From contig JAFSBM010000119.1 of the NCBI GenBank assembly GCA_017437285.1, positions 1 through 51,551 of the forward strand: a DNA stretch of 51,551 nt, in the 5' to 3' direction. Made by a program: the position numbers and the translations under genes. Source of the stretch: Ruminococcus sp. (lineage in GTDB: Bacteria > Bacillota > Clostridia > Oscillospirales > Ruminococcaceae). The notes under the pieces are model-generated. The model was given only the letters and a program-made list of their open reading frames with translations, searched no databases and was not told where the DNA came from. Shown here piece after piece: positions 1-51,551 of this stretch; the stretch's first letter is position 1, and every line of letters starts with the position of its first letter.

Positions 1-835
1 AAGTCTTACAAAAATCACTATTCCCGATACCATAACAAAAATTGAGGGTGTTGCTTTTTCAGACTGTACAAATCTTACAGAAATTGAAATCCCCTCAAAT
101 GTTAATACGATTGGAGCAAGTGCTTTCTCAGGCTGTTCAAAACTTGAAAAAGTTACACTTAATGAAGGACTTACAACACTTGGCGAAAATTCATTCAACG
201 GCACAAAAATCAGTTCTATTTATATCCCCTCTACTCTCAAAAATGTCACCAACTATGGCGGTCCTTTCAAAAACTGTGTTTCTCTTAATGATGTAACTTT
301 CAGCAAAAAACCTGCAATTATTCCCGAATATTTATTCGAAGGCTGTACAGGTCTTAAAGAAATTACAATCCCCGGCAATATCTACAAAATCAAAAACAAT
401 GCATTTAATGATTGTTCAGCTCTTGAAAAAATCACAATTCTGAATCCATATAACGGTATCATTGATGATAAAAGCACAATCGCACCAAAGGCAAGTATTT
501 GCGGATATGACGATTCATCAGCTCACGTCTATGCCGTAAAATACGAGAGAAATTTCGTTTCACTCGGACCAATACCTCCATCTTATTTAGGCGACGTTAA
601 CAAAGACGAAACGGTTGATTCAACTGATGCGTCACTTATTCTTGCTGAATATGCACTTTTATCCACAAACGGCACTCCTACATTTGATGATGATCAGAAT
701 AAGCGTGCCGATGTAAACGCTGACGGTTGTATCGACTCAATGGATGCTTCATATATACTTCAGTATTACGCTTTCGTATCAACAGTCGGTCCATTAAGAA
801 GTGACGATTACTTCTATGGCAAATTCAACAGCTAA
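1..835 (+). CDS. Leucine-rich-repeat (BspA/LRR_5-like) protein with C-terminal type I dockerin, 5' end missing
   Basis: The reading frame is open from base 2 to the stop at 833-835 and has no start in the window. The visible 277 residues begin with repeats of the pattern IPxxVxxIGxxAFxxCxxL, the LRR_5/BspA surface-protein type (for example IPSNVNTIGASAFSGCSKL). The last 80 residues are a two-repeat dockerin: GDVNKDETVDSTDASLILAEYA, split here as GDVNKDETVD then STDASLILAEYA, followed by ADVNADGCIDSMDASYIL. Asp/Asn calcium ligands are present in both loops. Dockerins bind cohesins on scaffoldins, so the protein is probably secreted and attached to a cellulosome- or amylosome-like complex. The binding role of the LRR part is unknown. 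A shorter 84-aa frame at 42-296 is a shadow of this gene. Confidence 0.9.
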   Translation, partial: SLTKITIPDTITKIEGVAFSDCTNLTEIEIPSNVNTIGASAFSGCSKLEKVTLNEGLTTLGENSFNGTKISSIYIPSTLKNVTNYGGPFKNCVSLNDVTFSKKPAIIPEYLFEGCTGLKEITIPGNIYKIKNNAFNDCSALEKITILNPYNGIIDDKSTIAPKASICGYDDSSAHVYAVKYERNFVSLGPIPPSYLGDVNKDETVDSTDASLILAEYALLSTNGTPTFDDDQNKRADVNADGCIDSMDASYILQYYAFVSTVGPLRSDDYFYGKFNS

Positions 836-848
836 AATCAATCGAGCA

Positions 849-866
849 GGGCGGAATAAACCGCCC
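849..866 (+). terminator. Short hairpin after the dockerin gene
   Basis: GGGCGG-AATAAA-CCGCCC, a six-pair stem starting 14 bases after the stop. No T tract follows, so it may be an mRNA 3'-end stabiliser rather than a terminator. Confidence 0.4.
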
Positions 867-886
867 TCTCACACCACACATAAAAC

Positions 887-930
887 AATCCCCTGTATCG
901 GATTTTCCGACACAGGGGATTTTCTGTTGT
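887..930 (+). terminator. Rho-independent terminator
   Basis: The arms AATCCCCTGT and ACAGGGGATT pair perfectly, with an inner TCGG/CCGA extension, and a T-rich run follows. It ends transcription of the dockerin gene. Confidence 0.8.
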
Positions 931-958
931 TTTAGGGATTGGTATTAGAGATGCCCTA
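925..958. repeat. Compound remnant: right end of 154-bp TIR element abutting a second TIR end
   Basis: Positions 925-942 match the right terminal inverted repeat of the elements at 20550-20703 and 42031-42184 (TTTTAGGGATTGG preceded by TGTTG). A TA follows, then TTAGAGATGCCCTA, the terminal motif of the second family (7998-8159). No full element is present, so I read this as a deletion scar. Confidence 0.65.
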
Positions 959-967
959 TATTCAATA

Positions 968-1816
968 TTACGGAATATAATTTCTCACAATTGCAGTTAC
1001 AACACCGTTTGAAGTTTCCACAATTGTATTACTGTTGACAAAATGCGTATCATATGTAAGAAGTGACATAAGTTCTTCGGCAGTATATGTCTTTGGGTTA
1101 TCCATATCAGAATTATCTGTAAATACGAAATCAGCTGAAAGAGTGTATGTATTTTCTCCGATTTCATAATAGGAATGGCGGTCATTCATACCGCTTTCGA
1201 AATATAAGCCATTTTCGTCTGTTTTAAAATAACGTCCGCCATTTTCAATGCCGCCATTTACAATAATAAGACCGCTGTCACGGACTTCTATAGTTTCAAC
1301 AGCAACATTCTTGCCAAGACACCAGATTGTATCGCCAACTTTCAGAGATTGAATATCTTCGCTGCTGAACATTTCATAGCGGTAAATCATAGTTGTCAAT
1401 GTGAATGTGCCGTCAGCGTTTTTGATGAAATCGCCTGCTCCAAAAGATGCCGCAAATTTTGCATTGTCAAATTCCTCAACTCCCTGATGACGTCCAAGCG
1501 GTCCATTCAGAGCAAAAATCTCATTGGGACTTGCTGCGGTTGTTTCTTGAACAGCAGTTGCAGGCTCAGTAGGTGCTTCTGTTTGGGTAACTGTAGTAGT
1601 TTCAGCCTCAGTAGTTGGGGTTATTTCGGGAGCTGCGGTTGCTGACTGTGATTCTGATTCTATAATATTTTCTGCTGTTGTTCCCACAGCTGGGGCTTCT
1701 GTTGTCTGTTCAGCAGTGCTGCCTGTTGAAGTGTATGATATTTCCTCTACCTCAATTCCGCATCCTGTCAAAGAAAGCAAAGCTGTCAGCACTATAATTC
1801 CAATATATTTTTTCAT
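968..1816 (-). CDS. Secreted lipoprotein of unknown function
   Basis: The 282-residue protein starts MKKYIGIIVLTALLSLTGCG, a lipoprotein signal with lipobox LTGC (lipidated Cys at 19). A low-complexity Thr/Glu/Ala linker follows (about residues 30-95), then a folded C-terminal domain of about 180 residues that I do not recognise. The ATG at 1816 has an AAAGGAGAAG ribosome site and a consensus promoter 84 bases upstream (1900-1928). The gene faces the dockerin gene and is monocistronic. The Thr-rich spacer resembles that of the dockerin protein at 14868 and suggests that the domain projects through the wall. No catalytic motif is evident. Confidence 0.8.
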   Translation of the reverse strand: MKKYIGIIVLTALLSLTGCGIEVEEISYTSTGSTAEQTTEAPAVGTTAENIIESESQSATAAPEITPTTEAETTTVTQTEAPTEPATAVQETTAASPNEIFALNGPLGRHQGVEEFDNAKFAASFGAGDFIKNADGTFTLTTMIYRYEMFSSEDIQSLKVGDTIWCLGKNVAVETIEVRDSGLIIVNGGIENGGRYFKTDENGLYFESGMNDRHSYYEIGENTYTLSADFVFTDNSDMDNPKTYTAEELMSLLTYDTHFVNSNTIVETSNGVVTAIVRNYIP

Positions 1817-1899
1817 AAATCTTCTCCTTTATTCCTCATAAATTTATTGTATCTCTTTCGCATAGACAACACATACTTAAAGAGCTTACATTTCTCTTT

Positions 1900-1928
1900 A
1901 TTATACACGACACACAAAAAATTGTCAA
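1900..1928 (-). promoter_or_regulatory. Sigma-A promoter for the lipoprotein gene
   Basis: On the minus strand TTGACA (1923-1928), a 17-nt spacer and TATAAT (1900-1905): a perfect consensus. Confidence 0.85.
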
Positions 1929-2037
1929 TAGTTCAAGAGAGTGTTCGGATATAATTTTTGAAAAAACTGTAGAGGTTCCCTGTAATGCTTATCCGCAATA
2001 GGTTATATTGCTCCCTCAGCTGAATCTTACCGACAAG

Positions 2038-2125
2038 CCCGAAAAACTACATCAAATTCCAAAGTTTTTATCGGTATACCAGTAAAAACTTCTTGACTAA
2101 AGGAAGTTTTTCGGGTATAATTATA
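2038..2125 (+). repeat. 88-bp palindromic repeat D, copy 1, carrying an outward promoter
   Basis: The copy at 3427-3514 is identical except for one base (c at 2052, t in the other copy). The outer arms CCCGAAAAACT (2038-2048) and AGTTTTTCGGG (2105-2115) are inverted, and an inner stem AAGTTTTTA/TAAAAACTT encloses the palindrome GGTATACC. The right outer arm lies between the -35 and -10 of the promoter at 2093-2121. In this copy it is followed at 2132-2153 by a small hairpin, GCAAAC-TAAA-GTTTGC, shared with repeat C. Confidence 0.85.
2093..2121 (+). promoter_or_regulatory. Promoter inside repeat D, driving the DUF4143 ATPase
   Basis: TTGACT (2093-2098), 17-nt spacer, TATAAT (2116-2121). The gene start is 55 bases downstream. 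Confidence 0.8.
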
Positions 2126-2176
2126 TTAAGGGCATCCGCAAACTAAAGTTTGCTATAGTATATCGGAGGTGTTGCT

Positions 2177-3376
2177 ATGATTATCAGACCTGATTATATA
2201 GAAGCTATTAAGTCATTTATTGATGTACCACTTGTAAAAATTCTTGCAGGTGTCCGTCGCTGCGGAAAATCCACTATCCTTGCAATGATAGCTGAGGAAC
2301 TGAAAAAGCGTGGAATCAGCAATGAAAATATTATCCATCGCAGATACAATGAAATGAATATTGACGATGACTTTACCGCAAAAGATATGTACAATGACCT
2401 GAAAACTGCTATTCAGAATAAGGGCAGATGTTATCTGTTCCTCGATGAACTACAGGAGGTTAACGGCTGGGAAAAGGTTGTGAATAGTCTGCTTGAAAGC
2501 TGTGATGTTGACATTTACGTGACAGGCTCAAACTCAAAACTGATGTCAAGCGAAATTTCGACATATCTCACAGGACGCTATGTTCTGATACCTGTCTATA
2601 CTCTATCTTTCAAGGAATATCTCACCTTTAAAAACAAGGATTTTTCCGAAGCAAGAACTGTATTTGACGAGTATATTCAATTCGGCGGTTTTCCTCTTAT
2701 CGGTATCAGTAATTTCGATACACGTTCCGCTTATCAGATTGTGGAGGGAATTTACGCTTCTGTTATCACAAGGGATATTTCCAAACGGCACAAAATACGT
2801 AACAAGGAGCTTTTTGACCGAGTGGTACGCTACATTATTGAAAATGTAGGAATGACTTTTTCCGCTTCGTCTATTATAAAATTCCTCAAAAGCGAAAACC
2901 GCAGTCTTTCTGTGGAATCGGTTTACAACTATATCAAATGGCTCACAGAAGCTTTTATTATTTATCCCTGCCAGAGATATGATTTACAAGGCAAATCCGT
3001 GCTGAAAACACAGGAAAAATATTATCTTTCCGACATTTCATTCAGATATAGCCAAATGGGCTTTGACAGAAAAATGCTTTCTGCAATGTTTGAAAATGTA
3101 GTATATCTTGAAATGAAACGCAGGGGCTATGATGTATATATCGGAAAGAACAGCACAAAGGAAATTGACTTTGTAGGAGTTCGCAGAGAAGAACGTATAT
3201 ATGTGCAGGCTTGCGTTGAACTCCCGACAGAATCCACTCGTGAAACAGATAATCTTATGGAGATAAAAGACCATTATCACAAGTATGTTGTCTGCCGTGA
3301 CCCTCTTGCAATCGGTAATGATAACGGCATTGAAATCGTGCATATTGCAGATTTCCTTTTGCGGGAAAATTGGTGA
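2177..3376 (+). CDS. AAA family ATPase with DUF4143 domain
   Basis: The protein has 399 residues. A Walker A motif GVRRCGKST lies at residues 25-33 and a Walker B motif LFLDE at 87-91, followed by the sensor-like VTGSNS near 117: the AAA_14 signature. The C-terminal part (about 200-370) is DUF4143-like; its block EIDFV followed by VQAC resembles a PD-(D/E)XK-type fold, which is known of the family but not evidence of activity here. The start has an ATCGGAGGTG ribosome site. Function in this family is generally unknown. The gene stands alone and is bracketed by two copies of repeat D, the first of which supplies its promoter, so it may have moved as a cassette. Confidence 0.85.
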   Translation: MIIRPDYIEAIKSFIDVPLVKILAGVRRCGKSTILAMIAEELKKRGISNENIIHRRYNEMNIDDDFTAKDMYNDLKTAIQNKGRCYLFLDELQEVNGWEKVVNSLLESCDVDIYVTGSNSKLMSSEISTYLTGRYVLIPVYTLSFKEYLTFKNKDFSEARTVFDEYIQFGGFPLIGISNFDTRSAYQIVEGIYASVITRDISKRHKIRNKELFDRVVRYIIENVGMTFSASSIIKFLKSENRSLSVESVYNYIKWLTEAFIIYPCQRYDLQGKSVLKTQEKYYLSDISFRYSQMGFDRKMLSAMFENVVYLEMKRRGYDVYIGKNSTKEIDFVGVRREERIYVQACVELPTESTRETDNLMEIKDHYHKYVVCRDPLAIGNDNGIEIVHIADFLLRENW

Positions 3377-3426
3377 TTTTCAAAGATATGATAAATTTTA
3401 GAAATGCCCTAAAGCAACTAAACCAA

Positions 3427-3514
3427 CCCGAAAAACTATATCAAATTCCAAAGTTTTTATCGGTATACCAGTAAAAACTTCTTGACTAAAGGAAGTTTTT
3501 CGGGTATAATTATA
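3427..3514 (+). repeat. 88-bp palindromic repeat D, copy 2
   Basis: Same element as 2038-2125, offset by exactly 1389 bases, 87 of 88 bases identical, with the same nested inverted repeats and outward promoter. It lies 50 bases after the ATPase stop. Confidence 0.85.
3482..3510 (+). promoter_or_regulatory. Promoter inside repeat D copy 2, driving the phosphorylase
   Basis: TTGACT (3482-3487), 17-nt spacer, TATAAT (3505-3510). The start codon is at 3631, giving a roughly 115-nt leader made largely of repeat C. Confidence 0.8.
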
Positions 3515-3607
3515 GTGAACGTCAAATTACATTCACTATAATTAATGATTTAAAGTGCCTCGCACATCCGCAAATAGCAAACGCCAAAAGATTTTGTCGT
3601 TTGCTAT
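3509..3607 (+). repeat. Structured leader repeat C, short copy
   Basis: It begins with the hairpin ATTATAGTGAA/TTCACTATAAT (3509-3542), then AAAGTGCCTCGCACATCCGC and a terminal stem AGCAAACG/CGTTTGCT. Compared with 14653-14790 it lacks about 27 internal bases around the GCAAAC-TAAA-GTTTGC hairpin. Confidence 0.8.
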
Positions 3608-3630
3608 AAGAGAAAAATAGGAGAAATATT

Positions 3631-4380
3631 ATGATTACAGATTGCTATGATATTAAAACAGAACCCATTATTAACATTAAGGATTTTTACGGCGAACCAA
3701 AACATATTACAGACATATGTCTGATTATCTTTTCAATAGATATACATAATCACCTGCTTAATACTTATCAATGCGAAAAGATTGGAATTCTGAGTTCCTG
3801 CAACGGTGATATAACTATCTATAAAATGAATTATAAAGGCAGAGATATTGCTTTTTATTTAACAGGTATAGGTTCTGCACTTGCGTCGGCTTTCTGCTAC
3901 GAAGCACATTGGCAGACAGGTGCCACAAAATTTATTATGTTCGGTTCCTGCGGAAGTCTTGACCGTGAAAAAACCGAAGGCAGATTTATAATTCCCACAG
4001 AAAGCTATCGTGGTGAGGGTTGTTCATACTACTATGCTGAACCCGCAGACTATATCGAAATCAAAAACAGCAAGAAATTAGCTGAAATATTTGAAAAGTT
4101 AAATATCCCCTATGTATTGGGCAAAGTCTGGACTACTGATTCTATGATAAGAGAAACTGTGGGACTTGTTGAAAAACGTAGAAAAGAGGGCTGTATTGCA
4201 GTTGAAATGGAACTGGCAGGTGTGCAGGCTTTGTGTGATTTCTACGGTTTGGAGCTTTATGATTTTCTTGAATCAGGTGATGTACTGGAATCAAGCGGTT
4301 ATGACATTGAAGGACTTCACGGAGCAAATCACAATCTGGGTAAATTATATATTGCACTTGAAACAGCATTGTTTTTATAA
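3631..4380 (+). CDS. Nucleoside phosphorylase family protein (PNP/UDP family 1)
   Basis: The 249-residue protein has the phosphorylase hallmarks: LTGIGSALASAF (78-88), the phosphate/ribose site FGSCGS (104-109) and the ribose-binding VEMELAGVQA (191-200). Members cleave a nucleoside with phosphate to give the base and ribose-1-phosphate. The sequence best resembles the uridine phosphorylase branch, but substrate cannot be assigned by eye. The start has GGAGAAATATT upstream of the ATG. The leader is built of repeats D and C, with repeat D providing the promoter. It has no operon partner; the following response regulator has its own ribosome site 200 bases later. Confidence 0.8.
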   Translation: MITDCYDIKTEPIINIKDFYGEPKHITDICLIIFSIDIHNHLLNTYQCEKIGILSSCNGDITIYKMNYKGRDIAFYLTGIGSALASAFCYEAHWQTGATKFIMFGSCGSLDREKTEGRFIIPTESYRGEGCSYYYAEPADYIEIKNSKKLAEIFEKLNIPYVLGKVWTTDSMIRETVGLVEKRRKEGCIAVEMELAGVQALCDFYGLELYDFLESGDVLESSGYDIEGLHGANHNLGKLYIALETALFL

Positions 4381-4581
4381 TATCATACTTTCTAAAAAAT
4401 GCCTCCCATTCTAAACGGAGCGTCATAATCTGTCGAAAAATGTGTTTTGTTGTTTGGTGTAGGGACGGATTATCCGCCCACAAGTTCAAAACGGAATTCA
4501 CGTTTTTTGACAATCTCCGCCTCCACATTTTTTATAGAGGACAGCTTTAAAGATACCATTAATATTACAGGAGCCAAATAT

Positions 4582-5268
4582 ATGAGAAAAATACTTGCAG
4601 TTGAAGATGATAAAGAGATAAACCGACTTATATGCGACTATCTTTCAGACAGCGGATATGCCACAATATCGGCAGAAAACGGACTTGATGCAATCCGCAT
4701 AATCCGTGAAACCGCTGACCTTGACCTTGTTATCCTCGACCTTATGCTCCCCTTTAAAAGCGGAGATATGGTGTTGCAGAATATCCGTGAATTTTCCGAT
4801 ATTCCTGTAATTATTGTATCCGCAAAAAGTACGGTGCAGTCAAAAATTGACGCAATCCGTATGGGTGCTGACGATTATATAACAAAGCCTTTCGATTTAG
4901 ATGAACTGCTTGTCCGTGTGGAGGCTGTTCTCCGCCGTTCAAAGGGAAATACCTACGCCGAGAATACTCCCCTGCTGACCTACAAGAATTTATCTCTCGA
5001 CAGAAACAGCGGAACAGCGACAGTATGCGGAAATCCCCTTGTGCTGACAAGCAAGGAATATGCAATTTTAGAACTTATGTTGCTCAATCCGAAAAAGCTT
5101 TTTTCAAAGTCAAATCTCTTTGAAAGTGTATGGAATGAGCCGTATTTCAAGGAGGATACAACTGTAAAGGTGCATATGAGCAATATCCGAAACAAGCTGA
5201 AAAAGCTTGATAATTCGCAGGAATACATTGAAACCGTCTGGGGTATGGGATATAAATTAGCGGATTAG
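4582..5268 (+). CDS. OmpR/PhoB-family response regulator
   Basis: The protein has 228 residues from the ATG at 4582, chosen over an upstream in-frame start because AGGAG precedes it and the receiver domain starts MRKILAVEDD. Receiver residues: acidic pair D9-D10, phosphoacceptor D53 (ILDLMLP) and K102 (TKPF). A winged-helix output domain (about 130-226) ends with TVWGMGYKL, typical of the OmpR class. It forms a two-component system with the histidine kinase at 7055, the two genes bracketing an ABC exporter. Such four-gene modules usually sense and export cell-envelope antimicrobials. The stop TAG abuts a TIR remnant (5269-5295). Confidence 0.92.
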   Translation: MRKILAVEDDKEINRLICDYLSDSGYATISAENGLDAIRIIRETADLDLVILDLMLPFKSGDMVLQNIREFSDIPVIIVSAKSTVQSKIDAIRMGADDYITKPFDLDELLVRVEAVLRRSKGNTYAENTPLLTYKNLSLDRNSGTATVCGNPLVLTSKEYAILELMLLNPKKLFSKSNLFESVWNEPYFKEDTTVKVHMSNIRNKLKKLDNSQEYIETVWGMGYKLAD

Positions 5269-5295
5269 TACCAATCACTCAAGGGCATCTCTAAA
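5269..5295. repeat. TIR remnant next to the response regulator stop
   Basis: TA-CCAATC (5269-5276) matches the terminal bases of the 154-bp element, and AAGGGCATCTCTAAA (5281-5295) matches the TIR of the 7998-8159 family. It is the same pairing of ends as at 925-958, in the opposite orientation. Confidence 0.55.
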
Positions 5296-5296
5296 C

Positions 5297-5336
5297 TTTA
5301 CCTTTTCTTAACCTTTTCCTTTACCATTTCTTTACA
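5297..5336 (+). promoter_or_regulatory. Putative response-regulator operator: four direct TTTACC-like half-sites
   Basis: TTTACC (5297), TTAACC (5308), TTTACC (5320) and TTTACA (5331) are spaced 11, 12 and 11 bases, one DNA turn apart, as for PhoB/PhoP-class regulators. They end just before tandem -10 candidates TATAAT (5346-5351 and 5351-5356), with the last half-site over the -35 region. This suggests that the regulator at 4582 activates the ABC-kinase transcript. Confidence 0.6.
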
Positions 5337-5392
5337 CGAAAGATTTATAATATAATTGTAAACAAAACACACATACAGAAAGGGTGGTAAAA

Positions 5393-6301
5393 ATGAACGT
5401 AATTGAGCTGAAAAACATAAGCAAAAAATACGGAAAAGCAACCGTAGTTGACAATTTCAGCCTTAACGTGGAAAAAGGTCATATCTGTGGTCTGATTGGT
5501 CCAAATGGTGCAGGTAAGACAACAATTATGAAAATGATGGCAGGTCTTGCCTCTCCCACCAGCGGAGAAATTGGATTTTTCGGCAAAAATGACAATCTTG
5601 ACCTGAGCAGAAAGAGAATGGCATTTATGCTTGAAGCACCAATCATTGACAAAAGTATGAATGCAAGGCAGAATATGGAGTATGTCCGCTATGTCAAAGG
5701 GGTTGCCGATAAAAAGAAAATCGACGAAATGCTTGATTTTGTTGGACTTCACGATGTGGGCAAAAAAGCCGCAGGCAAATTCTCTCTCGGTATGACTCAG
5801 CGTCTTGGAATTGCTATGGCACTTCTCACAGAGCCTGAAATTATGGTGCTTGACGAGCCTGTAAACGGTCTTGACCCTGAGGGTATTGTGGAAATCCGCC
5901 TTATGCTGAAAAAGCTTTCGGAGGAAAAAAACGTCACAATCATCATTTCAAGCCATATTCTTTCGGAATTGTCAGAACTCTGCACCGACTTTTCAATTAT
6001 CAACCACGGCAAGCAGATTGAAAACCTCAGCAGAGATGAACTTATGGCGAAATGCCGCAGCTACTACGCAATCCGCACAAACGATATTAACCGCACAGCC
6101 GCAGTTATTGAAGATAAACTGGGTACAAAGCAGTACAAAGTCATTCACGGTGATGAAATCCGCCTGTTTGACTTCCTTGATAATATTGAAAAAGTGTCAA
6201 AAACTATTACAGACAACGGACTTATCCTCACGAAATTCATAAGCGAGGGCGAAAGTCTTGAAGAATTCTATTTATCAAAGGTAGGTGCTGAAAATGAGTA
6301 A
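5393..6301 (+). CDS. ABC transporter ATP-binding protein
   Basis: The protein has 302 residues. The ATG at 5393 is preferred over the GTG three codons earlier because AAGGG stands eight bases upstream. It has Walker A GPNGAGKTT (36-44), signature SLGMTQ (131-136), Walker B IMVLDE (150-155) and the H-loop in SSHILSEL. Its C-terminal extension is typical of the BcrA/drug-immunity class. It pairs with the overlapping permease at 6294; the two probably form an exporter or envelope-protection pump controlled by the flanking two-component genes. The direct-repeat operator lies immediately upstream. Confidence 0.93.
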   Translation: MNVIELKNISKKYGKATVVDNFSLNVEKGHICGLIGPNGAGKTTIMKMMAGLASPTSGEIGFFGKNDNLDLSRKRMAFMLEAPIIDKSMNARQNMEYVRYVKGVADKKKIDEMLDFVGLHDVGKKAAGKFSLGMTQRLGIAMALLTEPEIMVLDEPVNGLDPEGIVEIRLMLKKLSEEKNVTIIISSHILSELSELCTDFSIINHGKQIENLSRDELMAKCRSYYAIRTNDINRTAAVIEDKLGTKQYKVIHGDEIRLFDFLDNIEKVSKTITDNGLILTKFISEGESLEEFYLSKVGAENE

Positions 6302-7031
6302 ACTGATTAAAGCTGAATTTTACAGAGTTTCACATTCGGGGATATTCCTTAAAATATTTATTATAATGGGATTGTTTCCGCTTCTGATGGTATTTGTTTC
6401 ACTCAGCGACCTTGATGAAATAAATATGTTTAGTGTTTTAACTACATATTCCCAAGGCGGAGGCTTTCTGATTTCAGGCTATGTGGGAATTATTCTCTCG
6501 GCTATGATTTCAAATATGTATCAGAACAGAACCTATTACTATGAGATTATGGACGGTGCAAGCACACATCATATTATCCTCAGCAAGATTATTGTCTATG
6601 ACATTATTTCAGCGGCGGTGCTTATTATCCCTACAATTATCACCTTTATTGTTATGGGAAATTCATACCCTATGGGCGGTCTTGAAGAAATCGGCACAAC
6701 TGTATTCCTCGGAATTCTGATTATTATGAATATAGTCAACTGCACAATATTTATTACTATGCTTATCAGGCATATCCTTGGCGGACCTGTTCTGAACTAT
6801 ACGCTGGGAATTTTCCCTATGATGATTTATTTGACTCTGCCCGAATTGACCGATGATCATAAAAAAATAACCGATGTTCTGAGCTTTCTGCCTTATACAC
6901 AGATTACGGAATTTGTAAAACCTGAATACGAAAACTCATTTATTTTTAAGGTTGTCGGCACATTTGTTGTATGCTTTGCAGTATTGTATGCACTTACATA
7001 TGCAAGCTACAAGAAAAAGAATTTTAAATAA
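6294..7031 (+). CDS. ABC-2 type transporter permease
   Basis: The 245-residue, strongly hydrophobic protein has about six membrane segments and the N-terminal signature MSKLIKAEFYRVSHSG typical of lantibiotic-immunity-type ABC-2 permeases. The ATG at 6294 overlaps the last eight bases of the ATPase gene and is preceded by AGGTAGG; an upstream GTG (6285) is less well placed. The overlap implies coupled translation. The substrate is unknown; family context favours a peptide antibiotic or lipid-II binder. Confidence 0.88.
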   Translation: MSKLIKAEFYRVSHSGIFLKIFIIMGLFPLLMVFVSLSDLDEINMFSVLTTYSQGGGFLISGYVGIILSAMISNMYQNRTYYYEIMDGASTHHIILSKIIVYDIISAAVLIIPTIITFIVMGNSYPMGGLEEIGTTVFLGILIIMNIVNCTIFITMLIRHILGGPVLNYTLGIFPMMIYLTLPELTDDHKKITDVLSFLPYTQITEFVKPEYENSFIFKVVGTFVVCFAVLYALTYASYKKKNFK

Positions 7032-7054
7032 TATTTTTAAAAAGGAGGTAGATT

Positions 7055-7954
7055 ATGGATTTCACAAAAATTATTATAATCTGCCTCTTTGTGCTTTTTT
7101 TCATATTTTTCGTGAAATATATTACATTGAAAAAGCAGATTATAAGCTTCGGCAGGCAAGTGGAACAGCGGAAAAATATAAATTACAACAGTCCTATTAA
7201 GGTTGACAACTTCGACAGGGATATTGTTGCCCTTGCTGTAAAGCTCAACGAGCATACGGATATTCAGCGTTCTCTTGATGTGGAATACAAACGGAGCAAG
7301 GAGCAGCTGAACAACGTAATATCGGGGATATCCCACGATTTCCGCACCCCTTTGACCGCCTCTCTGGGGTATCTGCAAATGATTGAAAAAAGCGGTGAAC
7401 TGACAGAAAAAAATGCGGAATACCTTGAAATTGCCCTGCAAAAAAACACATACCTGAAAGAACTTTCCGACGAATTTTTTGAATTGTCGAAAATTAAAAA
7501 CGGTCACGAGGAAATGACCGTGGAAAATATCAACCTCAGCAATCTTATTTCCGACCTTGTTATGGAGCAGTACAACTGGCTGCAAGAGAGGAATATTTCC
7601 CCCGATTTTCATATTGCTGACGGCATAGTTATCAACAGCAACCGCCGATATATAATGAGAATTGTTGAAAATTTGCTGTCTAACGCCGAAAAATATGCTT
7701 TCAGCCGTTTCGGCATATCCCTCAGCGAATGTGAGGGAAAAATCACTCTCACCACCGTTAATGATACCGAAAACGGTACAGAAATAGACATAAACCGTGT
7801 ATTTGAGCCGTTCTACAAGCCCTCGGCACGCAATAAAAGCGGTTCGGGACTGGGGCTTTATGTTGTAAAGTGCCTTTGCGATAAACTATCCGCCGCCGCT
7901 TCTGCGGAACTTGACAAAGAGGGAGAATTCAGAATTACTGTGGAGTTTAATTAA
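7055..7954 (+). CDS. Sensor histidine kinase (HisKA/HATPase_c)
   Basis: The 299-residue protein has one N-terminal membrane helix (residues 6-24) and almost no extracellular part. It then has a HisKA helix with H94 in SGISHDFRTPL, an N-box with N206 and N210 (IVENLLSNAEKYA) and a G-box GSGLGL (263-268). The ATG follows a strong AAGGAGG site 23 bases after the permease stop. The missing sensor domain suggests that the kinase reads the state of the neighbouring ABC transporter, as in flux-sensing Bce-type systems; that is inference. It is the last gene of the module and is followed by a terminator. Confidence 0.92.
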   Translation: MDFTKIIIICLFVLFFIFFVKYITLKKQIISFGRQVEQRKNINYNSPIKVDNFDRDIVALAVKLNEHTDIQRSLDVEYKRSKEQLNNVISGISHDFRTPLTASLGYLQMIEKSGELTEKNAEYLEIALQKNTYLKELSDEFFELSKIKNGHEEMTVENINLSNLISDLVMEQYNWLQERNISPDFHIADGIVINSNRRYIMRIVENLLSNAEKYAFSRFGISLSECEGKITLTTVNDTENGTEIDINRVFEPFYKPSARNKSGSGLGLYVVKCLCDKLSAAASAELDKEGEFRITVEFN

Positions 7955-7996
7955 CCGCAGCTGTCAGCTTTTTGTTGACAGTTGCGGTTATTTTAT
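7953..7996 (+). terminator. Terminator of the ABC/two-component operon
   Basis: AACCGCA-g-CTGTCA pairs with TGACAG-t-TGCGGTT around a nine-base loop, followed by ATTTTATT. Confidence 0.8.
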
Positions 7997-7997
7997 T

Positions 7998-8159
7998 AAG
8001 GACATCTCTAAAAACCCCTTTTGAGAAAAAACAGCTATGCACGTCATCTGCTTCGTCAACCTCCCTTGGAGTGCGACAGCACGCCTTCGGAAGGTTTCCT
8101 CTCAGTTGCCGCACCTATCTGTTTTTTCTTTAATCAAACGAATTTTTAGAGATGCCCTT
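7998..8159. mobile_element. TIR element family B (MITE-like), full copy
   Basis: The ends AAGGACATCTCTAAAAA (7998-8014) and TTTTTAGAGATGCCCTT (8143-8159) are inverted with one mismatch and sit in a TTA/TAA context compatible with TA target duplication. The 128-bp interior has no ORF. A truncated inverted copy lies at 14458-14532, and lone ends occur at 5281, 945 and 34121. Confidence 0.7.
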
Positions 8160-8167
8160 AATTTCTA

Positions 8168-8196
8168 TTGCTTTTTTTGTCTGAAAATGGTATAAT
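8168..8196 (+). promoter_or_regulatory. Promoter for the repeat-solenoid ATPase
   Basis: TTGCTT (8168-8173), 17-nt spacer, TATAAT (8191-8196), about 31 bases before the start codon. Confidence 0.7.
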
Positions 8197-8226
8197 AAAA
8201 CAAAAGCTGTTAAACGAGGTGAAATG

Positions 8227-11200
8227 ATGTCGAAAGATTATGAATTTAAAATTCAGAGTTTTGCTCCGGATGAAGATTTGACAGATGATGTCAGCAAAAT
8301 GTATATGGACATGCTTGATAATCTTATGAAGAACAAGCAAGTCAGAAATATCGCTATGACAGGCGATTTGGGTATAGGTAAAAGTACGCTTATACGTAAC
8401 TATGAAAGGAAATATCCTAAATCTTTTTCCAGAAAAAAGTATGTTTATCTTTCTGTCACTGATATGAAAGTGAAATCAGCTGGAGAGGCTTTACAAAATG
8501 AACTTGAAGAACGACTGCTTAAACAGCTTCTTGTAATCTGCAATAAAGAGGAAATGATAGGCTCCCACTACCGCCCTGTTCCTGAAAAAAATGTCGGAGC
8601 GATACCATATATATTGGCAGCCATAGCCATTCTTTTAATTGCTTGGGCTTTAGGTATACTTCCTTACGCAAGTGAATACACATATATTAATATTGGTGCA
8701 GCGGTTCTTGCCGCAATTCCATTGTTCTATCTTTTTTATAAGATTTGCAAGCATTATAAATTACCCAGCTTTGAATTCAACTTCGGCGGTGAAAAAAATA
8801 ATGGCAATGCAGCAGCTGAACACACGGAGGCAGAAGAAACCCTCGACAAGAATATGACTGACATAGTTTATCTTATGGAGAGGATATACAAAAAATCCGC
8901 AAAGGTGCTTGTTGTTGAGGACCTTGACCGCTACGGTGCGGATATATGTATACCCATTATTGAAAAGTTTCGTGAGATAAATGTGCTTGTAAATCAGCGT
9001 ATACGCTTTCTTCACGGCGACAAAGAGCCTTTCCGCTTTGTGTATATTCTGAAAGATGATATCTTTTCCCAAATGATGCAGGATAAAAATAAACCTTCTG
9101 CTTCGCAATATGATATCTTCTCAGAAATGCCACAAGATGAAAACAAATCTTCTGTTCCGCCCTCAAAATATTTTGACGGTATACTGCCTGTTGTTCCTCA
9201 GCTTGGTCATGCAAACAGTGCGGATTATCTTATTGGCAAGCGTGAGTGGAACACAAAATATAATATTGAAGAAGATTTCATTTACGATGTATCAAAATAT
9301 ATTTATGATTATCGTCAGATACGTGCTATTGAAAATGAATTTAATATATTCCGTGAGGTTGCTGAGGATAAAATAAAAGACGAATCTAAAATCAATGCTA
9401 CTGAACTTATGGCATTCTGTATTTATAAGCATTTCTACCCCGAGGAATACTACAAAATCAGAACTCAGCCTGAACAGGAACTTATAAGTTATGTTTTTGA
9501 AAAAGAAATTCACGACATCACAACCGATGCAAGTGAGTATTTTATCAAAAATACAATTATATCAAATGAAGTCAAACTTCCAACTGATGATAGAAAGAAA
9601 ACTCTATTCAATAAAATTACAATCGACATATTACGATATCTTTTCCCTGATAATAGCATAAATAATGTTCTCGTCGAATTTGATAAATTAGCGAAAAATA
9701 TAACATTAGAGAACGTTTTAAAAATAGAGAAACAATTACATAAATCAAGTGCTTATTATATTGATTTCAGATTAATTCTCGCTATATACGCAGCTATATG
9801 TACATCTGAAGATTCAAGTAAAAACGAAAAAATTTTTGAATTTCAGAAAAAGCTTATGAACGAATGTGACGAAAACGCCAAAAATGCAAGCTGTGATAAT
9901 GCAAAAGAAAAATTTGCTTTTTATTACGCAATGTCTCTTGTTAATGCAACAGTAGGAATAACAGATTCTCCTGAAAGAATCAGATTAGCCGAAAAAATCA
10001 AAACAGAAATTTTTGATAAATATCAAACTCCTGAAATTGCAGAAGCTTACGCAATGGCTCTTGCTAATGCAACATGCGAAATGACAGATTCAAGGAAAAT
10101 CGAAGATATTGCTGAGAAAATCAAAACAGAAATTCTTGAAAAATATCAGACTCCTGAAATTGCCAATCAATACGCAATGGCTCTTGTTAATGCAACAGCC
10201 AAAATGACAGATTCTGATAAAATTCAAGAAAAAGCTGAAATAATCAATGAACTTCTTGAAAAATATCAGACTCCTGAAATTGCACTTCAATACGCAATGG
10301 CTCTTGTTAATGCAACAATAGGAATAACAGATTCTGATAAAATTCAAGAAAAAGTTGATATAATCAATGAACTTCTTGAAAAATATCAGACTCCTGAAAT
10401 TGCACTTCGATACGCAATGGCTCTTGTTAATGCAACAATAGGAATAACAGATTCTGATAAAATTCAAGAAAAAGCTGAAATAATCAAAAAACTTCTTGAA
10501 AAATATCAGACTCCTGAAATTGCACATTGTTATTCAGCGGCTCTTGGTAATGCAACAAATATAATGACAGATTCTGGTAAAATTCAAGAAAAAGCTGAAA
10601 TAATCAAAGAACTTCTTGAAAAATATCAGACTCCTAAAATTGCACTTGAATATGCAAATGCTCTTGTTAATGCAACATACGAAATGACAGATACAAAGAA
10701 AATCGAAGATATTGCCGAGAAAATCAAAACAGAACTTCTTGCCTTTGAAAAATATCAGACTCCTGAAATTGCACTTGAATACGCAATAGCTCTTGTTAAT
10801 GCAACAGTAAAAATACAAGATGCAACGAAAATCGTAGATATTGCTGAGAAAATCAAAACAGAAATTCTCGAAAAATATCAGACTCCTGAAATTGCACTTG
10901 AATACGCAAAGACTCTTGTTAATGCAACATACGAAATGACAGATTCTGATAAAATTCAAGAAAAAGCTGAAATAATCAATGAACTTCTTGAAAAATATCA
11001 GACTCCTGAAATTGCACTTCAATACGCAATGGCTCTTGTTAATGCAGCATTCAAAATGACAGATACAAAGAAAATCGTAGATATTGCCAAGAAAATCAAA
11101 ACAAAAATTCTTGAAAAATATCAGACTCCTGAAATTGTCAATCAATACGCAAAGGCTCTTGCTATTGTAACAGACAAAATTGAATCTGCCGAAATATGTG

Positions 11201-11577
11201 AAACTATAGCAGATAACTTCAAAAATGAATATCTATCGCAGGAAAAATATCAAACCCAAGAAATATATGAAAATTATGGTATGATACTTAACAATATCGC
11301 TGAAAGCATGGAAACAAGTGGTGAAATATTAAATATCGCTGATAGGTACTATTCTGAAATACTAATAAATGAAACATACAGAATAGATAAAATTGAAATG
11401 ATTTATACAAATATTCTCAACCTTGCAGCTAAAAAAATTCCTGACAGCATAAACGCTTCTGAGATACAAGAACGTATAAGATATTCAGAACTAAACGAAA
11501 AATTCGAAAGATTACTTAATGAACTAAATGACCCGAAGATAATTTCTGAAAAATATGGCACAAATATAACCCAATAA
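8227..11577 (+). CDS. YobI/KAP-like membrane P-loop ATPase fused to a 40-residue tandem-repeat alpha-solenoid
   Basis: The protein has about 1116 residues; of the tandem ATGs (8224, 8227) the second is better spaced from GAGGTG. Numbering from 8224: Walker A GDLGIGKST (47-55), two adjacent membrane helices (about 126-147 and 155-174), Walker B VLVVEDLDR (228-236), and the block FVYILKDDIF followed by YFDGILPVVP, which resembles YobI-like and KAP P-loop NTPases with an inserted membrane hairpin. A helical linker leads to about eleven units starting KYQTPEIA (residues 599 to about 1050), each a predicted helix-turn-helix, with diverged units at both ends. Several units are almost identical in DNA, so the array is young. 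The gene is monocistronic with its own promoter and terminator. The architecture recalls antiphage or STAND-like sensors; function is inferred, not shown. Confidence 0.75.
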   Translation: MSKDYEFKIQSFAPDEDLTDDVSKMYMDMLDNLMKNKQVRNIAMTGDLGIGKSTLIRNYERKYPKSFSRKKYVYLSVTDMKVKSAGEALQNELEERLLKQLLVICNKEEMIGSHYRPVPEKNVGAIPYILAAIAILLIAWALGILPYASEYTYINIGAAVLAAIPLFYLFYKICKHYKLPSFEFNFGGEKNNGNAAAEHTEAEETLDKNMTDIVYLMERIYKKSAKVLVVEDLDRYGADICIPIIEKFREINVLVNQRIRFLHGDKEPFRFVYILKDDIFSQMMQDKNKPSASQYDIFSEMPQDENKSSVPPSKYFDGILPVVPQLGHANSADYLIGKREWNTKYNIEEDFIYDVSKYIYDYRQIRAIENEFNIFREVAEDKIKDESKINATELMAFCIYKHFYPEEYYKIRTQPEQELISYVFEKEIHDITTDASEYFIKNTIISNEVKLPTDDRKKTLFNKITIDILRYLFPDNSINNVLVEFDKLAKNITLENVLKIEKQLHKSSAYYIDFRLILAIYAAICTSEDSSKNEKIFEFQKKLMNECDENAKNASCDNAKEKFAFYYAMSLVNATVGITDSPERIRLAEKIKTEIFDKYQTPEIAEAYAMALANATCEMTDSRKIEDIAEKIKTEILEKYQTPEIANQYAMALVNATAKMTDSDKIQEKAEIINELLEKYQTPEIALQYAMALVNATIGITDSDKIQEKVDIINELLEKYQTPEIALRYAMALVNATIGITDSDKIQEKAEIIKKLLEKYQTPEIAHCYSAALGNATNIMTDSGKIQEKAEIIKELLEKYQTPKIALEYANALVNATYEMTDTKKIEDIAEKIKTELLAFEKYQTPEIALEYAIALVNATVKIQDATKIVDIAEKIKTEILEKYQTPEIALEYAKTLVNATYEMTDSDKIQEKAEIINELLEKYQTPEIALQYAMALVNAAFKMTDTKKIVDIAKKIKTKILEKYQTPEIVNQYAKALAIVTDKIESAEICETIADNFKNEYLSQEKYQTQEIYENYGMILNNIAESMETSGEILNIADRYYSEILINETYRIDKIEMIYTNILNLAAKKIPDSINASEIQERIRYSELNEKFERLLNELNDPKIISEKYGTNITQ
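10018..11244 (+). repeat. Coding tandem repeats of 120-129 bp in the ATPase
   Basis: Units start at 10018, 10141, 10261, 10381, 10501, 10621, 10750, 10873, 10993 and 11116, with an eleventh diverged unit at 11245. Periods are 120 bp, or 123/129 bp where one or three codons are added. The second half of each unit comes in two interchangeable forms, one with DKIQEKAEII and one with KIEDIAEKIKT. Units at 10261 and 10381 differ at about five bases. Variation concentrates just after EIA and around the TDS turn. Confidence 0.9.
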
Positions 11578-11581
11578 CCCC

Positions 11582-11620
11582 ACCCCCACAGCCTGCAACT
11601 GTGGGGGTATTATTATCTTC
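11582..11620 (+). terminator. Terminator of the ATPase gene
   Basis: ACCCCCACAG (11582-11591), loop CCTGCAA, CTGTGGGGGT (11599-11608), then ATTATTATCTTC. Confidence 0.8.
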
Positions 11621-11681
11621 ACCAATAAAATCACCGCAGTAAAAGGCTATTTGTAAAAACTCCCGAAACGACAAAAATCCC

Positions 11682-11710
11682 ATTGACAATATAACCAAAG
11701 CGTATTATAA
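11682..11710 (+). promoter_or_regulatory. Promoter for the P-type ATPase
   Basis: TTGACA (11682-11687), 17-nt spacer, TATAAT (11705-11710): perfect consensus. Confidence 0.85.
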
Positions 11711-11777
11711 TAAAATAGTAAACATTTACAAAATGTTAGTGCAACATAACACATGATATAAGGAGGTAAATTTAATT

Positions 11778-14390
11778 ATGTCAGCACACAGCAAATCAAA
11801 TGAGGAGATACTCAACGAGTATAAAGTGAGTGTCGAAAAGGGGTTATCCGATGCGGAGGTTACAGCCAACCGTGAAAAATACGGTGAAAATAAGCTCCGT
11901 GAGAAAAAGAAGAAAACTACTCTCCAGCGTTTTTTGGAGCAGTTCAAGGACGTTATGATTATTATTCTGCTCATTGCGGCAGTAATTTCATTCGTTGTTG
12001 CAATTATTGAGGGCAATCCCAAGGAGTTCTTTGAACCCGTTCTCATTCTCCTTATCGTTGTTCTCAACGCAATTATGGGTGTTGTTCAGGAAAGCAAGGC
12101 TGAAAAGGCTCTCGATGCTCTCCAGAATTTATCGGCTCCCCATGCCCGTGTTATCAGAAACGGCGTTGAAAAAGTAATTGATGCCGCTGAACTCGTTCCG
12201 GGAGATGTTATTCACCTTGAAGCAGGCGATTTCGTACCTGCGGATTCACGTCTTATCCACAGCGTTAGCCTTAAATCAGAGGAATCCGCCCTCACAGGTG
12301 AATCAGTTCCCAGCGAAAAGGACGCTTATGCTCCCGTTGAGGAAAATGCTCCTATAGGCGACAGAACAAATATGGTATTCTCAGGCTGTTCCGTTACATA
12401 TGGTACTGCAACTGCTGTTGTAACTTCCACAGGTATGAATACCGAAATGGGTAAAATCGCAAATCTTCTTGACAACGAAAGCGATTCACAGACTCCCCTC
12501 CAGCAGAAGCTTGCACAGCTTGGTAAATACCTCGGAATTATGGCTCTTGCCGCTTGTGCAATTATTTTCGTTGTAGGAATTATCAACGGTATTCCTGCTC
12601 TTGAAATCTTTATGACTGCTATCTCCCTCGCAGTTTCAGCTATTCCTGAGGGACTTCCTGCAATTGTTACAATCGTTCTTTCTATCGGTGTTCAGCGTAT
12701 GGTTAAGAAAAACGCTCTTATCAGACGACTTCCTGCCGTTGAAACTCTCGGAAGCGCATCTGTTATCTGCTCCGATAAGACAGGTACTCTTACACAGAAC
12801 AAAATGACAGTTGTAAAGGCTTATATCGACAATGCAGATGATGTTGTTCTCGTTGATGAAAATTGTCCCGAGGACATCAAAAAGCTCCTTATGATTGGTG
12901 CTTTATGCTGTGACGGCAGCGTTTCTTTTGAAAACGGCGAAGAACAGCATATCGGTGACCCAACAGAAACTGCAATTGTTCTTGCGGCTCACAAAAACGG
13001 TATGCCAAAGGACGAAATCAATGCACAGCATAACCGTGTAGGCGAAATTCCTTTCGATTCCGACAGAAAGCTTATGACATCTATCAACAAGTTCGGTGAC
13101 AAGAATATTGTTATCGTAAAGGGTGCTTTTGATATGATGGCTGAACGCTGCACAGGCGGAAATATCGCAAAGGCTAAGGAAATTACAGAGAAAATGAGTG
13201 CTGACGCTCTCCGTGTTCTCGCTATCGGCTACAAGGAAATTGATACAATTCCAGCTGAACTTACATCAGAGGAAATCGAAAACGGACTCACTCTTGCAGG
13301 TCTTGTGGGAATGATTGACCCGCCCCGTCCTGAGGCAAGAGATGCCGTTGCTGTATGCCGTCAGGCAGGTATCCGCCCTGTTATGATTACAGGCGACCAC
13401 GTTATTACAGCTGCCGCTATTGCTAAGGATTTAGGTATTCTCGTTGAGGGTGACAGAGCTATCACAGGTGCAGAACTTGACGCTATGTCTGAGGAAGAAC
13501 TCGACAAGCAGGTTGAATCAATCAGCGTTTATGCACGAGTTTCCCCCGAAAATAAAATCCGTATTGTCAAGGCTTGGCAGAAAAAGGACCAGGTTGTATC
13601 AATGACAGGTGACGGTGTAAATGACGCTCCTGCACTTAAAGCTGCTGATATCGGCTGTGCAATGGGTATTACAGGTACAGACGTTGCTAAGGGTGCATCT
13701 GATATGACTCTCACAGACGACAACTTTGCTACAATCGTTGACGCTGTAAGAGAGGGTAGAGGTATCTACGCAAACATCAAAAAGGTTGTGGGATTCCTCC
13801 TTGGTACAAACATCGGTGAAGTTATCCTCGTATTCTTTGCAATGCTTCTTTGGCACAAAACTCCCCTGCTTTCAATGCAGCTTCTTATGATTAACCTCGT
13901 AACAGACTCACTTCCTGCAATTGCCCTCGGTATGGAGGACGTTGACAAGGACATTATGACACGTAAGCCAAAGCCTAAGAATGAGGGACTTTTCGCCAAC
14001 GGTTTCGGTGTGCGTATAATTTTACAGGGCTTTATGTTCGGTATTCTCTCACTTGCTGCCTTTAGAATCGGCGAAACAAATCTCGGATTACAGGGCGGTC
14101 AGACAATGGCATTTTTCGTTCTTGCTATGTCACAGGTTCTCCAGTCATTCAATATGAGAAGTGACCGTTCACTTTTCAAGACAGGAATTTTCACCAACAA
14201 GACTTTGAACAAGGCTGTACTTGTATCAATTGCACTTGTTCTTATTGTACTTTTCACTCCTGTCCGTGTAATTTTCGGACTTGCAACACTTCCTGCAACT
14301 TACTATTTAATCAGCGTGGGACTTTTCCTTATCCCGACAGTTATTATGGAAGTTTCAAAGGCACTTGGTCTTATAAAGCACAACGACTAA
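11778..14390 (+). CDS. P2A-type cation-transporting ATPase, probably calcium
   Basis: The 870-residue full-length P-ATPase has the actuator motif TGES (173-176), the ion-site helix PEGLP (290-294), the phosphorylation site DKTGTLT with D333, and the hinge GDGVNDAP (611-618). The PEGLPAIVT sequence of TM4 and the C-terminal six-helix bundle place it with SERCA/PMCA-like pumps, which export Ca2+ at the expense of ATP. The start has AAGGAGG upstream. It is monocistronic with a consensus promoter and terminator. Specificity for Ca2+ over Mn2+ is family-based inference. Confidence 0.92.
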   Translation: MSAHSKSNEEILNEYKVSVEKGLSDAEVTANREKYGENKLREKKKKTTLQRFLEQFKDVMIIILLIAAVISFVVAIIEGNPKEFFEPVLILLIVVLNAIMGVVQESKAEKALDALQNLSAPHARVIRNGVEKVIDAAELVPGDVIHLEAGDFVPADSRLIHSVSLKSEESALTGESVPSEKDAYAPVEENAPIGDRTNMVFSGCSVTYGTATAVVTSTGMNTEMGKIANLLDNESDSQTPLQQKLAQLGKYLGIMALAACAIIFVVGIINGIPALEIFMTAISLAVSAIPEGLPAIVTIVLSIGVQRMVKKNALIRRLPAVETLGSASVICSDKTGTLTQNKMTVVKAYIDNADDVVLVDENCPEDIKKLLMIGALCCDGSVSFENGEEQHIGDPTETAIVLAAHKNGMPKDEINAQHNRVGEIPFDSDRKLMTSINKFGDKNIVIVKGAFDMMAERCTGGNIAKAKEITEKMSADALRVLAIGYKEIDTIPAELTSEEIENGLTLAGLVGMIDPPRPEARDAVAVCRQAGIRPVMITGDHVITAAAIAKDLGILVEGDRAITGAELDAMSEEELDKQVESISVYARVSPENKIRIVKAWQKKDQVVSMTGDGVNDAPALKAADIGCAMGITGTDVAKGASDMTLTDDNFATIVDAVREGRGIYANIKKVVGFLLGTNIGEVILVFFAMLLWHKTPLLSMQLLMINLVTDSLPAIALGMEDVDKDIMTRKPKPKNEGLFANGFGVRIILQGFMFGILSLAAFRIGETNLGLQGGQTMAFFVLAMSQVLQSFNMRSDRSLFKTGIFTNKTLNKAVLVSIALVLIVLFTPVRVIFGLATLPATYYLISVGLFLIPTVIMEVSKALGLIKHND

Positions 14391-14397
14391 TATATAA

Positions 14398-14427
14398 TGC
14401 GGCGGATTTATTTCTGCCGCATTTTTG
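14398..14427 (+). terminator. Terminator of the P-type ATPase gene
   Basis: TGCGGC (14398-14403) pairs with GCCGCA (14416-14421), then TTTTTGTT. Confidence 0.75.
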
Positions 14428-14457
14428 TTATTCCTGTGGTATAACAACGGATATTAT

Positions 14458-14532
14458 CTCCAAGGGATGTTGACGAAGCAGATGTCGTACATAGCTGTTT
14501 TTTCTCAAAAGGGGTTTTTAGAGATGCCCTTA
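14458..14532 (-). mobile_element. Truncated copy of TIR element B
   Basis: The reverse complement matches the left half of 7998-8159, including GGGGTTTTTAGAGATGCCCT at the outer end and TGACGAAGCAGATG in the interior. The other half is missing. Confidence 0.7.
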
Positions 14533-14625
14533 TGCAAAATATATATTGCTGTATGAATAAAATAACGGCTATCCGCCGCTGCTTTAAAGAATTTTTGTAA
14601 ATATTAACAAATTCCGCTATATAAC

Positions 14626-14654
14626 TTGATTTTTGCCAAATTATGGTGTATAAT
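14626..14654 (+). promoter_or_regulatory. Promoter for the Big2/dockerin protein
   Basis: TTGATT (14626-14631), 17-nt spacer, TATAAT (14649-14654). The -10 runs directly into the first hairpin of repeat C, as at 3505. Confidence 0.75.
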
Positions 14655-14790
14655 TATAGTGAAAGTCAAATATAATTTGACATTCACTATAATTAATTAT
14701 TTAAAGTGCCTCGCACATCCGCAAACTAAAGTTTGCTCCGTGCGGATCGGCAAATAGCAAACGCCAAAAGATTTTGTCGTTTGCTATAAT
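14653..14790 (+). repeat. Structured leader repeat C, full copy
   Basis: Hairpin 1 pairs ATTATAGTGA with TCACTATAAT and an inner GTCAAAT with ATTTGAC. Next comes AAAGTGCCTCGCAC, then ATCCGC/GCGGAT enclosing GCAAAC-TAAA-GTTTGC, then AGCAAACG/CGTTTGCT. The same unit appears shortened at 3509-3607 and inverted at 24559-24645. Confidence 0.85.
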
Positions 14791-14867
14791 TTGTTATAAA
14801 ATAAGGGAGTATATTCATAGAAGTTGTGGGAATTGGTGTGAATTACTTCCATACAGAGGGAGAAATT

Positions 14868-17075
14868 ATGAATACAAAAAAAATTACATCAGCATTTTTA
14901 GCTACAGCATTCTGCTTAGGTTCAATTATGCCTGCAACAGGATATGCGACAACATATACCGTTGATACAGGTATTGGCAATCTTTACAGCGAATCCAAAG
15001 ACAATACAGGCGATATTGACGTTAACGGTTCAATTGACGCAGCAGACGCTTCAAAAATTCTCGTTGAATATTCCGCAATTTCAACAGGAAAAACTTCTAC
15101 ACTTACTGAGGCTGAGCAAAAACGTGCTGATGTTGACAAAAGCGGCTCTATTGATTCAGTAGATGCTTCATATGTTCTTGGTTACTATGCCTATGTTTCA
15201 ACAGGCGGAGAATCATCTCTTGCCGAATTCATAGCAGGTACACATAAGCCTCCAACGACTGCTACTACTACAAAGCCTTCCACAACTACTACAAAACCTG
15301 CTACAACTACAACTAAGAAAACCACTACAACTACAGCAAAGCCTACTACAACTACTGCAAAGCCTACTACAACTACAGCAAAGCCAACAACCACTACTGC
15401 AAAGCCTACTACAACTACTGCAAAGCCTACAACTACTACTACAAAACCAACAACCACAACTACAACCACTACACAGCCTGTTGTTACAACAACTACAACT
15501 TCTGCAAAGGTTTCAGATATCCGCATTACACGTAATGAAATGCTTGTAAATGCAGGTGAAGGTGCTTTAGCGGCATATGTAACAATGCTCCCCGATAATG
15601 CGGTAAATAAGGCTGAAAAGTGGACAAGCTCCAATGAAAATATCGCCGTTGTTGACGGCGAGGGCTGGGTAATCGGTGTTTCAGAGGGTGAATGTATCAT
15701 CACTGTTACAAGCGTTGATAACCCCGATGTTTCCGCACAGATTAAGGTTACTGTAAAGGATACAAGACACGTTAAGTCAATCAAGCTTACACGCAGCGAA
15801 GTTGTTATGGAAACAGGTACAGCTGAACTTGCAGCAAGAGTAACAATGCTTCCCGAAACAGCTATAAATAAAAATGAAATATGGACAAGCTCAAAGCCTG
15901 AGGTTGCAACAGTTGACAACGAGGGCTGGGTTACTGCTCTTACTCCCGGTGTTACAGTTATCATCGTTACAAGTGAGGATAACCCTGCTGTATTCTCTCA
16001 CGTTATAGTTTCAGTTGTTGAAAAGGGTGCATCTACAACTACAACTCCACCTGCAACTACACAGACAACAACCACTACTGCACAGCCAACAACAACCACT
16101 ACAACTACTATAACATCAACTACTACATCATCAACAACTACTACCACAACTACAACTGTTCCTGCAGCAACAACTACTGTATACGTTCCCGTTCAGGAAA
16201 TTGTTGTACAGAATAAAGAAATCAAAATGACAGTTGATAGTACAGCAAAGGCTGCGATTGCAGTTCTTCCTGAAAATGCAACTGATAAATCTGTAAGGTG
16301 GATAAGCACCGATGAATCAATTGCCACAGTTGATGAAAACGGTGTAATTACAGCGAAAAAAGAGGGCAAATGCCTTATTTACGCTATCAGCAAGGATAAT
16401 CCCATAGCGTCTGCTTCTATCACTGTAGATGCAAACAACAACAAGACAGTTACTGAAATCAAGCTTGATAAATATGAAATGACTCTCCCTGTAGGCGGAA
16501 CTGATATTGCGTGGGTAACAATGCTTCCTACTGACGCTGAAAACAAGGACGAGCTTTGGGTTTCTGACAACACCGATATTGCAACTGTTGACAAAATGGG
16601 TTGGGTAACAGGTAAATCTGTAGGTGAATGTAAGATTACAGTTTACAGCGTTGATAATTCCAGTGTCAAGGCTGAAATCAAGGTTACAGTAACAAACGGA
16701 CCTGTTGAAGCTCCTAAGTATACATTCAGCCAGATTGCTCCCGGAAAGTCAACTGCAAAAGAAATCGCATTCCTCACACCATTCCCCGAAAAGGCTGACG
16801 GATTGTTCATTTTCGATTACTTCATTACTGACGCTAACGGCAAAAAGCGACTTGTTACAACACCTGTTATTGATTCTAATGACATAAATCAGGTTATAAC
16901 AATGCTTACAGCTGACACAAATCATTTCTCAGCTGAGCTTTTTGTTACAAATCTCAACACATCAAGCAGAGCAAAGATTGGTACTTACAATTTCACAATC
17001 AATCCAAGAAATGCTGAAACAGTAGATGAATCAATTACATACGCATTTGAATATATCGGCGGAATTGCAGACTGA
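14868..17075 (+). CDS. Secreted Big2-domain surface protein with N-terminal type I dockerin
   Basis: The protein has 735 residues from the ATG at 14868 (GAGGGAGA upstream); an in-frame ATG 14 codons earlier lacks a ribosome site and would spoil the signal peptide. Domains: signal peptide 1-28, dockerin at about 48-112 (GDIDVNGSIDAADASKIL and ADVDKSGSIDSVDASYVL), a Thr/Lys/Pro linker (about 128-225), then four bacterial Ig-like (Big2) domains recognised by repeated W(T/I)S and TVDxxGWVTG motifs, interrupted by a second Thr linker, and a C-terminal beta-rich domain. A dockerin next to the signal peptide instead of at the C-terminus is less usual. It is probably displayed on or assembled into a scaffoldin complex. 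No catalytic domain is seen. Confidence 0.88.
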   Translation: MNTKKITSAFLATAFCLGSIMPATGYATTYTVDTGIGNLYSESKDNTGDIDVNGSIDAADASKILVEYSAISTGKTSTLTEAEQKRADVDKSGSIDSVDASYVLGYYAYVSTGGESSLAEFIAGTHKPPTTATTTKPSTTTTKPATTTTKKTTTTTAKPTTTTAKPTTTTAKPTTTTAKPTTTTAKPTTTTTKPTTTTTTTTQPVVTTTTTSAKVSDIRITRNEMLVNAGEGALAAYVTMLPDNAVNKAEKWTSSNENIAVVDGEGWVIGVSEGECIITVTSVDNPDVSAQIKVTVKDTRHVKSIKLTRSEVVMETGTAELAARVTMLPETAINKNEIWTSSKPEVATVDNEGWVTALTPGVTVIIVTSEDNPAVFSHVIVSVVEKGASTTTTPPATTQTTTTTAQPTTTTTTTITSTTTSSTTTTTTTTVPAATTTVYVPVQEIVVQNKEIKMTVDSTAKAAIAVLPENATDKSVRWISTDESIATVDENGVITAKKEGKCLIYAISKDNPIASASITVDANNNKTVTEIKLDKYEMTLPVGGTDIAWVTMLPTDAENKDELWVSDNTDIATVDKMGWVTGKSVGECKITVYSVDNSSVKAEIKVTVTNGPVEAPKYTFSQIAPGKSTAKEIAFLTPFPEKADGLFIFDYFITDANGKKRLVTTPVIDSNDINQVITMLTADTNHFSAELFVTNLNTSSRAKIGTYNFTINPRNAETVDESITYAFEYIGGIAD

Positions 17076-17099
17076 TTTACAGATATCTGGATATAAAAG

Positions 17100-17134
17100 T
17101 AACGGCAGGTGTAAAACCTGCCGTTATTTGTTTT
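17100..17134. terminator. Convergent bidirectional terminator
   Basis: TAACGGCAGGT/ACCTGCCGTTA, an 11-pair perfect stem with loop GTAAA, with TTTGTTTT on the plus side and a shorter T run on the minus side. It serves the Big2 gene and the amylomaltase gene. Confidence 0.8.
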
Positions 17135-18605
17135 ATCTGTTGTAAATACTGTTCAGCCTCTTGATTTTCTTTGCAAGCTGTGGGGTGAATTGCTCCGATT
17201 TTGTTCTGAACTGCCAGTTGCCGCCTAAAGTTGAGGGTGTGTTCATTCTGCCCTCCTTTGGACTGTCGAGGAAATCCTGCATCTGTGCTACTGCCACATC
17301 TGCAATACTTCCCCATGCGGCACGTACAACCGCCATTGGGATTTCGCTCTTTTTCCTCACATTGAGGTATCTTTTGGCAAATTTCAGCGACTTTTTGTCC
17401 ATAGCCGCAACCCAGCCGTTAAGGGTTTCATTGTCGTGAGTGCCTGTGTAGGCAATGCACTTTGAAGTCGTGAAATTATGGGGCAAATGCTCGTTATCTC
17501 CGCCGCTGAACCCGAATTGAAGCACTTTCATTCCCGGATATCCGCACAATCTGAGCATTTCACGGACTTCGGGAGTAATAAATCCCAAATCCTCAGCTAT
17601 AAGATTGAGTCTGTCCAGTTTTTCCTCTATATTGTAGAAAAACGGACAATTCGGACCTTTCATCCACTCGCCCTCTGTTGCGTCCTCTTTGCCGTAGGGA
17701 ATGGCATAAAAGCTTTCAAATCCACGGAAATGGTCAATGCGGATAATGTCGTAAAGCTCCGATGCTGCCGCCAAGCGGTTAGTCCACCATTCAAAATCAG
17801 TATCTCCGTGATAATCCCAGTTATACAAGGGATTTCCCCAAAGCTGTCCCAAAGGCGAAAATTCATCGGGGGGACAGCCTGCAACGCTAACGGGGCGGCG
17901 TTTAGTGTCAAGCATAAACAGCTTGTGGTCAGACCACACCTCAACGCTGTCATAAGCACAGTAAATCGGTATATCTCCCACTATTTCAATGCCGTTTTCA
18001 TTGGCATATTTTTTCAGTTCCGACCATTGTCTGCTGAACTCGAATTGCAGGAATTTGAAAAATCCGATTTCCTTTTTAAGCCTTTTCTTAGCCTCTGCAA
18101 CAGCCTTTTTGCGGTGCATTGAAATGTCTTTTCCCCATTCATACCAAGCTTTTCCGTCGTTTTCAAATTTCAGAGCCATAAACAAAGCATACTCATCAAG
18201 CCAGTTTTTATTCTTATCGCAGAATTTTTTGTATGCAGGGAATTTTGAAGCCTTGAATCGGGAATAAGCAATTCTCAACACATCAAAGCATTTGTCGTAA
18301 ATAAGGGCATAATCCACCTTATCTGTTTCAGTATCCCACACAATATTTTTGTAGTCCTCAGCTTCAAGAAGTCCGTCACCCTCAAGAATTTCAAAGTCGA
18401 TAAAATAGGGATTTCCTGCATTTACCGAAAATGACTGATAAGGGGAATCGCCGTAGCTTGTCGGAGAAAGGGGCAGAATCTGCCACAGCTTAACTCCCGA
18501 TTTTACGAGAAAATCCACAAATTCAAAGGCGTGTTTTCCCATTTTTCCGATGCCGTACTCCGAGGGCAGACTTGAAATATGAAGAAGAATTCCACTTTTA
18601 CGCAT
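17133..18605 (-). CDS. malQ: 4-alpha-glucanotransferase (amylomaltase, GH77)
   Basis: The 490-residue full-length GH77 enzyme transfers alpha-1,4-glucan segments between maltodextrins in the cytoplasm. Visible motifs: N-terminal GILLHISSLPS, substrate loop SPYQSFS (54-60), nucleophile D291 in RIDHFRG, acid/base E338 in AEDLG, and D391 in GTHDNE. The ATG at 18605 has GGAG nine bases upstream. With two dockerin proteins in the window, this fits a polysaccharide-degrading, possibly starch-using lifestyle. It is divergently placed against the small membrane protein at 18671. Confidence 0.95.
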   Translation of the reverse strand: MRKSGILLHISSLPSEYGIGKMGKHAFEFVDFLVKSGVKLWQILPLSPTSYGDSPYQSFSVNAGNPYFIDFEILEGDGLLEAEDYKNIVWDTETDKVDYALIYDKCFDVLRIAYSRFKASKFPAYKKFCDKNKNWLDEYALFMALKFENDGKAWYEWGKDISMHRKKAVAEAKKRLKKEIGFFKFLQFEFSRQWSELKKYANENGIEIVGDIPIYCAYDSVEVWSDHKLFMLDTKRRPVSVAGCPPDEFSPLGQLWGNPLYNWDYHGDTDFEWWTNRLAAASELYDIIRIDHFRGFESFYAIPYGKEDATEGEWMKGPNCPFFYNIEEKLDRLNLIAEDLGFITPEVREMLRLCGYPGMKVLQFGFSGGDNEHLPHNFTTSKCIAYTGTHDNETLNGWVAAMDKKSLKFAKRYLNVRKKSEIPMAVVRAAWGSIADVAVAQMQDFLDSPKEGRMNTPSTLGGNWQFRTKSEQFTPQLAKKIKRLNSIYNR

Positions 18606-18670
18606 ATGTTACAACTCCGTTTCTGTATATTTTTTTCTTTTCATCTCATAATAATTATGAGGTGAGCATA

Positions 18671-19069
18671 GTGAAATTTTGCCAATTTATTTTTACTTTT
18701 CTTATGGGGTATTTCCTCTATGCCTTTGTGGAAGTGGCAGGGAGGGGTTATACCCATTGGACAATGTGCCTGACAGGGGGTTTTGTCCTTACTATAATTT
18801 ACATCATAAGCAGCCGCCCTGCTATGACGCTTATCCGCTGCTGTGTAATCGGTGCGGCAGCTATAACTGCCATTGAATTTGCGGTGGGAATTTTCGACAA
18901 TATAATAATGGGCTGGCACGTCTGGGATTATTCAAAGCTGCCCTTTAATATTATGGGACAGATTTGCCCGATTTTCAGCCTTTTATGGGGCATACTCTGC
19001 ATACCCGCATTTTATTTGTGCCGTTTTATCAGACAAAGATTCGACAATTCTCTGAATTGCAGCCGTTAG
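18671..19069 (+). CDS. Small membrane protein, putative ABC-transporter type IV (CmpB-like)
   Basis: The gene encodes 132 residues from GTG at 18671, chosen because GAGGTGAGC precedes it; the longer open frame runs into the malQ gene. There are four predicted membrane helices. The sequence FVEVAGRGYTHWTMC and the block GWHVWDYSKLPFNIMGQICP match the putative ABC transporter type IV (CmpB, PF06541) family, which is membrane-embedded and of unknown role. The gene is monocistronic. Confidence 0.75.
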   Translation: MKFCQFIFTFLMGYFLYAFVEVAGRGYTHWTMCLTGGFVLTIIYIISSRPAMTLIRCCVIGAAAITAIEFAVGIFDNIIMGWHVWDYSKLPFNIMGQICPIFSLLWGILCIPAFYLCRFIRQRFDNSLNCSR

Positions 19070-19091
19070 CTTTCAGATTTTGAACTATTAT

Positions 19092-19152
19092 AAGCTAAAG
19101 GCTAAAAGCTAAAGGCTAAAAGCTAAAGGCTAAAAGCTAATGGCTAAAAGCT
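19092..19152. repeat. Tandem 14-bp simple repeat
   Basis: Four or so copies of AGCTAAAGGCTAAA between convergent genes. A degenerate relative, TTAGCTATTAGCC, lies at 22569-22596. No coding content. Confidence 0.8.
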
Positions 19153-19168
19153 GCAACGCAAAGCGTTG

Positions 19169-20485
19169 CTAAAATCCCTGCTTTTTCAATTCCGCCACAA
19201 GATTTGCGTAGAATTCACGGACATCATAGCCGTCAATATTTTCTCTGAAAAGGTCAATTGTATCGCCGTGGCTTATTCCACGCACACCCTTAGTCGTCAC
19301 CATTCGATGTTCACCGTGAATTGCCGCACCCTCCCACACAAGACCGTCACTTCTGCCGTTAAGCTTCTTGATTATGAGATAGCCGACATTGAGGGGCAGA
19401 CCTGCGGAAAATACGTTTTTCATCACGGACATACAGCTTCTATAGGAAACCGTGGGGCAGTCCTCCATTTCAGGAGCAAGTTCCTTTAGCCGCACAGGGC
19501 TTAAATCCTTTACACCTGCAATAAAATCGGGGTTTTTATCTCCAAGCTTGCGGAAAATTGCGTTGTATCTGTCGGCTATCCAATTCACGGTTTTGTCGGG
19601 CATTTTCCCCATAAGACAGTCAACCATATCACTTCCGCCGTGGGGAGTATTTATAGTCGTCAGCGTTGCCACACGCTCTCCAAGACCAAGGGAACTTATG
19701 GCATAACGGCTGTCAAGTCCGCCCTTTGAATGGGCAATAATATTCACCTTTTCCGCCCCCGTTTCCGCAAGTACACGCTCAATCTGCTCTTTCAGTTCTG
19801 CCGCACTTTCGGGAATCGACTTTGCCGACTGCTGATTGCCATAGTAAACAGCCGCACCATTGCGGATAAGAGTTGCAGGCACTCGTCCCCAGTAATTCAT
19901 ATACTGCCAGTCACGGAAGAAAATGCCGTGAACCATAACAATGGGATATTTCGTCTTGCATATCTCATTTTCAGCACGTGCATTTTCAATTTCCGCCTTT
20001 GAAAGTTCGAAAATATACTCTCTTTTTGCGGTTTTGTAGAATTTTCTGATGAGGATTATGTTGATTACAGGCATCCACCAGAAAATCAACAGGAGAATAT
20101 AATCCGCTGCCTTAATCTGCTTTGAGCCGATAGCTGTGCGGATAAATCCGTCAAAAAATGTTGCTCCCAAAGCTAAAATCGGCATTACAATTGAGAAAAT
20201 CTTCGGCAGAACTCCTGCGTCGGATTTGACAAAGTAGAGAATAATGACGATTATTTCGGGAATTATAGCCATTCCCGACAGCCACAGAAGTGACACTCCC
20301 CTTTTCAGCGAACCTAAGCGGAAACTTTTGACCTCTGGTTTTTCGCTGCGAATGAGAATAGCGAAAAATATAATCGACATTATCACAGTTCCGATGACTT
20401 TTGCGGCGGTAGGGAATGCGATTTCCGTCCATATTGGAATTATGTTGTAAAAAACAAGAAGTAGAATTAATTCAATTATTTTCAT
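19169..20485 (-). CDS. Membrane-anchored alpha/beta-hydrolase (triacylglycerol lipase-like)
   Basis: The protein has 438 residues from the ATG at 20485 (MKIIELILLL). The open frame extends further upstream, but only into the region of the 154-bp TIR element, so that part is spurious. Four to five membrane helices (1-150) precede a lipase domain with oxyanion motif MVHGIFFRD (184-192) and nucleophile elbow AHSKGG with S253. Candidate Asp (RSDGLVWEG) and His (ISHGDTID) follow near the C-terminus. It probably hydrolyses lipid esters at the membrane. GGGAG lies about 12 bases before the ATG. Confidence 0.8.
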   Translation of the reverse strand: MKIIELILLLVFYNIIPIWTEIAFPTAAKVIGTVIMSIIFFAILIRSEKPEVKSFRLGSLKRGVSLLWLSGMAIIPEIIVIILYFVKSDAGVLPKIFSIVMPILALGATFFDGFIRTAIGSKQIKAADYILLLIFWWMPVINIILIRKFYKTAKREYIFELSKAEIENARAENEICKTKYPIVMVHGIFFRDWQYMNYWGRVPATLIRNGAAVYYGNQQSAKSIPESAAELKEQIERVLAETGAEKVNIIAHSKGGLDSRYAISSLGLGERVATLTTINTPHGGSDMVDCLMGKMPDKTVNWIADRYNAIFRKLGDKNPDFIAGVKDLSPVRLKELAPEMEDCPTVSYRSCMSVMKNVFSAGLPLNVGYLIIKKLNGRSDGLVWEGAAIHGEHRMVTTKGVRGISHGDTIDLFRENIDGYDVREFYANLVAELKKQGF

Positions 20486-20549
20486 TATGTATAAATTCTC
20501 CCTAAACAAAAACAAGAGCGACAATCTGCCGCCCTTGTGAGTAATTATA

Positions 20550-20703
20550 CTAATCCCTAAAATGTTAGTAGACAAAGATGATGAGCAGAAATGATGTATG
20601 TCAAGGCGGACAACGAAAGCATACTTCCGTATGGTGAGGAAGTCCAACGATGACATACAGCATTTATGCCATTAGATTTGTCTACTGTTGTTTTAGGGAT
20701 TAG
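20550..20703. mobile_element. 154-bp MITE-like TIR element A, copy 1
   Basis: The ends CTAATCCCTAAAA and TTTTAGGGATTAG are perfect inverted repeats, continued by AGTAGACAAA/TTTGTCTACT, and TA flanks both sides (20548-20549, 20704-20705). The interior is structured and non-coding. The copy at 42031-42184 has the same length and about 93-95% identity. Confidence 0.85.
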
Positions 20704-20705
20704 TA

Positions 20706-21140
20706 TTAATAATTCTTGTTTGAATCAGCGTTAAAGAACTGATTGCTGCTCTCTGTGTAGTAGTCGTTAGCTTCAAGTGACATAAAATCGTCATCTTCCA
20801 TTTCGGGAAGTCTTGCACCGCAGCGGCCGCAGAACTGGAATCTCTCGTTAACTTCAGCATCGCACTTAGGACAAATCTTGTAGCCTCTGATACCGTTAAG
20901 CTCAAATCTCATCTTCTTGATACGTCTGCGGCGAGTATCAATATCATCGCAGAGAAGTTTAAGACTTGCAGGATCCTCATTGGGATTCTTGTAATACTTC
21001 TTACCGAGATCTGTGAAAATCTCCATAATTCTTTCTTCCTCGTAGAGGATTTTTCTTTTGAGGTTATTAGCCTCGGACATACTCTTTGTTTTATCGGAAA
21101 CGCCTCTGGAAACGTCACCGATTTTATCGAGAATACCCAT
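20706..21140 (-). CDS. Zinc-ribbon protein with N-terminal coiled region
   Basis: The gene encodes 144 residues from the ATG at 21140 (GGAG nine bases upstream; an ATG seven codons earlier is poorer). An amphipathic helical N-terminal half (about 1-85) is followed by a zinc ribbon CPKCDAEVNERFQFCGRCG, then an acidic tail. It resembles zinc-ribbon domain proteins widespread in Clostridia whose function is not established. The stop codon TAA directly abuts the TA target site of element A, so the natural C-terminus may have been altered by insertion. It has its own consensus promoter. Confidence 0.75.
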   Translation of the reverse strand: MGILDKIGDVSRGVSDKTKSMSEANNLKRKILYEEERIMEIFTDLGKKYYKNPNEDPASLKLLCDDIDTRRRRIKKMRFELNGIRGYKICPKCDAEVNERFQFCGRCGARLPEMEDDDFMSLEANDYYTESSNQFFNADSNKNY

Positions 21141-21233
21141 TTCTATCAACTCCATTTTCATATTACGTATTGCAGTAAAGCTTCATCATCCCAAAATGAC
21201 AAACTTCGCCTGCAACCATTATACAGTACTTAT

Positions 21234-21262
21234 ATTATACAATTTTTTGTGCAATTTGTCAA
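21234..21262 (-). promoter_or_regulatory. Promoter for the zinc-ribbon gene
   Basis: Minus strand TTGACA (21257-21262), 17-nt spacer, TATAAT (21234-21239). Confidence 0.8.
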
Positions 21263-21320
21263 GACCTATTTCAAGTAAACAAAATTAATTTAGAATTATT
21301 TAGTGGAGTATTTTTTATCA

Positions 21321-22268
21321 TTATTTTCTCAACCAAAATTCCGCACTCTGATATGCAAGTTGTTTTTCTGCAAGTTCACGAGTAATTTCAGAATTTGTTG
21401 CTGAAATCTGTGCATACTGGGCTGCTTCTCTAGCAGATTCTGCTGCGTTTGCAGTATGAACGCCTACTTCTTTAACTGAACTGAGCAATTCTCGATTTTG
21501 TTGAATGATTTCATCTGTTTTTGCATTTTGTTGTGCTATTTCTACAACCATGGCAGATTGCAAACTTATCATTTTATCAAGTTTCTGCTTTATCGCTTCA
21601 AGATTACATTGTAAAAGAGCTTCTGATAATGTTTGATTAGAGGTAGAAAGATAATCATATAAATAGTAAACGCCCTGTATATTGCGAAATTGATTCGGTA
21701 TTATATTTGCTGAATATGCCTCATTAAGTATATTTTGCATTTTTCTAATGTCATTATTAATTTTTGAGATGTGATTATCTGAATTCTTTTTGTAATTATT
21801 ATATAGATTTCTTCTTTTCATTTCTTCTGCATTGTATTTTTCTAATTTTCCTTCATATTTTGAATGTTGTAATGCATATTCGGCGTGATAAACTTGTTCA
21901 TACTTTCTATCTAATTGCATTTTTACAACACACCTAACAGTCAAAATTATAATGCCAAGTATCATAAAAAAGGCACCAACAGGCAAATATGCAAAAGAAC
22001 TAAACAATCCCATTATTAAAAATCCCAATCCAGCAAGTAATGAGTACACTAAAAAAAATTTCCTAAAGCCAGGTTCATCACTCTGATTTATTGGCTCCTT
22101 AAAATTAAACTTCGGCTTACAATTAACATAGCCTTGATATTCTTTATGCTTTTGGTTAACCATATGACTTATGACATTTTTCTTTTTTTGTGATTCATAA
22201 ATAACAGTTTCCATTACTCGCAAATCATTCAAATAAATCAATAAAGCTTCTCTATTCAACTCAGCCAT
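21321..22268 (-). CDS. Coiled-coil membrane protein of unknown function
   Basis: The protein has 315 residues. A charged N-terminal helix (1-65) is followed by two membrane helices (about 72-115), then long helical segments to the C-terminus rich in Gln, Asn and Ala. The C-terminal 80 residues (from MISLQSAMVVEIAQQNAKTD) look like a parallel coiled coil. I recognise no domain; similar two-TM coiled-coil proteins occur in Firmicutes without a function. AAAGGATG precedes the ATG. The promoter at 22470-22498 gives a leader of about 200 nt. Confidence 0.7.
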   Translation of the reverse strand: MAELNREALLIYLNDLRVMETVIYESQKKKNVISHMVNQKHKEYQGYVNCKPKFNFKEPINQSDEPGFRKFFLVYSLLAGLGFLIMGLFSSFAYLPVGAFFMILGIIILTVRCVVKMQLDRKYEQVYHAEYALQHSKYEGKLEKYNAEEMKRRNLYNNYKKNSDNHISKINNDIRKMQNILNEAYSANIIPNQFRNIQGVYYLYDYLSTSNQTLSEALLQCNLEAIKQKLDKMISLQSAMVVEIAQQNAKTDEIIQQNRELLSSVKEVGVHTANAAESAREAAQYAQISATNSEITRELAEKQLAYQSAEFWLRK

Positions 22269-22726
22269 TTTTTAACATCCTTTCAACAAAAATACACACC
22301 AAACAAAGCCAATTAAGACTTCTCTTGATGTGTATGAAAATTATTATTAATTTGTATATTTTGCTTATTTAGTTCAAACAATGCCCCCCCCCGTTCACAA
22401 ATTTAACCATCGTGCATTTTGAATAAAAAAAGAACATTGAGAGGACTCCTTTCGTTAAACTATATTTTTATAATACCATAACATTCAGTATTTGTCAAGA
22501 CCATTTGAAAATAATCCAAAAAATTACTTTTTTAGCCTTTGGCAATGCTTTGCTGTGTAAATCAAGCTTTTAGCTATTAGCCATTAGCTGTTAGCTTTTC
22601 ACGACATTCTGTCATAGGGACTGCCAAGGCAGCCCCTACACAAATTAGCGTTACCCGATAAAATTGCCGTTCCAAAAAGCTAACAGCTCTTTAAATAATT
22701 ACGCATTACGCATTACGAATTACGCA
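22269..22726 (-). other. 458-bp gene-free stretch
   Basis: It contains the leader and promoter of the coiled-coil membrane gene, a run of nine C (22384-22392) inside that leader, a hairpin TAGGG-A-CTGCC-AA-GGCAG-C-CCCTA (22615-22638) of a dispersed GTAGGG...CCCTAC type, simple repeats of TTAGC units, and ATTACGC heptamers at 22698-22732. I see no ORF or RNA gene. Confidence 0.7.
22470..22498 (-). promoter_or_regulatory. Promoter for the coiled-coil membrane protein
   Basis: Minus strand TTGACA (22493-22498), 17-nt spacer, TATTAT (22470-22475). Confidence 0.7.
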
Positions 22727-22732
22727 TTATTC
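22698..22732. repeat. Tandem ATTACGC heptamers
   Basis: ATTACGC, ATTACGC, ATTACGA, ATTACGC, ATTATTC in a row, running into the stop of the ACT-domain gene. Confidence 0.8.
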
Positions 22733-23158
22733 AGAAAGGTCCTGCTCTGTAAGCTGAATAATTCCGCCCTTTGTAAGTGCATCGGAAGCGTGCTTGATGT
22801 CGTCCACACGGATAACGAATGAAACAGACTTGTCAGATGCTCCTGTAAATGCGTAAAGGTACTCCAGATTTACATTTTCAGCTCCGAGAATATCAAGAAC
22901 TCGGCTGAGCTGTCCGGGAGAATCGGGGATTGTGATTGCTACAATTTCCGTTACAGTAACGGCATAGGAAGCGTTTTTCAGCACCTTTTCAGTCTTGTCG
23001 GTATCATTTACAACCATTCGGAGAATACCGAAATCAGATGTATCTGCAAGACTTAATGCACGGATATTAATTCCGCTTTCTTTGAGAAGTGACATTACTC
23101 CTGTAAGCTGATTGGGCTTGTTGTCAACGAATACTGAAATCTGTTTTGCGTTTGCCAT
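22727..23158 (-). CDS. ACT-domain protein (two ACT domains)
   Basis: The 143-residue protein comprises two ACT domains: residues 1-70 (ISVFVDNKPNQLTGVMSLL) and 71-143 (ITIPDSPGQLSRVLDIL). ACT domains bind amino acids and regulate enzymes. The gene starts 15 bases after paaK with an AAAGGAGG site, so it is probably co-transcribed. Stand-alone double-ACT proteins next to paaK are common and presumably sense aromatic or branched amino acids for the ior/paaK pathway; the ligand is inference. Confidence 0.9.
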   Translation of the reverse strand: MANAKQISVFVDNKPNQLTGVMSLLKESGINIRALSLADTSDFGILRMVVNDTDKTEKVLKNASYAVTVTEIVAITIPDSPGQLSRVLDILGAENVNLEYLYAFTGASDKSVSFVIRVDDIKHASDALTKGGIIQLTEQDLSE

Positions 23159-23173
23159 AGTTCTTTCCTCCTT

Positions 23174-24481
23174 TTAATCGTGAAGCTTTCTCTTGTCGAT
23201 AACTCGTACAGCCTTGCCCTCGCTTCTTGTAATGGATTTTGGACTTACAAGGTGTACCTTGGGGTTAATTCCAAGCATTGTCTTTATAGCAAGTGCCAGA
23301 GCCTTTTCCTGCTCCTGCATTACTTTCATCTTATCTGAGAACTGGTCGGGATTCATCTCAACGCTGATATCAAGGGTATCTGTGTTGTTTACACGGTCAA
23401 CCTCAATGAGATAGTTTGGTGAATAGCCCTGCTCGATAAGTACAGTTTCAATCTGTGAGGGGAATACGTTTACACCACGGATAATAAGCATATCATCGCT
23501 TCTTCCCATAGGCTTTCTCATCTTAATGAGAGTACGTCCGCATGAACACTTCTTACGGCTGAGTACGCATAAATCTCTTGTTCTGTAACGGAGAAGGGGG
23601 AATGCTTCCTTTGTAAGGCTTGTGAATACAAGTTCGCCTACTTCGCCGTCAGGGAGAACTTCGCCTGTATCGGGATTGATAATTTCGGGATAGAAGTGGT
23701 CCTCGTTAATATGCATACCTGTCTGCTCGCAGCACTCGAATGATACGCCGGGGCCGCTTGTTTCAGTAAGACCGTAGATATCATAAGCCTTGATGCCCAG
23801 TGAAGCCTCAATAGACTTTCTCATTTCCTCTGTCCATGGCTCTGCACCGAAAATACCTGCTTTAAGGCTGATATCATCGGGAGTAAGTCCCATTTCGTGG
23901 AGAGTTTCGCCGATATATGCGGCATATGAGGGCGTACAGCAGAGAATAGTTGAACCGAGGTCACGCATAAATTCAATCTGACGGTCTGTATTTCCGCTTG
24001 ACATAGGAAGTGTAAGACAGCCGACTTTATGTGAACCGCCGTTCAGACCTGCTCCGCCTGTGAAAAGTCCAAAGCCGTAAGCTACCTGACATACATCGTC
24101 CTTAGTTCCGCCTGCTGCAACAATTGCTCTTGCACAGCAGTTTTCCCAAAGGTCAATATCATTCTGTGTGTAGAAAGCAACTACACGCTTTCCTGTTGTA
24201 CCGCTTGTGGAATGTATACGTACACATTCGTTTAAAGGCTTTGCAAGAAGTCCATAGGGATATGCGTCACGGAGGTCAGCCTTGGTAAGGAAAGGCAGCT
24301 TGTGGAGGTCGTCAACTGACTGGATATCCTCAGGCTTTACACCCTTTTCGTCCATAAGGTTGCGATAATACTCAACATTTTCATACACGTGCTTCACCTG
24401 AGCAACAAGACGCTCGTCCTGAAGCTTTTTCATATCCTCACGGGACATACATTCAATTTCCTGATTCCAATAATTTGCCAT
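23174..24481 (-). CDS. paaK: Phenylacetate-CoA ligase family enzyme
   Basis: The 435-residue adenylate-forming enzyme has the P-loop HSTSGTTGKRV, the acyl-adenylate motif YGLTETSGPG, the YRTRDL motif and a C-terminal AMP-binding domain beginning GRSDDMLIIRGVNVFPSQ. It forms an aryl-CoA from an arylacetic acid, ATP and CoA, or runs in reverse to make ATP from the arylacetyl-CoA produced by the iorAB enzyme upstream on the same strand; the direction cannot be read from sequence. AAAAGGAGA precedes the ATG. The ACT protein follows. Confidence 0.92.
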   Translation of the reverse strand: MANYWNQEIECMSREDMKKLQDERLVAQVKHVYENVEYYRNLMDEKGVKPEDIQSVDDLHKLPFLTKADLRDAYPYGLLAKPLNECVRIHSTSGTTGKRVVAFYTQNDIDLWENCCARAIVAAGGTKDDVCQVAYGFGLFTGGAGLNGGSHKVGCLTLPMSSGNTDRQIEFMRDLGSTILCCTPSYAAYIGETLHEMGLTPDDISLKAGIFGAEPWTEEMRKSIEASLGIKAYDIYGLTETSGPGVSFECCEQTGMHINEDHFYPEIINPDTGEVLPDGEVGELVFTSLTKEAFPLLRYRTRDLCVLSRKKCSCGRTLIKMRKPMGRSDDMLIIRGVNVFPSQIETVLIEQGYSPNYLIEVDRVNNTDTLDISVEMNPDQFSDKMKVMQEQEKALALAIKTMLGINPKVHLVSPKSITRSEGKAVRVIDKRKLHD

Positions 24482-24558
24482 TGGCTTTTATCTCCTTTTT
24501 ATAAATTCAGGGCTGTGCCACACATAATCCATGCGGTATTGCCTTGTGTTCAATAAAT

Positions 24559-24645
24559 TATAGCAAACGACAAAATCTTTTAGCGTTTGCTATTTGCCGA
24601 TCCGCACGGAGCAAACTTTAGTTTGCGGATGTGCGAGGCACTTTA
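24559..24645 (-). repeat. Structured leader repeat C, inverted copy
   Basis: The reverse complement reproduces AAAGTGCCTCGCACATCCGC through CGTTTGCTATA of 14701-14790, without the first ATTATAGTGA hairpin. It separates paaK from the membrane protein at 24643, whose stop codon lies at the repeat border, and would form part of the paaK leader. Confidence 0.85.
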
Positions 24646-25164
24646 ATAATAATCGGTACTTCTGTTTAACTCAGTAAAGCAAGCATAAATTATTACTGGC
24701 ACAAAGCTTAGTGCTAATGTAAACCGAACCGAGCCTGTAAGGAAGAACATTCCCACAGTAAAACACAAAAATATGCACAGCAATATCTTGCTTGCAAATG
24801 ATACATACAAAATATGTCCTGCTAAAATGTAAACCGCAATCAAGGCGAAAAATATTCCCATAAAGAATAATATTTTTGCAAAAACTTCAATATAACCGAA
24901 GCGATAAGAAGAGGGCAAGTCTTTTCTGTAGTATATATTGCGTCTACTGAGTTCAAGACCGTTTTCTTTTATTGCAACATAGCTGTTATCGCCTACCTTG
25001 TATACATATGTGTATTTTGACGGAAGCTTTATCTTTCTTTCTTCAAAAACCAGCGTTGCCTTAGTGCGGACATAATTTTCCGAATATTCCTTTTGTCTTG
25101 CAACACCACCTATAATTGATAATGCTGAAAGAATGAAAAAGATAATCATTATAAATTTTTTCAT
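24643..25164 (-). CDS. Membrane protein, paralogue of the next gene upstream (DUF3592-like)
   Basis: The 173-residue protein has an N-terminal membrane helix, an extracytoplasmic segment of about 75 residues and three C-terminal helices. It aligns with the protein at 25202-25780: both have GxxRQxxYSxxYxxTKAxLV, a YxVGxxxYVAxKxxG block and YRxGYIEVFAKILFFMGIF/YKIGRAEPAAKVLFVIGIA. The central segment resembles DUF3592. Function is unknown. The ribosome site is weak. The stop is at the border of repeat C. Confidence 0.65.
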   Translation of the reverse strand: MKKFIMIIFFILSALSIIGGVARQKEYSENYVRTKATLVFEERKIKLPSKYTYVYKVGDNSYVAIKENGLELSRRNIYYRKDLPSSYRFGYIEVFAKILFFMGIFFALIAVYILAGHILYVSFASKILLCIFLCFTVGMFFLTGSVRFTLALSFVPVIIYACFTELNRSTDYY

Positions 25165-25201
25165 ATTAACTCAGCTCACATTCCCTGTTCTGATTATTAT
25201 T

Positions 25202-25780
25202 TTAGAGGCTCGTTTTTTTAAACAACATAATTCGCTTAAAAAATCCCAAAAAATCGAAACAAATTGATATTCCATCCGCAAAAATACATATAGTAAAAAA
25301 CAGCGAGATTACAGTCAGCAGAGTAAGAAAAAAACTTTCTTCAAATAAATATGTCAATCCGACAGCAGCGTATAAAAGGATAAACCGAAAAATGTGGTCG
25401 GAATACGATTCATAAAGTATAAATTCACATAAAATCCAGATTGCAAAAAGCACACAGGCTATTCCGATAACAAATAATACTTTCGCCGCTGGCTCTGCCC
25501 GTCCGATTTTATACTCTGACGGATTTGACTTTTTATAGCCTATAATTCGCTCCTCAGAGGCAGAACCGCCCTTTTTGACTGCAACATACTTTTCACCGCC
25601 GACAACATAATTATAAGTGCATATTCTGATTGTATTTCGCCCTGCTCCTTTCAGTTCAAAGTCAACCAGTACAGCTTTTGTCAGCTCGTATTTATCGGAA
25701 TAATCCACTTGTCTGACTATTCCTATAAATATGAATAATACCGAAAAAAATGTAAGAATAACAGTTATAATTTTTTCCAT
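25202..25780 (-). CDS. Membrane protein, paralogue of the next gene downstream (DUF3592-like)
   Basis: The gene encodes 192 residues from the ATG at 25780 (a TTG three codons earlier is possible). It has the same layout as its neighbour: a first helix ending in IVRQVDYSDKYELTKAVLV, an extracytoplasmic domain with YNYVVGGEKYVAVKKGG, then three helices. The two genes lie 37 bases apart and clearly arose by duplication, with strong divergence since. No partner or enzyme motif suggests a role. Confidence 0.65.
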   Translation of the reverse strand: MEKIITVILTFFSVLFIFIGIVRQVDYSDKYELTKAVLVDFELKGAGRNTIRICTYNYVVGGEKYVAVKKGGSASEERIIGYKKSNPSEYKIGRAEPAAKVLFVIGIACVLFAIWILCEFILYESYSDHIFRFILLYAAVGLTYLFEESFFLTLLTVISLFFTICIFADGISICFDFLGFFKRIMLFKKTSL

Positions 25781-25850
25781 AATCCCCAACTTGATTCATA
25801 ATGATTTTGTCTGTTCTATGACACAAAACTCACCCCAAGTTTTGTTCATA

Positions 25851-27341
25851 TCAATTCAGCGTATACTCTATAATATTGCTTACACGTATATATGTGCCGT
25901 TTATATAAGCCACAAGATAAATAGTATACTTTGCAGGGGAATCTCCTACCCAGTTATGAGTATCGAGAACGAGTTCATTTTCTGCATTTCTTTGAAGTCT
26001 TTGCTCATCGTTAATCAATATATTCCAGCCAAGGTTGTGAAATCCCTCGTGTTCATCACGGGTAACCGTGTAATCATCGTTAAGGGTAATTGTAAAGGTT
26101 TCCACAATTTCAACCTCAGCCTCACGCTTCTGACGGTAAGAAAGATATTCAAAAGGCTCGCCGTTTACAATAACATCAGCTGAACAGTTCTTGAAATTTA
26201 TATCTGTTTCCCTGCCCACAATTCCTGCATAGTCGTCATCTCCGCCGTCAACTCTGCCCTGTACATGGACATTTTCCCACGCTCCCGACATATAAAGCTC
26301 ACCGCCTGCAATGCCTGTGCAATGGGTTGCGGAAACATATGCGTCCTCGAAATTGATATTCTTCACGGAAACTCCTGTGCCGTAGCCGATAAAGCCCGAT
26401 TGCAGATAATTTTCAATAATGGTCATACCGTAAATCGTATGTCCCTGACCGTCAACAGTTCCCGAAAATCCATTGCCGAATCCTTTTCCCCAGCCCATTG
26501 GTTTCCATTGATAATCTGAAAGGTCAATGTTCTTTTCAAGGGTTATATCGACATTTCCGTCAATTCCGTTGACATACCACACAACAGATGCAAGCTGTTC
26601 AGCGGTGGATACGTGAAAATAGGGAGCATTTTCCATTGCCCATTCCTTATTGGCAAGAGCCATAATACTTCCCGTATCTTCCTCACGCTCCCAGTCGGTT
26701 TTGTACTGGGTTAAATCCCTTTCGTAGGCATATTCCGACACGTCAATGCCCCAACAGCCGTACCATTGGTAGGCATCGGCAAGGAGATAAACTCCCGATT
26801 CGTCAATATCAGCGGAAACAATGCACTTATCCGTATCAAGTTCGAAATCCTCAACGGTGTTGTAAAACTCATCTTCCTCGGAATAGTGGAGCATTACGAG
26901 ATTTTTTTCGGGGATTCCTCTCAATTCCGACGTATCATATTCAAAGCCTAAACGTGGCTGTGAAATCTCGGAATCATATTCGATTTCAATGGGAATTCCC
27001 ACCAGTCCAACAACTCCGCTGTGGAGCATATCAATATTATACAAATCCTTGACCTGTGCGTGTTTTCGTATATCCTCGGAGCATAAGCCCTCGAAATAAA
27101 CTCTTACGACTTCGGGTTTTTCCGAATTTTTTATAGTTTTACGACATTCCTGACGGGTAGGGTCTGCTTTTTCAAGCTGTTCCGTAGCTACTTCCGACGA
27201 TATTACAGTTTCGGTTACAGGTATTTCCTCTGTCGGAACAGTCAATTCCTCATCGGTTTCATAAGCTGAATACAGCAAACCGCAGGAAGTGCAGGAAATC
27301 ATCATAGACAGCACAGCCATAACAGAAAACAGCTTTTTCAC
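25851..27341 (-). CDS. Lipoprotein with GLUG-like beta-helix repeats
   Basis: The gene encodes 496 residues from a GTG start (AAAGGGAGGG six bases upstream). The signal ends in the lipobox SCTSCG. Residues about 270-400 contain DGQGHTIYGMTI, SGFIGYGTGVSVKNINF and YAGIVGRETDINFKNCSA, the pattern of GLUG-type right-handed beta-helix modules found in surface adhesins. The region before it (70-220) is unassigned. It lies 37 bases downstream of iorB, but its content does not suggest a role in that pathway. Confidence 0.75.
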   Translation of the reverse strand: MKKLFSVMAVLSMMISCTSCGLLYSAYETDEELTVPTEEIPVTETVISSEVATEQLEKADPTRQECRKTIKNSEKPEVVRVYFEGLCSEDIRKHAQVKDLYNIDMLHSGVVGLVGIPIEIEYDSEISQPRLGFEYDTSELRGIPEKNLVMLHYSEEDEFYNTVEDFELDTDKCIVSADIDESGVYLLADAYQWYGCWGIDVSEYAYERDLTQYKTDWEREEDTGSIMALANKEWAMENAPYFHVSTAEQLASVVWYVNGIDGNVDITLEKNIDLSDYQWKPMGWGKGFGNGFSGTVDGQGHTIYGMTIIENYLQSGFIGYGTGVSVKNINFEDAYVSATHCTGIAGGELYMSGAWENVHVQGRVDGGDDDYAGIVGRETDINFKNCSADVIVNGEPFEYLSYRQKREAEVEIVETFTITLNDDYTVTRDEHEGFHNLGWNILINDEQRLQRNAENELVLDTHNWVGDSPAKYTIYLVAYINGTYIRVSNIIEYTLN

Positions 27342-27377
27342 AGCAATCCCTCCCTTTCAGATTATGTGCGTTATTTC

Positions 27378-27956
27378 TTACTTTGCAGCGTTTCTGCCAA
27401 GTTCAAATGCCTTTTTATTCAGTTCAAGGAATTTAGGCGGTACGCACTGTTCAAGAGCATTCTGCCAGAGTTCCTCGGGGAAATCTGTCTTTGCAGAAAG
27501 TACGCCCATAAGAACTACGTTTGAAGCCTTTGCTGTACCTGCTTCCTCAGCAAGTGAAAGAGCGTCAACAGCTGTAATATCAGCACCTGCCTCAGCAAGC
27601 TTGCTTACGAGGTCAGCAGGGTATTCCATAGCACCTGTGATTACAGGCATAGGCTCAATCTGCTGTGTTGATGTGATAAGTGTACCGCCCTTTTTCAGAT
27701 ATGGCAGGCAGCGTGCAGCTTCAAGCAGTTCAAAGGAAATTACAGCGTCAGCTTCGCCCTTTTCTACAACGGGAGAATACACCTTATCGCCGTATTTTAC
27801 GTATGTAACAACAGAACCGCCACGCTGGCTCATTCCGTGAACTTCGCTTACTTTTACATCATATCCCTGTGCAAGAAGCACATTTCCCAGAAGTCTTGAC
27901 GCAAGGAGTGAACCCTGTCCGCCGACTCCGACAATCATAATTGATTTAGTTTCCAT
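27378..27956 (-). CDS. iorB: Indolepyruvate ferredoxin oxidoreductase beta subunit
   Basis: The gene encodes 192 residues starting METKSIMIVGVGGQGS. The ATG at 27956 lies right after the stop of the small membrane gene (27973) with GGAG 12 bases upstream; a longer in-frame ORF overlaps that gene and is less likely. The G-V-G-G-Q-G motif and EVHGMSQRGGSVVT are hallmarks of the gamma-type subunit of 2-oxoacid:ferredoxin oxidoreductases. With iorA it decarboxylates aryl pyruvates to arylacetyl-CoA and reduces ferredoxin. Three small genes separate it from iorA, which is unusual. Confidence 0.92.
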   Translation of the reverse strand: METKSIMIVGVGGQGSLLASRLLGNVLLAQGYDVKVSEVHGMSQRGGSVVTYVKYGDKVYSPVVEKGEADAVISFELLEAARCLPYLKKGGTLITSTQQIEPMPVITGAMEYPADLVSKLAEAGADITAVDALSLAEEAGTAKASNVVLMGVLSAKTDFPEELWQNALEQCVPPKFLELNKKAFELGRNAAK

Positions 27957-27972
27957 ATTTAATTTTTTCTCC

Positions 27973-28194
27973 TTAATTATTTTCATTTGATGTATACTTC
28001 TGCTCCAAGGCATCTTGTGCTGTTTTCTTTACCGAGATTTTTTCGACAAAGGCTTCGATAATGCCGAATACAGCTACTACCACAGCTATAACGCCTATTT
28101 TTCCCCATAAACCGAATTCAAACCTGTCGCTTATATTGAACGCAACAAAAAATCTGAATACTTCATATAAAAAACTCAAAATTTTTGATTTCAT
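27973..28194 (-). CDS. Small membrane protein, paralogue A (73 aa)
   Basis: The protein has 73 residues: an amphipathic N-terminus, then ISDRFEFGLWGKIGVIAVVVAVFGIIEAF, given here as ISDRFEFGLWG and KIGVIAVVVAVFGIIEAF, then a basic tail. AAGGGG lies seven bases before the ATG. It is clearly related to the next small protein (28197), which has ISDRLEMNFWAKFGILVVVL. One, possibly two, membrane helices. No known family is recognised. It sits in the middle of the ior operon, two bases from its paralogue. Confidence 0.7.
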   Translation of the reverse strand: MKSKILSFLYEVFRFFVAFNISDRFEFGLWGKIGVIAVVVAVFGIIEAFVEKISVKKTAQDALEQKYTSNENN

Positions 28195-28196
28195 TA

Positions 28197-28412
28197 TTAT
28201 TCCCCTTGATTATCGGACAAATCCTTGTCGGGAATCATCGGCTCACCCTTGAAAAAGCGTTCCATATATGGCTCTGCTTCGTCAAATATGAGCAGCACAA
28301 CAACAAGTATACCGAATTTCGCCCAGAAATTCATTTCAAGTCTGTCCGAAATAAATATTACGATGAAAAGCTGAATAAATCTGTAAACAAGATTAATTAT
28401 ATTTCTATTCAT
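28197..28412 (-). CDS. Small membrane protein, paralogue B (71 aa)
   Basis: The gene encodes 71 residues from the ATG at 28412 with GGTGAG upstream (a GTG three codons earlier is in frame). It shares ISDR-(F/L)E-(F/M)-xx-W-x-K-(I/F)-G with paralogue A at similar positions. Its tail is acidic (EAEPYMERFFKGEP) where that of A is basic, which could allow pairing. Function is unknown. Confidence 0.7.
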   Translation of the reverse strand: MNRNIINLVYRFIQLFIVIFISDRLEMNFWAKFGILVVVLLIFDEAEPYMERFFKGEPMIPDKDLSDNQGE

Positions 28413-28426
28413 AACGCTCACCGTTT

Positions 28427-28807
28427 TTATCTGTGAAATATCTCCACATCTCCGTCAACAAATCCGATGCCCACAGGCTTTGATGTGAGGATTGAAGCAT
28501 ATTTGCCCCTTTCCAGATACTCCTCAGCCCAGCCTGTGATAAGCTTCTGTGCGGCTTTCCAGTCCTTTTCAGCTTCATCTGAAAGCTCTACGCAGAATAT
28601 ATCTTCCTCCGATGACCAACATTCCTCGCAAGCCCAGTCGGGGTCATTTTCATCAAATGCCTCACAAGCTACAAGCTGAACGGCATAGACGCTGTCCTCC
28701 ACAGACTCCTCATAAAGGTTAAAGCAGAATGATACTGTTTCATCGGGCATATCGTTATTTTCAAGAATATTGTCAAGCCAATTGACAAACTCGCTGTAAA
28801 TATCCAT
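28427..28807 (-). CDS. Small acidic cytoplasmic protein
   Basis: The gene encodes 126 residues from the ATG at 28807 (GGAG nine bases upstream), starting 16 bases after iorA. It is rich in Asp and Glu, with three cysteines clustered in WACEECWSSEEDIFC, and has no signal or membrane helix. I recognise no family. Its spacing implies co-transcription with iorA and iorB. Confidence 0.65.
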   Translation of the reverse strand: MDIYSEFVNWLDNILENNDMPDETVSFCFNLYEESVEDSVYAVQLVACEAFDENDPDWACEECWSSEEDIFCVELSDEAEKDWKAAQKLITGWAEEYLERGKYASILTSKPVGIGFVDGDVEIFHR

Positions 28808-28822
28808 AATCATTATCTCCAA

Positions 28823-30553
28823 TCAGATTATTGCACCAATCTTGCACTGCTCCTTGCAGATGCCGCAGCCTACGCACTGTGTATGGTCAATAACAGCCTT
28901 GCCGTCCTTCATTGAAATTGCAGGACATCCAAGCTTCATACACATCTTACAGCCTACGCACTTGTCAGCTTCAACCTTGAACGGAGCGTTGTGCTTAACG
29001 TATTTGAGCAATGCACAAGGTCTGCGAGAAATGATAACAGATGCCTCATCAGCAGCTAATTCTTCCTTGATTGCAGCCTCAGTTTCAGCAAGCTTGTATG
29101 GGTCAACTACACGTACACGCTTTATACCGATAGCCTTGCAGAGTTCCTCAAGATTAACAGCAGCAGCAGGGTCGCCCTTGAGATTTTTGCCTGTTGTGGG
29201 GTTCTGCTGATGACCTGTCATACCTGTGATTGAGTTATCAAGGATAATAACAGTTGAATTTGAGTTGTTGTATGCGATATTTACAAGACCTGTCATACCG
29301 CTGTGCATAAATGTTGAATCACCGATAACAGCAACGCTCTTATGCTCGCTCTCTGCACCTCTTGCCTTGTTGAAGCCGTGAAGTCCCGAGATTGAAGCAC
29401 CCATACAGATTGTTGTATCCATAGCGTTAAGAGGAGCAGCTGCACCGAGGGTATAACATCCGATATCGCCTGAAACTGTAACGCCAAGCTTTTTCAGATT
29501 GTAGAAAAGTCCACGGTGAGGACAGCCTGCACACATAACGGGAGGACGAACAGGAATTGCATCTTCAAGAGCTGCAAACTCCTTCTTTTCGCCCAGAAGC
29601 TTTTCAGCAATTGCGGACTGGTTGATTTCGCCGATACAGCCGAAAATAGCCTTGCCCTCTACGTTGGTAACACCGATATTGCGGCAATGTGACTCGATAA
29701 TGCCGTCAAGTTCCTCCACAACTACAATGCGGTCATATTTAGCCGCAAAGTCACGGATAAGCTGTACAGGCATAGGATTAACCATACCAAGCTTTAATAC
29801 AGATGCCTTTTCGCCGAGAGCCTCCTTGACATACTGATAAGCCGCACCGTTTGTGATTACGCCGAATTCAGCCTTGTCGGAGATTTCAACATGGTTGAGA
29901 GGTGAAGTTTCAGCATACTCTGTAAGCTTTGCTGTACGCTCCTCAACAAATACGTGTCTGCCTCTTGCAAATGCAGGCATCATAACATATTTCTGTGGAT
30001 TTTTTGTATATTCCTTTAATTCAAGTTCCTGTCTGTCGAATGTTTCAACAATGCTCTGTGAATGAGCAACACGGGTTGACATTCTTACAATAACGGGAGT
30101 ATCGAAATTCTCTGAAATTTCATATGCAAGCTTTACGAAATCACGGCACTCTGTGGAGTCGGAGGGTTCAAGCATAGGAACCTTTGACGCAATTGCGTGG
30201 TGGCGGCTGTCCTGCTCATTCTGTGAGGAGTGCATACCCTGGTCATCAGCTACGGCAATAACAAGTCCGCCGTTTACACCTGAATAAGAAGCTGTATAAA
30301 GTGGGTCAGCTGCAACATTGAGTCCTACGTGCTTCATTCCGCAGAATGCTCTTGCACCTGCAATTGACGCACCGAGAGCCGCTTCCATAGCTACCTTTTC
30401 ATTGGGAGCCCATTCAGCGTAAATCTCCGCATACTTTGCAACTTCCTCTGTGATTTCAGTTGATGGAGTACCGGGGTAGCTTGATACTACCTTACAGCCT
30501 GCCTCGTAAAGACCTCTTGCGAAAGCCTCGTTACCTAACATAAGTTTCTTCAT
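28823..30553 (-). CDS. iorA: Indolepyruvate ferredoxin oxidoreductase alpha subunit
   Basis: The 576-residue fused alpha/beta-type 2-oxoacid oxidoreductase has an N-terminal pyrimidine-binding domain with SSYPGTPSTEI (24-34), a TPP-pyrophosphate domain with GDIGCYTLG and GDSTFMHSG, and a C-terminal ferredoxin domain with two 4Fe-4S clusters (CVGCKMCMKLGCP and CVGCGICKEQC). It converts indole-3-, phenyl- or 4-hydroxyphenyl-pyruvate to the aryl-acetyl-CoA. It is the first gene of the operon leading through iorB towards paaK; GGAAAGGAA precedes the ATG. Confidence 0.95.
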   Translation of the reverse strand: MKKLMLGNEAFARGLYEAGCKVVSSYPGTPSTEITEEVAKYAEIYAEWAPNEKVAMEAALGASIAGARAFCGMKHVGLNVAADPLYTASYSGVNGGLVIAVADDQGMHSSQNEQDSRHHAIASKVPMLEPSDSTECRDFVKLAYEISENFDTPVIVRMSTRVAHSQSIVETFDRQELELKEYTKNPQKYVMMPAFARGRHVFVEERTAKLTEYAETSPLNHVEISDKAEFGVITNGAAYQYVKEALGEKASVLKLGMVNPMPVQLIRDFAAKYDRIVVVEELDGIIESHCRNIGVTNVEGKAIFGCIGEINQSAIAEKLLGEKKEFAALEDAIPVRPPVMCAGCPHRGLFYNLKKLGVTVSGDIGCYTLGAAAPLNAMDTTICMGASISGLHGFNKARGAESEHKSVAVIGDSTFMHSGMTGLVNIAYNNSNSTVIILDNSITGMTGHQQNPTTGKNLKGDPAAAVNLEELCKAIGIKRVRVVDPYKLAETEAAIKEELAADEASVIISRRPCALLKYVKHNAPFKVEADKCVGCKMCMKLGCPAISMKDGKAVIDHTQCVGCGICKEQCKIGAII

Positions 30554-30557
30554 TATT

Positions 30558-31409
30558 TTATTCCTTTCCTATACATTTATTTTTTATATATTCTTCAAGC
30601 AGAAACTTTACAAGACCGCTTTTATCATTGCTGTCTATTATTATATCAGCTGCTGCTTTTGTTTCTTCATCTGCATTGCCCATAGCCACTCTTACATCGG
30701 CAGCTTCAAACATACTCAGATCATACATTTTATCCGAAATGCAGACAACTCTGTCACAACTGAGTTCATCTTTTATTTTGCTGATAGCAATTCCCTGAGA
30801 TGTTTTTTTAGAAGAGATGCAAATTCTGTAATTATTATTACTCTTATCCTCATAAAACGTAAAACGCACATCTTTAAGCTGTATTGCTTTCTTTTTCAGA
30901 GGAAGAAGCTCTTCATAAGTTCCTTTTGCGGTAAAAGCAATAATATGTAAATGTTCCTGATTCATTTGATTCAGGCATTGATTAATCGTTCCGCCTTCCT
31001 CTCCCCATGTTACAAAATCGTTATGATGATTTGAAAAACATAGTGGGGAGTAGCTTGCACACCAAGATTTTATTCCATGTATTTCGCCTTTTATGTCATA
31101 GGTATCATATATTTCCGCAATAGCATACTGTGATGTTAAAGAAATACATTTTGGTGATTTTCTTGTCCATGCTCCATTAAGCAATATGTTATCAAAACCG
31201 CTATGCGTTCCGATAAGAATACGTTTGATGATTCTTACAAATTCAGGTTTTAGCATATCACCAAATTCAAACCAGGAACGATCAGTAGCAATAACAATAT
31301 CCATACCATTTTTACTGAGCCGTTCAAGTATATCAAGGTCGTAATTACTAACCATACCTTTTGAATCAAGAAAAGCACCGCACAATTCAACAACATAAAG
31401 GGTTTTCAT
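30558..31409 (-). CDS. Degenerate HAD-IIB (Cof-like) protein, probably catalytically dead
   Basis: The gene encodes 283 residues, its ATG overlapping the TGA of the upstream HAD gene by four bases. It aligns throughout with that paralogue but lacks the catalytic core: motif I DLDGTLLNS has become ELCGAFLDS (both Asp lost), motif II is ATDRS, the motif III lysine is replaced in TSQGIAI, and motif IV is SDKMYDLSMFEAADV. The cap domain and C-terminal fold signature (DVRVAMGNADEETKAAADIII) are conserved. It may be a regulatory or binding partner of the active enzyme, or a decaying duplicate; the intact frame argues against simple decay. Confidence 0.8.
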   Translation of the reverse strand: MKTLYVVELCGAFLDSKGMVSNYDLDILERLSKNGMDIVIATDRSWFEFGDMLKPEFVRIIKRILIGTHSGFDNILLNGAWTRKSPKCISLTSQYAIAEIYDTYDIKGEIHGIKSWCASYSPLCFSNHHNDFVTWGEEGGTINQCLNQMNQEHLHIIAFTAKGTYEELLPLKKKAIQLKDVRFTFYEDKSNNNYRICISSKKTSQGIAISKIKDELSCDRVVCISDKMYDLSMFEAADVRVAMGNADEETKAAADIIIDSNDKSGLVKFLLEEYIKNKCIGKE

Positions 31410-32230
31410 TTCGTAATTGCCTCTCTGAGCCACTTTGCAACTCCATCCTCATCATTTGTGCCAATCACAAAATCTGCGGCTTTTTTCAGCTCATCTTTTG
31501 CATTGCCCACGGCAATTTTAACATCAGCTGCTTTGAACATTGACAAATCGTTGAGATTATCCCCGAATGCCACAATTTTATCAAAGCCGTATTCCTCACG
31601 GAGGAATTTCAATCCGTTAGCCTTTGAGGCATTTTCCGAGAAAATTTCAAGATAATACTTTCCCGTATATGTATCCTCATAGAAAACGTGGTCAAGACCT
31701 TTCACAGAAGCGGCAATTCTCTCAATGGGGAGCAGCTTTTCATAATCCCCTGTTGAAGTGAGATACACCACACTTCCGTCATTTTCGCTGTGCAAATCAG
31801 CGCATTTCCATAGGGGCTGACCTGTTTTGCTGCGGGTTCTTACATACTCCTGCATTAGTTCATTGAGATTGTCGCTGTAGCAAGTTCCGAACTTTTCGCC
31901 CCTGAACTTAAACATAAACGTTCCCACGTTATTTTCCGCAAATGCGTCGATTATCCTTGCGGCGGCATCAATGGGAATATCGGATTTTCGGACGTATCTG
32001 CCGCTTTTCCTGTCATATATCTCCGCCCCGTTATTGACAATGCAGGGGACGCTGATATTCAGCTTTTCCGTGATACTGCCTGCGGAATATTCGGTTCTTG
32101 CGGTGGCATAGGTGAAATACATACCCTTTTCAATGAGGGAATTTATGGTATTCACCGTATAATCCGACAACTCCGCCTGCGAATTCAGCAGAGTTCCGTC
32201 AAGGTCGGTGATAAACAAGGTTTTGCCCAA
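31406..32230 (-). CDS. HAD-IIB family (Cof-type) phosphatase
   Basis: The gene encodes 274 residues from a TTG start with GGAG eight bases upstream. It has all four HAD motifs: TDLDGTLLNS (nucleophile D9 and D11), TARTEYS, a lysine in ASKANGL and GDNLNDLSMF. Cof-type phosphatases dephosphorylate sugar phosphates, FMN or pyridoxal phosphate; the substrate is not predictable. The degenerate paralogue follows with translational overlap. Confidence 0.88.
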   Translation of the reverse strand: MGKTLFITDLDGTLLNSQAELSDYTVNTINSLIEKGMYFTYATARTEYSAGSITEKLNISVPCIVNNGAEIYDRKSGRYVRKSDIPIDAAARIIDAFAENNVGTFMFKFRGEKFGTCYSDNLNELMQEYVRTRSKTGQPLWKCADLHSENDGSVVYLTSTGDYEKLLPIERIAASVKGLDHVFYEDTYTGKYYLEIFSENASKANGLKFLREEYGFDKIVAFGDNLNDLSMFKAADVKIAVGNAKDELKKAADFVIGTNDEDGVAKWLREAITK

Positions 32231-32264
32231 TTACTTCACTCCAAATGGAAAATTTTGCTTGCTA

Positions 32265-32422
32265 TTGCTCCGCCAATTAAGCCTTGCCAAAAAGACGAAG
32301 GCAGAAAGGGAATTTATCAAGGAAGAAAAACGCAGGAATGCTGCCGCATTTCAAGTTTTTCTGACGCAGAGAAATTTTCTTTATGTCGAGTATTTGACGG
32401 TAAGGTTTAGTTGGTGGAGCAA
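32265..32422. repeat. 158-bp element with 24-bp imperfect terminal inverted repeats
   Basis: TTGCTCCGCCAATTAAGCC (32265-32283, continuing TTGCC to 32288) matches the reverse complement of 32399-32422 at 20 of 24 positions. There is no internal gene. Its size and ends fit a third MITE-like family, but only one copy is seen in the window. Confidence 0.55.
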
Positions 32423-32584
32423 TGTATTGCTTTATAGTACAAAAGAGGCTACTTATAATTATAACATAAAATCTCTGAAAAGTGAACTATTTAATCAGTA
32501 TTTATAAAATTTTGTGAACAGCTACAAATTATATATGCAATTGATGTACAATTTGACTAAACAACATCTTTTTCAGAAAAGCTA

Positions 32585-32613
32585 TTGACAAACGAGAGGG
32601 AATGAGATATAAT
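32585..32613 (+). promoter_or_regulatory. Promoter of the CNNM transporter leader
   Basis: TTGACA (32585-32590), 17-nt spacer, TATAAT (32608-32613): perfect consensus, placing the start near 32620 and a leader of about 180 nt before the transporter ATG. Confidence 0.85.
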
Positions 32614-32649
32614 ATATATTAAATCAAATTTGAAAAGGTGAGATATTTA

Positions 32650-32733
32650 ATGGACAGCTGCCCCGACGGGTGTAATATCAAGAAAATAGAATATTGCTTT
32701 TCAGGGCATGGTCTGCACTATCTTTTGTGTTAG
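32650..32733 (+). CDS. 27-residue leader peptide upstream of the CNNM transporter
   Basis: The ATG at 32650 follows AAAGGTGAG seven bases upstream. The peptide begins MDSCPDGCNIKKIEYC and ends HYLLC, with four cysteines and an Asp/Pro-rich start. Its UAG stop (32731-32733) lies exactly at the start of the 3' arm of the hairpin at 32705-32746. This is the geometry of a leader-peptide attenuator: a ribosome reaching the stop would block the hairpin. Early Asp/Pro-rich stretches are known to destabilise ribosomes at low Mg2+ (as in MgtL), and the downstream gene belongs to a Mg2+/Co2+ transporter family. Confidence 0.6.
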   Translation: MDSCPDGCNIKKIEYCFSGHGLHYLLC

Positions 32734-32750
32734 TGCAGATTATGCCTTTT
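32705..32750 (+). terminator. Attenuator-like hairpin in the CNNM transporter leader
   Basis: GGCAT-GGT-CTGCACTA (32705-32720) pairs with TAGTGCAG-ATT-ATGCC (32731-32746) and TTTT follows. GGGCA at its 5' base (32704-32708) can alternatively pair with TGCCC at 32659-32663 inside the leader ORF, giving a possible anti-terminator. Confidence 0.6.
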
Positions 32751-32799
32751 AGTGCGTACATCAGAAAGTTTAAGAAATTTTAAAAGTGAGGTATTTTTT

Positions 32800-34098
32800 A
32801 TGTTAGGGCAGATAATTCTGCAAATCGTTCTTATTGCATTAAACGCTGTTTTCGCCTGTGCGGAAATCGCAGTAATTCAGGCAAATCCTGCAAAAATCGA
32901 CAAATTAGCCGAGGAGGGCAATAAAAAGGCTAAAAAGCTTCAGAAGCTGTCGGATAATCCAACGAAATTTTTAGCAACAATTCAGGTGGCAATTACCTTA
33001 TCAGGCTTTATCGGTGCGGCTTTTGCTGCCGATAACTTTGCAGATAAGATAATAAATCTTACAAATGCGGCAGGCTTTGAGGAATACAACGGAATTTTAA
33101 AGCCTCTGGCAGTTATTGCTGTAACCCTTATTCTCTCATATATTACCCTTGTTTTCGGTGAGCTTGTGCCTAAACGTGCCGCAATGAAAAATCCCGAAAA
33201 GCTTGCTATGAATATGTCCGGAATGATTTCAGCTGTACAGAAATTCTTCACTCCCCTTGTGTGGATTCTCAACGCTTCCACAAACGGAGTTCTCCGTCTT
33301 ATGGGAATTAATCCCCAAACTGAGGAGGAAACCGTCACCGAGGAAGAAATTCTCATGATGTCCGATGCAGGTGCTGAATCAGGTACAATTGACGAGGACG
33401 ACAACAGAATTATCAAGAATATTTTTGAATTCGATGACCTTACTGCTGAGCAGGTCTGCACTCACCGTACCGATGTTGTAATGCTGTGGGCTGAGGAAGA
33501 TGTTGAAACATGGGAGAAAACAATTCACCGCACTCGTCACTCACTTTTCCCCATTTGCGGCGAAAGCGTTGATAATATAATCGGTATTCTCAATGCTAAG
33601 GATTATTTCCGACTCACCGACAAGAGCCGTGAAAATATTATGAAAAACGCTGTTCGTGAGCCTTATTTCGTCCACGAAACTATGAAAGCCGATGTGCTTT
33701 TTGCTCAGATGAAACGCCGTGGTGCACATCATTTTGCTGTGGTAGTTGACGAATACGGCGGAATGACGGGAATTATCACGGTTACTGACCTTGTTGAGGA
33801 ACTTGTAGGCGAATTTGACGACGATGAAATGAATACTCCCGAACCTGTGCTGAAATCCGTAGGCGAAAACCGCTGGATTGTCCCCGGTATCACGGATTTA
33901 GGGGAGGTAAATGAGGCTTTAGGCATAAATCTCCCCACGGAGGAATACGATACTTTCGGCGGATATGTCATTGACGGTCTTGGAGAAATTCCCAAAGACG
34001 GTCTGACAGCGGAACTTGACTGTGACGGTTTACATATTGAGGTGCTGAAAATTTATCATCATCGTGTGGAAATTTGCAGGGTAACTCTCAGAGATTAG
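32800..34098 (+). CDS. CNNM/CorC-family (hemolysin-like) membrane protein with CBS pair
   Basis: The gene encodes 432 residues from the ATG at 32800, preferred because AGTGAGG stands eight bases upstream; a longer in-frame start at 32752 is unsupported. Architecture: DUF21 (CNNM) transmembrane domain (about 1-185, with NAVFACAEIAVIQANPAKI), a CBS pair (about 205-320) and a CorC_HlyC domain (about 335-430, with TFGGYVIDGLGEIP). Family members export or sense Mg2+ (MpfA, CorC, CNNM). It is the only long gene behind the leader peptide and attenuator. Confidence 0.9.
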   Translation: MLGQIILQIVLIALNAVFACAEIAVIQANPAKIDKLAEEGNKKAKKLQKLSDNPTKFLATIQVAITLSGFIGAAFAADNFADKIINLTNAAGFEEYNGILKPLAVIAVTLILSYITLVFGELVPKRAAMKNPEKLAMNMSGMISAVQKFFTPLVWILNASTNGVLRLMGINPQTEEETVTEEEILMMSDAGAESGTIDEDDNRIIKNIFEFDDLTAEQVCTHRTDVVMLWAEEDVETWEKTIHRTRHSLFPICGESVDNIIGILNAKDYFRLTDKSRENIMKNAVREPYFVHETMKADVLFAQMKRRGAHHFAVVVDEYGGMTGIITVTDLVEELVGEFDDDEMNTPEPVLKSVGENRWIVPGITDLGEVNEALGINLPTEEYDTFGGYVIDGLGEIPKDGLTAELDCDGLHIEVLKIYHHRVEICRVTLRD

Positions 34099-34120
34099 AA
34101 GTTAGAGGCAAGAAATTAGA

Positions 34121-34170
34121 GGGCATCTCTAAAAAAAGGACGGCAGATGTGAATTTCTACCGTCTTTTTT
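34121..34170 (+). terminator. Terminator of the CNNM gene next to a lone TIR-B end
   Basis: GACGGCAGA (34139-34147) pairs with TCTACCGTC (34156-34164) with one C/A mismatch, then T6. Immediately before it, GGGCATCTCTAAAAA (34121-34135) equals the TIR of element B. Confidence 0.75.
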
Positions 34171-34201
34171 GTATGCTGATATTTTTTCTAACCTCTAACG
34201 A

Positions 34202-34732
34202 CTAAACAAAAATCTCCTCATAATCCTCACGGATAAAACGGTGGTACATTGCGTGACAGCCACCGTTCATACACGGCTCTGCGGTCAGACAATAGTAATA
34301 CTCATCGGGAGTTTCATCGGGAAAATAGGCAAGTAAATCAAACTCGCCGCTGTCGATTTCCTCAACTGCAACATTTGCGGAAAAATGACGGAATACAGCC
34401 ATTACCTGCTCCAAAGAAGCGTGATTTCTGACTTTCTCCACAAGCTCTCCGAGAAATTCATATCCGTCAAGACTGTTGACATAAGCCGTACCCTCAACAG
34501 GAATTGTTATACACACGCCATTTTTTATTCTGCTGAAAGAAAGCTTGCCCAGCTTAGCTTCGGCATATTGGGAAAATGCCTGTAATACGTCATCTGTTGC
34601 CTCATCTTCCAAGAGATGTTTCAGCGAAGATGACATATAATTAAGGCTCATAGGACGATTTTCAAAGCCCAGTTTCAGCTGTGCTTCCTTAATATTATCA
34701 ATGAGATTTTTTTCAAGACGTTTAAAATTCAT
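34202..34732 (-). CDS. DUF3877-like protein
   Basis: The gene encodes 176 residues from the ATG at 34732 (GGAGG five bases upstream; a TTG four codons earlier lies within the ribosome site). The N-terminus MNFKRLEKNLIDNIKEAQLKLGF matches my recollection of the DUF3877 family of Firmicutes, here split as MNFKRLEKNL and IDNIKEAQLKLGF. It is mixed alpha/beta, cytoplasmic, with no catalytic motif; the C-terminal LTAEPCMNGGCHAMYHRF holds two Cys and two His. Monocistronic with its own promoter. Function unknown. Confidence 0.65.
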   Translation of the reverse strand: MNFKRLEKNLIDNIKEAQLKLGFENRPMSLNYMSSSLKHLLEDEATDDVLQAFSQYAEAKLGKLSFSRIKNGVCITIPVEGTAYVNSLDGYEFLGELVEKVRNHASLEQVMAVFRHFSANVAVEEIDSGEFDLLAYFPDETPDEYYYCLTAEPCMNGGCHAMYHRFIREDYEEIFV

Positions 34733-34760
34733 AATTTCCTCCAACTGATAAATATAAATT

Positions 34761-34789
34761 ATTATAACATTTCTTGAAGAAAATTACAA
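34761..34789 (-). promoter_or_regulatory. Promoter for the DUF3877-like gene
   Basis: Minus strand TTGTAA (34784-34789), 17-nt spacer, TATAAT (34761-34766). Confidence 0.7.
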
Positions 34790-34809
34790 GTGAAAAATCT
34801 AAAAATATG

Positions 34810-34838
34810 TTTACAAATGTCGAATTTTATGATATAAT
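34810..34838 (+). promoter_or_regulatory. Promoter for the GH25 gene
   Basis: TTTACA (34810-34815), 17-nt spacer, TATAAT (34833-34838). Confidence 0.75.
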
Positions 34839-34867
34839 GTTTATATCATCAATATGGAGGACATAAA

Positions 34868-35809
34868 ATGAAACTCAATAAGCTTAATCTATTCAAGGCA
34901 ATCACACTTTTAGAGGGATTTGTCATTGTGGGACTTGCCGTTTCTACAGGCATTTTCGCCTCAAAATATAACGCAACCGTTCCTGCAAATGCAGATTCAA
35001 ATATAAGAATTCGCCCATATATCGACAAAGAGGAAACCTTTTACCAGCTCAACGGCGAAAAAATCCTCGTACATAACAGCACTATGGGTGAAACTTTTAT
35101 TCCTGTTTTTGCAGATATTCCCAAAAGTCCCATTGAACCGTCTGAAATCGTCAAGGACGGCAAGGGATTTGTGAAATATACGGGAAATGACGGACTTCAA
35201 TCGAAAATCGGCATTGATGTTTCCGAATATCAGGGAGTTATCAACTGGGAACAGGTGAAAAACGCAGGTGTGGAATTCGCCATAATCCGTGCAGGATACC
35301 GCACATACGGCGGCGGACTTATCACCCTTGACAACAGCCTTATTACAAATATTGACGGGGCAGCTGCCGCAGGAATTGACGTGGGAGTTTACTTTTTCTC
35401 ACAGGCGATTACCCCCGAAGAAGCCATTGAGGAGGCTGACACCGTTCTCAATGCCGTTGCAGGCAGAAATATTACATATCCCATAGTTTTCGACTGGGAG
35501 ATTATTTACGACGATACCGCACGTACCGACACAATGACCGTTGAGGGATTGGCGGATTGCTGTGTGGCTTTCTGCGAGCGTGTGAAATCCGCAGGCTATA
35601 CCCCTATGGTGTATCAGAATGCGTCAACTGCAACATATAAGCTGGATTTGCCACGAATTAAGGATTATGACTTCTGGCTTGCTGAGTATACGGATTTCCC
35701 CACTTTCTATTATGAATACGATATGTGGCAGTATACCTCCGAGGGCAAAATCCCCGGAATTGAGGGAAATGTGGATATAAATATCAGTTTCAAGGACTAT
35801 GCAAAATAA
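34868..35809 (+). CDS. GH25 lysozyme (muramidase), membrane anchored
   Basis: The 313-residue protein has an N-terminal membrane helix (about 11-32) that anchors or exports it. The GH25 domain (about 112-312) carries GIDVSEYQG with D117, the catalytic pair D209 and E211 in VFDWE, the FWLAEY block, and the closing MWQYTS and GNVDIN motifs. It cleaves the MurNAc-GlcNAc bond of peptidoglycan, probably for wall remodelling. ATATGGAGG precedes the ATG; the promoter and terminator are clear, so it is monocistronic. Confidence 0.92.
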   Translation: MKLNKLNLFKAITLLEGFVIVGLAVSTGIFASKYNATVPANADSNIRIRPYIDKEETFYQLNGEKILVHNSTMGETFIPVFADIPKSPIEPSEIVKDGKGFVKYTGNDGLQSKIGIDVSEYQGVINWEQVKNAGVEFAIIRAGYRTYGGGLITLDNSLITNIDGAAAAGIDVGVYFFSQAITPEEAIEEADTVLNAVAGRNITYPIVFDWEIIYDDTARTDTMTVEGLADCCVAFCERVKSAGYTPMVYQNASTATYKLDLPRIKDYDFWLAEYTDFPTFYYEYDMWQYTSEGKIPGIEGNVDINISFKDYAK

Positions 35810-35817
35810 ATCAGCAT

Positions 35818-35850
35818 TAAGCGGCAGATTGATTTCTGCCGCTTATTTTT
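35818..35850 (+). terminator. Terminator of the GH25 gene
   Basis: TAAGCGGCAGA/TCTGCCGCTTA, an 11-pair perfect stem with loop TTGATT, then TTTTT. Confidence 0.85.
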
Positions 35851-35880
35851 GTGCAGGTTCCCTTGAACATATTGAAACTA

Positions 35881-37005
35881 TTACGGATTTTTCCGCAAAA
35901 TCAGCCTTGCAAGAGCAGCTGCGTCCTCCTCACGGCTGAATATGGAGGGCGAAAATCGAACTGTGCCATTTTTTGTGCCAAGTGCCGAATGTGCCATAGC
36001 CGCACAATGATAGCCTGCACGGAGGCAAAATCCCTCCAACCCCAGCTCCTCTGCAACTCTTTCCGAGGGTTTGCCCTCAACGGAAAAGGACACAATAGGC
36101 ACATATTCAACATTTTTTTGCCGATATATGGTGATTTTCGGACTTTTTTCAAGCTCCGAAACAAATCTTCGGCATATCCTGTCCTCATGGCTGAAAATCC
36201 TCTCAATGCCGATTTTTCGGACAAATTCCATACCCGCTTTCATTGACATAATCCCCACAGTTCCCACCGTTCCGCTTTCCAGGGCTTCGGGGAGCAGCGT
36301 CGGCTGTTCAAGCAGGTGCGAACCGCTGCCCGTTCCCCCCTGAATAATAGGGGAAATGTGGAATTTTCCGTCACTTATGAGCATACCTGTGCCTGTAATT
36401 CCATACAAACCCTTATGCCCTGCGGTACAGATTATGTTAATTCCCTGCGAAAGCTTCAAATCAACAATTCCCGATGCCTGTGCCGCATCAACAATAAAGG
36501 CTATATTACGTGATTTACACAGTCTGCCGATTTCCTCCACAGGCATAATCTGACCTGTGACATTACTTGCAGCTGTGCAGACAATCGCCTTTGTGTCACT
36601 TCGTATCAGCTTGCGGAAACTTTCAACAGTTTTTTCCTTTTCGGGAAATATTTCTGCTGCCGAAAGTCTGATTTTTCCCGATTTTGCAAGCTCCGAGGCA
36701 GGTCGTGCAACAGAGTTATGCTCCATTCCGCCAATTATTAAATGACCGCCGTTTTTCATAATTCCCTGTATCGCCATATTGAGAGCATAGGTACAATTCA
36801 GGGTAAATACCACATTTTCAGGCTCTGCCCCGAAAAAATCCGCAGCTGTTTCACGGGCGGAATAGACCATTTCCGAGGTTTTCATTCCGAGAGGGTGACC
36901 GCCTCTGCCCGGACTTGTAAGCTGTTCCATAGCTGCTGCCACCGCTTTTTTCACCGCTACAGGCTTCGGAAAGGTAGTGGCTGCATTGTCAAAATTCACA
37001 ATCAA
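35881..37005 (-). CDS. Cysteine desulfurase-like class V aminotransferase
   Basis: The 374-residue PLP enzyme opens with NFDNAATTFPKP, has SNVTG and VDAAQASG for cofactor binding, K198 in TAGHKGLYG as the Schiff-base lysine, and C334 in RAGYHC as the probable persulfide cysteine. It matches the cysteine desulfurase family protein group (TIGR01977 type) rather than IscS or SufS. It overlaps the DUF3343 gene by four bases. That pairing has been linked in genomes to selenium or sulfur trafficking, so it may load sulfur or selenium onto the small partner; substrate choice is inference. Confidence 0.85.
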   Translation of the reverse strand: MIVNFDNAATTFPKPVAVKKAVAAAMEQLTSPGRGGHPLGMKTSEMVYSARETAADFFGAEPENVVFTLNCTYALNMAIQGIMKNGGHLIIGGMEHNSVARPASELAKSGKIRLSAAEIFPEKEKTVESFRKLIRSDTKAIVCTAASNVTGQIMPVEEIGRLCKSRNIAFIVDAAQASGIVDLKLSQGINIICTAGHKGLYGITGTGMLISDGKFHISPIIQGGTGSGSHLLEQPTLLPEALESGTVGTVGIMSMKAGMEFVRKIGIERIFSHEDRICRRFVSELEKSPKITIYRQKNVEYVPIVSFSVEGKPSERVAEELGLEGFCLRAGYHCAAMAHSALGTKNGTVRFSPSIFSREEDAAALARLILRKNP

Positions 37006-37205
37006 GAAGATTCCTCCTCTCGCAGGCTGTATGGGATTTTGTACCTGTTCAGAAGCTTTGGTATATCGGGATTTTTCTCCGTGTACAGGTCATATCCGCA
37101 CTCCTTTTCACGTCGTTTCAGTTCACAGCTATAGCCGAAAGAAACAAGCAGTCTGACAGCTTTCTGTGCGTAGGTGTAGGAGGGCATCTGTAAAATATAT
37201 TTCAT
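37002..37205 (-). CDS. DUF3343 putative Se/S carrier-like protein
   Basis: The gene encodes 67 residues from the ATG at 37205 (AAGGA nine bases upstream). The sequence MKYILQMPSYTYAQKAVRLL followed by ECGYDLY fits DUF3343, a small family annotated as Se/S carrier-like. Two cysteines (YSCELKRREKECGY) could carry a persulfide. The stop overlaps the start of the desulfurase-like gene (ATGA), implying coupled translation and a stoichiometric partnership. Confidence 0.8.
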   Translation of the reverse strand: MKYILQMPSYTYAQKAVRLLVSFGYSCELKRREKECGYDLYTEKNPDIPKLLNRYKIPYSLREEESS

Positions 37206-37392
37206 ACAAATCATTCCTTATAATATAATGACAGCATAATTGCTGATGTATTATAATATGATTTTAAATGGTTCGGTGTGTTTGATTTTGTAAATCAGCC
37301 TGAAATCAGAAAAGCTTGCAATACCATAAAACGGCAAATGTGAACAAATTGAATTAAAAATATAAAATTTTTCGGAAAATGGTAAAAACCTA

Positions 37393-37420
37393 TTGAAATT
37401 ATCTGAAATTGTGGTACAAT
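37393..37420 (+). promoter_or_regulatory. Promoter for cdaA-cdaR
   Basis: TTGAAA (37393-37398), 16-nt spacer, TACAAT (37415-37420), overlapping a second TATAAT. Confidence 0.55.
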
Positions 37421-37471
37421 ATAATATAGGGGAAAATGCTCCTCTGACTAATAAACAGGTTGTGATATAAT

Positions 37472-38353
37472 ATGCCTTCATTTCAGGATATGAAATACGC
37501 TTTTTTCAGCCTGATGTCTACTATTCAATTCAAGGATATAATAGACCTTCTGGCTCTTACCTACATAATCTATCTCCTGCTGAAACTCGTGCGTGAAACC
37601 CGTGCCGCACAGCTTATAAAGGGAATCCTCCTTCTCGTTGCCGCTTATTTCATCAGTAACTTCCTTGACCTTACTGTTATGGAATATATCCTCGGCAATG
37701 CCCTTGACGTAGGACTTCTTGCTATGCTCATTCTTTTCCAGCCCGAAATCCGCCGTGCCTTGGAGCAGTTCGGACAGACTCAATTCGGTATCAAAATGAT
37801 TGGTATCGGCTCACCCTCTGGTGATGCAAAAAGCCGCTGGAATACGGCTATTGAGGCTATCTGCGACTCCTGCGTGGAGCTTTCCGCAAGCTGTACGGGA
37901 GCTTTAATTGTAATTGAAAGAAAAACCCGCCTCGGTGAGCAGATTGAAACAGGAACTCTTATGAATGCCCTCCCCAGCAAGGAGGTTTTCGGCAATATTT
38001 TTTACCCGAAAACACCTCTCCACGACGGTGCAGTTATTATGCGTGACGGTCTTATTCTTGCTGCCGCTTGTTTCCTGCCACGTCCAAAAAGTGACCTTGC
38101 CATTGACAAAAGTCTTGGCTCTCGTCATCGTGCCGCTATCGGTATGAGTGAAAATTCCGACGCTGTTGTTATTGCCGTTTCCGAGGAAACAGGTCAGATT
38201 TCTCTTGCCATAAACGGTGTTCTCACCCGTGATTATACACGTATGAAGCTTAAATATGCCCTCGAAAAGGAAATATTCTACGAGGACCCCGATTATGATA
38301 AGTCAAACAAGAAAGGAATTTCCTCTATTATCGGAAGGAGGAAGAAAAAGTGA
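37472..38353 (+). CDS. cdaA: Diadenylate cyclase CdaA (c-di-AMP synthase)
   Basis: The 293-residue protein has three N-terminal membrane helices (about 24-90) and then the DAC domain with DGA (185-187) and RHR (218-220), the catalytic and ATP-binding motifs. It condenses two ATP to c-di-AMP, the essential osmotic and wall-homeostasis messenger of Firmicutes. The stop TGA overlaps the GTG start of cdaR. The ribosome site is weak. In many relatives glmM follows; here it does not. Confidence 0.95.
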   Translation: MPSFQDMKYAFFSLMSTIQFKDIIDLLALTYIIYLLLKLVRETRAAQLIKGILLLVAAYFISNFLDLTVMEYILGNALDVGLLAMLILFQPEIRRALEQFGQTQFGIKMIGIGSPSGDAKSRWNTAIEAICDSCVELSASCTGALIVIERKTRLGEQIETGTLMNALPSKEVFGNIFYPKTPLHDGAVIMRDGLILAAACFLPRPKSDLAIDKSLGSRHRAAIGMSENSDAVVIAVSEETGQISLAINGVLTRDYTRMKLKYALEKEIFYEDPDYDKSNKKGISSIIGRRKKK

Positions 38354-39666
38354 AAATTCTCGAAAAATTAAGGGAAAAGTATATGTCAAGCAATATTTTT
38401 CTCCTTATTATTGCGGTAATCATCGCTATAATGCTTTGGTTTGCCATATCTCTCACCCGATATCCCTCTGTGCAGAAAACAATTCACAATATCCCTGTAA
38501 CTGTGGATATTTCAGGTTCTGCCGCCAGTCAGAACGGACTGAATGTTATCTCCTGCGATGTCAAGGAGGTAAGAGTGGAGCTTCTCGGCAGCCGTACACA
38601 GATAGGCTACCTCACAAATGAAACCCTTACCGCTTATTTTGATGCGGATTCTGTTTCAACTACGGGAACAAAAAAGCTTGCATTGAAAATCAAAAATATC
38701 AACGGCGACAGCAATATAAATTATGAGATAAAATCAGTTTATCCCTCAAAGGCAACTGTAGTTTTTGATAAAATGGATACAAGGGAATTCGATGTAGTTC
38801 CACGAACTCCCAATGTAAAAATCATTGAGGGAAAGGTGAAAAATCCCGATGAATACGTATGTATCCCCTCTCAAATCAGCATTACAGGCCCGTCGGCAAA
38901 GCTTGATATGATTGATAAGGTCTATGCCGTTTCCAATAAGGAAATGACTCTTGATACCTCATATGTTCTAAGCGGTGCGGAATTGCAGCTTTATACCGCT
39001 GACAATGTGCTTATTGACCCCTCATCATTGAACAGCAGTACATCGAATTTCGACATCAATATTGCTGTACGTACACAGAAAAAAGTCGGTCTGAAAGCTG
39101 CTATTACATCAGCTCCCGAAAATTTCAACACGGATATAATAAAGTTCAAGCTTTCATCTGATTCCCTTACTCTTGCCTGCAACAATAATCAGGTGGAAAT
39201 TCCCGATACTCTTGAACTGGGATTTATTCCCCTCTATGAAATCAAACCGGGATTTTCACGTACCTTTACAATTGAAAAGCGGCTGGAAAATACTGAACTT
39301 ATCAACGTATCCGACCTTGAATCCGTTGTGGTTACTCTCGACAATCCCGATTTACAGGAATTGCCCTTGACAATAAACAGCGACCATATTCAGTTCAGCA
39401 ACTCTCCCGACAGTTCCTATGAGTACGATATTCTCACAAAGCAGATTGATGTGACTGTAGTAGGCCCTGCGGATTCCCTTGCAGAAATTACTGCGGAGGA
39501 CATAATCGGAGAAGTTAATCTGCTGAATACAAGCATTACAGAGGAACAGTTCAATCAGAACGTGTTGTTCTCCTGTCCCTCCTTTGATGATGTGTGGGTT
39601 GCCACAAATTCAAAGGTTACAATTCAGCGGACAAAGGCGGAAAAAGCCACTTCAACCGCAAGATAA
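38350..39666 (+). CDS. cdaR: CdaA regulatory protein CdaR (YbbR domains)
   Basis: The gene encodes 438 residues from GTG at 38350 (GGAGG upstream), overlapping the cdaA stop. One membrane helix (about 14-35) is followed by an extracytoplasmic array of about four YbbR domains, recognised by repeated VxVxxxG and TVxGPxSxLxxI motifs (ITGPSAKLDMIDKV, TVVGPADSLAEI). CdaR binds CdaA in the membrane and tunes c-di-AMP synthesis. A terminator follows. Confidence 0.93.
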   Translation: MKILEKLREKYMSSNIFLLIIAVIIAIMLWFAISLTRYPSVQKTIHNIPVTVDISGSAASQNGLNVISCDVKEVRVELLGSRTQIGYLTNETLTAYFDADSVSTTGTKKLALKIKNINGDSNINYEIKSVYPSKATVVFDKMDTREFDVVPRTPNVKIIEGKVKNPDEYVCIPSQISITGPSAKLDMIDKVYAVSNKEMTLDTSYVLSGAELQLYTADNVLIDPSSLNSSTSNFDINIAVRTQKKVGLKAAITSAPENFNTDIIKFKLSSDSLTLACNNNQVEIPDTLELGFIPLYEIKPGFSRTFTIEKRLENTELINVSDLESVVVTLDNPDLQELPLTINSDHIQFSNSPDSSYEYDILTKQIDVTVVGPADSLAEITAEDIIGEVNLLNTSITEEQFNQNVLFSCPSFDDVWVATNSKVTIQRTKAEKATSTAR

Positions 39667-39681
39667 TAGACAAATACCACT

Positions 39682-39716
39682 TCACCGTATGGATAAAATC
39701 ATACGGTGATTTTTTT
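39682..39716 (+). terminator. Terminator of cdaA-cdaR
   Basis: TCACCGTATG/CATACGGTGA with loop GATAAAAT, then T7. Confidence 0.85.
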
Positions 39717-39823
39717 AGAGGTTCCCTTATAACAATATTTCCGCTATTTCAATAAAATAATGTTGAAAACTCTGTGGAATATGTGGAAAAGTTATAAACT
39801 TGATTTTACGCTTTATCATACTA

Positions 39824-39852
39824 TTGACATCTGTCAAGGTTAGGGATATAAT
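39824..39852 (+). promoter_or_regulatory. Promoter of the folate operon
   Basis: TTGACA (39824-39829), 17-nt spacer, TATAAT (39847-39852), 35 bases before the riboswitch. Confidence 0.85.
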
Positions 39853-39886
39853 AAAACTGTGGAGAAATCCGCACAATAAATTTTTT

Positions 39887-39999
39887 GAAGAGTAAAAATG
39901 TGTTCGTGATGCCTGTATGGGTATCGAGTGCCTGTGGGACGGGGAGTTGTCCATGGGACGAAAGACAAGGTCTGCGGTTCACATTTTGCATCCCGCTTC
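39887..39999 (+). promoter_or_regulatory. Tetrahydrofolate (THF, folT-motif) riboswitch
   Basis: The 5' strand GAAG-AGTA-AAAATGTG (39887-39902) pairs with CACATTTT-GCATCCC-GCTTC (39980-39999): outer P1 GAAG/CTTC and P2 AAAATGTG/CACATTTT, with internal-loop bases AGTA and GCATCC that match the known folT motif. It stands between a consensus promoter and a folate-transporter gene. Downstream, CATA-A-GACA (39999-40007) can pair with TGTC-C-TATG near the ribosome site, a candidate translational switch. Confidence 0.85.
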
Positions 40000-40062
40000 A
40001 TAAGACATATGGAAAATAGCCTCTTTTTTCGTGTCCTATGATGTGGAAAAGGAGGATTTTTT

Positions 40063-40629
40063 ATGATTATTTCAAGAACATCAAACACCCCTGCGGAAAA
40101 TTTAAAGCTTTTCGGCAACACAAGAGTTATGATTATTTCGGCTCTTTTCGTGGCTATGAGCTTCACTCTCGGCAAATTCCTGCAAATTCCAATCGGTGAC
40201 AGTATCCGCATAAGCCTCGAAAATCTCACAATTCTTATGGCTGGTATTTTCTTCGGTCCATTCGTGGGCGGTGCAGTTGCGGTTACTGCCGATTTAGTGG
40301 GCTGTCTGCTGAAAGGATATGCCATAAATCCCATTATTACAATCGGTGCGGCATCTATCGGTATTCTTTCAGGTATGATTTCAACTCACCTCAGAAACAA
40401 GAATATGACGCTGAATATCGCCCTTTCTATTGCAGTTTCCCACATTATCGGCTCTATGATAATCAAGTCGGTTGGACTTTACATCTACTTCGGCACTCCC
40501 ATTCAGGTGCTTGCATGGCGAATTCCCACATACATTATCACAGGTGCGGTTGAATTTCTCATCATCACTCTCCTGTTGAAGAACAGAGGATTTTCCGCAC
40601 AGCTTAACAAAATCTGCACAAAACGGTGA
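40063..40629 (+). CDS. folT: ECF transporter S component, folate type
   Basis: The 188-residue protein has about six membrane helices and the S-component signature near the N-terminus (RVMIISALFVAMSFTLGKF). The pattern GDSIRISLENLTILMAGIFFGP, shown here as GDSIRISLENL and TILMAGIFFGP, matches the FolT family. It captures folate for an ECF energising module encoded elsewhere. The THF riboswitch upstream and folC downstream (five bases away) confirm the folate assignment. A strong AAAAGGAGG site precedes the ATG. Confidence 0.92.
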   Translation: MIISRTSNTPAENLKLFGNTRVMIISALFVAMSFTLGKFLQIPIGDSIRISLENLTILMAGIFFGPFVGGAVAVTADLVGCLLKGYAINPIITIGAASIGILSGMISTHLRNKNMTLNIALSIAVSHIIGSMIIKSVGLYIYFGTPIQVLAWRIPTYIITGAVEFLIITLLLKNRGFSAQLNKICTKR

Positions 40630-40633
40630 AAAT

Positions 40634-41902
40634 ATGAACGGTTTCGAGTACATTAAAATTGCCGCTGAACGTGGCAGCAAACTGGGGTTGGAGCGTATTA
40701 CAGAGCTTTGCCAAAAGCTTGGAAATCCCCAGAATAAGACGAAAATAGTCCACATTGCAGGCACTAACGGAAAAGGCTCTTTCGGGGCAATGCTTTCAGC
40801 TGTTCTTGCAGAATCAGGCTATAAAATTGGCGGATTTTCCTCCCCTGCCCTTACGGATTTAAACGATAGCTTTCGCATAAACGGCGAAAGTATTACCGAT
40901 GACGATTTTAATTCTGTTATGGCTGATATTATCCCCATTTGCGAGAATATGGCGGATAAGCCTACGGAATTTGAAGTTCTCACAGCTGCCGCATATGAGC
41001 TTTTCAGCCGTAAAAACTGCGATATAGCGTTGATTGAGTGCGGTATGGGCGGTGAAACAGACTCCACAAATGTAGTGGAAAAACCGCTGCTTTCGGTGAT
41101 TACAAATATCGCCCTTGACCATACGGCATTTTTAGGGAATACCATTGAGGAAATCGCCCGCTGCAAAGCTGGAATTATAAAAAAATCCCGTCCCGTTCTC
41201 TATGGCGGCAACAAATCCGCACTTGACACAATCCGCAGTATATCGCAAAAAAACGGCTCACAACTCACTATTACAGATAGTGACCGTGTAACCGTTCTTG
41301 AAAGTGATATTAATGGTGTGGTTTACAGCGATAAAGTGTTCGGCAGGCTCACTTCTCCGCTTATCGGCACATATCAGAGGAGCAACCTTGCCAATGTGCT
41401 GACGGCAGTTGAAATTCTGCGGAACGAGGGTATGAACATCTCGGAAAATGCCGTAAAATCGGGAATTTCCAAGGCTGTATGGCAGGGACGTTTCGAGGTT
41501 GTAAGCCGAAATCCACTTGTGATTTATGACGGAGCCCACAATCCCGACGGCATAATTCAGGCGGCTGAAAGTATCAGCACCTATATCAGCGGAAAAATCG
41601 CCCTTTTAATCGGTGTAATGGCTGATAAGGAATACGGACTTTACCCCGAAATACTGGGAAAATTCATTGATAAGGCATTTGCGGTAATCCCCGATAATCC
41701 ACGCTCCCTTGACAGCGAAATTCTCGCCCGTGCTTTTACGGAAAAGGGCATTGACGCTATATCCTGCGGCTCGGTGGAAAACGGACTGCAACAGGCGTTG
41801 GAATACGCAAAAAGCCGCAATATACCGTTGATTGCTCTCGGCTCCCTCTATATGTATAACGAGTTCAGAAAATGCTACGCATTTTCAAATATTAGCGATT
41901 AA
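40634..41902 (+). CDS. folC: Folylpolyglutamate synthase/dihydrofolate synthase
   Basis: The 422-residue Mur-ligase-fold enzyme has the P-loop GTNGKGS (43-49), the omega-loop-type ECGMGGETDSTN, and the glutamate-ligase motif YDGAHNPDG. It adds glutamate to folates, trapping the vitamin imported by FolT. Co-transcribed with folT under the THF riboswitch and followed by a terminator. Whether it also makes dihydrofolate from dihydropteroate is undecided. Confidence 0.95.
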   Translation: MNGFEYIKIAAERGSKLGLERITELCQKLGNPQNKTKIVHIAGTNGKGSFGAMLSAVLAESGYKIGGFSSPALTDLNDSFRINGESITDDDFNSVMADIIPICENMADKPTEFEVLTAAAYELFSRKNCDIALIECGMGGETDSTNVVEKPLLSVITNIALDHTAFLGNTIEEIARCKAGIIKKSRPVLYGGNKSALDTIRSISQKNGSQLTITDSDRVTVLESDINGVVYSDKVFGRLTSPLIGTYQRSNLANVLTAVEILRNEGMNISENAVKSGISKAVWQGRFEVVSRNPLVIYDGAHNPDGIIQAAESISTYISGKIALLIGVMADKEYGLYPEILGKFIDKAFAVIPDNPRSLDSEILARAFTEKGIDAISCGSVENGLQQALEYAKSRNIPLIALGSLYMYNEFRKCYAFSNISD

Positions 41903-41947
41903 AAGAGGCTGCCTTTGGCAGTCCGCAAACGTAATACAGGCAATTTC

Positions 41948-41975
41948 GGGCGGTGAAAAACCGCCCTTATTTTTT
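41948..41975 (+). terminator. Terminator of folT-folC
   Basis: GGGCGGT-GAAAA-ACCGCCC then TTATTTTTT. A second palindrome, ATGCGGC/GCCGCAT, follows at 41986-42011. Confidence 0.85.
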
Positions 41976-42030
41976 GCTCCAAGAAAATGCGGCAGAATCA
42001 AATCCGCCGCATCAATAGTTATTTCTTATA

Positions 42031-42184
42031 CCAATCCCTAAAATGTTAGTAGACAAAGATGATGAGCAGAAATGCTGTATGTCAAGGCGGACGACGAAAG
42101 CATACTGTCGTATGGTGAGGAAGTCCAACGATGACAGACAGTATTTATGCCATTAGATTTGTCTACTGTTGTTTTAGGGATTGG
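42031..42184. mobile_element. 154-bp MITE-like TIR element A, copy 2
   Basis: The ends CCAATCCCTAAAA and TTTTAGGGATTGG are perfect inverted repeats, continued by AGTAGACAAA/TTTGTCTACT, with TA on both sides (42029-42030, 42185-42186). It has the same length as copy 1. The last residues and stop codon of the membrane protein at 42174 lie inside its right end. Confidence 0.85.
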
Positions 42185-43613
42185 TATGAGTTTTCTTTGC
42201 CTTGCTTTCGGGATTTATTGTACTGCATCCTGCAATTGCCCAGAAAATCGGGGTAAATGCCGTACTGCTGCAACATATGATAAACAATAATCCGCCCATT
42301 ACTGTTATAAGCACAAGTCCCAATGTCAGCTTGTTTTTTGTTTTTCTGTAATTGAGAACACCTGCCGCAAATGCTCCGATAATTGATACTGCAAAGGCTA
42401 TAGCTGAGGGAATTCCCCTTGTAGCCGCTGTATTCAGATACTCGTTGTACATTCTGTCAAATGTTCCCTTGTTTAAACCTGCTATGTCCTCAACGTAAAC
42501 AGCGTCAGCTTCCATTAATCCGAAATTGTAAAGCTGAGGATATACAAGCTGATCAGGGCCTGTTCCCACAAGACCGTATTTGCTTATCAGGTCATTTGTT
42601 TTACGTGACATATAATAATACACATCTGCTGTATTGTCAATATCAACAAGATTTGAGTCAGCCTCACCGCTGGCATTAAGTCGCATATAGCTGTCGGCAA
42701 ACCACAATATTCTGCCGTCATAAAGGCGATAGCTGTCAATATTTCCGATAACTCCGCAATTTACAATTACCACCGCTGCCGCCGCAGGAACGATAATTCC
42801 CAAAACGCTCAGAAGATTTTTCTTAGGAGCTTTAGCAGCAAGAAGTATTATAATTCCAGCCACAGCTGCAAGAGCTGTTCCGCATATTCCAACGAGGGAA
42901 TAAGTAAACATATTCACAAAAGAGAAAAGACATATTGAAACAACGCAAATGACTTTCGATTTTTTGCCCTCAAAGAAAATCAAACCGCAAATCGCTGCCA
43001 CAATGGAAATACTAAGCACCATTGCAAGGAAAATCGGTGACTGTGAAAAACCCGATGCCGCATTGATTTCAATTTTAAGAGAAACTTTTGAAAAGTCGCT
43101 GATTTCTCCTGTAAAAATCTGCACAATACCCACAAAAGAATTAAGCAGACCATTTGCAATAACTCCCCATAGGAGGTCCTTACGTGCCTTTTCCGTCTTA
43201 ATACATGACGCTGTGAGGAAAATGCAGCCGTAGAACATTATCGCCAGCACGCCCTCGCCTCTGCCCGGATAGCCGTTGATTGATATGAGAACATCATAGG
43301 AATTCACCATTGAGATAATTGCCCACAATAGAGAAAATCCCATTGCAGCGGCAGGAACAGCAATCTTCTTGCTGACGTATTTTTTAATTCCGCCAATGAG
43401 GGCAAGTATCATACACAATACTCCGCCCACTGTTACACCAACCGAGGAAAGGCTGTACATCTTAATTCCGCTTAAAACGGGAATTGCCGTTGTAAGGGAC
43501 GAAAGCAATATTGTTGCAGCCAATCCCCTTGAGGCAAGCTTTGAATATTGCTCCTCAGTTAAATTTAAAATGAAATTTGATTTTTCTGTTGTGTTGAATA
43601 GCTGCTTTGCCAT
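42174..43613 (-). CDS. O-antigen ligase/polymerase-like membrane protein
   Basis: The 479-residue protein has about 11-12 membrane helices. The block INGYPGRGEGVLA, a large loop with DGRILWFADSY, and YGLVGTGPDQLVYP correspond to the Wzy_C/O-antigen ligase family, which moves glycans onto acceptors at the outer face of the membrane. The final codons, CAT ACC AAT CCC TAA, run into the inverted repeat of element A: Asn, Pro and the stop lie inside the element, and the preceding His-Thr codons span its TA border. The original C-terminus was therefore probably replaced. AAGGAGG precedes the ATG, directly after the RNase Y terminator. Confidence 0.8.
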   Translation of the reverse strand: MAKQLFNTTEKSNFILNLTEEQYSKLASRGLAATILLSSLTTAIPVLSGIKMYSLSSVGVTVGGVLCMILALIGGIKKYVSKKIAVPAAAMGFSLLWAIISMVNSYDVLISINGYPGRGEGVLAIMFYGCIFLTASCIKTEKARKDLLWGVIANGLLNSFVGIVQIFTGEISDFSKVSLKIEINAASGFSQSPIFLAMVLSISIVAAICGLIFFEGKKSKVICVVSICLFSFVNMFTYSLVGICGTALAAVAGIIILLAAKAPKKNLLSVLGIIVPAAAAVVIVNCGVIGNIDSYRLYDGRILWFADSYMRLNASGEADSNLVDIDNTADVYYYMSRKTNDLISKYGLVGTGPDQLVYPQLYNFGLMEADAVYVEDIAGLNKGTFDRMYNEYLNTAATRGIPSAIAFAVSIIGAFAAGVLNYRKTKNKLTLGLVLITVMGGLLFIICCSSTAFTPIFWAIAGCSTINPESKAKKTHTNP

Positions 43614-43628
43614 TTTTTATTCCTCCTT

Positions 43629-43659
43629 AAAAAAACTGCGGATGCCTTGACATCCGCAG
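43629..43659 (-). terminator. Terminator of RNase Y gene
   Basis: Minus strand CTGCGGATG-TCAAGG-CATCCGCAG followed by T7 (A run at 43629-43635). The T run almost touches the ribosome site of the next gene. Confidence 0.8.
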
Positions 43660-43702
43660 CGATTCTTTAAGCAGCACCGCACATTTTCTGTGCCGATCCG
43701 CC

Positions 43703-45280
43703 TTATTTTGCGTAATCTGTAACTCTGCTCTCTCTGATGAGGTTAACCTTGATCTGTCCGGGATAATCCATTTCAGCCTCAATCTGCTGTGCAATCTGTC
43801 TTGCAACAAGCACCATTTTCTCATCGTTGATAACTTCGGGAACAACCATAATTCTGACTTCTCTGCCTGCCTGTACTGCAAAGCATTTTTCAACGCCGTT
43901 GTATGAAGTACAGATTTCTTCAAGCTTCTGAAGTCGCTTGATGTAACTCTCGTAGTTTTCGCTTCTTGCGGCAGGTCTTGCAGCGGATATTGCGTCAGCT
44001 GCCTGAACGATACAAGCGATAACCGTCTTAGGTTCAACATCGTTATGGTGTGCCTCTACAGCGTGAATAACTACTGCATTCTCGTTGTACTTCTTACATA
44101 CATCAACACCAATCTGAACGTGTGATCCCTCGATTTCGGAAGTAAGAGCCTTACCGATATCGTGGAGAAGTCCCGCACGTCTTGCCATATTAGCGTCAAC
44201 TCCCAACTCAGCTGCAAGAACTCCGCAGAGCTTAGCAACTTCAATTGAGTGGTCGAGAACATTCTGTCTGTAGCTTGTACGGAATTTAAGTCTACCCAGA
44301 AGCTTGATAAGCTCATGGTTAATTCCGTGAACATTAGTTTCAATTACAGCTCTTTCACCCTCCTGCTTGATGCGGTACTCAACCTCACGGCGAGCCTTAT
44401 CAACCATTTCCTCAATGCGTGCAGGGTGAATTCTTCCGTCAGCAATAAGCTTTTCAAGTGCGATTCTTGCCACCTCACGGCGAATCTGATCGAAGCATGA
44501 AAGTGTAATTGCCTCAGGTGTGTCGTCAATGATAAGGTCAACTCCTGTAAGAGTTTCGAGGGTTCTGATATTTCTTCCCTCACGACCGATAATACGTCCC
44601 TTCATTTCGTCATTGGGCAGAGGAACAACGGAAACTGCCGCCTCCGAAACCTGATCTGCCGCAACCTTTGCGATGGCAAGAGAAATCTGACTTCTTGCCT
44701 TTTCGTTGCATTCATCCTTGAGCTGCTGCTCATAAGCTGCGATTTTGACAGCCTTTTCGTGAACAAGGTCGTCCTCCAGCTTGGACAGTATGTACTCCTT
44801 AGCCTGATCTTTTGTGAATTCTGAAATACGCTCTAAAACGTCCATTTCGGATTTCTTGATCTGCTCTGCTTCCTTGAGTTTTTCGTCAGCACTCTTAATT
44901 TTCTGATTGAGAGTTTCTTCCTTCTTTTCAAGGTTATCAGTTTTCTTGTCGAGATTTTCTTCTTTCTGCTGCATACGTCTTTCCTGACGTGACAGCTCAG
45001 CTCTGCGATCCTTGATTTCCTTATCAGCCTCGCTGCGGAGCTTGTGAATTTCGTCCTTAGCCTCAACAAGTGCGCTCTTTTTCTTTGCATCTGCGTCCTT
45101 TTCAGCATCAGCGACAATACGCTCAGCCTGTTTCTCAGCAGAGCCAACCATAGCTTCTGCATCACGCTTACGCTGTTCTACGCCTGCCGCAACGCCTTTT
45201 TTGTAGGACATAAATCCGCCGCCGGCAAAGCCTGCAATAAGAGCGATAAGTATAAGCACAATAGCAATAACGGGATCCAT
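43703..45280 (-). CDS. rny: Ribonuclease Y
   Basis: The gene encodes 525 residues from the ATG at 45280 (MDPVIAIVL); an ATG three codons earlier is too close to AAGGAGG. It has an N-terminal membrane helix (1-24), a long charged coiled coil (about 30-200), a KH domain with [12 protein letters not shown] (228-239) and an HD domain with H373-D374 in LLHDIGKA. It is the membrane-anchored endonuclease that initiates mRNA decay in Firmicutes. A consensus promoter 370 bases upstream implies a long leader. Confidence 0.96.
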
Positions 45281-45647
45281 ACAGTGCATTACCTCCTTTA
45301 AGCAATATTATTTGTATCATATAACACATACTGCCTCGGGCGGTTAATGCCGCATCATTTTATTCATTTGCTAAACATATATAGTGACAGGGACACCCCT
45401 GAAAAAGCCGGACAAACGTCCGTATTTGTTATATATCTCATACAGATTCCAATAAAACAAAGATAAATCCGACATAAGCCCTTCATTTATCAGCGTCAGA
45501 ACCCCCGATAAACAGCTTTTTTCTGCCGTTTTTGCCCGTATATTTATCCGAAATCGGTATTATCCGCAATCTCCCGACTGCGAAATGATTTAAAACAAAG
45601 CTGCATTACTGCCTGAAAGCAATATTTCTGCAAAATACAACATATTC

Positions 45648-45676
45648 ATTATACACTTTTTTGAGGCTTCTGTCAA
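45648..45676 (-). promoter_or_regulatory. Promoter of rny
   Basis: Minus strand TTGACA (45671-45676), 17-nt spacer, TATAAT (45648-45653): perfect consensus. Confidence 0.85.
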
Positions 45677-45832
45677 TAGATTTCTGACGAATTATTACAA
45701 AACAGTAAAATTTAATTTTGTTAACTTTACCGTAAATTTCAAAAAGTGTGTTCACAGGGGAATAAAATATACTTCTATATTATAAATAATTGTGCAAAGT
45801 AACAGTTATTCTTCTTATTTTATTAAAAAAGG

Positions 45833-45861
45833 TTGAATTTTTCTCACCGCTGTGCTATAAT
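45833..45861 (+). promoter_or_regulatory. Promoter of the membrane protein/dehydrogenase/proBA operon
   Basis: TTGAAT (45833-45838), 17-nt spacer, TATAAT (45856-45861). The leader contains the hairpin GACTGTAT/ATACAGTC (45916-45938) and a possible GGCTTTTT/AAAAAGCC pairing. Confidence 0.75.
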
Positions 45862-45961
45862 AAAGCTAATAGGCTTTTTTCGCATTTACCACCAAAAAGC
45901 CGCTATTCTTGGCACGACTGTATGCCGTAAATACAGTCCCTTTCACGGACAGGAGTGACCT

Positions 45962-46306
45962 ATGTTCAACCCAAATTTATTTCAGATTCTCGATGTTACA
46001 AAGCCTGAAAATCCAAACCTTTTCCCATTCCCTTTTGAACTTCATATAGGATTTTCAATTGTTGCATTTTTATTTTTTATGTTAAGATTTCTCTTTGATA
46101 AACGACCATATCAGTTTATTCTCGCCCTTGCAATCCCATTTTCAATGACTCTTTGGCTGTCTGAAAATAAAGTGTGGTTCTACACCGTGGGAGCAATTGA
46201 ATTCGGCTTGCTGCTTATCGCTTTCATTTCCGATTTGATTTACAAGGCAAAGCACCCCGAACTGAAAGAAAAAGAAGAAAACAGCAAAAAGGAAAAGGCT
46301 GAATAA
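45962..46306 (+). CDS. Small membrane protein of unknown function
   Basis: The 114-residue protein has three membrane helices (about 28-45, 52-66 and 72-92) and a highly charged C-terminal tail (ELKEKEENSKKEKAE). ACAGGAGTG precedes the ATG. It is the first gene of the operon that continues two bases later with the dehydrogenase, proB and proA. No family recognised. Confidence 0.7.
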   Translation: MFNPNLFQILDVTKPENPNLFPFPFELHIGFSIVAFLFFMLRFLFDKRPYQFILALAIPFSMTLWLSENKVWFYTVGAIEFGLLLIAFISDLIYKAKHPELKEKEENSKKEKAE

Positions 46307-46308
46307 TT

Positions 46309-47259
46309 ATGAAAATTGTTATTCTCGACTGGTCAACAATGTGTGCCGCTGACGACCTCTCCCCCGATGTTTTCAGGGAATTCGGCGATGTGGACGTGTA
46401 CCCCCTCACTTCTCCCGAAGATGTGGTTTCACGTATCGGCAATGCTGAAATCGTCCTCTGCAACAAGGTGCTTATCACAAAAGAGGTAATCGACAGCTGC
46501 CCCAATTTGCGGTATATCGGACTTTTTGCCACAGGTTTCAACAATATTGATGTTGAATATGCCGCTGAAAAGGGAATTACCGTGTGCAATGCAGGTCAGT
46601 ATTCCACAAATGCCGTTGCACAGCAGGTTTTCGCCTATATTCTGGACTATTGCAGCCGCATTCGTGACTATGATAATTCCGTAAAAAACGGCGATTGGGA
46701 AACTTCCCCCTGCTTTTCATATTTCCCCATTCCCATTGCGGAAATGTGCGGAAAAACCCTGTCTATCGCAGGTTTCGGCTCAATCGGCAAGCGTGTGGCG
46801 GAACTCGGCTCGGCTTTCGGTATGAAAATTCTTGTAACTACAAGAACTGCTCCCGTAAACTGCCCCTATGAGGTGTGCGATATGGATACAGCAGTTAAAA
46901 ATGCCGATTTTCTCACATTCCATTGCCCTCTTACCGATAAGACTAAGGGTATGGTAAATGCCGAATTACTGGGGAAAATGAAGAATTCAGCCGTACTTAT
47001 CAACACTTCCCGTGGACCTGTTGTAAACGAAGCTGACCTTACAGAGGCTCTCAACAGCGGTAAAATTGCCGCCGCATATCTGGACGTTCTGGAGAAAGAG
47101 CCTATGTCCTCGGATACTCCCCTTAAAAATGCGAAAAACTGCGTTATTACGCCGCATACGGCATGGGCGGCATACGAAACAAGAGTTCGTCTGCTGAATA
47201 TCGTATGCGAAAATATCCGCTGCTGGCTCAATGATAAGCCGCAAAATAAAGTTAATTAA
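46309..47259 (+). CDS. D-isomer 2-hydroxyacid dehydrogenase
   Basis: The 316-residue protein has an NAD-binding Rossmann motif GFGSIG (155-160) and the catalytic triad R235 (NTSRGP), E264 (LEKEP) and H283 (TPHTAW). FATGFNNID is the substrate-loop motif. It is closest to the glycerate dehydrogenase/hydroxypyruvate reductase branch. It reduces a 2-oxoacid with NAD(P)H; the exact substrate is open. It lies between a small membrane gene and proB with tight spacing. Confidence 0.9.
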   Translation: MKIVILDWSTMCAADDLSPDVFREFGDVDVYPLTSPEDVVSRIGNAEIVLCNKVLITKEVIDSCPNLRYIGLFATGFNNIDVEYAAEKGITVCNAGQYSTNAVAQQVFAYILDYCSRIRDYDNSVKNGDWETSPCFSYFPIPIAEMCGKTLSIAGFGSIGKRVAELGSAFGMKILVTTRTAPVNCPYEVCDMDTAVKNADFLTFHCPLTDKTKGMVNAELLGKMKNSAVLINTSRGPVVNEADLTEALNSGKIAAAYLDVLEKEPMSSDTPLKNAKNCVITPHTAWAAYETRVRLLNIVCENIRCWLNDKPQNKVN

Positions 47260-47277
47260 TTCAAGGAAATGATAATA

Positions 47278-48069
47278 ATGAGAAACAATTCCGATAAAAA
47301 AAGAATAGTCATTAAACTCGGCACTTCAACTCTTGCCCATAGCACAGGCAAGCTGAATATCCGCCGTATGACCAATCTTGTCCGTGTAATCTCCGACCTC
47401 CACAATTCAGGCAAGGAGATTATTCTCGTGTCATCAGGTGCTGTGGGACTTGGCACAGGCAAACTCGGACTCCCCTCAAAGCCAAAGGAAACTAAAATGA
47501 AGCAGGCTGTTGCCGCTGTTGGTCAATGCGAACTTATGCATATTTATGACGATATGTTCGAAAAATACAGCGTAACTGTGGGACAAATTCTCCTTACAAA
47601 GGCGATTATCAACAATCCCACCCATTGCGAAAACTTCAAAAATACCGTGGAATCCCTCGTAAGTATGGGCGTAATCCCAATCGTTAACGAGAACGACTCC
47701 ATTTCAATTGACGAGCTGGAGCTTGAAATCGGCGAAAACGACTCTCTTTCGGCTCTCGTTGCATCACTTTCATCTGCGGATTTGCTCCTTATCCTGTCGG
47801 ATATTGACGGACTTTACGACTGCGACCCTCGAACAAATCCCAATGCAAAGCCAATTACCTACGTTGAGGAAATTACTGCCGAAATCGAAAACGCTGCCGG
47901 CGGTGCAGGCTCAAAGCTTGGCACAGGCGGTATGTCAACTAAGATAAATGCCGCTAAAATTGCCACAGAAGCAGGAATTGATATGGTAATTATGAACGGA
48001 AAAGACCCCGAACTTTTGTACGATTTGTTTGAAAACAAGGAAATCGGCACATTATTTAAGGCAAAATGA
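47278..48069 (+). CDS. proB: Glutamate 5-kinase without PUA domain
   Basis: The gene encodes 263 residues from the ATG at 47278 (AAGGA about ten bases upstream; an ATG at 47269 is too close). It is an amino-acid kinase fold with VIKLGTSTL, SSGAVGLG, NENDSIS and GTGGMSTKI. It phosphorylates glutamate, the first step to proline. The usual C-terminal PUA domain is absent, as in many Clostridia. The last four bases overlap the start of the next gene. Confidence 0.95.
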   Translation: MRNNSDKKRIVIKLGTSTLAHSTGKLNIRRMTNLVRVISDLHNSGKEIILVSSGAVGLGTGKLGLPSKPKETKMKQAVAAVGQCELMHIYDDMFEKYSVTVGQILLTKAIINNPTHCENFKNTVESLVSMGVIPIVNENDSISIDELELEIGENDSLSALVASLSSADLLLILSDIDGLYDCDPRTNPNAKPITYVEEITAEIENAAGGAGSKLGTGGMSTKINAAKIATEAGIDMVIMNGKDPELLYDLFENKEIGTLFKAK

Positions 48070-48398
48070 AGATACGTATAGACTTAAATGACCGACTTTT
48101 ACTTGAAAATGAGGTTATAAAAGCAATAACCGCTGACGGAGAACAGAAATTCCACATCTCCGAAGTAAAAATGGCTTTGATTATTACTACCGACTTAGGT
48201 CCGTTTTACGACGATATGGGACTTGCGTTGCATATCGACAAGGAAACAGCTATATTTATTATGTCAAGTCACCCTGATTATCAGACATTTTTGTTTGACC
48301 AATTTGGAAAATCGGTTAAAATTGACTATGACAAAATCATTGAAGCTTCAACTTGTACAGAAAATAAAATTTTTGAAATATATAAGAAAGAGGTGTAA
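48066..48398 (+). CDS. Unknown small protein inserted between proB and proA
   Basis: The 110-residue soluble, acidic protein (MKIRIDLNDRLLLENEVIKA) overlaps proB by four bases (ATGA) and ends three bases before proA. It has no signal, membrane helix or known motif. Translational coupling to proB suggests a role in, or regulation of, the kinase/reductase pair, but this is inference. It does not look like a displaced PUA domain by eye. Confidence 0.7.
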   Translation: MKIRIDLNDRLLLENEVIKAITADGEQKFHISEVKMALIITTDLGPFYDDMGLALHIDKETAIFIMSSHPDYQTFLFDQFGKSVKIDYDKIIEASTCTENKIFEIYKKEV

Positions 48399-48401
48399 AA
48401 T

Positions 48402-49649
48402 ATGAGCTACACACTTGAATTAGGAAAAAAGGCTAAGGCAGCTGAACCTGTTATCGCTTCTGCCTCTACCAACCTGAAAAATGAGGCTCTCGCCGCAATT
48501 TCAAAGGCTCTTATTGAAAATACTGCCCTTATTATGGCAGAAAACGAAAAGGACCTTATTGCCGCAAAGGAAAATAATATGTCTGCGGCTATGCAGGACC
48601 GCCTTAAACTGGACGAAAACCGCATTGCAGGCATTGCAAAGGGCGTTGATGAAATTATTGCCCTCAATGACCCAATCGGTCAGGTAATTGACGGATTTAA
48701 CCGCCCCAACGGTCTGCGAATCACTAAAAACCGTGTGCCTATGGGTGTTATCGGAATTATTTTTGAATCCCGTCCAAATGTAACTGTAGACGCTGCCGCA
48801 CTCTGCCTTAAAGCAGGTAACTGCGTTATCCTCAAAGGCGGAAAAGAGGCTATAAACTCAAATATCGTCCTCGGCAAGATTATGCGTGAGGCACTTGAAG
48901 CCTGCGGTCTGCCTGCTGATATTATTCAGGTTGTGGAAAATACTTCCCGTGAAACTACCAACGAGCTTATGAAGCTTAACGGCTATGTTGATGTGCTTAT
49001 CCCCCGTGGAAGTGCAAGACTTATTCAGGCTGTTGTGACAACTGCAACTGTTCCCGTTATCGAAACAGGTGCAGGAAACTGCCACGTTTACGTTGACTCC
49101 TCCGCTGAAATGGATATGGCGGTTGACATTACCGACAACGCTAAAACCCAGCGTCCTTCCGTGTGCAACGCTATCGAATCCCTCCTTGTTCATAAGGATG
49201 TGGCTGAAACTTTCCTCCCACTCATTGCGGAGCGTTTCAAATCCCACAGCGTTAAGATTTACGGTTGCGATAAGACAATCGACATTCTCGGCAATTCCGT
49301 TGAAAAAGCAACTGAAACTGAATATGCTACAGAATTCAACGATTTCACAATAGCTGTCAAAGTTGTGGAAAATATCGACGAGGCAATTGCTCATATCCGC
49401 AAATACAGCACTCGTCACTCTGAATGTATCGTGACTAAATCCCTTGATGCGGCACGTAAATTCCAGAATGAAGTTGATGCGGCGGCTGTTTATGTCAACG
49501 CTTCAACACGTTTCACAGACGGCGGAGAGTTCGGTTTCGGTGCAGAAATCGGAATTTCCACACAGAAACTCCATGCAAGAGGTCCAATGGGACTTACAGA
49601 GCTTACAACTGTTAAATACCTTATTGACGGAAACGGTCAGATAAGATAA
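48402..49649 (+). CDS. proA: Glutamate-5-semialdehyde dehydrogenase (gamma-glutamyl phosphate reductase)
   Basis: The 415-residue aldehyde dehydrogenase-fold enzyme has the catalytic C255 in RPSVCNAIESLLVH and the family motifs FESRPNVTVDA, ILKGGKEA and FGFGAEIGISTQKLHARGP. It reduces glutamyl-5-phosphate to the semialdehyde with NADPH, the second step of proline synthesis. AAAGAGGTG precedes the ATG. Last clear member of the operon. Confidence 0.96.
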   Translation: MSYTLELGKKAKAAEPVIASASTNLKNEALAAISKALIENTALIMAENEKDLIAAKENNMSAAMQDRLKLDENRIAGIAKGVDEIIALNDPIGQVIDGFNRPNGLRITKNRVPMGVIGIIFESRPNVTVDAAALCLKAGNCVILKGGKEAINSNIVLGKIMREALEACGLPADIIQVVENTSRETTNELMKLNGYVDVLIPRGSARLIQAVVTTATVPVIETGAGNCHVYVDSSAEMDMAVDITDNAKTQRPSVCNAIESLLVHKDVAETFLPLIAERFKSHSVKIYGCDKTIDILGNSVEKATETEYATEFNDFTIAVKVVENIDEAIAHIRKYSTRHSECIVTKSLDAARKFQNEVDAAAVYVNASTRFTDGGEFGFGAEIGISTQKLHARGPMGLTELTTVKYLIDGNGQIR

Positions 49650-49708
49650 TTTGAGATAATAAAATAAAAAAGTAACAATAATTTGTTTGATTTTTTAAGG
49701 AGATATAT

Positions 49709-51358
49709 ATGGCTATCAGAAAAGACCTTGACGATATGCTTAATAATCTGAAAGACGGCAAACCTCTCGAACAGCCGTCAGATACAAATGTTCAGGCGAA
49801 TGAACCCGTTCAGCAGGATGAATTCAAAAATGTGTCCGTGGATGACCTGCTCACCTCACTTTTAGGTGAGCCTTCAAGCGAATCCGCACAGGCAGATGCT
49901 CCCGCTGAGCCAATCGTCAAACCTAAGAGAAAGAAAATCGTCATTTCTCACGAATTGCCCGACTATGAAGCAATCAGACAGCAGTCACTCCGTGAGGACG
50001 CTGAACGTGCAGAAGCTGAAAAGAAAGCTGAAAGAGAGCGTCTGAAAGCTGAACGTGAGGCGGAAATGGCACGTATTCAGGCGGAGAAAAAGGCGGCAGA
50101 AGATGCCGAAAAGGCTCGCATTGAGGCTGAACGTAAAGCCGCCGCTGAGGCTGCCGAAAAGGCACGTATTGAGGCTGAGCGTAAAGCCGCTGAGGCTGCC
50201 GAAAAGGCACGTATTGAGGCTGAGCGTAAAGCCGCTGCTGAGGCTGCCGAAAAGGCTCGCATTGAGGCTGAACGTAAAGCTGCTGAGGCTGCCGAAAAGG
50301 CTCGCATTGAGGCTGAGCGTAAAGCCGCTGAGGCTGCTGAAAAGGCTCGCATTGAGGCTGAGCGTAAAGCTGCTGAGGCTGAAAAAATTTCAGTTCCCAT
50401 TGACGAAAACGAAATCCCACATTCCGACAACGACAGCATAATTGCTGACGCTGTTGCCGCTGTTTCAACTGATGAAAATACCATTGATGAGGCTGAGGAA
50501 ATCGAGGCTGAATTCAAGGAACTGCTTGAAAATGAAAACGGTTTCAGATTTTTCAAGAATAAGCCTAAAAAGGAAATCCCTCCCAAGCCTGTTGATACCG
50601 ATGAAAAATCACAGGGCGTTGCAGGAGTTCTCCACAATATTCTTGACGAAAATCCTGACGACATTATGAATAGTCAGAAATATTTCGCTGACTCCGAAAC
50701 TGAGCCTAAAAAGGGCAGATTCAAGAAGTTTTTCTATGCGTCTTTCGGCGTAATTTTCGCACTTTTAGCCTGTATCGGTCTTGTTACCGTTATTGCTAAA
50801 TCAATTTCATATTTCAACAGCTACACATCGGGAGAAACTAAAAAAGAGGGCTTTGAAGATATCCTCTACCCCGTTGTTATTATGGACATTGAGTCGTTCA
50901 ATGCCCCCACAGAGCTGCCCTCTGAGCAGGTTCTCACAGCTGCTATATGGTCAATGATTCTCGCTGATGACGTGACATTGCAGTACGAAAAGACCTTTGA
51001 CGTTGTGAAAATCCCTGCGGCTGACGTTGAATCCTACGCTGTTAAGCTTTTTGGCGAAAATCTCCCTGAGCTTACACATACAACCGTAGGCCCTGCTGAA
51101 TCCCGTTTCTACTACAACGAGGAAACAAAGTCCTACAACGTGCCAATCGCTCCCGTAACTTACACATACGCTCCAAAAATCAAGGAAGCTACAAAGAACG
51201 GCAACGAATACAAGGTTACAGTCGATTATATTGACGAGTTACCCTCTTGGCTCCCTGAAACATCTTCAAAATCCGTTCAGTTCACTCTCGTTGAAGTAAA
51301 CGGCGAATATCAGATTAAGTCAATGAATATTATCTCCCAAAGCAAGAATTCACTCTAA
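49709..51358 (+). CDS. Membrane protein with Ala/Glu-rich coiled-coil repeats
   Basis: The protein has 549 residues: a short N-terminal region with a conserved-looking [17 protein letters not shown], a charged helix (about 95-226) made of six [12 protein letters not shown] repeats, an acidic linker, one membrane helix (about 343-366) and an extracytoplasmic C-terminal domain (about 370-549) with alternating beta segments. With no N-terminal signal, the coiled coil should be cytoplasmic. I recognise no family; a wall-linked or structural role is possible. AAGGAG precedes the ATG, 59 bases after proA. Confidence 0.75.
50108..50383 (+). repeat. Coding tandem repeats of 45/48 bp
   Basis: Six copies of a 15- or 16-codon unit beginning [12 protein letters not shown], at residues 134, 150, 165, 181, 196 and 211. 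Near identity in DNA indicates recent expansion and likely length variation between strains. Confidence 0.9.
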
Positions 51359-51363
51359 AATAA

Positions 51364-51403
51364 TCGGCATTCGGAGCAATTCCGAGTGCCGAAAAATTTT
51401 TTT
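51364..51403 (+). terminator. Terminator of the coiled-coil membrane protein gene
   Basis: TCGGCA-T-TCGGA / TCCGA-G-TGCCGA around loop GCAAT, followed by AAAA and T7. Confidence 0.8.
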
Positions 51404-51459
51404 CGAAAAATTTTCAAAAATGTATGTGCTAAAATGAGATGAACCATCATAAAAAAAGA

Positions 51460-51527
51460 AGAAATTCCAACCGAGATATGGTATAATAAGTTTACCACAA
51501 CCAAATAACCAACTCGGAGGAATTTCT
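51460..51527 (+). promoter_or_regulatory. Promoter and translation-protecting inverted repeat at a probable IS left end
   Basis: AGAAATTCC-AA-CCGAG (51460-51475) pairs with CTCGG-A-GGAATTTCT (51513-51527), covering the ribosome site CGGAGG. An extended -10, TGGTATAAT (51479-51487), lies between the arms, so a native transcript lacks the 5' arm, whereas read-through RNA would contain both. Confidence 0.65.
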
Positions 51528-51529
51528 GT

Positions 51530-51551
51530 ATGAATATTATAACACAAGAAG
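51530..51551 (+). CDS. Start of a probable transposase gene, cut by the window end
   Basis: Only the first seven codons are visible (MNIITQE). AGGAGG nine bases upstream supports the start. The sequence resembles the opening of integrase-core transposases that I recall from Clostridia, and the protective inverted repeat supports an insertion sequence, but the window ends too early to prove it. Confidence 0.5.

What the first reader, a model, noticed from the sequence alone, without database searches (positions are those of the whole stretch)
8227..11577. Membrane P-loop ATPase (YobI/KAP type) with a young, variable 40-residue repeat solenoid
A single gene joins a Walker A/B ATPase interrupted by a membrane hairpin to about eleven near-identical helix-turn-helix units. 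Neighbouring units differ by only a few bases, two versions of the second helix alternate like cassettes, and substitutions cluster at a few positions per unit. NTPase plus alpha-solenoid is the layout of antiphage and STAND-type sensors, and KAP relatives include the phage-exclusion protein PifA. It is flanked by TIR element B and has its own promoter and terminator, so it is a self-contained unit. A role as a recombining pathogen sensor is a hypothesis.
Basis: partly seen in the sequence, partly recalled or inferred. Interest (0 to 1): 0.82.

Follow-up and report, generated by a model that had tools for sequence, protein, structure and literature searches.

The report
Bacterial membrane ATPase with variable repeats
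A gene in a gut bacterium, probably acquired from elsewhere, joins a membrane ATPase related to a known anti-phage protein to a chain of copied helical units whose differences pile up at a few positions, as in some fungal immune receptors; whether it fights phages is untested.

Summary
One 1117-residue gene (8224-11577) has a YobI-type P-loop ATPase (PF20693, E 2.3e-58) with a membrane hairpin between its Walker motifs, then 12 helix-turn-helix units of about 40 residues. AlphaFold gives a confident alpha solenoid for the array (mean pLDDT 88.7). Replacements between the nine core units concentrate in six of 25 codons (74%; neutral mean 48%, 0 of 400 runs reach it), on helix A and around the turn; the overall pN/pS of 1.37 alone is not significant. 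Two versions of helix B recur, and a 113-base tract is identical in units six apart: recombination or, less welcome, misassembly. The gene is accessory: GC 33% in a 41% window, one relative with an empty site, the array in 1 of 125 genus genomes. Its ATPase falls in a sister group of the antiphage protein Tmn; the nearest relative carries pentapeptide repeats, another no recognised repeat. Best reading: a membrane conflict (probably antiphage) ATPase whose solenoid is a diversifying sensor, like fungal NLRs with highly conserved repeats, but with a non-STAND ATPase and no DGR template. Phage defence, ligand and variation between strains are unshown. New variant of a known kind.

The parts
8224..11577 (+). 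Single-gene unit, 1117 aa: YobI-like membrane ATPase + C-terminal helical repeat array
   Evidence: ORF; GC 32.7% vs 40.8% for the window
8302..9465 (+). YobI-like P-loop NTPase domain (residues 27-414)
   Evidence: PF20693 E 2.3e-58; PF20693 place 8302-9465
8362..8385 (+). Walker A, GDLGIGKS (residues 47-54)
   Evidence: invariant G47, G50, G52, K53, S54
8584..8748 (+). Two transmembrane helices (residues about 121-175) inserted in the NTPase domain
   Evidence: 19-residue hydropathy peaks of 2.47 and 1.89; helices 127-144 and 157-177 in the full-length model, mostly pLDDT under 50 there
8905..8931 (+). Walker B region (residues 228-236, ending EDLDR)
   Evidence: invariant E232, D233, D235, R236
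9916..11364 (+). Array of 12 helix-turn-helix units; 9 core units of 40-43 residues at 10021-11118, diverged ends
   Evidence: unit HMM; TRF; unit list; AlphaFold helices
10202..10314 (+). 113-base tract identical to 10934-11046, six units away
   Evidence: longest tract between neighbouring units is 65 bases
8168..8196 (+). Possible promoter (TTGCTT, 17-base spacer, TATAAT), read by eye
   Evidence: sequence; not listed by the scan
11582..11608 (+). Intrinsic-terminator-like hairpin, 10 pairs, AT-rich tail
7998..8160 (.). MITE (terminal inverted repeats 7998-8014 / 8143-8159), genome-wide family, just upstream of the gene; context, not part of the system

Best explanation
A horizontally acquired, one-gene conflict system. 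The N-terminal ATPase, of a sister group to YobI/Tmn, sits in the cell membrane through its hairpin and acts as an ATP-driven switch. The C-terminal solenoid in the cytosol is the recognition part: a framework of copied alpha-alpha units with a few freely varying positions on helix A and around the A-B turn, i.e. a binding surface of changeable specificity. New specificities arise by duplication, loss and recombination of units and by selected replacements at those positions. Binding of a non-self protein, most likely from a phage, would release the ATPase, which would then assemble or change the membrane and stop the cell or the infection. Shown here: architecture, accessory status, kinship to Tmn, different C-terminal modules in relatives, concentration of replacements. 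Inferred: acquisition route, sensing, ligand, phage, membrane effect.
For: ATPase domain and hairpin. Kinship to Tmn: the PADLOC Tmn model hits the window protein at 2.4e-11 and relatives L009, L010, L012 at 1.2e-20 to 3.5e-19; an E. coli plasmid protein found with the window query (21% identity, E 2e-8) is full-length Tmn at 2045.6 bits. Tmn is described as a KAP-family NTPase with two unusual TM domains that inhibits T2, P1, phiVi and phiX (PMC11846954, passages). Different C-terminal modules: nearest relative L009 (clade support 96/92) has pentapeptide repeats (PF00805, 2.5e-37); L010 has no recognised repeat. Replacement pattern: columns 8, 9, 12, 19, 20, 25 hold 74% of replacements; top-six share under neutrality averages 48% (0 of 400 runs reach 74%), and with omega 0.3 56% (2 of 400); multi-base codon states 18 against means of 8.0 and 7.6 (1 of 400 in each). 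pN 0.53 in these columns vs 0.065 in the other 19. Helical-face clustering P 0.01-0.03. Solenoid fold, mean pLDDT 88.7 from a single sequence. Accessory: PF20693 in 5 of 125 genus genomes, array in 1 of 125 and 1 of 295 drawn from the order; relative G043 has the same flanks with 59 bases between matched ends instead of 3659; GC 32.7% vs flanking genes 41.2% and 44.4%. The same kind of pattern is known in fungal NLR TPR repeats (PMC4986451 section 17).
Against: No phage, ligand or activity data. Overall pN/pS of 1.37 is not beyond omega 1 (P 0.105); only the concentration is, and pS in the six columns is also high (0.29 vs 0.10 elsewhere), so part of the excess may be local saturation or mutation. 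The six columns were chosen after seeing the data (the simulation takes each run's own top six). The simulation tree ignores recombination. In helix B, version-A units have pN 0.049 and pS 0, version-B units pN 0.11 and pS 0.17, no sign of selection in the latter. Of five other window genes scanned with Pfam only, none is a recognised defence gene. No relative in 50,697 phage records and none confirmed in three viral-contig scans. The window's match to the Tmn model is weak and in pieces.
Confidence: 0.5

Rival explanations
1. Kin or non-self recognition, or a regulatory scaffold, rather than phage defence: the solenoid binds cell proteins or a competitor's protein and the ATPase relays this at the membrane.
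For: Fungal receptors with this evolutionary pattern act in allorecognition (PMC4986451 and PMC10197012, passages). No phage link found.
Against: The closest relative with a tested function is an antiphage protein; presence in 1 of 125 genus genomes argues against a house function.
Confidence: 0.2
2. Ordinary young tandem duplication in a laterally moved gene of another role; the variable positions are simply tolerant surface sites, and identity elsewhere reflects youth.
For: Overall pN/pS not significantly above 1; raised pS in the same columns. Other young tandem repeats exist in this window.
Against: Tolerance alone rarely gives so many multi-base codon replacements (18 states, 1 of 400 neutral runs) beside a framework in which 16 of 25 columns show no silent difference.
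Confidence: 0.2
3. The unit number and order are partly an assembly artefact: the assembly collapsed or chimerised the array.
For: Draft genome of 235 contigs (read type unknown); k-mers up to 113 bases are repeated in the array; short-read assemblies of such repeats omit, create or fuse units in a fungus (PMC12222747, passages).
Against: No exact repeat longer than 113 bases, so reads of 150 bases could in principle resolve it; the frame stays open over all 12 units. It would not remove the existence of distinct units.
Confidence: 0.1

Closest known systems
Tmn (transmembrane NTPase antiphage protein; PADLOC PDLC02220)
   Same: PF20693 ATPase, membrane segments (PMC11846954 passages), single large gene, carried on plasmids
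   Different: Window protein scores 40.3 bits in three stretches (only the best, 210-283, is shown) against 2045.6 bits over 1-1268 for Tmn, lies outside the 99/99 Tmn/YobI branch, and no counterpart of its repeat array was detected in Tmn
YobI-like P-loop NTPases (PF20693), including Ruminococcus L009 with pentapeptide repeats
   Same: Same ATPase domain family; L009 is the nearest relative found (35-37% identity over the ATPase region)
   Different: C-terminal module: pentapeptide repeats in L009, none recognised in L010, helix-turn-helix solenoid here
Fungal NLRs with high internal conservation (HIC) TPR/ANK/WD repeats
   Same: Nucleotide-switch ATPase plus copied superstructure repeats, with variability concentrated at certain helix positions (PMC4986451 section 17)
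   Different: Fungal ones use NACHT/NB-ARC and an N-terminal effector; here a YobI ATPase with a membrane hairpin; repeat number polymorphism unknown here; no TPR model matches
DGR-diversified bacterial NTPase sensors, some with KAP or P-loop NTPases (PMC10907252, passages)
   Same: Bacterial NTPase with a diversified C-terminal sensor
   Different: Lectin-type sensor mutated by reverse transcription from a template repeat; here repeats, and 240 bases of array DNA match nothing else in the genome

Membership tests
YobI-like P-loop NTPase (PF20693) | Pfam score over the gathering cut-off | tested here: met
   198.9 bits vs 27
YobI-like P-loop NTPase (PF20693) | Intact Walker A and B | tested here: met
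   invariant with relatives
KAP NTPase (PF07693) | Match to the Pfam model | tested here: not met
   not among 18 families up to E 10; 2 of 9 relatives scanned match it weakly, below the cut-off (L048, L050)
KAP/YobI NTPases | Transmembrane helices inserted within the NTPase domain | tested here: met
   by hydropathy; model helices 127-144, 157-177 with pLDDT mostly under 50
Tmn | Full-length match to the Tmn model | tested here: not met
   40.3 bits in pieces; a true Tmn gives 2045.6 bits
Tmn | Falls inside the Tmn/YobI clade | tested here: not met
   99/99 branch separates 14 rows incl. Tmn from window, L009, L010, L012; midpoint root and long branches are a caution; 18 of 24 candidate loci entered the tree
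Tmn | Blocks phage | not testable with these tools
   needs an experiment
STAND NTPases (NACHT, NB-ARC) | Match to NACHT or NB-ARC model | tested here: not met
   NB-ARC 15 bits vs cut-off 23.5; NACHT not listed
HIC repeat receptors | Repeats over 85% identical over at least 100 residues | tested here: inconclusive
   mean column identity of 10 units 73%; some neighbours far higher (helix-A DNA of units 681/721 99%); the published T-reks criterion was not run
HIC repeat receptors | Variability concentrated at binding-surface positions | tested here: inconclusive
   concentration met; helix A and turn by the model's secondary structure and one helical side (P 0.01-0.03); whether that side is the concave binding face was not seen, no coordinates
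HIC repeat receptors | Repeat number polymorphism between strains | not testable with these tools
   one genome per species held
DGR target | Template repeat elsewhere in the genome | tested here: not met
   240 bases of the array match only the array itself (6 places); genome is a draft
TPR repeats | Match to TPR models or TPR structures | tested here: inconclusive
   no TPR family among 18 Pfam families, no convincing PDB sequence relative; fold hits mix TPR, ARM/HEAT and designed repeats, TM-scores under 0.5 in the 50 listed

The most novel reading that the evidence does not exclude
A bacterial immune receptor that renews its specificity without CRISPR or a retroelement: a membrane ATPase carrying a reshuffling array of copied helical units with hypervariable contact positions, a bacterial counterpart of fungal HIC NLRs built on a non-STAND ATPase in a unicellular gut commensal.
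Probability: 0.3. Interest if true: 0.85.

Novelty: new variant of a known kind. Interest (0 to 1): 0.6.

Why it matters
How Tmn works is described as unexplored (PMC11846954, passages). A relative with a separable, diversifying repeat module would give a handle on what such membrane ATPases bind, and would extend the fungal rule (copied repeats plus variable contact positions in a nucleotide-switch receptor) to bacteria and to another ATPase class.

Tried and rejected
KAP/PifA reading: the KAP Pfam model is not listed for the protein, so the named relative is Tmn/YobI instead; PifA was not compared. STAND reading: rejected on model scores. DGR reading: rejected, no template found. TIR element as part of the system: rejected, at least 40 copies genome-wide. 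Known repeat family: Pfam hits on the array (Glyco_hydro_2_C, 24.5 bits, over its cut-off of 21; Las1 and others below theirs) and NCBIfam AfsR (22 bits against a cut-off of 1430) are taken as chance or composition. Sequence relatives of the array: only two chance-level PDB hits with the unit profile (best E 0.047) and none with the array; none in phages, none confirmed in viral contigs; this genome alone in 125 genus genomes (at most 10 candidates scored per genome) and in 295 genomes of the order. Solved relatives of the ATPase: 13 weak hits, the best a Cdc6 homologue at 0.00061 with no stretch passing on its own.

Internal repeats in relatives: of 24 loci scanned, arrays of period 30 or more lie inside the ATPase gene only in the window and in L009 (period 105, 1.9 copies); other arrays seen in L009 and L051 lie outside it; many loci end before the gene does. 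Six loci (L002, L003, L043, L019, L021, L067) gave no ORF with both motifs and were dropped from the tree.

Control repeat: the coiled-coil array at 50104-50381. In one search its units were picked by an exact residue pattern, so pN 0 was forced; units picked by 'EK' alone gave six in-array units differing only in the last residue plus a seventh outside the array, which brings pN to 0.20 and pS to 0.41. I use it only as an illustration.

Empty site: G043 is a clean empty site; G133 has no kinase match over 1e-40 and a PNP_UDP_1 gene in the slot; G128 has the two flanks on different contigs with other neighbours. So it is one clean case. The names histidine kinase and calcium ATPase for the flanking genes are by eye from their sequences, not from a family search.

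Structure: the array alone folded well; the full-length model is poor outside the array and parts of the ATPase (mean pLDDT 68.3). Foldseek for the full-length model was not obtained; VIA-align was not on the machine.
Full report
What is there. The ORF at 8224-11577 encodes 1117 residues. Residues 27-414 match PF20693, the YobI-like P-loop NTPase, at E 2.3e-58. The Walker A and B residues are invariant in the window protein and four relatives, and two hydrophobic stretches at about 121-175 lie between them. The rest includes an array: a profile of the unit finds 12 copies at 9916-11364, among them nine core units starting at residues 600, 641, 681, 721, 761, 801, 844, 885 and 925.

Structure of the array. 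Folded alone from a single sequence, residues 543-1117 give mean pLDDT 88.7 and paired helices throughout. Foldseek in the PDB returns 10 chains at E 0.001 or better: four designed alpha-alpha repeat proteins, four Vac8 chains (ARM repeats, recalled), a Fanconi complex chain and an elongation complex chain; the TPR domain of O-GlcNAc transferase is at rank 32. TM-scores are under 0.5 in all 50 rows listed of 1195. It is an alpha-alpha solenoid of TPR/ARM kind, not assignable to one class, and no sequence relative is solved.

How the units differ. In the first 25 codons of the nine core units, 16 columns keep one amino acid or have a single exception, while columns 8, 9, 12, 19, 20 and 25 carry four to seven different residues. 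These six columns hold 74% of replacement differences. In 400 neutral simulations on the units' own tree the top six columns hold 48% on average and none reaches 74%; with omega 0.3 the mean is 56% and 2 of 400 reach it. Codon states two or more bases from the commonest codon number 18, against means of 8.0 and 7.6 (1 of 400 runs each). The plain pN/pS over all 25 codons, 1.37, is not beyond neutrality (P 0.105). Within the six columns pN is 0.53 and pS 0.29; in the other 19, pN 0.065 and pS 0.10. Variation on helix A leans to one side (P 0.01 to 0.03 depending on the ends chosen). By the model's helices, columns 8, 9 and 12 are on helix A, 19 and 20 at its end or in the turn, 25 at the start of helix B (numbered by hand). 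In helix B the units of version A have pN 0.049 and pS 0, those of version B pN 0.11 and pS 0.17. The simulation ignores recombination, which is a limit.

Recombination. Helix B exists in two versions, in the order B A A A A B B A B. A 113-base tract is identical at 10202 and 10934, six units apart, whereas the best tract between neighbours is 65 bases. Shuffling codons within columns never gives 113 (0 of 2000, mean 49, maximum 87); shuffling the order of whole units reaches it in 2.6% of 5000 runs. This fits gene conversion or block duplication. It also fits misassembly: the genome is a draft of 235 contigs, and short-read assemblies of such arrays are documented as unreliable in a fungus (PMC12222747, passages). 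The count of 12 is therefore provisional.

Where it sits. The gene has 32.7% GC, its window 40.8%, the neighbouring genes 41.2% and 44.4%. In relative G043 the same two flanking genes lie side by side, with 59 bases between the matched ends where the window has 3659. G133 and G128 have other content at this place. PF20693 occurs in 5 of 125 genus genomes including this one (one a 25-bit fragment), in 16 of 394 genomes drawn from the order (10 over the cut-off) and in 7 of 398 from the phylum (5 over the cut-off). The array occurs in 1 of 125 and 1 of 295 genomes, that is in this genome alone. The ATPase part as a single query found 1 of 99. The upstream MITE has at least 40 copies in the genome.

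Kin. With the window protein, tblastn finds 614 of 72,556 plasmid records, none covering 80% of the query. One, from E. coli, is Tmn itself at 2045.6 bits over its full length; the window protein scores 40.3 bits in pieces. In a tree of 18 ATPase domains the window joins L009 (96/92) and then L010 (91/83), and a 99/99 branch sets 14 Tmn/YobI rows apart from these three and L012; long branches call for caution. L009 carries pentapeptide repeats and lies near an ArdC-type antirestriction gene and a D12 adenine methylase gene, which suggests a mobile element. L010 has no recognised C-terminal domain. So related ATPases carry different C-terminal modules, as one expects of a sensor position; three proteins are few.

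What it most likely does. Tmn is described as a KAP-family NTPase with two unusual transmembrane domains that inhibits T2, P1, phiVi and phiX by an unexplored mechanism (PMC11846954, passages). KAP ATPases have been placed in counter-invader systems, at times in the place of STAND ATPases (PMC10853773 and PMC8195603, passages), and some targets of DGRs carry KAP NTPases (PMC10907252, passages). In fungal NLRs, TPR repeats of high internal conservation vary in number and carry positively selected sites on the concave side (PMC4986451, section 17). Together, the best reading is a membrane ATPase switch with a diversifying repeat sensor in a conflict role, probably antiphage. The sensing step, ligand and outcome are inference.

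Novelty. Each part is known; their union (a Tmn-sister membrane ATPase with a hypervariable copied solenoid in a bacterium, without a DGR) did not appear in the listings of eight searches of the open-licence library; I read passages of seven of the papers and one section, nothing more, and subscription papers are mostly not held. That supports 'new variant of a known kind', not more.

Noticed in passing
G000:C2 27243-27881 (L003, L043): A second YobI-ATPase gene in the same genome, scoring higher on PF20693 over the part present and cut by the contig end; near it an ORF that looks (by eye, recalled) like a group II intron reverse transcriptase and one like a serine recombinase.
   Followed up: partly
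window 7998-8160 and TIR-like sites at 14515, 34119, 5281 and others: A 163-base MITE family with at least 40 places at 93-100% identity in the genome; nine TIR-like sites in the window (up to 3 mismatches) against 0.55 expected.
   Followed up: partly
window 14826-17075: Dockerin plus Big_2 domains (four stretches) with tandem repeats at 15264-15473, so a cellulosome-type protein by its domains.
   Followed up: no
window 50104-50381: Coiled-coil-like tandem repeat (period 45): six units differing only in the last residue compared, with silent differences, unlike the finding.
   Followed up: partly
L038 6263-7009 and window 3631-4377: A PNP_UDP_1 phosphorylase gene occupies the same slot in relative G133; the window has a PNP_UDP_1 gene at 3631-4377.
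   Followed up: no
window 14648-14788 and L038 5991-6132: A 142-base sequence that lies downstream of the cation-ATPase gene in the window lies upstream of the same gene in G133 (94% identity), perhaps another small mobile repeat.
   Followed up: no
L009 6004-8046 and 8189-13135: YobI-ATPase with pentapeptide repeats near ArdC-like and D12 methyltransferase genes in another Ruminococcus.
   Followed up: partly
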